From IMG/VR virus record IMGVR_UViG_3300047560_002174, positions 1-28,682 of that record: DNA of 28,682 bases; one strand, 5' to 3'. Position 1 is the first letter of the stretch. Each line of letters opens with the position of its first letter. The notes under the pieces are model-generated. The model searched no databases. It was not told the DNA's origin and saw only the letters and a program-made list of their open reading frames with translations. A program made the position numbers and the translations under genes. This document shows positions 1 to 28,682 of this stretch, one piece after another. This stretch comes from a virus.

Positions 1-639
1 CTGATGCATACAGAAGAAAAACTCTTCAATGATACTGAATCAATAATACAATTTTGTGAAAATAATCAAATCAGATATGTTGCAAAACCATTGGATAATT
101 CTGGTGATGATTGGAAGTATTCTGATAAACAATTTTCTAAATTAAAAACATTTTGGATTAAAACCATTCCAGAATCCAAGAAAAGTGAATATTTAAATTT
201 AATGGATCAAGTGGGAACATCTGAGTCTGTTTCAAGTATCAATGAAGGAAGACCATGTTGTGGTGGTAGAAAACTTAGCATTAATGGTGATTTGAAATCG
301 TGCGTGTCTTTTGTACCAAAGCAAGGGTTTGCTGATTGGTATTGCAGTGTAAATTGGTTCTTTTTGTTTGTTCGGCAGCAAGATAAAAAAGTTTTTACAA
401 ATAAAGATTGTCAGATGAGTACAACTGGAAAAGTTGAGCCATTGGGTGATCTTGAAAATTGCAAAAGAATCATTGATACTTTAAAATATCAACTTGAGAA
501 TAATACAATGCCAATAATTCAATGCAAGAAAAAAATTTGTTTGTGTGGATTCTGTTCACCAAAAGCAGAAAATAAAGAATCTTTTCTTAAATTAATAAAA
601 AGAAATGTAATTAATGATGTATTTTTAAAGGAAAACTAA
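1..639 (+). CDS. Cysteine-rich protein resembling the C-terminal part of a radical SAM protein (5' end probably outside window)
   Basis: The frame is open to the left edge; the first ATG is at position 4 and no ribosome site can be judged, so the gene may start upstream. The visible 211 residues hold a CC pair near 85-86, scattered single cysteines, and a terminal cluster of the form C-x4-C-x-C-x2-C near 173-183. This resembles auxiliary iron-sulfur (SPASM-like) tails of radical SAM enzymes. The canonical CxxxCxxC motif is absent here and, if it exists, lies upstream. The stop is followed 2 nt later by uvsX, suggesting co-transcription. Real gene: likely. Radical SAM link: inference. A stand-alone metal-binding protein is the alternative. 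Confidence 0.55.
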   Translation: MMHTEEKLFNDTESIIQFCENNQIRYVAKPLDNSGDDWKYSDKQFSKLKTFWIKTIPESKKSEYLNLMDQVGTSESVSSINEGRPCCGGRKLSINGDLKSCVSFVPKQGFADWYCSVNWFFLFVRQQDKKVFTNKDCQMSTTGKVEPLGDLENCKRIIDTLKYQLENNTMPIIQCKKKICLCGFCSPKAENKESFLKLIKRNVINDVFLKEN

Positions 640-641
640 TC

Positions 642-1706
642 ATGGCTAAACCATTTGATGTATCAAAATTTCGTAAAAGTATTACAAAAAGTATTGATGG
701 TATCTCCATTGGATTTAAAGATCCAACAGACTGGATATCAACAAACAACTACGCTCTTAACTATCTTATTAGTGGCGATTTTCAAAGAGGTGTTCCTCTC
801 GGTAAAGTTACTGTATTCGCTGGAGAATCTGGTGCGGGTAAATCCTTTATCTGCTCAGGAAATCTCGTTAAGAATGCACAAGAGCAAGGTATATATGTTA
901 TCCTCATTGATACTGAGAACGCACTTGATGAAGCGTGGTTACACGCACTGGGAGTCAATACAAATGATGACAAGTTACTTAAACTCAATATGGCAATGAT
1001 TGATGATGTAGCCAAAGTAATTAACGATTTCGTAAAAGACTACAAAGCATTATCAGAAGATGATAGACCAAAAGTATTATTTGTTATTGATTCCCTTGGA
1101 ATGTTACTAACACCAACTGATGTTAATCAGTTTGAAGCAGGTGATTTGAAAGGGGATATGGGTCGTAAACCTAAAGCACTTGCAGCATTAGTTCGTAATT
1201 GCGTGAACATGTTTGGTGATTTAAATATTGGTTTGGTTGCCACTAATCACACATATGCAAGTCAAGATATGTTTGATCCTGATGATAAGATCAGTGGTGG
1301 ACAAGGATTCATCTATGCAAGTTCCATTGTTGTGGCAATGAAAAAATTAAAACTTAAAGAAGATGATGATGGTAATAAGATTAGTGATGTACGTGGTATT
1401 CGTGCAGCCTGTAAGATTATGAAAACACGCTACGCAAAACCATTTGAATCTGTTCAGGTTAAAATTCCATATGAAACAGGAATGAATCCATATAGTGGAT
1501 TGGTTGACCTTTTTGAAGGAAAAAATTTATTACAGAAGGATGGTAACAGCCTTAAATATACCCTATCAGACGGTACTGTTATTAAGCAGTTTCGTAAAGC
1601 GTGGGAACGCAATGAGAATGAATCACTTGATCGTGTGATGGCAGATTTTTCAGCAAATCCCCACAAGCATACACCTGATGAATCTAATGGAGAAACCGAA
1701 GAATGA
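642..1706 (+). CDS. uvsX: UvsX-like RecA family recombinase
   Basis: A 354-residue RecA-fold strand-exchange ATPase that would form filaments on single-stranded DNA for recombination, repair and recombination-dependent replication. Walker A is GESGAGKS at residues 61-68 and Walker B is VLFVID near 145-150, followed by SLGML. The downstream segment with VATNHTY and SGGQGF fits the RecA/UvsX core (L2 region). T4 UvsX is somewhat longer (about 390 residues). An AGGA about 9 nt upstream supports the ATG. The stop overlaps the next ATG (ATGA). The uvsY-like gene two genes downstream strongly supports a T4-type recombinase rather than a bacterial RecA. Confidence 0.93.
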   Translation: MAKPFDVSKFRKSITKSIDGISIGFKDPTDWISTNNYALNYLISGDFQRGVPLGKVTVFAGESGAGKSFICSGNLVKNAQEQGIYVILIDTENALDEAWLHALGVNTNDDKLLKLNMAMIDDVAKVINDFVKDYKALSEDDRPKVLFVIDSLGMLLTPTDVNQFEAGDLKGDMGRKPKALAALVRNCVNMFGDLNIGLVATNHTYASQDMFDPDDKISGGQGFIYASSIVVAMKKLKLKEDDDGNKISDVRGIRAACKIMKTRYAKPFESVQVKIPYETGMNPYSGLVDLFEGKNLLQKDGNSLKYTLSDGTVIKQFRKAWERNENESLDRVMADFSANPHKHTPDESNGETEE

Positions 1707-1924
1707 GCATTGATGTTGAAATCTTAATTGAAACTTATACTATTTTAAAAGAGTATGTTCCTACTAAAGAAAGACAGGCGGCTGCTGATAATTTGATGAG
1801 TGTATTAGTTGATTCACTCAGCGAAAAAGAACTTCGTGAATTTGGCGGCACTGATGGATATACCAAACGCAGTCTAGAAGAATATCTAGATGAAGAAGAT
1901 GAATACGACGAAGATAATTATTAA
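1703..1924 (+). CDS. Small acidic hypothetical protein
   Basis: A 73-residue protein whose ATG overlaps the uvsX stop in an ATGA, so it is probably translationally coupled to uvsX. The first 50 residues look helical; the last 15 are almost all D, E and Y (EEYLDEEDEYDEDNY). Such acidic tails can mimic DNA or contact basic partners, but no family is recognised. It sits exactly between the recombinase and its putative mediator, so a link to recombination is possible by position only. Confidence 0.75.
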   Translation: MSIDVEILIETYTILKEYVPTKERQAAADNLMSVLVDSLSEKELREFGGTDGYTKRSLEEYLDEEDEYDEDNY

Positions 1925-1929
1925 TAATT

Positions 1930-2382
1930 ATGTGGTATAACAAAATAGTTAATGATCTGTCAAGTCTTGCTGATTTTATAGAGTATTACGAAAACGAACT
2001 CATTGAAGCAAAAGCTGATACACGTATTCGTGGTAAATTAGAAAAATCAGCATCTGATTTGCCAGGAGAAACCGAGCATAGGTTCAATCAACTACAAGAG
2101 ATTGAAGCAGTGCTTGAGTATCTTAACATTCAACTACGAAAAATTCGCCAAAAACATTTTAAGAAATTTTTAGAATCTTATGCACGTGCTCTAACTAGCA
2201 GAGATGCTGAAAAATATACTGATGGTGAAGATGAAGTCATTGATATGGAAACTCTTATCAATGAAGTTGCTTTACTTAGAAATAAATGGTTGGGTGTAAT
2301 GAAAGGTCTAGAAAGTAAAAACTTTATGCTAGGACACATAGTTCGTTTAAGAACTGCTGGTATGGAAGACGTTGTTATTTGA
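1930..2382 (+). CDS. uvsY: UvsY-like recombination mediator
   Basis: A 150-residue, mostly helical, charged protein. In T4, UvsY (137 residues) helps UvsX displace the single-strand binding protein from DNA. The C-terminal block RNKWLGVMKGLESKNFMLGH followed by a short I-x-LR-x-AGMEDV ending matches what I recall of UvsY proteins from cyanophages and other marine T4-like phages (R/K-N-K-x-LG, K-x-F-x-L-x2-I, LR). Size and position just after uvsX agree. No Shine-Dalgarno is visible before the ATG; the previous gene ends 5 nt upstream, so coupling is likely. The symbol rests on synteny plus the C-terminal pattern. Confidence 0.75.
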   Translation: MWYNKIVNDLSSLADFIEYYENELIEAKADTRIRGKLEKSASDLPGETEHRFNQLQEIEAVLEYLNIQLRKIRQKHFKKFLESYARALTSRDAEKYTDGEDEVIDMETLINEVALLRNKWLGVMKGLESKNFMLGHIVRLRTAGMEDVVI

Positions 2383-2633
2383 TGGACTACAAAGAATACG
2401 CAGATCAATTAATTGAAGATTACAACTTGTGTTGTAAGGCTCGTCCTAAAAACAATGCAGTGGATATACAATTATTAAAAGATTCTGTGGGTAAGTGGGC
2501 TAGTCATCTTGCTACTCAACGTAGTTGGGGAACAGACAATGAAATAGCAGAAGCTTGTCATCAACTTGCACCTAGATTACAAGAATTAAAAGAACAAGTT
2601 ATAATTGAGGTATTAACTAATGGTACAGTTTAA
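2382..2633 (+). CDS. Small hypothetical protein
   Basis: An 83-residue hydrophilic, probably helical protein. The ATG at 2382 shares its A with the TGA stop of the uvsY-like gene (TGATG), a classic coupled start; a TTG one codon earlier is possible but unneeded. Its end overlaps the next gene by 14 nt. No domain recognised. Confidence 0.7.
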   Translation: MDYKEYADQLIEDYNLCCKARPKNNAVDIQLLKDSVGKWASHLATQRSWGTDNEIAEACHQLAPRLQELKEQVIIEVLTNGTV

Positions 2634-3381
2634 AAATGCACAGGAAAGCCACGATCATAGTAAAGAAGTATTAGAAGTTCTTTATGGTTATGATAGTTTC
2701 TTGGATAGCTTAGAGTTCATTGCTGATTTTGGCTGTGGGTATGGACTTGATACAGAGTGGTGGGCAAAACTTACTACAAGAGATGATCCACCAGAACCAA
2801 GAAACTATACTGTCTATGCAATAGATCGTGATAGTAGTAGAGTAAACAAACAAATTACCAAATTACCAAATGTGCATTTTTTTGAATCTGATTTTGATGG
2901 CGATGATCCAATAGTTCCAAGAAAAATAGATTTTTTATGGTGTCATGATGCGTTTCAATATGTTACTAACCCATTAAGAACTTTAAAAAAATGGAATGAA
3001 ATAATGAATGTAAATGGAATGTTACTTATGGTATTCCCTCAACAAATTCATTATGCATACAATAGATTGCAGACACACAGTTATAATTACACATATTACA
3101 ACCACAATATTGTTAGTTTGATGTACATGCTAGCAGTAAATGGGTTTGATTGTAGAGACGCATATTTTAAAAAAGAAGAAAATGATCCATGGTTATATGC
3201 AGCAGTGTACAAATCAGATATTGAACCAATGAATCCAAAATCTACTAGTTGGTATGATTTAGCCGAAAAAAATTTATTAAATGATAGTGTTGTTGATTGT
3301 CTAAACAGATATGGCTATGTTAAACAAGATGAACTTGTTGTTAACTGGTTGGATAAAGATTTCAGTTTTCCTAAAGAATGA
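2620..3381 (+). CDS. Class I SAM-dependent methyltransferase
   Basis: A 253-residue protein with a Rossmann-type SAM-binding signature: motif I DFGCGYGLD at residues 36-44, an acidic end of strand 2 (AIDRD), and a post-motif strand followed by LKKWNEIMNVNGMLLMVFPQ, typical of small-molecule methyltransferases. The C-terminal 90 residues are less typical. GAGG sits about 9 nt before the ATG. It overlaps the neighbours at both ends and shares ATGA with the downstream nucleotidyltransferase, suggesting the two act together, perhaps on a sugar or lipid. Substrate unknown. Confidence 0.85.
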   Translation: MVQFKNAQESHDHSKEVLEVLYGYDSFLDSLEFIADFGCGYGLDTEWWAKLTTRDDPPEPRNYTVYAIDRDSSRVNKQITKLPNVHFFESDFDGDDPIVPRKIDFLWCHDAFQYVTNPLRTLKKWNEIMNVNGMLLMVFPQQIHYAYNRLQTHSYNYTYYNHNIVSLMYMLAVNGFDCRDAYFKKEENDPWLYAAVYKSDIEPMNPKSTSWYDLAEKNLLNDSVVDCLNRYGYVKQDELVVNWLDKDFSFPKE

Positions 3382-3818
3382 AAATAGTACTAGTAACAGG
3401 TGGATTTGATCCTATACATTCGGGTCATATAGCATTACTTAATAATGCTGAACATATGGGTGATTGGTTAATAGTGGGACTCAATTCTGATGAATGGTTA
3501 ACAAGAAAAAAAGGAAGACCATTTATGCCATGGCGTGAACGAATGGTTGTGTTAGATAATTTACACATGGTAGATCGTGTAATTGAATTTGATGATAGCG
3601 ATGACAGTGCGTGTGATGCAATTAGAAAAGTCAAAGAACTATTTCCACATGATGAAATTATCTTTGCAAACGGTGGTGACCGAACAGCCAAAAACATTCC
3701 AGAAATGGTAGAACCAGATGTAGAATTTGTTTTTGGTGTTGGTGGCAACAAGACTGCTAGTAGCAGTGATTTTTTACAGCGTTGGTTAGATACCAGCAGT
3801 AAGACAGCGCAGATATAA
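3378..3818 (+). CDS. Cytidylyltransferase-like nucleotidyltransferase
   Basis: A 146-residue protein of the HIGH-type nucleotidyltransferase superfamily. GGFDPIHSGH at residues 8-17 contains the HxxH that binds the nucleotide phosphates, and an RxxR-like stretch (PWRERMVVLD) follows. The layout matches glycerol-3-phosphate cytidylyltransferases (TagD) and the C-terminal domain of HldE, so it would join an NMP or AMP moiety to a phosphorylated polyol or sugar. A second member, closer to HldE, lies at 20820-21227. Substrate cannot be fixed from sequence alone. It ends the first plus-strand gene block. Confidence 0.85.
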   Translation: MKIVLVTGGFDPIHSGHIALLNNAEHMGDWLIVGLNSDEWLTRKKGRPFMPWRERMVVLDNLHMVDRVIEFDDSDDSACDAIRKVKELFPHDEIIFANGGDRTAKNIPEMVEPDVEFVFGVGGNKTASSSDFLQRWLDTSSKTAQI

Positions 3819-3868
3819 ATCCGCTTGACGTTGGCGGTATTCTATAATAGCAAAAATTATTTTACGCA

Positions 3869-4033
3869 TTATAGTCCTTGAAATCTGCTGTTATGATAAG
3901 TCCACTGCTGCATCCAATGTTCTACGTCAGCGGCTGTTTTTGGGTCTTTGCTACTAATAAATTCTTCTATGTCGCTTTGGTACTGCTTTGGGAACATTTC
4001 TCGTAGACGTTCCACTAGACTTTGAAAGTCCAT
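3869..4033 (-). CDS. 54-residue hypothetical protein behind a late promoter
   Basis: A lone minus-strand gene between two plus-strand blocks. The start is set at the ATG at 4033 (MDFQSLVERL), not at an upstream in-frame ATG, because an AAGGAGA ribosome site lies 6-7 nt before it and a TATAAATA late promoter box sits at 4060-4067. The protein is polar and helical with several F, M and W residues (AADVEHWMQQWTYHNS). It converges on the nucleotidyltransferase gene with 50 nt between. No family recognised; the promoter suggests late expression. Confidence 0.75.
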   Translation of the reverse strand: MDFQSLVERLREMFPKQYQSDIEEFISSKDPKTAADVEHWMQQWTYHNSRFQGL

Positions 4034-4059
4034 TGTTTTCTCCTTATGGGTGATATTGA

Positions 4060-4067
4060 TATTTATA
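4060..4067 (-). promoter_or_regulatory. T4-type late promoter box for the 54-residue gene
   Basis: Read on the minus strand this is an exact TATAAATA, the T4 late promoter core recognised with the phage sigma factor gp55. It lies about 27 nt upstream of the minus-strand ATG and leaves a leader carrying AAGGAGA. Exact core match and position support it; whether this phage has a gp55 is not visible in the window. Confidence 0.7.
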
Positions 4068-4116
4068 CTGCAATGCAACATATTAACACAATATTTTATT
4101 CAAGATAACTAATTAT

Positions 4117-4977
4117 ATGCAAAGACCTACTTTAGAAATTACAACCATGATTGGTTGCCCCCTGATGTGCAATTTTTGCCCACAAGATAACTTACGTGAT
4201 GCTTACGACAAAGATGACCCAAAATATATGTCATTGGATACCTTTAAAACGGTAGTTGACAAATTGCCAAAAAACTGTAGAATTGATTTTTCTGGTATGG
4301 CAGAGCCTTGGGTAAATCCAGGTTGTACTGCTATGGTAGAGTATGCACTTACTTCTGGTAGAAATATTGCAGTTTATACAACGTTATATAATTGGACAGA
4401 AGATACAGCACGTGATGTGCTAGCAATGTTTAATAAGCATCGTGCTCAAATAGAAGTTTTTAGCATACACTTTCCAGATGAATATGGTAATATGAAGGGG
4501 TGGAAATATAGTAAAGAGTGGGAAAATGTTTTTCGTTTGATGAGCATAGGAGTTCAACAAATGGGAATCAAGTTGGAAGCTATGACCATGAGTGATCATG
4601 GAAAAATTCATCAGGACTTGCAACATTTAGGAATTCAGTTATATAATTGGTTCGGACATGATCGTGCTGGTAGTTTAAACAAAGAACAAGTTAAAGAACA
4701 ACCGATTAATTTTGTTACTAAGCATGAGAAACCAGTTGCATGTTCAAAGACAATAAATTATGATCAGCATGTATTATTGCCAAATGGTGATATTGTGCTA
4801 TGCTGTATGGATTATGATACAAAACATATTTTAGGTAACATGGTTACACAAACTTATGAAGATATGTTTACAGGTGAGGGGATGGTAAACTTAATTAGAG
4901 AAAATACAAAAACATGTTACTCTGATAAAAGTTTATGTAAGAGTTGTACCGATGCATTGATAGTTGACAGAATCTAA
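4117..4977 (+). CDS. Radical SAM protein with SPASM-type C-terminus
   Basis: A 286-residue enzyme that would reductively cleave SAM to a 5'-deoxyadenosyl radical. The 4Fe-4S ligands are C14, C18 and C21 (GCPLMCNFC, CX3CX2C). FSGMAEPWVNP near 58-68 corresponds to the GGE/GxxE SAM-binding region. The C-terminal part has further cysteines at 209, 230, 231, 267, 274 and 277, with NGDIVLCCMDYD and LGN typical of a SPASM auxiliary cluster domain. SPASM proteins often modify peptides or sugars. No clear peptide substrate gene is adjacent; the nearest small genes are the 54-residue gene upstream and the gene between the tRNAs. The start lacks a good ribosome site. A consensus promoter for the tRNAs overlaps its last codons. 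Confidence 0.88.
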   Translation: MQRPTLEITTMIGCPLMCNFCPQDNLRDAYDKDDPKYMSLDTFKTVVDKLPKNCRIDFSGMAEPWVNPGCTAMVEYALTSGRNIAVYTTLYNWTEDTARDVLAMFNKHRAQIEVFSIHFPDEYGNMKGWKYSKEWENVFRLMSIGVQQMGIKLEAMTMSDHGKIHQDLQHLGIQLYNWFGHDRAGSLNKEQVKEQPINFVTKHEKPVACSKTINYDQHVLLPNGDIVLCCMDYDTKHILGNMVTQTYEDMFTGEGMVNLIRENTKTCYSDKSLCKSCTDALIVDRI

Positions 4978-4992
4978 AAATTAAAATATAAT
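4964..4992 (+). promoter_or_regulatory. Perfect consensus sigma70 promoter for the tRNA block
   Basis: TTGACA at 4964-4969 and TATAAT at 4987-4992 are separated by exactly 17 nt. The -35 lies inside the last codons of the radical SAM gene. The predicted start, around 4999, is just before tRNA-Ile at 5005. Confidence 0.85.
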
Positions 4993-5004
4993 TATGAATG
5001 TGTA

Positions 5005-5081
5005 GGGCCGGAAGCTTAAGTGGTATAAGCGTCCGACTCATAATCGGGTGACAGTGAGTTCAAGTCTCACCCGGCCCACCA
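5005..5081 (+). tRNA. tRNA-Ile(CAT), lysidine type
   Basis: A full cloverleaf: acceptor GGGCCGG paired to CCGGCCC, a D arm closed by GCTT/AAGC, anticodon arm TCCGA-CTCATAA-TCGGG, T arm GTGAG-TTCAAGT-CTCAC, then A73 and an encoded CCA. The anticodon is CAT, which could be Met or Ile2. Ile2 is favoured: the inner anticodon arm CGA-CTCATAA-TCG equals that of E. coli tRNA-Ile2, and the acceptor pairs 4-69 and 5-68 are C-G, the pattern favouring the lysidine synthetase TilS, whereas elongator Met tRNA has U4-A69 and A5-U68. It would read ATA, a frequent codon in this AT-rich window. Confidence 0.92.
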
Positions 5082-5095
5082 AAGGATAAAAAATT

Positions 5096-5281
5096 ATGAT
5101 GACAATTTATGTTGCAATGGCTGAGTTAGAAGATGGCAATCGTGCTATAGAACGTGCCTATATGAATAAAGAAACTGCTGAACAAGCATCTAAAGATATG
5201 GTAAAAGAACTTGAAGAGAAGATGCAATGGCAAAATATGACACCCATTGTAGAAGAAATAGAATTAGTATTTGATAATTGA
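5096..5281 (+). CDS. Small hypothetical protein between two tRNAs
   Basis: A 61-residue protein (MMTIYVAMAELEDGNRAIER at the start) with a beta-then-helix feel and a C-terminal EEIELVFDN. AAAGGA right after the upstream tRNA is the ribosome site; ATG at 5096 and 5099 are both possible, and the conserved-looking start may be the second. It lies 14 nt after tRNA-Ile and 7 nt before tRNA-Leu, so it is likely on the tRNA transcript and would be cut out by tRNA processing. Function unknown. Confidence 0.75.
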   Translation: MMTIYVAMAELEDGNRAIERAYMNKETAEQASKDMVKELEEKMQWQNMTPIVEEIELVFDN

Positions 5282-5288
5282 TTTAAAT

Positions 5289-5372
5289 GCGGCTGTGGTG
5301 GAATGGTATACACAATGGACTTAAAATCCATCGGCGCAAGCCATGCGGGTTCGACTCTCGCCAGCCGCACCA
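5289..5372 (+). tRNA. tRNA-Leu(TAA)
   Basis: A class II tRNA: acceptor GCGGCTG paired to CAGCCGC, anticodon arm ATGGA-CTTAAAA-TCCAT with anticodon TAA, a long variable arm (CGGCGCAAGCCAT), T arm GCGGG-TTCGACT-CTCGC, A73 and encoded CCA. It reads TTA, a favoured leucine codon in AT-rich phage genes. Confidence 0.95.
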
Positions 5373-5442
5373 TTAAACATGTATGACGTTGATTATTGTT
5401 TAGCGTGTAATATTACCGTTAAATAGATGGGGATTTAAATCA

Positions 5443-5547
5443 ATGAATGAATTTTTAACTAGAAATGGTTTTGGTATTTGGGATTTTATGATTTATAACG
5501 AATGCCTTTGTGTAATAGCTAAAATAAATGAGGAGATGTATGACTGA
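5443..5547 (+). CDS. Possible 34-residue protein
   Basis: A short frame from ATG 5443 to TGA 5547, starting MNEFLTRNGFGIWDFM and ending EEMYD. It overlaps the start of the next gene by 8 nt (TATGACTGA), a coupled arrangement, and fills the otherwise empty gap after tRNA-Leu. Only a weak GGGG lies upstream. Evidence is spacing and overlap alone. Confidence 0.45.
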   Translation: MNEFLTRNGFGIWDFMIYNECLCVIAKINEEMYD

Positions 5548-5929
5548 GTTGTATCGTGGTTTGCTGTTAGTTTTGACTAATAAATTTAATGAATTGATTC
5601 TTTCATTTAGAACTCATATTCAATCTTTTAATTCAGAAACACAAGACATTGACAATTATTTTGATGTTGGTGTTCTTGGATTTTGGAATTTAATGCTAGA
5701 AATTGCACTTACATTATTTGCTCTTTCTTGTTTAGTAGTTGGCGTTTCAATGGTGGCGTTTTTGGCTATAGTATTCTATCCCCTACATGCTATTATTAGT
5801 TATTCATCATTGCTATTAAAAAATACTAGGAATCCTCAAAACGATCAATTACTAGTTAAAGATAAAATTTCACCAGTGATGGATGAACAACCAGTTATTA
5901 TCAAAAAAGATGGCAAAGAAAAAGAGTAA
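5540..5929 (+). CDS. Hypothetical membrane protein
   Basis: A 129-residue protein. The start is the ATG at 5540 with GAGGAGA a few nt upstream, rather than the in-frame ATG at 5528 that contains the ribosome site itself. Residues about 51-92 are strongly hydrophobic and long enough for two membrane helices; the N-terminus is amphipathic and the C-terminal 35 residues are charged (PVIIKKDGKEKE). It probably sits in the host inner membrane. Position after the tRNAs and on the same promoter suggests early expression. No family recognised. Confidence 0.75.
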   Translation: MTELYRGLLLVLTNKFNELILSFRTHIQSFNSETQDIDNYFDVGVLGFWNLMLEIALTLFALSCLVVGVSMVAFLAIVFYPLHAIISYSSLLLKNTRNPQNDQLLVKDKISPVMDEQPVIIKKDGKEKE

Positions 5930-6416
5930 CGTAGCCAAAGGTAAAGATAGTTACGATCAAGAAATAGGCGGCGAATTAGTCGCCTTTTTTAATAAAAATA
6001 TCACTCCCTATGCCACTGAAGTAGGTGGTCCTTCGTTTGATTTAATTCCTGTAGAAAAACAAAAAGATATTATGATTAATGTTGCTCGTATGCATGCCGA
6101 GCAAGAATATAATCGTATAATGGATTTAGTAAAAGTTTTGTCAAAACAAGCAGAAGATATAAAGCGTAGATTGTATATTACAGATGCAGTGCATGCAGCA
6201 GAATATCAATTTCAAGTTTATCATGGACAAACTTATTGGTTATGTTTTGATAAAAAAATAAATCGTACAAGATTGTGTCACCAAGGACCTGATGATTGGA
6301 CTACTGGCGCACCTGATAGTTATGAATATATAGCGCAGGTAAAATGGTTAGGTGATTATACGTGGCAAGAAGTTACCACACAAAATTCTGGCGATAATAA
6401 TCAACAATCTTTTTAA
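5910..6416 (+). CDS. DUF2452-like conserved protein
   Basis: A 168-residue protein from ATG 5910 (MAKKKSNVAKGKDS), overlapping the membrane protein gene by 20 nt; an in-frame ATG at 5883 is less likely. The pattern PSFDLIPVEKQKDIMINVAR, a middle helix with EDIKRR, then QVYHGQTYWLCFDK and QVKWLGDYTWQEV matches my recollection of the DUF2452 family of unknown function, found in bacteria, eukaryotes and phages. Codons 21-27 form a terminator-like hairpin with six Ts (see separate entry), so expression may be limited. Its last 44 nt overlap the oppositely oriented dehydratase gene. Confidence 0.78.
   Translation: MAKKKSNVAKGKDSYDQEIGGELVAFFNKNITPYATEVGGPSFDLIPVEKQKDIMINVARMHAEQEYNRIMDLVKVLSKQAEDIKRRLYITDAVHAAEYQFQVYHGQTYWLCFDKKINRTRLCHQGPDDWTTGAPDSYEYIAQVKWLGDYTWQEVTTQNSGDNNQQSF
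5970..5990 (+). terminator. Terminator-like hairpin inside the DUF2452-like gene
   Basis: GGCGA, loop ATTAG, TCGCC, then six Ts (5985-5990). An alternative AGGCG/CGCCT pairing is also possible. It has the form of an intrinsic terminator but lies in codons of the 5' part of an apparently intact gene. It could end the tRNA transcript or be a coding coincidence. Confidence 0.45.
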
Positions 6417-7305
6417 GTTCTTCATCAAAGTTTGCGCATGGGTTCCAACCTAAATCACGAAGTTTGGAATCATCAATACTGTATCTCACATCTTGACCAG
6501 GCCGTGTGATACTCAAATCTAAATCTCCACCACCAAAGAATTCACATATTTTATTTGCGATTATAATATTTTGTTCTTCATAATTGCCTGAAATATTATA
6601 AATTTCATTTTGTACACCTGATTCAATGATAGTAAGAATTGCACTTGCGGTATCACTAACATGCAACCATGTGCGGCGTGGTTTTCCTTGATCATGTAGT
6701 GGTATTGGTCTACCTAATTGTAAACTTTTAATGCTTTTGGGAATAAATTTTTCTGTATATTGCCCAATTCCATAATTGTTTGTTGGACGAACAATAACAT
6801 ATGGGACTTTAAAAGTTCTTGCCCAAGCAAGTACTAACTGATCTGCTGCTGCTTTTGTTGCGGAATATGGATTGCTTGGTTTAAGTAAATCTGTTTCAAC
6901 ATGTGCACCATTAATAATATCTCCATAAACTTCATCTGTGCTGAAGTGAAGTAAAGTTGGCATCTTAAAACGATGACGCTCTTTAATTAAGTTAAGCAGG
7001 TGATGCACACCATTTACATTACTACGTAAAAATACATCGGAACTAACAATACTATTATCAACATGTGTTTCGGCTGCGGTATTAATGATATAATCGCAGT
7101 CGTATAACATATCTAAATCGTTGATATCTGACTCAATAAATTTAAATTGCGAATCCTGCAATAGGTCTGGCAACCATTGAGTGTTCGCAGCATAAGTCAT
7201 TTTATCTACACCAATAACATAATGACCTTTGCGTAGTAACGCAGTGGTTACATGATACCCAATAAAACCTAAACAACCTGTGACATAAACTACTTTTGTA
7301 CTCAT
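6373..7305 (-). CDS. RmlB-like NAD-dependent sugar nucleotide dehydratase
   Basis: A 310-residue extended short-chain dehydrogenase/reductase. The NAD site is GCLGFIG at residues 10-16. The active site carries STDEVYG at 122-128, where T-D-E is the signature of 4,6-dehydratases, and YSATK (147-151) holds the catalytic Tyr and Lys. RPTNNYG and GKPRRTWLHVSD also follow RmlB. It would make a 4-keto-6-deoxy sugar nucleotide, probably from dTDP-glucose or a relative. Last gene of the six-gene minus operon; its start overlaps the transketolase stop (ATGA). Its 3' end overlaps the DUF2452-like gene by 44 nt. Confidence 0.9.
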   Translation of the reverse strand: MSTKVVYVTGCLGFIGYHVTTALLRKGHYVIGVDKMTYAANTQWLPDLLQDSQFKFIESDINDLDMLYDCDYIINTAAETHVDNSIVSSDVFLRSNVNGVHHLLNLIKERHRFKMPTLLHFSTDEVYGDIINGAHVETDLLKPSNPYSATKAAADQLVLAWARTFKVPYVIVRPTNNYGIGQYTEKFIPKSIKSLQLGRPIPLHDQGKPRRTWLHVSDTASAILTIIESGVQNEIYNISGNYEEQNIIIANKICEFFGGGDLDLSITRPGQDVRYSIDDSKLRDLGWNPCANFDEELKKIVDYYRQNFVW

Positions 7306-7784
7306 ATTTTTCTTGTTAAGTTAAGATATTCTGGTGTATTGCTGTTAATAAATCTGTCCCATATGTTTTCTAGTTCAGAAATACTGCCTGGTTTAAAACA
7401 ACCAATGTTTGGCAATGCTTTTAAAACGACTTCATCATCGTGTGCCCAATGACTAATTCCATCATGACTGTAATCTTTATCTCTGCCACTACCAATTAAT
7501 TTAACTGGAATATTTTCATGGCTGACATAATTCCGAAGCATTTCAAATGGACGGTATAGTACAAAACTACTCATTGAATAACAAACTGGTTTTAAACCTT
7601 CATTAGCCATACCAATTGCAACACCAATCATCAATTGTTCGGCTGCTCCTACATTGTAAAATCTATCTGGAAATGCATTTCGTATTTGATCAAGAATACC
7701 AAAACCCAAATCCGCAGTAATGACACGTATGGATTCATCTTCTACCATACTGTTTAACAACATCATTGCACATTCTTTTCTCAT
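7302..7784 (-). CDS. Transketolase-like subunit, C-terminal (pyrimidine-binding) half
   Basis: A 160-residue protein covering only the pyrimidine-binding domain of a thiamine diphosphate enzyme: ITADLGFGIL, FYNVGAAEQLMIGVAIGMAN (with the activating Glu in AAEQ), and HDGISHWAHDDEVVLKALPN. The third domain of full-length transketolase is missing, as in known two-gene transketolases. It overlaps the partner subunit by ATGA and would form the active site with it. Two-subunit transketolases occur in bacterial polysaccharide clusters. It would move a two-carbon unit between sugars; the substrate is unknown. Confidence 0.87.
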   Translation of the reverse strand: MRKECAMMLLNSMVEDESIRVITADLGFGILDQIRNAFPDRFYNVGAAEQLMIGVAIGMANEGLKPVCYSMSSFVLYRPFEMLRNYVSHENIPVKLIGSGRDKDYSHDGISHWAHDDEVVLKALPNIGCFKPGSISELENIWDRFINSNTPEYLNLTRKI

Positions 7785-8395
7785 CCTGTAATCTCCGCAT
7801 AATCTTCTGGTTTAAGAACATAATAGTGTGTTAGTAACTCTTTTGCAAAAGACCATTTTGGTGGATCACTGAATCGCAAATTAATACGTGGCAAAAATGC
7901 TCTTAGTCTGTGTGATAATTGATGAGTATCAATCATATCATATGCACCCATACCATTGATATTAACATAAACATGTAGATTTTTAATATTATTATCTTGT
8001 ATAAATCTCAGAGATTCCCATATAGAACCTTCAGCACATTCACCATCACTGATCATACAGTAAACATTTTTATTTGGTTTTGCTAGAGCATGTCCTACAG
8101 CAATAGGCAATCCAGAACCCAAGCTACCTGTGCTGCAATATAACTGATTCTCTAAATCTCTATTAGGATGAATACCATGTTTGTGTATCATTTCAACTGG
8201 ATCAACGTTATAATATTTTTCAAGTACTACGTATAGCGCAAGTCCAGCATGTCCATTGCTGAGAATAAACACTTCATCATCTTTTCGTTCTCTATATATT
8301 TCTTCAATAATTGGCAAGGCACTTAGAGTTGAACTAAGATGACTTAATCGTTCTTGATATGTGATATCTACTAGTCTGCGTTCAGTTGGAGTCAT
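7781..8395 (-). CDS. Transketolase-like subunit, N-terminal (diphosphate-binding) half
   Basis: A 204-residue partner of the previous gene. The start is the ATG at 8395 (MTPTERRLVDITYQ), 1 nt after the TAA of the FkbM gene and behind TTGGAAA; an upstream in-frame ATG would overlap FkbM by 83 nt. LSNGHAGLALYVVLEKY, CSTGSLGSGLPIAVGHALA and ISDGECAEGSIWES are hallmark transketolase segments; the usual GDG of the TPP motif reads SDG here. It is shorter than a normal N-terminal domain. It works with the C-terminal half as one enzyme. Confidence 0.87.
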   Translation of the reverse strand: MTPTERRLVDITYQERLSHLSSTLSALPIIEEIYRERKDDEVFILSNGHAGLALYVVLEKYYNVDPVEMIHKHGIHPNRDLENQLYCSTGSLGSGLPIAVGHALAKPNKNVYCMISDGECAEGSIWESLRFIQDNNIKNLHVYVNINGMGAYDMIDTHQLSHRLRAFLPRINLRFSDPPKWSFAKELLTHYYVLKPEDYAEITG

Positions 8396-8396
8396 A

Positions 8397-9104
8397 TTAT
8401 TTCCAAGCAAATAGTTGATCGTTGATGACTTGTTCGGTTGAATATCCCATGTTACGCATGATTGATTCAATGCGATCACGATTAGCGCCTAAGTTACCCG
8501 GCCATGGTTGCTGCTTAACATCTGTTTGATGCACTTCAATAAACCAAAACTTAACAATATCTTTGACTGGATCAAGTAATGTTTCAGTTAATACATCACT
8601 TTCAGATCCTTCTATATCACATTTAGCAAAATCTACATGTGATAAATTTCGTTCTTTGAAAAATGTTTCCATAGTAATGCCACGAACTGTTGTCGGTACC
8701 CCATGCCTATCAAGTAAACTATTTACAGTTGGGTTTTCATTCATAAAGAATATAACAGGGTCATCACTAAAACTAATTGCTGCTTCTAATCGTTCAATAT
8801 TTGGAATATCTTTAGTTAACTTAGTTAACATTTTAAATGTTTGTGGTGCTGGCTCAACAGAGTATAACTTTTCAGCAGAATCATGAGCATATAAGCTAAA
8901 CAAACCAATATTGGCACCAAAATCCACAATAGTCATATTAGAACGACCAGCAAAAATTGGTGCATACATTTTATCTTCATTAATTTGATTTAAAATAATA
9001 TCACAACAATTTTCTCCATACTCAAACCATGTAGCTACTTCAGGATCGTCACTACGTATCCAATGCTCATTACCTTGACTTGTTTTAATTAATCTTTCAA
9101 TCAT
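8397..9104 (-). CDS. FkbM family methyltransferase
   Basis: A 235-residue SAM-dependent O-methyltransferase. VDFGANIGLF at residues 60-69 is motif I, YSVEPAPQTF follows, and KCDIEGSE is the FkbM hallmark after the short VDFA strand. FkbM enzymes methylate hydroxyls on sugars and polyketides, and many phage and bacterial surface-glycan clusters carry one. It overlaps the upstream epimerase by 8 nt and sits 1 nt before the transketolase N-half, so it is part of the coupled operon. Confidence 0.92.
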   Translation of the reverse strand: MIERLIKTSQGNEHWIRSDDPEVATWFEYGENCCDIILNQINEDKMYAPIFAGRSNMTIVDFGANIGLFSLYAHDSAEKLYSVEPAPQTFKMLTKLTKDIPNIERLEAAISFSDDPVIFFMNENPTVNSLLDRHGVPTTVRGITMETFFKERNLSHVDFAKCDIEGSESDVLTETLLDPVKDIVKFWFIEVHQTDVKQQPWPGNLGANRDRIESIMRNMGYSTEQVINDQLFAWK

Positions 9105-9927
9105 AATTTGCCTTTAATAAAAAATCTCTGATGCCTGTTTCTAAATCGTATTCACACTCAAACCCAAGTTTAAATGATTTTGCAATATCACAAACCCATG
9201 CATCGTGTTCAAATGCTTTTTTTAATTCTGCTATTTTAGCAACTGGTGCTGTGTCATTTCCAGTAATCTTGACCCACAAATCATGTAACTCAAAATTACT
9301 TGTTTGAATTCCACTGCCGAAGTTTACAATTTCACCGTGTTCTAAATCCCATTCTTGTAATACCATATCAATGCCACGAACAAAATCATTAATATAAATG
9401 AAATCGTGATACCCTTGATATAGAGTCATTGGTTCATTTTTAGTAAATGCTTTATATAAACGAGGAAACAACCTATGCTCACGTTCATGTGGTCCGTATA
9501 CACTGTATGGACGAACAATCCAAATTGGTAGATTGAAAAATCTCGCCCAACCTTGACACATTAATGTTGCCGCACCTTTTGTGCCTTGATAAAAATCTAC
9601 TGGTTTTAATAGAGTTTCTTCATCACTGGCAAATCCAGTTGGTCCGTATTCGCTACTTGAACCAATTTGTATTAGTTGACAGTATTGTTCACATTCACGA
9701 ACATATTCTAAAATTGTTTGTACCATCAGAATATTTGGTTCAAACATTTTTTCTGGATCATAAATTTCTGCAGCCGAATTAATAATTGCATCAGGTGCAA
9801 ACTTGTGTAAGCATTCGTGAAGAAATTCTTCTCTACGATATGCATATACTTCATGACCACGTTTAGTATAATATTCTACGAGGTTTTTACCAACAAAACC
9901 AGTTGAGCCAGTTATAAAAATTTTCAT
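9097..9927 (-). CDS. NAD-dependent sugar nucleotide epimerase/dehydratase
   Basis: A 276-residue extended SDR protein. GSTGFVG at residues 7-13 binds NAD(P); SSSEYG and YQGTK (Tyr113, Lys117) form the active site. There is no T-D-E, so epimerase or reductase chemistry is likelier than dehydration. RPYSVYGPHE and YHDFIYINDFVRG fit GDP- or dTDP-sugar epimerases and reductases. It shares ATGA with the glycosyltransferase upstream. The product is unknown. Confidence 0.9.
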   Translation of the reverse strand: MKIFITGSTGFVGKNLVEYYTKRGHEVYAYRREEFLHECLHKFAPDAIINSAAEIYDPEKMFEPNILMVQTILEYVRECEQYCQLIQIGSSSEYGPTGFASDEETLLKPVDFYQGTKGAATLMCQGWARFFNLPIWIVRPYSVYGPHEREHRLFPRLYKAFTKNEPMTLYQGYHDFIYINDFVRGIDMVLQEWDLEHGEIVNFGSGIQTSNFELHDLWVKITGNDTAPVAKIAELKKAFEHDAWVCDIAKSFKLGFECEYDLETGIRDFLLKANYD

Positions 9928-10565
9928 TTTATTAAATGTTTAGTATGGAATGATGCACGTTCTAATCGTGCTGGTTTGTATGTTCCAGGCCAATGAACAA
10001 TCCAATCACCAGATTCCCATTGACCACTTGTACCTAGTACATCAGTGCGAATATCACAGTAGTCATAGATATGCTGTTCATAACTATTCATGTAACGTTG
10101 TGGTACAATTTTGACAACATCTGAATATTGATCAATTGTGTCAATGATAACTTGCTGTTCTGCCCATTCTGCATCTTTATATTCTGTTTCCTTACCAATA
10201 ATCATTTGCAAATAAGCACGACCTTGCTCTGAATTTCGTGCAAGAAAGTTGCCAGCATTGATATTGAGGCGATCCACTGGCACAATGAAATGATAATCAT
10301 TATCAATCTTGTCCTCAATTGGAATTGTCAAATTGGTAATCATTGCATCACATTCTGAAAAGAGTAGCCACTCAATTTCTGGATGTTGTTTAAATAAATC
10401 TAATGTAAAATGTATTTTGTTAAAGCCAACGATTGTGCTATACTTGAGATCATTCAGAACAAAAAACTTATATCCATGGATATTACAATATTCTTGTTTT
10501 GATGCGTCAGTGATAGCAGCAAGGTCAGCATAATTGTCATCGTGGTGACTAGCGACTGCGTACAT
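9924..10565 (-). CDS. GT34-like (GMA12/MNN10 type) glycosyltransferase
   Basis: A 213-residue protein, first gene of the minus operon. SECDAMITN at residues 70-78 takes the place of the metal-binding DxD (DCDA-type) motif after a hydrophobic strand (EWLLF). NAGNFLARNS, DAEWAEQQVII and DWIVHWPG match the alpha-galactosyl/mannosyl transferase family GT34 found in fungi, plants and many phages. It would use a nucleotide-hexose. AAGGAAA precedes the ATG. Family fairly clear; donor and acceptor unknown. Confidence 0.82.
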   Translation of the reverse strand: MYAVASHHDDNYADLAAITDASKQEYCNIHGYKFFVLNDLKYSTIVGFNKIHFTLDLFKQHPEIEWLLFSECDAMITNLTIPIEDKIDNDYHFIVPVDRLNINAGNFLARNSEQGRAYLQMIIGKETEYKDAEWAEQQVIIDTIDQYSDVVKIVPQRYMNSYEQHIYDYCDIRTDVLGTSGQWESGDWIVHWPGTYKPARLERASFHTKHLIK

Positions 10566-10591
10566 AGGTTTCCTTGAAATTCACTGTGAAG

Positions 10592-10599
10592 TATTTATT
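10592..10599 (-). promoter_or_regulatory. Putative promoter of the six-gene minus operon (late-like box)
   Basis: Minus-strand reading gives TATAATAAATAC about 30 nt upstream of the GT34-like start. This contains AATAAATA, one mismatch from the T4 late box, and also a TATAAT -10 with no good -35. The 49-nt gap is divergent; toward the plus strand TTGAAA (10574-10579) and TATACT (10599-10604) are 19 nt apart. A promoter is required here, but its class is unclear. Confidence 0.4.
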
Positions 10600-10614
10600 A
10601 TACTATATATTACT

Positions 10615-11466
10615 ATGAAAATCTACGATTGTTTCACTTTTTTTAACGAATTTGATCTATTAGAACTTAGGCTGCGTGAACTTTATGATCATGTGGATTA
10701 TTTTGTTTTGGTAGAGGCTACCTGCACATTCCAAAATAAAGACAAACCTTTATATTTTATTGAAAACAGAGATCGTTTTGAACAATGGTTGCCTAAAATA
10801 ATTCACGTGTCAGTTGCAGATATGCCAACTAATACAGATACATGGGGCAGAGAACGATACCAACGTGATAAAATTATAAATGGAGTTTCGCATGCAAATG
10901 ACGATGATATTATTATGATTGGTGATGTTGACGAAATTCCACGAGTAGAAACTATTCAAAAACTACGTGAAAGCACACAATCAATTTGGGGATTTAGAAT
11001 GCCCCTGTTTAATTTTAAGTTTAATTACATGATGTGTACACAAGATTATTATTCAGTTTGGTCTGGTGCTATTCGTAAGAGTGCATTGGGTAGTGCTGAA
11101 GATTTTCGTCGTATGCGTCACGTATTAAATCAATGCCCCTATCAATTCAAAGATGACAATGTTCAAATAATTGAACATGCTGGTTGGCATTTTACATATT
11201 TGGGCAATGAAGAGTTTGCAAAATCCAAAATTCAAAGTTTTGCACATGATGAAACTAATCGTCCAGAAATTTTAGATCAATTAGATATTGAGGATAGCAT
11301 TGCACGTGGTGTCGGCATAATTCGCACCAATCAAGATTATCGTTTCACTCCAGTGGCAGTTGATGATTATTTTCCAAAAACCATAACAAACAACATTGAA
11401 GAATTTAAAGACAAACTAATATTAAATATACAAGCACAATCTGCAAAAATATTACTTCCACAATGA
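10615..11466 (+). CDS. Glycosyltransferase family 17 protein
   Basis: A 283-residue protein with the GT17 pattern: MKIYDCFTFFNEFDLLELRL at the start, YFVLVEATCTFQNKDKPLYF, RERYQRDKI, and the acidic motif GDVDEIPR at 103-110, then HAGWHFTYLG near the end. The family is named for eukaryotic N-acetylglucosaminyltransferase III but is common in phages and giant viruses. No ribosome site is visible; a start point a few nt upstream of the ATG is possible. It shares ATGA with the next gene. Confidence 0.9.
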   Translation: MKIYDCFTFFNEFDLLELRLRELYDHVDYFVLVEATCTFQNKDKPLYFIENRDRFEQWLPKIIHVSVADMPTNTDTWGRERYQRDKIINGVSHANDDDIIMIGDVDEIPRVETIQKLRESTQSIWGFRMPLFNFKFNYMMCTQDYYSVWSGAIRKSALGSAEDFRRMRHVLNQCPYQFKDDNVQIIEHAGWHFTYLGNEEFAKSKIQSFAHDETNRPEILDQLDIEDSIARGVGIIRTNQDYRFTPVAVDDYFPKTITNNIEEFKDKLILNIQAQSAKILLPQ

Positions 11467-12287
11467 AAAAGTTTATTATTCGGTGTGCTAAATCACCAGA
11501 AGGAAAAGAATTTCTTGATTTAGAATTTAATATTCGTGTAGGATCATACTCTAGTAAATGGATTCAATGTATTAAAAGTATTGAAGAAAAATCTCCACAT
11601 CAATATGGATTTCCAAAATGGTTGGAACATGATTCTGGTGTATACGAACAACGCATTGCTGATGCATTAAATGGTGATTTGGATATACAAAAATTTTTAG
11701 TAGAATCTGGTGTTGATAAAACAGTCATAGATCAAAATTTAGTTAATACTGTTCATAGGTATATTGAATATAATAAACAGCATGCAGCAGAACATCTTGT
11801 ATTACATAACGACATTCACTATCTAGAAAGTATTTGGGAAGGTGCTACAGACGTTGTGTTTAAGAAGTTGCAGTGGGTTCCACCAGGTCTAATGATTGAT
11901 ATGACCTTAGATGACTATAAAGAGTTTACTACAGAACCATGTACTAACTTTATACAAGATGACTTCAGTCATGTGGGGCGTAGTCCACACAATAGCTATT
12001 TGTACAAAGATGATACAAGTTTATATACCAGTTGTGTGATTCAACACAAAGTTGGCTCTGGTGTAAAATGGTTCATTCCCGATGACAGCCATATTTTTAA
12101 TGATGTTCGGGAATTTAGAGAATGGGTTAGCCAACACCAAGAGTTTTTTAAAAACCAATGGGGGATAGAAACCAATGACGATCCTAGGTTATGTTTTGGT
12201 CGTATCATTATTGCTACTGGTTGTGTGGATTATAGGAACATTGATAGATCATTTGACTACATAGTAAAAGCGTTTATTTCAGAATGA
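11463..12287 (+). CDS. Hypothetical protein in glycan cluster
   Basis: A 274-residue protein with no motif I can name. It starts MKKFIIRCAKSPEGKEFLDL, is rich in aromatic and charged residues throughout, and has no signal peptide or membrane segment. A region near 155-230 (PCTNFIQDDFSHVGRSPHNS onward) is rich in H, D and S. ATGA overlaps join it to the GT17 gene before and the 454-residue gene after, so the three are probably made together and serve the same glycan. Function unknown. Confidence 0.8.
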   Translation: MKKFIIRCAKSPEGKEFLDLEFNIRVGSYSSKWIQCIKSIEEKSPHQYGFPKWLEHDSGVYEQRIADALNGDLDIQKFLVESGVDKTVIDQNLVNTVHRYIEYNKQHAAEHLVLHNDIHYLESIWEGATDVVFKKLQWVPPGLMIDMTLDDYKEFTTEPCTNFIQDDFSHVGRSPHNSYLYKDDTSLYTSCVIQHKVGSGVKWFIPDDSHIFNDVREFREWVSQHQEFFKNQWGIETNDDPRLCFGRIIIATGCVDYRNIDRSFDYIVKAFISE

Positions 12288-13648
12288 AAAAAGTTTTATT
12301 GAAATACAATAATATCACACATCTTGATCCAGATTACCAACATCGTGTAATGGACTTGGGTGATTTTTATCAACAACTTCCATTTGATACTGATTTTAAA
12401 GTTTATCATGTTGTTGATTTAGATAATGCATTAATGGAATTAGATCCGTTAACTGATTGGGTAGTAGTTGTTGCAGCGGGACATTGTACTCAAGATAGAA
12501 ATTTATATGATAAACTTATCATAGAAGCGTTAAAACAAAATAGTCCATTGATTGGGCATATTCTTAATTTTAAAGATCAGTACCCACATATTCATCCACA
12601 AATATTTGCATTTGATTATCAACGTTGGGTATCGGCAGGATGGACTTCATGGGAATATTCTGGTGAATCAGAAACATTTATCTCTCAAGGAATTTCCGCA
12701 AGTGAAGAAACGTTTCACGATGAATATACTCCACACTGGATTGAAAGTTCTGGACATGCACGAGAATATTCAGTAAAAGAAATGCAAGTGGGTGCACAGG
12801 TAATACGAGACTTTACTGAAATGGGATGGCGAATTGTTAATATTCCTGAACATATTCGTAAAAACAAATTTCACCTATATCCAGATCAACAATGGCAAGC
12901 ATTTGATGAATTTCTACATGGGGGTGAATATGTTGGAACTGTGTACGAGCAAAAAAATTATGCCGAATTAATTGGACATTTAGACAATCAAGTAAAGAGA
13001 CAATATTATGTACTAAACACAGAACCATTACAACGTCCAGTTGTGAGTGATAAACTTGAACATTATATAGGAGTTTCTGCTGGCTTGAAACTAGTAGGAA
13101 CAATGATTAAAAATGGTTTTGATGAACGTACTGCAATAACACATTTTGATTTTAGCCCACATGCATTAGAATTTCAGCGATTCATTCACGATCATTGGGA
13201 TGGTGACATCAACGCCTATGAAAAAATTTGCAATGATTTTAAATTTCTATTAACCACTGCATATCCATGTGAGCCACGTGGTGGATATATGGAAAATTTA
13301 GAATATCTATTAAATCAAATTGGCTGCACCCCCAATGAATTTAAAGATCATTGGAAAAAATATTCTGATATAAAGGTTGGATATAGAGAAGTAAATTTAT
13401 ATGATCGTGTTGATCAATTTAAACTTGCAAAAATGTGTAGTCTATTCAATACAAATTATTTGTGGATTAGTAATGCATTTTGGATGGAATATAGTTTAAT
13501 TAAGCATGGCAAACAAGAACTAAAAGATTTACGTGACAATTTGATGTTAGAATTAAAAGATGCCAACTCTATTATTATTCTAGACGTTGAGGATACTTGG
13601 CATCAAGGATTGATAACCATCAATAATCAGATTGTTGAATATTGTTGA
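12284..13648 (+). CDS. 454-residue two-part protein, possibly glycosyltransferase-like plus methyltransferase-like
   Basis: The N-terminal part (about 1-200) has alternating strands and helices with DWVVVVAAGHCTQDRNLYDK and SPLIGHILNFKDQYPHIHPQ, a pattern I associate with uncharacterised phage proteins near glycosyltransferases. The second part (about 250-450) has YIGVSAGLKLVGTMIKNGF then THFDFSPHALEFQRFIHDHW, spaced like motif I and the acidic strand-2 end of a Rossmann methyltransferase, though the glycine motif is degenerate. Neither activity is certain. Its last 69 nt overlap the oppositely oriented oxygenase gene. Confidence 0.8.
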   Translation: MKKVLLKYNNITHLDPDYQHRVMDLGDFYQQLPFDTDFKVYHVVDLDNALMELDPLTDWVVVVAAGHCTQDRNLYDKLIIEALKQNSPLIGHILNFKDQYPHIHPQIFAFDYQRWVSAGWTSWEYSGESETFISQGISASEETFHDEYTPHWIESSGHAREYSVKEMQVGAQVIRDFTEMGWRIVNIPEHIRKNKFHLYPDQQWQAFDEFLHGGEYVGTVYEQKNYAELIGHLDNQVKRQYYVLNTEPLQRPVVSDKLEHYIGVSAGLKLVGTMIKNGFDERTAITHFDFSPHALEFQRFIHDHWDGDINAYEKICNDFKFLLTTAYPCEPRGGYMENLEYLLNQIGCTPNEFKDHWKKYSDIKVGYREVNLYDRVDQFKLAKMCSLFNTNYLWISNAFWMEYSLIKHGKQELKDLRDNLMLELKDANSIIILDVEDTWHQGLITINNQIVEYC

Positions 13649-14239
13649 TTTGGTAGTGCTATATCCATGGATAATAATGTGGTATCTATATTCGTTGCTA
13701 TTGTTATAAACACTGTGAGTGTATCCATTGGCAATCATGAATATACTTCCTTCGTTATTGAACGGTAACACTCCAAATTTTTCGTATAGGAATTCACACC
13801 CAATTGGGTTGTTTAGGCTAATATTCACTGCACGTAATCCCATATCATTGCTATCACTATGAGGCTTAATATATCCATATGGTGACAATCTCATAAATCG
13901 CACACGATGATATACATCATATGGAAATTGTTCTTTTAGAAATTTAATAGTAATTGGACAATGATCTTTTATTTCAGTCCATGTATAGGGGACGGTATCA
14001 TTTGTAAAGTGTGCGTACTCTGGATATACACCAAAATGATCTGTGTGTTGGCTTGATATGCCATGTATTGATAAACTAGCCCACCCCTCACTGGTATTAT
14101 CTCTGTGAGCAACGTATAAATCATCAAGTGCACGTGCTTCTTCAAGCATTTCGCTATATGGAACGTTATCTAAATGTAATTCTACGTAAGGAACTTTAGA
14201 TTGGTTTATTATCCAATCTGCAGAAATTGATTTTACCAT
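13580..14239 (-). CDS. Fe(II)/2-oxoglutarate oxygenase, aspartyl beta-hydroxylase-like
   Basis: A 219-residue protein with a double-stranded beta-helix core: iron ligands H127 and D129 (KPHSDSND) and H175 (NGYTHSVYN), and R185 ten residues later for the 2-oxoglutarate carboxylate. The flanking pattern VRFMRLSPYGYIKPHSD and FMIANGYTHSVYN recalls the aspartyl/asparaginyl hydroxylase group. It could hydroxylate a sugar, a lipid or a protein residue. No ribosome site before the ATG. Its C-terminal 22 residues are encoded antisense to the end of the 454-residue gene. Confidence 0.85.
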   Translation of the reverse strand: MVKSISADWIINQSKVPYVELHLDNVPYSEMLEEARALDDLYVAHRDNTSEGWASLSIHGISSQHTDHFGVYPEYAHFTNDTVPYTWTEIKDHCPITIKFLKEQFPYDVYHRVRFMRLSPYGYIKPHSDSNDMGLRAVNISLNNPIGCEFLYEKFGVLPFNNEGSIFMIANGYTHSVYNNSNEYRYHIIIHGYSTTKSTIFNNLIIDGYQSLMPSILNV

Positions 14240-14284
14240 AAAAATATTTAGTACTTGAATTTGTCAGAACAGTATAATATAATC

Positions 14285-14292
14285 TATAAATA
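14285..14292 (+). promoter_or_regulatory. T4-type late promoter box before the main glycan operon
   Basis: An exact TATAAATA 26 nt before the ATG at 14318, leaving a short leader. It precedes an uninterrupted 12-gene plus-strand operon. Facing the other way, TTGAAA and TATTAT spaced 16 nt on the minus strand could drive the divergent oxygenase gene. Confidence 0.65.
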
Positions 14293-14317
14293 AGGTTTCA
14301 ATAATTTGAGAGTTCAA

Positions 14318-15352
14318 ATGTCAAAAACAGTTCTAATTACTGGCGGTGCTGGATTCATCGCCCACCACGTCATTGATAAAATATTAAAAGATACAGATTG
14401 GAATATCGTTAGTCTAGATAGATTAGATATTTCTGGAAATTTAAATCGTTTACACGATGTATTAAAAGAGCATGATTTCCAAGAGGTGGCACGACGAATG
14501 AGAGTCATTTTTCATGATCTCAAAGCAGAAATCAATAGTCAAATTGTACATGATATTGGACATGTAGATATTATATTACATCTTGCTGCTGGTAGTCATG
14601 TAGATCGTTCAATCACTTATCCTATGGAGTTTGTACAGGACAACGTTGTTGGTACTGTCAATATGCTAGATTATGCTAGGAAAAACCATCCATCTCTGGA
14701 AAAATTTGTATACTTCTCAACCGATGAAATCTTCGGTGTCGCTCCACCTGGAGTCAGTTATAAAGAATATGATAGGTATAATAGTACCAACCCCTATTCT
14801 GCTAGTAAAGCAGCAGCCGAAGAGTTTTGTGTTGCATATGAAAACACTTACAAGATGCCTATCATCGTTACTCATACGATGAATGTGTTTGGTGAACGCC
14901 AACATCCAGAAAAATTTATTCCAGCAACTATACAAAAGGTGAGAGATGGAGAAACGGTCGTTATTCACAGTGACCCAACAAGGACAGTTGCAGGGTCTAG
15001 AATGTACATTCACGCTAGGGATGTTGCGGAAGGTCTTATGTTCATTCTTGGACTTGAAGACTATAAACATAGGGGTGATTACGGCAATGCCCATTGCCCA
15101 AAATTCAATTTGGTTGGCACTGAAGAAATTGATAACCTTACGCTAGCACAGTTGATTGCTGCTGCTGTTGGTAAACCACTTAATTATGAAATGGTTGATT
15201 TTCACAGTTCACGTCCTGGACATGACATGCGTTATGCATTGGACGGTGGATTACTTAAAGAACTTGGGTGGGAACCTAGAATTAAATTAAGTGAACGAAT
15301 TAAACAAGTTGTTGATTGGACACTTACAAATGAAAGGTGGCTTCGTAAATGA
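14318..15352 (+). CDS. RmlB-like NAD-dependent sugar nucleotide dehydratase
   Basis: A 344-residue SDR enzyme. The start is the ATG at 14318 with GAGAG upstream; an in-frame TTG at 14306 is the alternative. GGAGFIA (9-15) binds NAD; STDEIFG (134-140) carries the T-D-E of 4,6-dehydratases; YSASK (160-164) has the catalytic Tyr and Lys. A TRTVAGSRMYIHARDVAEG segment replaces the usual G-x-x-R-D/T-W-x-H-V-D. It is full length and is the second dehydratase of this type in the window. First gene of the late-promoter operon; ATGA joins it to the next gene. Confidence 0.9.
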   Translation: MSKTVLITGGAGFIAHHVIDKILKDTDWNIVSLDRLDISGNLNRLHDVLKEHDFQEVARRMRVIFHDLKAEINSQIVHDIGHVDIILHLAAGSHVDRSITYPMEFVQDNVVGTVNMLDYARKNHPSLEKFVYFSTDEIFGVAPPGVSYKEYDRYNSTNPYSASKAAAEEFCVAYENTYKMPIIVTHTMNVFGERQHPEKFIPATIQKVRDGETVVIHSDPTRTVAGSRMYIHARDVAEGLMFILGLEDYKHRGDYGNAHCPKFNLVGTEEIDNLTLAQLIAAAVGKPLNYEMVDFHSSRPGHDMRYALDGGLLKELGWEPRIKLSERIKQVVDWTLTNERWLRK

Positions 15353-16068
15353 GCCGAATGATTAAACATTGTTTTGTAGTCACGTCAGCAGTTAATAGTA
15401 AGTTTGGAGTTTACTCTCCAGCAGCACGTTTACAACAAACTATCGCAACTCTAAAAAATATTCGTGAACGTGTACCAATGTGCAAAATTATTGTGATGGA
15501 ATGCGCTGGCACTCCATTAACAGATGCACAAAGTGCGCTTATAGAAGAAAATTGTGATTTGCTTTTAGATTTTAGTAAAGACCCAGATGTTATTGAAATC
15601 TACAAAAGTGATAATTGGGATGTAGTGAAGAATAGCACAGAGATTATGTGCTTTGGTCGTGCTCTACGTATGTGTCAAGATGATGGTGATTTCGCAGACA
15701 TGGATAGAATTCACAAAATGTCTGGTCGCTATATTCTTAACGATGAGTTTGATCTTGGTGTATATGAAGAACATCCTGATCGTATTATTATTGGACCAAA
15801 AAACCAAAGTCAATTTCCATTTGAAGTAACTGGTATTGAATTGCAATATATGGCACGTCTATGGTCTTGGCCAGCCAATCAAACAGAAACTGTTATCAAA
15901 GTATACGAAGAAAGTTTAAATTATATTGGTGAACGTGTTGCTCGTGGTGGTTACGCAGATATTGAACACGTACTATACAAATTTTTACCATCAGAGTTAG
16001 TTACTGAAATTCCCGTTCTTGGTGTAGAAGGAACGATTGCACCAAATGGTGTCGCTATAAGGAACTAA
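15349..16068 (+). CDS. Glycosyltransferase-like protein of phage glycan clusters
   Basis: A 239-residue protein. An N-terminal alpha/beta region (HCFVVTSAVNSKFGVYSPAA, then VPMCKIIVMECAG) is followed by DMDRIHKMSGRYILNDEFDL near 117-136; K-x-SGRY-x-L is a recurrent motif in glycosyltransferase-like proteins near sugar gene clusters. There is no clear DxD beyond DMD. Overlaps its upstream neighbour by ATGA. Activity is an inference from motif and context. Confidence 0.75.
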   Translation: MSRMIKHCFVVTSAVNSKFGVYSPAARLQQTIATLKNIRERVPMCKIIVMECAGTPLTDAQSALIEENCDLLLDFSKDPDVIEIYKSDNWDVVKNSTEIMCFGRALRMCQDDGDFADMDRIHKMSGRYILNDEFDLGVYEEHPDRIIIGPKNQSQFPFEVTGIELQYMARLWSWPANQTETVIKVYEESLNYIGERVARGGYADIEHVLYKFLPSELVTEIPVLGVEGTIAPNGVAIRN

Positions 16069-16069
16069 T

Positions 16070-17287
16070 ATGAAAAACTGCAAAGAACTTAAAGAATGTG
16101 TTGCGTGTGGTAGTGATGATTTAGAGATTACATTAGATTTGGGTGACCAGCCACTGGCAAACAATTATCTTGAGAACCCAAATAATCAAGAAGAGGCATA
16201 TCCATTGGCAGTAAATCGTTGTAAAAAGTGTAATCATTTACAATTAACACATGTTGTTGATCCCGAAATAATTTACAAAAATTACTCATATGTGAGTGGC
16301 ACAAGTCAAACATATCTTGAATATATGGATTGGTTTGCACGTTGGTGTAGAGAATACTCGGATTGTTATTACGGACATGTATTAGACATTGGTTGTAATG
16401 ATGGTAGTCAATTGGATGCATTTGCGCAAATTGGTTTTAATACACATGGCGTAGACCCTGCTGAAAATTTATATAAAACAAGTTCTAAAAAAGGACATAA
16501 AGTTGTTTGTGGATTTTGGGACAAACATTCAATAAAAGAATTAAAACAAAACGAATTTGATATCGTAGTTTCGCAAAATGCATTTGCACATATTCCCGAT
16601 CCATTAAAATATTTGCACTTACTTGAACCGTTAATGAAAGATGGGGGATTATTTTTTATTCAAACAAGTCAAGCAAATATGGTATTGAATGGGGAGTTTG
16701 ATACCATCTACCACGAACATATTAGTTTTTATTGCATCCAATCTATGCGTGAACTGGCTAGACGTGCTGGTTGGAATTTAATTGATGCGATTAAAACTCC
16801 TATTCATGGAACTAGTTATGTGTTTGTATTAAGTCCCAATTTCAAACAGCCCAAGCACATTAAAAATTTAATTGCTATGGAATCAAAATTACAAGACTCC
16901 AAAACATATGAAAATTGGGCGTTAGAAGTTGAGACAATTAAAGATAATCTAATTCAAACTTGTGAAGAATATAAAAAGTTGGGATACAGATTAATTGGTT
17001 ATGGTGCTGCAGCCAAAGGTATGACACTACTTAATTACACACACATACCATTAGAATGTATCATTGACGATAATCCATTAAAGCAAGGAAAATACGCACC
17101 CGGTAGCAAGATACCAATTGTTAGTTCTGAGTTTCTTACCACACAGTTGGGACAAAAGGATAACGTATTGTTTGTTCCTTTAGCTTGGAACTTCTTTAAA
17201 GAAATTAGAAAAAAAATTAGAGATCGCAGACTTTCTTTTGATGATAGATTCCTTTGTTATTTCCCAGAGGTGTCTGTTGAATCTTGA
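16070..17287 (+). CDS. Sugar C-methyltransferase (zinc-binding N-terminus, NovU/TylC3 type)
   Basis: A 405-residue three-part enzyme. The N-terminal zinc site uses C10, C13, C51 and C54; the SAM domain has VLDIGCNDGSQL at 105-116; the C-terminal domain includes GYGAAAKGMTLLNY and ECIIDDNPLKQGKYAPGSKI. This architecture is that of methyltransferases that add a methyl to C3 or C5 of 4-keto-6-deoxy sugar nucleotides, the product type of RmlB-like dehydratases, two of which lie in this window. AAGGA precedes the ATG. The ending YFPEVSVES overlaps the next gene by 11 nt. Confidence 0.93.
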   Translation: MKNCKELKECVACGSDDLEITLDLGDQPLANNYLENPNNQEEAYPLAVNRCKKCNHLQLTHVVDPEIIYKNYSYVSGTSQTYLEYMDWFARWCREYSDCYYGHVLDIGCNDGSQLDAFAQIGFNTHGVDPAENLYKTSSKKGHKVVCGFWDKHSIKELKQNEFDIVVSQNAFAHIPDPLKYLHLLEPLMKDGGLFFIQTSQANMVLNGEFDTIYHEHISFYCIQSMRELARRAGWNLIDAIKTPIHGTSYVFVLSPNFKQPKHIKNLIAMESKLQDSKTYENWALEVETIKDNLIQTCEEYKKLGYRLIGYGAAAKGMTLLNYTHIPLECIIDDNPLKQGKYAPGSKIPIVSSEFLTTQLGQKDNVLFVPLAWNFFKEIRKKIRDRRLSFDDRFLCYFPEVSVES

Positions 17288-18164
17288 AAAACCAACACAA
17301 ATATTAGTTCGTCGTAGAGCAGCGCTTGGTGATGTTATAATGAGCACTGGTATTGTTCGTGAATTAAAACATCGTTACCATTGTAATATAGATATCGCCA
17401 CGGAGTTTCCTAATGTGTACGACCATAACCCACATGTTCGTGCAATATATCACACAGAAGCAATGCCCGACGCTTCAAATTATGATTTGTACATTAATTT
17501 AGACGATGCTTATGAACATAATCCACTTAACCATTATTTGGATAGTTACTTCTATCGTGCATTTGGATCAACTCCAGTAATTAATAAAAATCCTGAACTT
17601 TTTCCAACTGAGTTAGATGAAGATTTCATGAACTCATTTTACCAAGATAATGAATTAGACAAATACATTGTCGTTCATATTCGTCAGTGGTTTTGGGAAT
17701 TGAAAAATATGTCATGGGACACGTGGTATGAAATATTTGAAAAATTATTTACTGAACGTGCAGATTTTAAAATAGTTTGTGTTGGCACAGCACAAGATGG
17801 TTTTGTTGATCATCCATTATTTGTTGACGCAAGAGATAAACTATCAGTTCAACAACAAAAACTATTAATGGATCGGGCTGATTGCTTTGTTGGGATTGAT
17901 TCTGGTCCGTATCATATTGCAGCAACTGCAACAACCAACATTGTTTCATTGCATACGCATTTGCTACCAGAAAGAATCATACCACAAAATAAATTGGTAA
18001 CACCCATATTATCAAAAATAGATTGTGTTGGCTGCAATGACAATCAAAGTAGACCAATTAGACAAGTTATTTGTAAACATGGAGATTATCGTTGTAGCAA
18101 CATGTTTGATTCTGATGAAATTGCCCAAGCAATTTTAGGATATCTTGGTAACAATGAATTGTGA
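17277..18164 (+). CDS. GT9 (heptosyltransferase-like) glycosyltransferase
   Basis: A 295-residue GT-B protein. The start is placed at TTG 17277 because AGAGG lies exactly 6 nt upstream; an ATG at 17238 has no ribosome site and overlaps the previous gene by 50 nt. RRAALGDVIMSTGIVREL (about 12-29) is the GT9 N-terminal signature (R-x2-x-LGD-x2); VGIDSGPYHIAA (205-216) is the D-S-G-x-x-H nucleotide-sugar site of heptosyltransferases WaaC/WaaF. With HldE/HldD-like genes in the same operon, ADP-heptose is a plausible donor. Confidence 0.88.
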   Translation: MNLEKPTQILVRRRAALGDVIMSTGIVRELKHRYHCNIDIATEFPNVYDHNPHVRAIYHTEAMPDASNYDLYINLDDAYEHNPLNHYLDSYFYRAFGSTPVINKNPELFPTELDEDFMNSFYQDNELDKYIVVHIRQWFWELKNMSWDTWYEIFEKLFTERADFKIVCVGTAQDGFVDHPLFVDARDKLSVQQQKLLMDRADCFVGIDSGPYHIAATATTNIVSLHTHLLPERIIPQNKLVTPILSKIDCVGCNDNQSRPIRQVICKHGDYRCSNMFDSDEIAQAILGYLGNNEL

Positions 18165-18375
18165 TAATTGCCATAAATGTCTTGAAGGATTGACTATTGA
18201 TGTCGGTATTGGTAAAATACTAGTTACATCTACAAGAATGATTTTGTGTCCTGTTTGTGGCAATAAAAGATGCCCCAAAGCAACAGATCATGAATTATTA
18301 TGTACTAACAGTAATGACACAGAACAATTTGGAAGTATATATTCAAATATTAATTTTAAAACATTGGAAGAATGA
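18154..18375 (+). CDS. Conserved small zinc-ribbon phage protein
   Basis: A 73-residue protein from ATG 18154, overlapping the GT9 stop by 11 nt (a TTG at 18145 is in frame). Cysteine pairs are MNCDNCHKC at the start and CPVCGNKRCPKATDHELLC in the middle, followed by TNSND. The NKRCPxAxDHxxxCTxSN pattern is one I recall from many unrelated phages, always as a short protein of unknown function. It is odd in the middle of a glycan operon. Probably zinc binding. Confidence 0.82.
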   Translation: MNCDNCHKCLEGLTIDVGIGKILVTSTRMILCPVCGNKRCPKATDHELLCTNSNDTEQFGSIYSNINFKTLEE

Positions 18376-19127
18376 CAACATATAAACATTCAGGCACTGC
18401 TGGAGATTTAATTTATAGCCTAGACATAGTTAAAAAAATGGGTGCTGGCACATTTGCGATTGCACTTGGTAATATTGAAAATTGCGTGTCTAAATATGGT
18501 TATCGTCCAGAAGATGTTGCGCCAGAACACAAAGGTAGATTTACAAATAAAGATTTTCAATTACTAGCACCATTGTTAAAACGTCAAAGTTATATTATTG
18601 ATGTTAAACCATGGGATAAAAATGAAGTTACTATTGATTTAGATCATTTTCGTAGTTATATCTATCGCAAGTTTGAAGGTAATATTATTGAAGCGTATCA
18701 TGGTGCGTTTAATTTGCCTTTCACTAAAGAGAACTATAGTGATATTTGGTTAGAGGCTGACCCAAAACGTGAAGCATCTGTTGTGGTAAACAGAACCAAC
18801 AGATATCTTGATCCAAGTAGCGAACCAGTATGGATGCAAATGTGTGAAGATGCTGATTTAGAAAATAATGGAATTTTTGTAGGAACACCAGATGAACATA
18901 GTGCTTTTGTTTCTTGGACTAACTGTAAAATACCTTATCGCAGTGTACATGATTTCAAAGAACTTGCAGACTTAATTGCTGGTGCTGATTTATTTTTGGG
19001 AAATCAAAGTATGGCGTATAGTATAGCAACTGGTTTAGGTAAAGAAACAATGTTAGAGATTCACAAAATAAAACCATTACAATACAGTGAATGTTATTTT
19101 CCACGTGAGGGAGCCAGTTATTTCTGA
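18372..19127 (+). CDS. GT-B/heptosyltransferase-like glycosyltransferase, degenerate
   Basis: A 251-residue protein. HSGTAGDLIYSLDIVKKMG (6-24) resembles the glycine-rich start of GT9 proteins (x-x-GD-x-x-x-x-L). LIAGADLFLGNQSMAYSIAT near 208-227 resembles their nucleotide-sugar site, with N-Q-S replacing D-S-G. It probably has a GT-B-like fold; activity is unproven. ATGA overlap with the zinc-ribbon gene. I recall similar proteins in phage glycan clusters. Confidence 0.75.
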   Translation: MTTYKHSGTAGDLIYSLDIVKKMGAGTFAIALGNIENCVSKYGYRPEDVAPEHKGRFTNKDFQLLAPLLKRQSYIIDVKPWDKNEVTIDLDHFRSYIYRKFEGNIIEAYHGAFNLPFTKENYSDIWLEADPKREASVVVNRTNRYLDPSSEPVWMQMCEDADLENNGIFVGTPDEHSAFVSWTNCKIPYRSVHDFKELADLIAGADLFLGNQSMAYSIATGLGKETMLEIHKIKPLQYSECYFPREGASYF

Positions 19128-19131
19128 GAAA

Positions 19132-19872
19132 TTGAAAATACTTCTTGTTGGAGACAATGGAGTAGATCAATACCAATATGGAACTGTTAGTCGCATCAGT
19201 CCAGAAGCGCCAGTTCCTGTTATTAACTATACTCATACTACTACTAAACCAGGCATGGCTGCTAATGTTCGGGACAATTTAGAAAAATTAGGATGCGATG
19301 TAAAATTTGTGCATGGTGTAAAAACCTGTATTAAAACAAGAATAATTGACAGTAAAAGTAAACAGCATTTAGTACGAATTGATCAAGATTTATTATCAAG
19401 ACCAGTTACAATAGATTCTTCCACTCTTTACCAATACGATGCTATTGTTATCAGTGACTACAATAAAGGATCAGTGGAGTATGAAACTGTAGAAAACATT
19501 AGGAAGAATTATTCTGGTCCTATTTTTGTTGACACCAAGAAAACAGATTTAATTCGCTTTGAAGGTTGCTACGTTAAGATCAATGAAAAAGAATATAACG
19601 ATGCAAAAACATTTCCCACAGAACTTATTGTTACTTTGGGACGTAACGGTGTAAGATATAAAGAACATGAAATAAGTACGCCCCAAGTAGAAGCATTTGA
19701 TGTGTGTGGGGCTGGAGATACATTTCTTTCTGCATTAGCATATGAGTATGTAATTACAAAAGATATTTTAAAGGCAATTAATTTTGCAACAAGAGCAGCA
19801 AGCGTAACAATACAGCATGTTGGTGTGTATAGCCCAACAGTTTTGGAGATTAATCGTGAGTACAAGGCTTGA
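19132..19872 (+). CDS. hldE (kinase domain): HldE-type heptose-7-phosphate kinase (PfkB family)
   Basis: A roughly 246-residue carbohydrate kinase matching the N-terminal domain of HldE/RfaE. ILLVGDNGVDQYQYG, SRISPEAPVPVI, PGMAANV (usual PGGAANV), VISDYNKGS, and the catalytic DVCGAGDTFLSALAYEY (base D in GAGD) appear in order. It is about 60 residues shorter than the bacterial domain. The expected product is heptose 1,7-bisphosphate. Start uncertain: TTG 19132 gives MKILLVGD at the usual place; a GAGGGAG at 19107-19113 lies 6 nt before an in-frame ATT at 19120; GTG at 19105 and 19087 are also in frame. It overlaps the cupin gene by 17 nt. Confidence 0.87.
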   Translation: MKILLVGDNGVDQYQYGTVSRISPEAPVPVINYTHTTTKPGMAANVRDNLEKLGCDVKFVHGVKTCIKTRIIDSKSKQHLVRIDQDLLSRPVTIDSSTLYQYDAIVISDYNKGSVEYETVENIRKNYSGPIFVDTKKTDLIRFEGCYVKINEKEYNDAKTFPTELIVTLGRNGVRYKEHEISTPQVEAFDVCGAGDTFLSALAYEYVITKDILKAINFATRAASVTIQHVGVYSPTVLEINREYKA

Positions 19873-20218
19873 AGGTAAAGTAAAAAAAGGATGGGGACAC
19901 GAAGATATATGGTGTACCAACGATAAGTACTGCGGAAAATTTATGCACTTCAATGAAGGAGCAAAATTTAGTATGCACTTTCATGCTGAAAAAGATGAGA
20001 CATGGTACATTACCAAGGGAAAGTTTATTGTTAAGTGGATTGATACACGAACTGCAGCACAACATGAAAAAGAATTAGTTGTTGGCGATGTGTGGCATAA
20101 TCCACCACTTTTGCCACATCAATTAATTTGTATAGAAGAAGGCACTGTTCTTGAAGTATCAACACCAGATAGTGTAGAAGATAATTATCGTGTGTTGCCT
20201 GGAGATAATCAGCAATGA
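19856..20218 (+). CDS. Cupin protein, sugar-isomerase-like
   Basis: A 120-residue single-domain cupin. The start is GTG 19856, 7 nt after TTGGAG and overlapping the kinase gene. Metal ligands H41, H43 and E48 (MHFHAEKDETWY, spacing HxHx4E) and H88 (PPLLPHQL) fit the two cupin motifs. It resembles the C-terminal domain of type II mannose-6-phosphate isomerase/GDP-mannose pyrophosphorylase and small sugar isomerases. Wedged between the two HldE halves, it may act on a sugar phosphate of the same route. ATGA overlap with the next gene. Confidence 0.85.
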   Translation: MSTRLEGKVKKGWGHEDIWCTNDKYCGKFMHFNEGAKFSMHFHAEKDETWYITKGKFIVKWIDTRTAAQHEKELVVGDVWHNPPLLPHQLICIEEGTVLEVSTPDSVEDNYRVLPGDNQQ

Positions 20219-20823
20219 CCAATTTTCATGAATTAGATTTTTTTGAAAATCCATTTAAATCTACTTTTGTTTATCCAGACCCAAAAGATAAACTAGAACT
20301 TGGTGTCACTTATAAACCAGATGACACTCCATATGTTTGGTTTTATAAAGGCAAAGAACTTTTAGATGTATTAAATCCAGAAATTATTACATGGGCTAAA
20401 GAAAACAAGTTAGATTTTGAAGCATTGTATATTTTTTTAATGACTCCAAAGTATGAAATTTTAGTTCACACTGATGGATTTTTTCTAGATTGGAATCCAG
20501 TAGTTATAAATTGGGTTGTTGGAGATGAACCAAATTCATATATGTCATGGCATGGGCCAATAGATAATAAAACCACTCTTGCTGATTGTGTTGATTTGTC
20601 GTGTGAAGATAGAAGTTTGTATTATCTTAGAATGGACGCAAATAAATTAAAAGAAATAGAACGACATACTATCACTGGACCAACATTAGTAAGAGTGAAT
20701 CAGCCACATCGTGGTGTGAATGAAAGTGATAAAAACAATTGGTTTATTAGTTTAAGATTTATCAACAAAATTGGTAACTGGGATAAAGTTACTGAGAAAT
20801 TCAAACCCTATATTAAAAAATGA
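20215..20823 (+). CDS. Putative Fe(II)/2-oxoglutarate-type oxygenase
   Basis: A 202-residue protein with a likely double-stranded beta-helix. H85 and D87 (LVHTDG), H165 (NQPHRGVNE) and R181 (FISLRF, 16 residues on) are placed like the iron and 2-oxoglutarate ligands of the aspartyl hydroxylase-like group, and the preceding strand YIFLMTPKYEI is in the right position. Less certain than the oxygenase at 13580-14239. Coupled by ATGA on both sides, it may hydroxylate a sugar or lipid intermediate. Confidence 0.72.
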   Translation: MTNFHELDFFENPFKSTFVYPDPKDKLELGVTYKPDDTPYVWFYKGKELLDVLNPEIITWAKENKLDFEALYIFLMTPKYEILVHTDGFFLDWNPVVINWVVGDEPNSYMSWHGPIDNKTTLADCVDLSCEDRSLYYLRMDANKLKEIERHTITGPTLVRVNQPHRGVNESDKNNWFISLRFINKIGNWDKVTEKFKPYIKK

Positions 20824-21227
20824 ATAAACGAAGAGTTATAGTTAATGGAACTTTTGATATATTGCATCGTGGGCATATTGAAATGCTTAACTATGCAAGA
20901 AGTTTAGGAGATTATCTTTTGGTTTGTATTGATTCTGATACAAGGGTCAAAGAATTAAAAGGTGATGATAGACCCATAAATCGTCAAGAAGATCGCAAGT
21001 ATCATTTAGATAATATTAAAGCAATTGATGCAGTGTGGTTATTTGATTCTGCAGAAGAGTTAGAACATATTTGTAAACTTTATAGACCCCATGTTATGGT
21101 CAAAGGCAGCGATTATCGTGGTAAACCAATTGTTGGTGCTAAGTATTGCGATAGTATTGTGTTTTATGATTTAGTAAGTGGATATTCAACGAGTAAAATA
21201 ATTGAAAATATTAATAACAGGAAATAA
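20820..21227 (+). CDS. hldE (nucleotidyltransferase domain): HldE-type nucleotidyltransferase
   Basis: A 135-residue stand-alone version of the HldE/RfaE C-terminal domain. GTFDILHRGHIEMLNYARSL (10-29) holds the HxxH; then KGDDRPINRQEDRKYHLD, MVKGSDYRGKPIVGA and the terminal GYSTSKII, which match the family almost segment by segment. In bacteria this domain transfers AMP to heptose 1-phosphate, giving ADP-heptose. The kinase half lies two genes upstream. Its last 26 nt overlap hldD. Confidence 0.9.
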   Translation: MNKRRVIVNGTFDILHRGHIEMLNYARSLGDYLLVCIDSDTRVKELKGDDRPINRQEDRKYHLDNIKAIDAVWLFDSAEELEHICKLYRPHVMVKGSDYRGKPIVGAKYCDSIVFYDLVSGYSTSKIIENINNRK

Positions 21228-21996
21228 AGGCTTCATTGGTAGCCGATTTGAAACATTTCTTCGTGAGGTTGGCGAAGATATAGTTACATATGAATGGGAT
21301 GAAAATCAACGACCAACGGTTGAGGGACTTGATTGGGTAATACATCTTGGTGCTATTAGCGCCACAACTGAACGTGATGTTGCAAAAGTCATGAAGCAAA
21401 ATTATGACTTTTCGGTGTGGTTATACGAGGAATGTAGAAAATATGATGTTGATATGCAGTGGGCTAGCAGTGCTAGTGTATATGGTAGTGGTGTTGGATT
21501 TAAAGAGTCTGATCCTGTTGATCCACGTAGTCCATACTCTTGGTCAAAATACTTCTTTGAACATTACGTAGAAAAACATCCATCACATCGTAGATGTCAG
21601 GGATTTAGATATTTTAATGTATATGGTCCAGAAGGTGAAGAACACAAAGGTTCACAGGCAAGCCCATTCTGCCAATTCAAACAACAAGCAGAAACTACTG
21701 GAATTATAAAAGTGTTTGAAGGTAGTGATAAAATGCGTCGTGATTTTGTCAAAGTTGATCACGTTATTAATGTTCAAATGCAATTTATCAATGCTAATAT
21801 TAATGAAAGTGGTATTTGGAATATTGGTATGGGAACAACAATGAGTTTTATGGATGTTGCCAGAAAATACGCTAATCAATATGGTGCTCTGATTCATGAA
21901 ATTCCAATGCCAGAGAATCTTAAATCAAGTTACCAGTATTATACCTGTGCAGATTTAACGAAGTTGAAAGAAACTCTAAGCACATATGTTTTTTAA
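21202..21996 (+). CDS. hldD: HldD-like ADP-heptose 6-epimerase, short C-terminus
   Basis: A 264-residue SDR enzyme. TTG 21202 gives MKILITGNKGFIG, the expected start, inside the previous gene. HLGAISATTE, SSASVYGSG, VDPRSPYSWSK (Y112, K116), FRYFNVYGPEG, HKGSQASP and MRRDFVKVDHV match HldD throughout, including HKGSxAS, a strong HldD marker. It converts ADP-D,D-heptose to ADP-L,D-heptose. E. coli HldD is about 310 residues; here the protein stops right after TCADLTKLK, so the last 25-30 residues are missing. The 129 nt that follow hold nothing I recognise. Confidence 0.9.
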   Translation: MKILITGNKGFIGSRFETFLREVGEDIVTYEWDENQRPTVEGLDWVIHLGAISATTERDVAKVMKQNYDFSVWLYEECRKYDVDMQWASSASVYGSGVGFKESDPVDPRSPYSWSKYFFEHYVEKHPSHRRCQGFRYFNVYGPEGEEHKGSQASPFCQFKQQAETTGIIKVFEGSDKMRRDFVKVDHVINVQMQFINANINESGIWNIGMGTTMSFMDVARKYANQYGALIHEIPMPENLKSSYQYYTCADLTKLKETLSTYVF

Positions 21997-22125
21997 TATT
22001 GGATCATGCACCATCTATCTATCCAAAATAACATGGAAAAGTTGGTGGGCATCATGTGTAAGTAGGAAATTAATAATAAATTTATAAGCGGTTGAGTAAA
22101 ATTAGTATTTGTAGTTAAATACAAG

Positions 22126-22356
22126 ATGCTAATTGTTGACCGAGATGAGGTTGGTGCCGAGACTATATATATGGTATGTAATGATCAGGGTTTATGCTTG
22201 ATCAGAACAACCAATGGTGCCATTGCCACGTTTGTACATAATCATAGTAAGGGAATTGATCCCAATTTAAGACTGACAGTTGGTGGTGATCCTGGCACCA
22301 GAAAAAGCGGTCCAAAACCAGTATTTCATCATATCAGACGATACAATAGATGGTAA
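22126..22356 (+). CDS. Small hypothetical protein
   Basis: A possible 76-residue protein (MLIVDRDEVGAETIYMVCND at the start, a basic tail FHHIRRYNRW). The beginning looks like a short beta-rich fold. There is no ribosome site; a weak TTGAGT/TTAAAT pair with 17 nt spacing ends only 5 nt before the ATG. It lies on the same strand as, and 16 nt before, the next gene. Accept with caution. Confidence 0.5.
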   Translation: MLIVDRDEVGAETIYMVCNDQGLCLIRTTNGAIATFVHNHSKGIDPNLRLTVGGDPGTRKSGPKPVFHHIRRYNRW

Positions 22357-22372
22357 TTCAAGGAGAGTAAAA

Positions 22373-22816
22373 ATGATTAGAATAATTAAACACGAATGGC
22401 ATTCTGTAGATTCACGTTATGCAATGGAAATTGAACGTGAGCAACTGGATGAAATTTATCCAGATATGTCAATTGAGGAACGTGATGAAATTTGGCAACA
22501 GATTTTAGACACCGACTTTGATTTTCAAGATTTAATTGATGCTGCAATGGATGCTGGCTGCTGGAGTGTTGATTGGGATCATGTGGATGATGATTGGTGG
22601 ACTAGCCGTAAAGGTGGTTATGACGTAACTTACGAAATTGAAGAAGATTATGAACCACCAAAAACAGACGAAGATCGTATTCGTGATCTTCGCAATGAAG
22701 TTAACGAATTATGTAAGCAACTTGGGCTTGAAGACCGATATGATACAAGACCAGATGATGTAAGATTGGCAGCGCTCAAGGATGAATTTGATAAGTTGCT
22801 TGATGATGAAGAATAA
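22373..22816 (+). CDS. Acidic hypothetical protein
   Basis: A 147-residue very acidic protein (MIRIIKHEWHSVDSRYAMEI at the start). ATG 22373 is chosen for AAGGAGA 6 nt upstream; a longer in-frame start at 22280 would overlap the previous gene. The middle is rich in D and W (WSVDWDHVDDDWWTSRKGG), the end is a helical charged stretch (RDLRNEVNELCKQLG). Such acidic small proteins can be DNA mimics or inhibitors, but nothing specific is recognised. Confidence 0.75.
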   Translation: MIRIIKHEWHSVDSRYAMEIEREQLDEIYPDMSIEERDEIWQQILDTDFDFQDLIDAAMDAGCWSVDWDHVDDDWWTSRKGGYDVTYEIEEDYEPPKTDEDRIRDLRNEVNELCKQLGLEDRYDTRPDDVRLAALKDEFDKLLDDEE

Positions 22817-22864
22817 GTTGTCAAAATAGTAACTGTTGTATTTTCCCCACAATTAAAAAATCAG

Positions 22865-22893
22865 TTGACCAAAAATCTATTTTTTGGCATAAT
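22865..22893 (+). promoter_or_regulatory. Strong sigma70-type promoter (TTGACC/CATAAT)
   Basis: TTGACC at 22865-22870 and CATAAT at 22888-22893 with 17 nt between; predicted start near 22900, before a leader with GGGAG and ATG 22930. Its first 14 nt match the next promoter exactly. Confidence 0.82.
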
Positions 22894-22929
22894 GTAGTCA
22901 TTGTTAAACAACTCCACAGGGAGCGAAAA

Positions 22930-23268
22930 ATGGGTACTTATGTATATCGTGTAACTGCTAAACAAGTTACTTGCAGCGATGGCAAAAAAGCAAATGTTGC
23001 AGTTTTTGCGTATAAGCCATACGGTGGTTGGTCTTCTGAAGACGAAAAGATCAATAACAAGATGCACTTTAAATCTGGTGCAACTGCAAGTGATCGCATG
23101 GCAGCAAACAATCGCCTGACTGGTCGTATCGTACATGGTGACTCAAACGGCAATCCTCATCCAGAGTCACATGTTTATGAAAATATTAACAATTATGGAA
23201 CTTTCTATGATAATATCATTGGAGGTCATTCCATGCCAAAGATTGATGGTGTTTCAATCACTGCTTGA
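22930..23268 (+). CDS. Conserved phage hypothetical protein
   Basis: A 112-residue hydrophilic protein (MGTYVYRVTAKQVTCSDGKK at the start). I recall similar proteins in other phages with VAVFAYKPYGGW, a SDxMAANNRLTGRIVHG core and HVYxNINNYGTFYD; function unknown. GGGAG before the ATG and a dedicated promoter point to high, probably early, expression. Its TGA stop is part of the next promoter's -35 box. Confidence 0.82.
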   Translation: MGTYVYRVTAKQVTCSDGKKANVAVFAYKPYGGWSSEDEKINNKMHFKSGATASDRMAANNRLTGRIVHGDSNGNPHPESHVYENINNYGTFYDNIIGGHSMPKIDGVSITA

Positions 23269-23293
23269 CCAAAAATCTTTTTTTCATTATAAT
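23265..23293 (+). promoter_or_regulatory. Strong sigma70-type promoter (TTGACC/TATAAT)
   Basis: TTGACC at 23265-23270, 17 nt, TATAAT at 23288-23293. The TGA stop of the upstream gene (23266-23268) lies in the -35. Predicted start near 23300, then AGGAG and ATG 23323. Confidence 0.87.
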
Positions 23294-23322
23294 CGTTTTA
23301 CCTTAACTAATAGGAGTTAAAA

Positions 23323-23562
23323 ATGACTCAAGTAACTACTGATACCCGCACTGCTGATTATGACACTCGCCACGGCGGTCCGTTTGATCGTGGTAGTGCA
23401 GATTCTTATTATCATCGTGGTGCTGTTCCTCATTATTACGTTGGTGGCACTGGCACCAGTGAGCGCATTGAGCGTGATCGTATGACTGCAGCAGAGATTG
23501 ATGCATACATAGCTGGGTATGAGTGGAATGAACGCTTCGGTGATAAAAAAGATTGGGGTTAA
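23323..23562 (+). CDS. Conserved small protein with HGGPFDRGSADSYY motif
   Basis: A 79-residue protein. HGGPFDRGSADSYYHRG, then PHYYVGGTGTSERI, MTAAEIDAYIAGYEWNE and terminal GDKKDWG. I recall this block order from short proteins in many phages and some bacteria; no function is known to me. It has its own consensus promoter and AGGAG ribosome site and is followed 7 nt later by an intrinsic terminator, so it is a monocistronic early-type unit. Confidence 0.87.
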   Translation: MTQVTTDTRTADYDTRHGGPFDRGSADSYYHRGAVPHYYVGGTGTSERIERDRMTAAEIDAYIAGYEWNERFGDKKDWG

Positions 23563-23569
23563 TTTAACA

Positions 23570-23588
23570 GGGGGCTAGTCCCCCTTTT
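23570..23588 (+). terminator. Intrinsic terminator after the 79-residue gene
   Basis: GGGGG, loop CTAGT, CCCCC, then TTTT. It closes the two-promoter block and separates it from the small-gene ladder. Confidence 0.85.
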
Positions 23589-23594
23589 ATAACA

Positions 23595-23861
23595 ATGAAA
23601 GCTAGAAGTACATATCAAATAATGCAGGACATGAAGGCTGCTGAACAGGCTAAAGAAGATGTAGCCAAAGGCAAGGATGTGCATCCTGATACGTTTGCAA
23701 GAGTACTTGAAATGCAACAAGAACGAGTGCCTTGTTTGTTTTGTGGTACTATTACTAAAACAGATGTACATGTAGATTATAATGGTGGAATATCAGTGTT
23801 CACCAAGTATGTTTGTCCAAAGTGTACACATGAATTTATGGAAAAGGATATTCCACGATGA
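23595..23861 (+). CDS. Small zinc-ribbon protein
   Basis: An 88-residue protein with two CxxC pairs, PCLFCGT and VCPKCTHEF, separated by about 27 residues that would form a zinc ribbon; the N-terminal 45 residues are helical. It starts 7 nt after the terminator T-run and has no ribosome site, so the source of its transcript is unclear (read-through is likely). It opens the 14-gene ladder and its stop overlaps the next start (ATGA). Confidence 0.78.
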   Translation: MKARSTYQIMQDMKAAEQAKEDVAKGKDVHPDTFARVLEMQQERVPCLFCGTITKTDVHVDYNGGISVFTKYVCPKCTHEFMEKDIPR

Positions 23862-24019
23862 CTTTAGATAATCTTTTAGACAAACCATCATGTAGTTTGG
23901 AACCTGTTCATGGCAGAGAATTGATGACAGCAGCCTACCTATTGAAATATCACGGATATATTTTTTTAGCTGGAGAAGTGAAAGAACTTGCCGAACAAAT
24001 AATGGGGGATTCAAAATGA
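23858..24019 (+). CDS. 53-residue hypothetical protein
   Basis: A short frame from ATG 23858 (MTLDNLLDKPSCSLEPVHGR) to TGA 24019. ATGA overlaps at both ends and exact filling of the gap between two genes support it. The end has LAGEVKELAEQIMGDSK. Its final codons supply a GGGGGA ribosome site to the next gene. Confidence 0.72.
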   Translation: MTLDNLLDKPSCSLEPVHGRELMTAAYLLKYHGYIFLAGEVKELAEQIMGDSK

Positions 24020-24222
24020 ACGAACGAATTGCTGAACTTTGGGACAAGGCTGCGGAAGATACAATGGACGACTCTTGGCAAAGTCAAACCAAATTTATGG
24101 AAAGATTCGCCGAGTTGATTGTTCAGGAATGTTCTCAATACATTGAGGACAAGTTTGATTTTTGTGGCGACGAATTAATTATTGCTGAAAAACTAAAAGA
24201 ACATTTTGGAGTTGAATCGTGA
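24016..24222 (+). CDS. HFGVE-family small protein, copy 1
   Basis: A 68-residue helical acidic protein (MNERIAELWDKAAEDTM at the start), with FAELIVQEC in the middle and a terminal EHFGVES. Two more copies lie at 25256 and 25477. MNERI...FAELIVxEC...HFGV proteins are frequent in phages; function unknown. GGGGGA before ATG. Its last codons carry TTTGGAG, which serves the next gene. Confidence 0.82.
   Translation: MNERIAELWDKAAEDTMDDSWQSQTKFMERFAELIVQECSQYIEDKFDFCGDELIIAEKLKEHFGVES
24202..24221 (+). repeat. HFGVE-codon ribosome-site cassette, copy 1
   Basis: CATTTTGGAGTTGAA codes HFGVE and also gives GGAG 7 nt before the GTG of the next gene. Confidence 0.6.
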
Positions 24223-24410
24223 ACTGTGGATATGAATGCCATCAAGTAGGCGGACCGTGGATAGCGGAAAATCCTGCCTGTCCCATACACGGTGCTGATG
24301 GACAACGGCGTGACCGTGATCTTGAACGTTTAAGTGAAAGAGTTGAGTCAGCGGATTCTGTTGAAGAACTACGAGCACTCATGCTTGAAATGATCGGGAT
24401 GATGAGGTGA
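24219..24410 (+). CDS. 63-residue hypothetical protein with Cys/His N-terminus
   Basis: Starts at GTG 24219 inside the previous stop (GTGA), with GGAG 7 nt upstream. MNCGYECHQVGGPWIAENPA, then CPIHG: C-x3-C-H and C-x2-H could bind a metal. The rest is a charged helix (SVEELRALMLEMIGMMR). Unknown function. Confidence 0.75.
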   Translation: MNCGYECHQVGGPWIAENPACPIHGADGQRRDRDLERLSERVESADSVEELRALMLEMIGMMR

Positions 24411-24413
24411 ATG

Positions 24414-24602
24414 ATGTATTTTACGGAAGAGTATTCGGATCACGAATGCAGACAGCGATTGCAAGAACTTTATGATGGTCGTAGCGTGGTTCTACCCGTA
24501 GACGAAAATCATGCAAAGTTCATGATAATGATAGCCACTCAATACATTAACGAACGACACCAACAAACATTTGGTGCTTTAAAAAAGGATTATTCACAAT
24601 GA
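24414..24602 (+). CDS. 62-residue hypothetical protein
   Basis: MYFTEEYSDHECRQRLQELY at the start. Two adjacent ATGs at 24411 and 24414; GAGG (24404-24407) is 6 nt from the second, so 24414 is preferred. A middle beta-strand (RSVVLPVDENHAKFMIMIA) is between two helices. ATGA overlap with the next gene. No family recognised. Confidence 0.72.
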   Translation: MYFTEEYSDHECRQRLQELYDGRSVVLPVDENHAKFMIMIATQYINERHQQTFGALKKDYSQ

Positions 24603-24808
24603 TATACACACTTTTTATTTGGACTATTGTCGCTGCCGAACATGCATATACCAATGTTCCAAGGCAGTTTTATGACTGGCGACCCATTGCCACAGTAGAA
24701 CCAAATGAGTGGGATAGAAATGCTGATAAAATGCTGGCTAAGTGTGAAGATATTGCACGACAATTAAACATCGCAAAAGAAAGATATCGTTGTATTAGGA
24801 CAAAATGA
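24599..24808 (+). CDS. Small protein with N-terminal membrane or signal segment
   Basis: A 69-residue protein. MIYTLFIWTIVAAEHAY is a hydrophobic start, a membrane anchor or signal peptide. Then YDWRPIATVEP, a helix, and terminal RYRCIRTK. I recall this layout (YDWRPxGxF ... RYRCxRTK) from many phages as an uncharacterised exported or anchored protein. AGGA upstream; ATGA overlaps at both ends. Confidence 0.78.
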   Translation: MIYTLFIWTIVAAEHAYTNVPRQFYDWRPIATVEPNEWDRNADKMLAKCEDIARQLNIAKERYRCIRTK

Positions 24809-25071
24809 GAACGCAACTGCATGTTTACTCTATAGATAGAGAACACGGTATAGTGTTTCTGGAAGACCTTGGTGGTCCGTATATGAGTATTACCAACAAT
24901 GCCGAACATGTGATAAGATATGTTCAATCATATTATGGTGTCAAGTATCGTACAGTTTACCGAGATACCGAAGACGAGTGGTGGGAGATTAAACCCGGTA
25001 CGGGTTCATGGGGTGTAGAGTTTGAACCATGGGATGGTCTTGCTTGGGACTTGTTGAAACGGAAATCATAA
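24805..25071 (+). CDS. Hypothetical protein
   Basis: An 88-residue probable alpha/beta protein (MRTQLHVYSIDREHGIVFLE), with RTVYRDTEDEWWEIKPGTGS in the second half. AGGA before the ATG; ATGA overlap with the gene before and TAATG with the gene after. Unknown. Confidence 0.75.
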   Translation: MRTQLHVYSIDREHGIVFLEDLGGPYMSITNNAEHVIRYVQSYYGVKYRTVYRDTEDEWWEIKPGTGSWGVEFEPWDGLAWDLLKRKS

Positions 25072-25256
25072 TGAAACTTGAATTATTTTATGTGGTACAG
25101 AAATTTTGGGAAACTGGCAAAGAAATGGAAAAACCTAGATACCAATCTGGGCCTTTTGTCAGTTGGGATCGTGCCGATGCTGAGATTGCTAGCCATTGGC
25201 TTCATAATAACTGTTATGTAGTAGTCAAACAAGTTATAGATGCAGAGGAAGTTTAA
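25071..25256 (+). CDS. 61-residue hypothetical protein
   Basis: MKLELFYVVQKFWETGKEME at the start. ATG 25071 shares its A with the previous TAA and has GGAA upstream; a longer in-frame start at 25029 lies deep in the previous gene and is rejected. FVSWDRADAEIASHWL then a strand NCYVVVKQVIDAEEV. Similar in feel to small phage beta-alpha-beta proteins. Unknown. Confidence 0.72.
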   Translation: MKLELFYVVQKFWETGKEMEKPRYQSGPFVSWDRADAEIASHWLHNNCYVVVKQVIDAEEV

Positions 25257-25477
25257 TGAACGAACGAATCCAACAGTTTGCCGAAGTAGCCAGAACCAGT
25301 GTACCAGCAGGATTGGATACTGTGGAGTGGATAGCGAAGTATAACGAGATATTTGCTGAGTTGATTATCAAAGAGTGTTTGTTGTTTACCAATCCATCAC
25401 CCCATGAAGGAACTGAATTTGGTACGGCACTTGCTTGGGCAGACAAAAATATCCGAGAACATTTTGGAGTTGAATAA
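25256..25477 (+). CDS. HFGVE-family small protein, copy 2
   Basis: A 73-residue paralogue of the gene at 24016; both begin with the same 14 nt (ATGAACGAACGAAT). FAELIIKEC and EHFGVE are conserved, the middle differs. GAGGA before ATG. The tail codons again supply TTTGGAG to the next gene. Confidence 0.82.
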   Translation: MNERIQQFAEVARTSVPAGLDTVEWIAKYNEIFAELIIKECLLFTNPSPHEGTEFGTALAWADKNIREHFGVE

Positions 25478-25479
25478 TG
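25460..25479 (+). repeat. HFGVE-codon ribosome-site cassette, copy 2
   Basis: Same 15 nt as copy 1, giving GGAG 7 nt before ATG 25477. Confidence 0.6.
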
Positions 25480-25752
25480 GATAGCGATTTTCCTGAATTT
25501 GATGCCGCTTACAAAAGTGTGCTATTGCCTGACAATCCTGATAGGTTTGATTTGTTGGCTGCTGAAGCCAATTTCAATGTATACCACAGTGATATTTGGC
25601 ATGGTACTGCACGAAGGTTTGCCGAGTTGATTGTTCGTGAATGCGTGAAAGTTATGTATGATAATGCGATTGAAAGAAAAGTGCCACCTGATATTAACCA
25701 AACACCTACAAAGTATGCCATTGCTGTATTAGAACATTTTGGAGTGAAATAA
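25477..25752 (+). CDS. HFGV-family small protein, copy 3
   Basis: A 91-residue relative with a longer, different N-terminus (MDSDFPEFDAAYKSVLLPDN); RRFAELIVREC and terminal LEHFGVK are shared. GCCGAGTTGATTGTTC is identical at DNA level in this gene (25621-25636) and in copy 1 (24109-24124). Directly follows copy 2 in TAATG overlap, so these two look like a tandem duplication that diverged. Confidence 0.8.
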   Translation: MDSDFPEFDAAYKSVLLPDNPDRFDLLAAEANFNVYHSDIWHGTARRFAELIVRECVKVMYDNAIERKVPPDINQTPTKYAIAVLEHFGVK

Positions 25753-25754
25753 TG
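25735..25754 (+). repeat. HFGV-codon ribosome-site cassette, copy 3
   Basis: CATTTTGGAGTGAAA, one base shorter in the GTT codon region, with GGAG 7-8 nt before ATG 25752. Confidence 0.55.
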
Positions 25755-25976
25755 AAAACATTTGATACATTTGAACAAGTAGAAAACATGGGTTCTTGCA
25801 TGAAGAAACCAATTGTAGTTCATGCTAAACGTATTGACGAAGAATTTCGTGTTAATACTTTAGAGGGTAATTACAAACAGGGCAAGCCCGGTGATTATCT
25901 CATGCGTGGTATTGATGGTGAATTGTATATCTGTGATGGTCCAATATTTGAACGAACATATGATTGGGTTGAGTAA
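25752..25976 (+). CDS. PGDYL-type small phage protein
   Basis: A 74-residue protein. KPIVVHAKRIDEEFRVNTLE, then KPGDYLMRGIDGELYICDGP and FERTYDWVE. The pattern VxTLEG...GKPGDYLxxGxxGExY...IFxxTY is one I recall from many phages and prophages; role unknown. A start at the internal MKKPI is possible but the ATG at 25752 has the better ribosome site. Confidence 0.82.
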   Translation: MKTFDTFEQVENMGSCMKKPIVVHAKRIDEEFRVNTLEGNYKQGKPGDYLMRGIDGELYICDGPIFERTYDWVE

Positions 25977-25981
25977 CTATC

Positions 25982-26197
25982 ATGATTGATTGGATCAAAA
26001 GTTGGTTTGGTAAAGGACGAGTACGTGCCGAATGGACAGGTATAGATCGTTCTGGTAAATTGGTTTCAGGCGATGCCAAAGCACCTTATGTAGGTACGTG
26101 GGATGAAGATGCCATGATAAAATACATCAAGGATGAATTGATGTATCAACATGGTGTCACAGTCACTAAAATACAAATTGTTGCGCATGTGGAGTAA
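25982..26197 (+). CDS. Small hypothetical protein
   Basis: A 71-residue protein: MIDWIKSWFGKGRVRAEWTG, GDAKAPYVGTWDEDAMIKYI, ending with a strand KIQIVAHVE. Beta-beta-alpha-beta layout, no known function. It lies 5 nt after the previous gene, and its TAA overlaps the next ATG. No good ribosome site. Confidence 0.75.
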   Translation: MIDWIKSWFGKGRVRAEWTGIDRSGKLVSGDAKAPYVGTWDEDAMIKYIKDELMYQHGVTVTKIQIVAHVE

Positions 26198-26388
26198 TGA
26201 TGGAACCACGACCACTATCAACTGAACTTGGAGAAAAACAAGCATTTTTTGCAGAAGGAATTTCTGCACCAATGAGTTATTTTGTTTGCAAAAGTTGTAA
26301 AAATAAATTTTTAGATTCTAATTTATATTTTTATGATATAAAATCTGTAACTTGTTTGTGGTGCACAAAATTTCCTAGGAGAAAGTGA
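26197..26388 (+). CDS. 63-residue putative zinc-binding protein
   Basis: MMEPRPLSTELGEKQAFFAE at the start, then CKSCKNKF and CLWCTKF, two CxxC pairs about 22 residues apart, which suggests a small zinc ribbon. Two ATGs in a row at 26197 and 26200. Its 3' end contains CTAGGAGA, the ribosome site of the next gene. Confidence 0.75.
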   Translation: MMEPRPLSTELGEKQAFFAEGISAPMSYFVCKSCKNKFLDSNLYFYDIKSVTCLWCTKFPRRK

Positions 26389-26507
26389 TGGACATTGATA
26401 AATTGGCAAAAGAAGCACTTCAACGTGTGAAAAAACATATTGAAAAATTAACAAAAAAGCATCTTCGTGAAATGAAAAAGCAGTTTGACAAAAAAGACGA
26501 AAAATAA
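26388..26507 (+). CDS. 39-residue basic peptide
   Basis: ATG 26388 overlaps the previous TGA, with AGGAGA 6 nt upstream. The peptide is one charged helix rich in Lys (MDIDKLAKEALQRVKKHIEK, then TKKHLREMKKQF). It ends the ladder. Its last 23 nt form the -35 and spacer of a perfect promoter for the next gene, so the coding sequence is under double constraint there. Confidence 0.68.
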   Translation: MDIDKLAKEALQRVKKHIEKLTKKHLREMKKQFDKKDEK

Positions 26508-26513
26508 TATAAT
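26485..26513 (+). promoter_or_regulatory. Perfect consensus sigma70 promoter for the AAA+ gene
   Basis: TTGACA at 26485-26490, 17 nt, TATAAT at 26508-26513 immediately after the 39-residue gene's TAA. Predicted start near 26520. Confidence 0.88.
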
Positions 26514-26546
26514 TAATATTCTTAAACAAAAGTGAGCGATTTAAAA

Positions 26547-27584
26547 ATGACAACTTCTTTTATTCGTATCAAAAACGGTGTTTGGCGCAAACATGATGTG
26601 TCAGGTAAAGTATTTGAATTGATTAGACAATTTAAACCATCCGAAAAAAAAGGTGGGGGATTTGTTTCAGTTAAGAATAATGGCACATTCATCGGAATGC
26701 CAGAAGAACTGCGCATCAATGTAAATTCACCCACTGATTATGAATTTGTGTCTGAAGCAGATGCAGTGACTGCTATCACACAACCAGAACTGGATGAACA
26801 CAGCAATCAATCTGATGAAGAACGTATGGCTGAAATTGCCAGTCGTTTTGAAATTCTTCATGAAATGACCAAAGCCACTACCAATGGTGACATTCGTGCC
26901 ATGATCGTTAGTGGCCCGCCTGGAGTTGGTAAGTCCTATGGTGTTGAGCAAGAAATTGAAAAAGCAACACTGTTTGATAAAATTGCTGGAAAACGTCTTC
27001 GTGCAGAAGTTGTAAAGGGTGCTGCAAGTCCAATTGGACTATATCAAACATTATACAAATATAGTGATGCTAATTGCGTTGTGGTATTTGATGACTGCGA
27101 TAGCATTTTGTTTGATGATACTTCATTGAATCTATTGAAGGGTGCACTGGATTCTGGAAAATCACGCAAGATTTCTTGGTTGGCAGATAGTAATCTGTTG
27201 CGTAAAGAGGGTATTCCCAGTTCATTTACATTTAAAGGTTCAGTAATTTTTATTACTAACATTAAATTTGACAAAACCAAGAGTCAGCGACTGCGTGATC
27301 ACCTTGATGCACTGCAATCACGTTGTCACTATCTTGATTTGACTCTTGATACTATGCGTGACAAGATTCTGCGTATCAAACAAATTGCACGTACTGGTGA
27401 GTTGTTTGGTGATCTTGAACTAAATCAAGATGATCAAGATACGATTATTCAGTTTATGGATGAAAATAAAAATCGTCTACGTGAAATGTCTTTGCGTATG
27501 GCAATTAAAATTGGTCAGTTGTATAAATCTTTCCCACAAAAATGGAAAGAACTTGCCTCAACTACCTGTATGAAAGCTGCATAA
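26547..27584 (+). CDS. AAA+ family ATPase
   Basis: A 345-residue protein. Walker A GPPGVGKS at residues 123-130, Walker B VVVFDDCD at 178-185, sensor 1 ITN near 236-238, and a C-terminal helical lid (LREMSLRMAIKIGQLYKSFP). The N-terminal 100 residues (SFIRIKNGVWRKHDVSGK) are a separate domain. It may remodel a phage or host protein or act on DNA; no partner is evident. ATG 26547 is preferred to GTG 26532, though neither has a clear ribosome site. It ends in TAATG with the next peptide. Confidence 0.87.
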   Translation: MTTSFIRIKNGVWRKHDVSGKVFELIRQFKPSEKKGGGFVSVKNNGTFIGMPEELRINVNSPTDYEFVSEADAVTAITQPELDEHSNQSDEERMAEIASRFEILHEMTKATTNGDIRAMIVSGPPGVGKSYGVEQEIEKATLFDKIAGKRLRAEVVKGAASPIGLYQTLYKYSDANCVVVFDDCDSILFDDTSLNLLKGALDSGKSRKISWLADSNLLRKEGIPSSFTFKGSVIFITNIKFDKTKSQRLRDHLDALQSRCHYLDLTLDTMRDKILRIKQIARTGELFGDLELNQDDQDTIIQFMDENKNRLREMSLRMAIKIGQLYKSFPQKWKELASTTCMKAA

Positions 27585-27676
27585 TGGTTTGGTTCTTTGC
27601 TATCATACTATTACTTGCTGGTCATCCATTGTTGGCATTTGGTATGGCAGGAATAGCAATTCTTATAGAGCGGTAA
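27584..27676 (+). CDS. 30-residue membrane peptide
   Basis: From ATG 27584, sharing its A with the previous TAA: MVWFFAIILLLAGHPLLAFG, then MAGIAILIER. One hydrophobic segment long enough for a membrane span and a charged end. Coupled to the AAA+ gene and followed at once by tandem hairpins. Small membrane peptides of phages often act on the envelope, but nothing specific can be claimed. Confidence 0.6.
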   Translation: MVWFFAIILLLAGHPLLAFGMAGIAILIER

Positions 27677-27677
27677 G

Positions 27678-27708
27678 CCGAAGTTTTTGTTAGCTCCTTT
27701 TACTTCGG
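27678..27708 (+). terminator. First of two tandem hairpins
   Basis: CCGAAGT pairs with ACTTCGG across a 17-nt loop, then TATTTT. Weak alone, it may protect the 3' end or assist termination with the next hairpin. Confidence 0.5.
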
Positions 27709-27715
27709 TATTTTG

Positions 27716-27743
27716 GCCCATCGTTTCGGTGGGCTTTTTTTTT
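27716..27743 (+). terminator. Strong intrinsic terminator
   Basis: GCCCATCG, loop TTT, CGGTGGGC, then nine Ts (27735-27743). The T-run runs into the -35 box of the next promoter. Confidence 0.9.
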
Positions 27744-27770
27744 GACTTTCATTTTGAATAATGTTACAAT
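27742..27770 (+). promoter_or_regulatory. Sigma70-type promoter giving a probably leaderless mRNA
   Basis: TTGACT at 27742-27747, 17 nt, TACAAT at 27765-27770. The predicted start, about 7 nt on, coincides with the ATG at 27777. Confidence 0.8.
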
Positions 27771-27776
27771 ACACAT

Positions 27777-28682
27777 ATGAAAAAATTCACATACGTTGAA
27801 GATTACATTCAGGTTATTAATGGAGATATGGATCCAACAACAGGACGAGCATATGGACTGTTTAACACCACTCCACCCATAATTAATTTGGCTAGATATG
27901 ATGTTAATATTATTGCCAATATGTCATCGTCTATTGATAATAACACTTCATTGACAGACAAGCAAGGCGAGATTGCCGCTAAAATAATTTTAAAATATAA
28001 AAAGCAATTGTTAAACTTGGGTATAGATGTTTCCCCTGTAGAAAATCCACAATTTAAAACTCCATTAAGAGTTGTTGATAGACGAAAGTTACTATACATA
28101 GAAGATAATCAAATAGTAGCCAAGTTTCCATACGAACCAAAAATGATAGACATGGTTAGGGAATTGTCTAAGATGAGTGATGGGTCATGGAGTTTTGATA
28201 GAGATCAAAAATTATGGCGATTGGCTATCACAGAACCCAACGTGGTGGCTATTGTTAATTTTGCAAAAATAAATGGATTTGATATATCCACTGAATTTTT
28301 AGAACTTGAAGAATTAGTAAACGAAGCAGAAAGAATTCCTTACTCTATTAAATTAGAAATGGATGATGAAAAATTATTCATATCAAACGCTCCCGATTCA
28401 TTAAATCAATACATAGAAAAAAATTGTGGTGGATACTCATACGATAATTTAATTTCTTTAATAGATAATTCTGATGTTCTTGGTTACACCATTGATGATA
28501 GTATAAAAGAGGCATTTCAAATTGAATATAAAGATTCTTCAATATATGAATTGCTGACGTTATCTGAAAAAAAATATAAGCCAGATTCTGATGAATCTGT
28601 ATATGATGAGATATATTCTTACGCAACATTGACAAATAGATTTCCAATTTTTGTTTATGAACCAAATACAAATGGCACCATA
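27777..28682 (+). CDS. Large protein, 3' end outside window, with a HARP-like element
   Basis: An uninterrupted frame of 302 codons from ATG 27777 to the right edge. MKKFTYVEDYIQVINGDMDP at the start; the block RKLLYIEDNQIVAKFPYEPK, then MVRELSKMSDGSWSFDRDQK and LWRLA (about 101-150) has the form F-x-Y-x-P-x-x-I...W-x-x-D-x-x-x-x-x-W seen in HARP-like domains of SNF2-type helicases such as SMARCAL1. The second half is acidic and unrecognised. This may be the N-terminal part of a phage helicase; the motor motifs would lie beyond the edge. No ribosome site is visible. Confidence 0.7.
   Translation, partial: MKKFTYVEDYIQVINGDMDPTTGRAYGLFNTTPPIINLARYDVNIIANMSSSIDNNTSLTDKQGEIAAKIILKYKKQLLNLGIDVSPVENPQFKTPLRVVDRRKLLYIEDNQIVAKFPYEPKMIDMVRELSKMSDGSWSFDRDQKLWRLAITEPNVVAIVNFAKINGFDISTEFLELEELVNEAERIPYSIKLEMDDEKLFISNAPDSLNQYIEKNCGGYSYDNLISLIDNSDVLGYTIDDSIKEAFQIEYKDSSIYELLTLSEKKYKPDSDESVYDEIYSYATLTNRFPIFVYEPNTNGTI

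Follow-up and report, generated by a model that had tools for sequence, protein, structure and literature searches.

The window, a 28,682-nucleotide stretch of viral DNA (IMG/VR record IMGVR_UViG_3300047560_002174), carries a set of genes that very likely yields the activated sugar ADP-heptose. On balance, we favour reading these genes as a phage ADP-heptose cassette in which a cupin replaces GmhA as the isomerase, alongside HldA-, HldC- and HldD-like enzymes and transfer of the sugar by a GT9 enzyme. The record covers 28.7 kb and is a fragment, and its RecA is nearest to those of jumbo phages of 350–490 kb. The source of the cassette is a giant freshwater-type phage.

Gene order and family placement of the predicted heptose enzymes

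The heptose module consists of five consecutive plus-strand open reading frames, which overlap at each internal junction. These encode a compact HldA-like heptose-7-phosphate kinase of the PfkB family (19132..19872), a cupin proposed to be a sedoheptulose-7-phosphate isomerase (19856..20218), a possible Fe(II)/2-oxoglutarate-type oxygenase (20215..20823), an HldC-like heptose-1-phosphate nucleotidyltransferase (20820..21227), and an HldD-like ADP-heptose 6-epimerase with a shorter N-terminal part (21202..21996). The coordinates confirm the overlapping series described in the original prediction, and family placement bears out its claim that the phage carries an ADP-heptose-type module in which the HldA-like and HldC-like proteins have a gene each, together with an HldD-like epimerase. 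For the kinase, TTG 19132 is the most likely start (GTG 19087 being the alternative); four bases separate it from the upstream stop, and the outer junction is therefore without overlap. The likely start of the cupin is GTG 19856, with ATG 19817 as a longer alternative.

The best NCBIfam family of the kinase is TIGR02198 (rfaE_dom_I, 7.9e-43, against 1.7e-13 for ribokinase), and in Pfam it matches PF00294 (6.4e-16). Its TIGR02198 score of 146.8 bits lies under the NCBIfam equivalog cut-off of 345 bits, so the protein is called HldA-like and is no formal HldA member. The catalytic GAGD motif (G193-A194-G195-D196) is invariant. The AlphaFold model (pLDDT 93) has Burkholderia HldA (4e8y, 2.3e-21) as its best PDB match, followed by ribokinase (4.6e-15). 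Compared with Burkholderia HldA, the kinase is shortened by some 56 residues, with the gaps in two main blocks, in agreement with the roughly 60 predicted. This short form constitutes the PHROG family phrog_8133 (246 positions), which the window kinase matches at 1.4e-85.

The nucleotidyltransferase falls in TIGR02199 (6.7e-36, versus 2e-16 for the TagD type), and phmmer ranks 5x9q best (2.5e-18), with TagD 1coz at 1.3e-14; its score of 123.3 bits is below the curated cut-off of 181.5 bits. The original prediction had named a ribokinase or TagD placement as the outcome that would count against it. Profile and fold both rule out the former, and profile and phmmer, both nearer HldC, the latter. 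The best family of the epimerase is TIGR02197 (8.4e-62; 209.1 bits, below the curated cut-off of 274.6 bits), and its closest PDB sequence is 1eq2 (2.1e-37). In alignment with 1eq2, it keeps the SSA, YxxxK and E-x-H-K-G-S segments; the lysine of YxxxK is presumably the catalytic residue. Thus, computation places all three proteins nearest to heptose families, which are preferred by a wide margin, and they appear to be HldA-, HldC- and HldD-like enzymes.

The oxygenase, whose H-x-D...H pattern was recognised by eye, has no match in Pfam, NCBIfam, PHROGs or PDB sequences. It had been counted as a member of the module, but is optional: tblastn finds it in only 2 of 40 IMG/VR relatives of the kinase, L017 (33%) and L040 (48%), and it is rejected as a core part of the cassette. 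BLASTP detects no homology between it and the oxygenase that follows the cupin in S-SSM7.

Upstream genes had been described as GT9-like, and of two plus-strand genes there this holds for one. The gene at 17238..18164 encodes a heptosyltransferase-like GT9 family glycosyltransferase (PF01075, 4e-9; NCBIfam best, heptosyltransferase III, 4.9e-10) and is the likely user of the sugar. The gene at 18372..19127 is kept upstream of the kinase in relatives and has no Pfam, NCBIfam or PHROG match; it is a possible GT9-like gene. With one clear GT9 gene, transfer of the sugar by its product is plausible. On the minus strand, two transketolase halves (7302..8479) carry the pyrimidine-binding (7302–7784) and ThDP-binding (7781–8479) domains, with matches to PF02779 (2.6e-20) and PF00456 (1.2e-5) and transketolase as the best NCBIfam family. 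In P-TIM68, too, the kinase is immediately preceded by transketolase-like genes, and in S-SM2 these stand two genes ahead of it. The window halves are a possible source of sedoheptulose-7-phosphate.

Relation to known heptose systems

The division of HldE into two genes, the headline of the original prediction, proves to be ordinary, as HldA and HldC are encoded separately in many bacteria (PMC7993394) and in cyanophages. Burkholderia and Neisseria, with HldA, HldC and HldD, have the kinase and adenylyltransferase on separate genes, as in the window (PMC7993394), and their HldA is the best structural match of the window kinase (4e8y/4e84). The phage cassette differs from theirs in its shorter kinase, its lack of SIS-type GmhA, and its cupin.

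The same separate compact genes occur in the T4-like cyanophages P-SSM2, S-SM2, S-CAM1 and S-SSM7. Like the window, this cyanophage set (T4-GC 304, 305, 307 and 308 in P-SSM2, S-SM2 and S-SSM7; also S-CAM1, S-CAM3 and P-TIM68) has individual nucleotidyltransferase, kinase, cupin and epimerase genes, whose products are about 35–50% identical to those of the window and are encoded in another order. The cyanophage set also includes a small HAD gene and, in many cases, carbamoyltransferases, which sets it apart from the window. Co-occurrence of T4-GC 304, 305, 307 and 308, and a possible functional link between them, was noted in 2010 (PMC3037559); that study left undecided whether cyanophage ‘LPS genes’ work, and its main text makes no mention of heptose. 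The cyanophage protein labelled ‘phosphoheptose isomerase’ is rejected as a GmhA, as its D-x-D-x-T, T-x-R, K and D motifs and its best match, the capsule phosphatase TIGR01689, identify it as a HAD-type protein. Other viral cassettes, of the arrangement HddA-GmhA-HAD-HldC (for example, the second cluster of SynMITS9220M01 and IMG/VR L182–L261), likewise encode a heptose kinase, phosphatase and nucleotidyltransferase, but have a GHMP-type kinase and SIS-type GmhA where the window type has a PfkB-type kinase and a cupin.

Active site and distribution of the cupin

The cupin, a small barrel-shaped protein that the original prediction passed over, matches PF07883 (2e-7), PF01050 (0.00025) and phrog_7851 (8e-39), and its model has a pLDDT of 94. 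Fold comparison scores quercetinase, CapF and oxalate decarboxylase as well as isomerases; since it does not discriminate between cupin functions, residues and gene context are relied on instead. Profile matches include D-lyxose and L-ribose isomerases at modest E-values (6e-6). In PF07385 (D-lyxose isomerase), the window cupin is unlisted and cyanophage copies reach 13.9–18.7 bits against a cut-off of 20.8, and the protein is therefore termed isomerase-like and is no filed member.

Across 43 phage copies, K25, H38, H40, K43, E45, H85, E97 and D106 (counted from base 19865) are invariant, and H38, H40, E45 and H85 fit the HxH...E...H metal site of cupins. The lyxose isomerase TsLI uses K62, H75, H77, K86, E88, H143, E156 and D163 (PMC8378251). 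Its active-site K62, K86 and E156 align with the invariant K25, K43 and E97, and the step of 13 residues from the first lysine to the first histidine is the same in both. The column of D163 holds V in the window cupin, with the invariant D106 two residues further on. The segment C-x-K-x12-H-x-H-x2-K-x-E is exactly common to the phage cupin and L-ribose isomerase; it occurs in 99 of 105 cupin open reading frames, while the portion from the first K onward occurs in none of 1,725 others. D-lyxose and L-ribose isomerase cupins (2y0o, 7nzo, 5avp) share the segment in the form C-x-K-x12-H-x-H...K-x-E, and lyxose isomerase additionally matches the later His and Glu (PMC8378251). The phage cupin is shorter than these enzymes (about 117 aa) and about 20–23% identical to them, and its partners handle sugar phosphates rather than free sugars.

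An initial scan of genome contigs with the window cupin alone as query gave no matches. The cupin accompanies the kinase/nucleotidyltransferase pair across many gene orders. Wherever the compact kinase occurs in the cyanophage and marine-virus records (31 in all), the cupin is there too. Four further records (Bellamy, with two, SynMITS9220M01 and AG-345-E15) have the cupin beside an HddA-type kinase and HddC-type transferase. The cupin is thus retained where the pair gives way to GDP-heptose enzymes, a swap that occurred at least twice on the cupin tree. The top partners in cupin-anchored neighbourhoods are HldC, HAD and HldA, and after dereplication a heptose kinase lies at 44 of 50 viral cupin loci with full flanks.

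SIS-type GmhA (PF13580) was found neither in the window nor in 20 relatives, one of 355 kb; those relatives also lack a GmhB-type HAD (TIGR01656), and the records of L017 and L028 have no TIGR00441 match. Of 12 records from phages and marine viruses that contain the cassette or cupin, only SynMITS9220M01 has GmhA; the other 11 do not. In samples that comprise top matches by similarity and are not random, none of 87 kinase loci in the cupin-anchored set has GmhA, and 43 kinase loci in the GmhA-anchored set have GmhA without the cupin. Viral cassettes carry either the cupin or SIS-type GmhA; the eight loci with both hold the genes of two cassettes, cupin-type and GmhA-type, side by side. Counting against replacement of GmhA by the cupin, strong GmhA matches lie elsewhere in two cassette-bearing bacterial genomes (those of L078 and L081).

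Proposed pathway and competing explanations

In the proposed pathway, the cupin would take over the GmhA step, turning sedoheptulose-7-phosphate into D-glycero-D-manno-heptose-7-phosphate, and the compact HldA-like kinase would form the 1,7-bisphosphate. A phosphatase would then yield the 1-phosphate; this may be the small HAD protein in cyanophages, and is probably a host enzyme in the window lineage. The HldC-like enzyme would add AMP, and the HldD-like epimerase would produce ADP-L,D-heptose for the GT9 transferase. The activities of all the cassette enzymes, and above all the substrate of the cupin, are predictions from sequence, and the cupin probably performs the first step. The original prediction looked to the host for both GmhA and GmhB: neither was indeed found, but as the cupin is the likely source of the GmhA step, perhaps only GmhB is needed from the host.

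The main counter-evidence to the isomerase proposal is the existence of related cupins without nearby heptose genes: alone in L064, L074 and L075, adjoining GroEL in L113, and with GDP-mannose dehydratase-like neighbours in L130, L142 and L147. Such cupins would fit a cassette limited to the late steps, in which the intermediates come from host GmhA and GmhB and the cupin has some other role, such as modification of the completed sugar or non-catalytic metal binding. Both enzymes are missing from the window lineage and a host could provide them, yet we consider this explanation unlikely, as it accounts neither for the mutual exclusion of cupin and GmhA nor for the conserved isomerase lysines. 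Cyanobacterial LPS is also reported to be without heptose (PMC4515613), and the intermediate may therefore be unavailable from the hosts of cyanophages; one Prochlorococcus single-cell genome gave no GmhA match.

Type II mannose-6-phosphate isomerases, including that of cyanophage S-SCSM1 (PMC9602691), are also cupin ketose–aldose isomerases of sugar phosphates. The phage cupin could accordingly convert fructose-6-phosphate to mannose-6-phosphate for GDP-mannose or GDP-fucose, its tie to heptose reflecting shared glycan clusters. The weak match to PF01050 (MannoseP_isomer) and the GDP-mannose dehydratase-like genes beside the cupin in L130, L142 and L147 (neighbours named by eye) speak for this, but it is quite improbable: linkage to heptose kinases is far tighter than to GDP-mannose genes, none of which was identified in the window, and the S-x-Q-x-H motif of type II enzymes (PMC9602691) is S-x-H-x-H in phage cupins, with an invariant His in place of Gln. 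S-SCSM1 is absent among the cupin matches. A different sugar substrate for kinase and transferase, with a product other than ADP-heptose, is highly improbable. The sub-threshold scores of kinase, nucleotidyltransferase and HldD and the missing 56 residues would allow it, but the three enzymes independently prefer heptose families and the epimerase keeps the E-x-H-K-G-S segment.

Replacement of GmhA by the cupin would explain ADP-heptose synthesis without GmhA in many aquatic phages. A full-text literature search found no report of a cupin-type sedoheptulose-7-phosphate isomerase. The evidence leaves evenly balanced the wider claim that phage cupins are a new, non-homologous family of such isomerases, which has taken the place of SIS-type GmhA in heptose cassettes common among aquatic phages and provides an almost complete pathway to ADP- or GDP-heptose, even where the host is reported to be without heptose. 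If the window-type cupin does supply the absent isomerase, two database labels would be corrected, ‘cysteine dioxygenase’ for the cupin and ‘phosphoheptose isomerase’ for the small HAD protein. In that case, these phages also encode the pathway from the sedoheptulose-7-phosphate branch onward.

The probable heptose cassette and its setting

The five ORFs of the original prediction are present, all on the plus strand and overlapping at their internal junctions: a kinase (19132–19872), a cupin (19856–20218), a putative oxygenase (20215–20823), a nucleotidyltransferase (20820–21227), and an epimerase (21202–21996). They form the end of a glycan cluster of ~16 kb. Other genes in it encode transferases of families GT34, GT17, and GT9, two dTDP-glucose-dehydratase-like proteins and one more epimerase-like protein, a sugar C-methyltransferase-like protein, and the two halves of a transketolase. 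The split transketolase (7302–8479, minus strand) adjoins dTDP-glucose-dehydratase-like and FkbM methyltransferase genes, and an aspartyl/asparaginyl beta-hydroxylase-like gene (13580–14239, minus strand; PF05118, 1.4e-10) lies within the cluster. The dTDP-glucose-dehydratase-like protein encoded at 14306–15352 shares 66% identity with an S-SM2 cyanophage protein, exceeding the identity of the cassette proteins, which suggests separate exchange between the two phage lineages. Since its RecA is 65–69% identical to those of 350–490 kb jumbo phages such as Phosso, Atu_ph07, CBB, and GAP32, the 28.7 kb virus record probably represents a fragment of a large myophage genome. It also carries tRNA-Met (5005–5081), tRNA-Leu (5289–5372), and, well away from the cassette, a second nucleotidyltransferase (3378–3818; top match rfaE_dom_II, 3.5e-22) that follows a methyltransferase gene.

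The top NCBIfam families are rfaE_dom_I for the kinase (7.9e-43, versus 1.7e-13 for ribokinase), rfaE_dom_II for the nucleotidyltransferase (6.7e-36, versus 2e-16 for glycerol-3-phosphate cytidylyltransferase), and HldD for the epimerase (8.4e-62). All three scores fall under the NCBIfam cut-offs, and the proteins are therefore named HldA-like, HldC-like, and HldD-like. Profile search of the kinase placed HldA (4e84, 5e-31) ahead of ribokinases, as did its predicted structure (pLDDT 93; HldA 4e8y, 2.3e-21; ribokinase, 4.6e-15). In profile alignment, the phage kinase is ~56 residues shorter than HldA, mostly in two blocks, one past the N-terminal segment and the other further on, ahead of the GAGD region. 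This short form also occurs in cyanophages (phrog_8133).

The splitting of HldE, originally the headline, is already known. T4-like cyanophages also encode kinase, nucleotidyltransferase, cupin, and epimerase on separate genes; these four are T4-GC 304, 305, 307, and 308, reported in 2010 to co-occur in P-SSM2, S-SM2, and S-SSM7 with a possible functional link (PMC3037559); Burkholderia and Neisseria normally have HldA and HldC on separate genes (PMC7993394). Of forty sampled IMG/VR kinase relatives, almost all those with sufficient flanking sequence retain kinase, cupin, and nucleotidyltransferase as a group; the oxygenase, predicted to be a cassette member, is not retained with them.

Residues of the cupin

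The cupin may be the isomerase of the heptose pathway, converting sedoheptulose-7-phosphate to heptose-7-phosphate in place of GmhA. The carbon-2 arrangement needed for this step is common to lyxose, mannose, and D-glycero-D-manno-heptose. The profile built on the cupin aligns with D-lyxose isomerase 2y0o along most of its length and, across the metal motif, with L-ribose isomerases; comparison of the predicted fold was uninformative as to function. The active site of the Thermofilum lyxose isomerase comprises K62, H75, H77, K86, E88, H143, E156, and D163, and mutating the equivalents of K86, E156, or D163 abolishes activity (PMC8378251). In the phage cupins, K25, H38, H40, K43, E45, H85, and E97 (window numbering, from base 19865) are invariant across the 43 copies aligned, and the first histidine follows the first lysine at a distance of 13 residues, as in the Thermofilum enzyme. 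An invariant D106, two residues off the alignment position of D163, may be its counterpart. The pattern K-x12-H-x-H-x2-K-x-E occurs in 99 of 105 cupin ORFs versus none of 1,725 other nearby ORFs, and five of the six exceptions carry one additional spacer residue. RefSeq and PHROGs label the cupin (cyanophage copy L043:9044-9400; family phrog_7851) ‘cysteine dioxygenase’; its residues point instead to a ketose-aldose isomerase.

Gene context and GmhA

Cupin-anchored scans and unbiased clustering of neighbouring ORFs identified HldC (71 loci), HAD (70), HldA (68), and HldD (37) among the commonest partners, in many different gene orders, the loci counted being a top-scoring, non-random sample. 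A heptose kinase lies within 6 kb of the cupin in 44 of 50 viral loci (dereplicated at 80% identity, each flank 4 kb or longer). The cupins of Bellamy and SynMITS9220M01 are flanked on one side by a GHMP kinase whose top match is HddA (7e-83 and 3e-85) and on the other by a transferase that has HddC as one of its top matches; judged by these matches, the neighbours are those of the GDP-heptose branch. Heptose-7-phosphate is an intermediate common to the ADP- and GDP-heptose branches. In the cupin tree, which has many weak forks for so short a protein, GDP-linked copies arise at least twice amid ADP-linked ones. Because it is retained through these kinase and transferase swaps, the cupin should act before the branch point.

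GmhA (TIGR00441) was found in just one of 12 phage and marine-virus records, mostly complete genomes: that of SynMITS9220M01, where there is a second cluster with a kinase. It was absent from the other 11, and from all 87 cupin-anchored kinase loci with full flanks. A second viral heptose cassette type, HddA-GmhA-HAD-HldC, is common in IMG/VR (GmhA-anchored loci L182-L261) and accounts for 63 of those 80 loci, without a cupin. Eleven of the 80 do have a cupin, most with further cassette genes (HldA or HldC) next to it. This distribution of GmhA favours the cupin as its replacement. Two bacterial genomes that have the cupin cassette but carry GmhA elsewhere count against it, as do cupins of the family found alone or next to GDP-mannose-type genes; some family members may therefore act on fructose-6-phosphate or another substrate.

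Other steps and use of the sugar

Sedoheptulose-7-phosphate could come from the transketolase halves; transketolase-like genes also lie directly ahead of the kinase in P-TIM68 and a short way ahead of it in S-SM2. Adjoining the cyanophage cupin is a small HAD-type protein labelled ‘phosphoheptose isomerase’ (L043:8719-9063; L049:8713-9036; L044:13975-14286 and 15616-15945). It has HAD motifs (DxDxT, TxR, K, D), is not an SIS isomerase, and matches capsule phosphatases. It is likely a GmhB-type phosphatase under a mistaken database label, and a promising candidate to carry out the GmhB step in cyanophages. The small HAD was not found in the window lineage, within the sequence covered by its records, so a host phosphatase would probably serve there.

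The heptose product is probably used by the GT9 transferase. Repair of the host LPS core is unlikely in cyanophages, as heptose is reported absent from cyanobacterial LPS (PMC4515613). Several cassettes are located between tail-fibre or neck genes, which would fit the speculation that the sugar decorates the virion or forms a new surface glycan.
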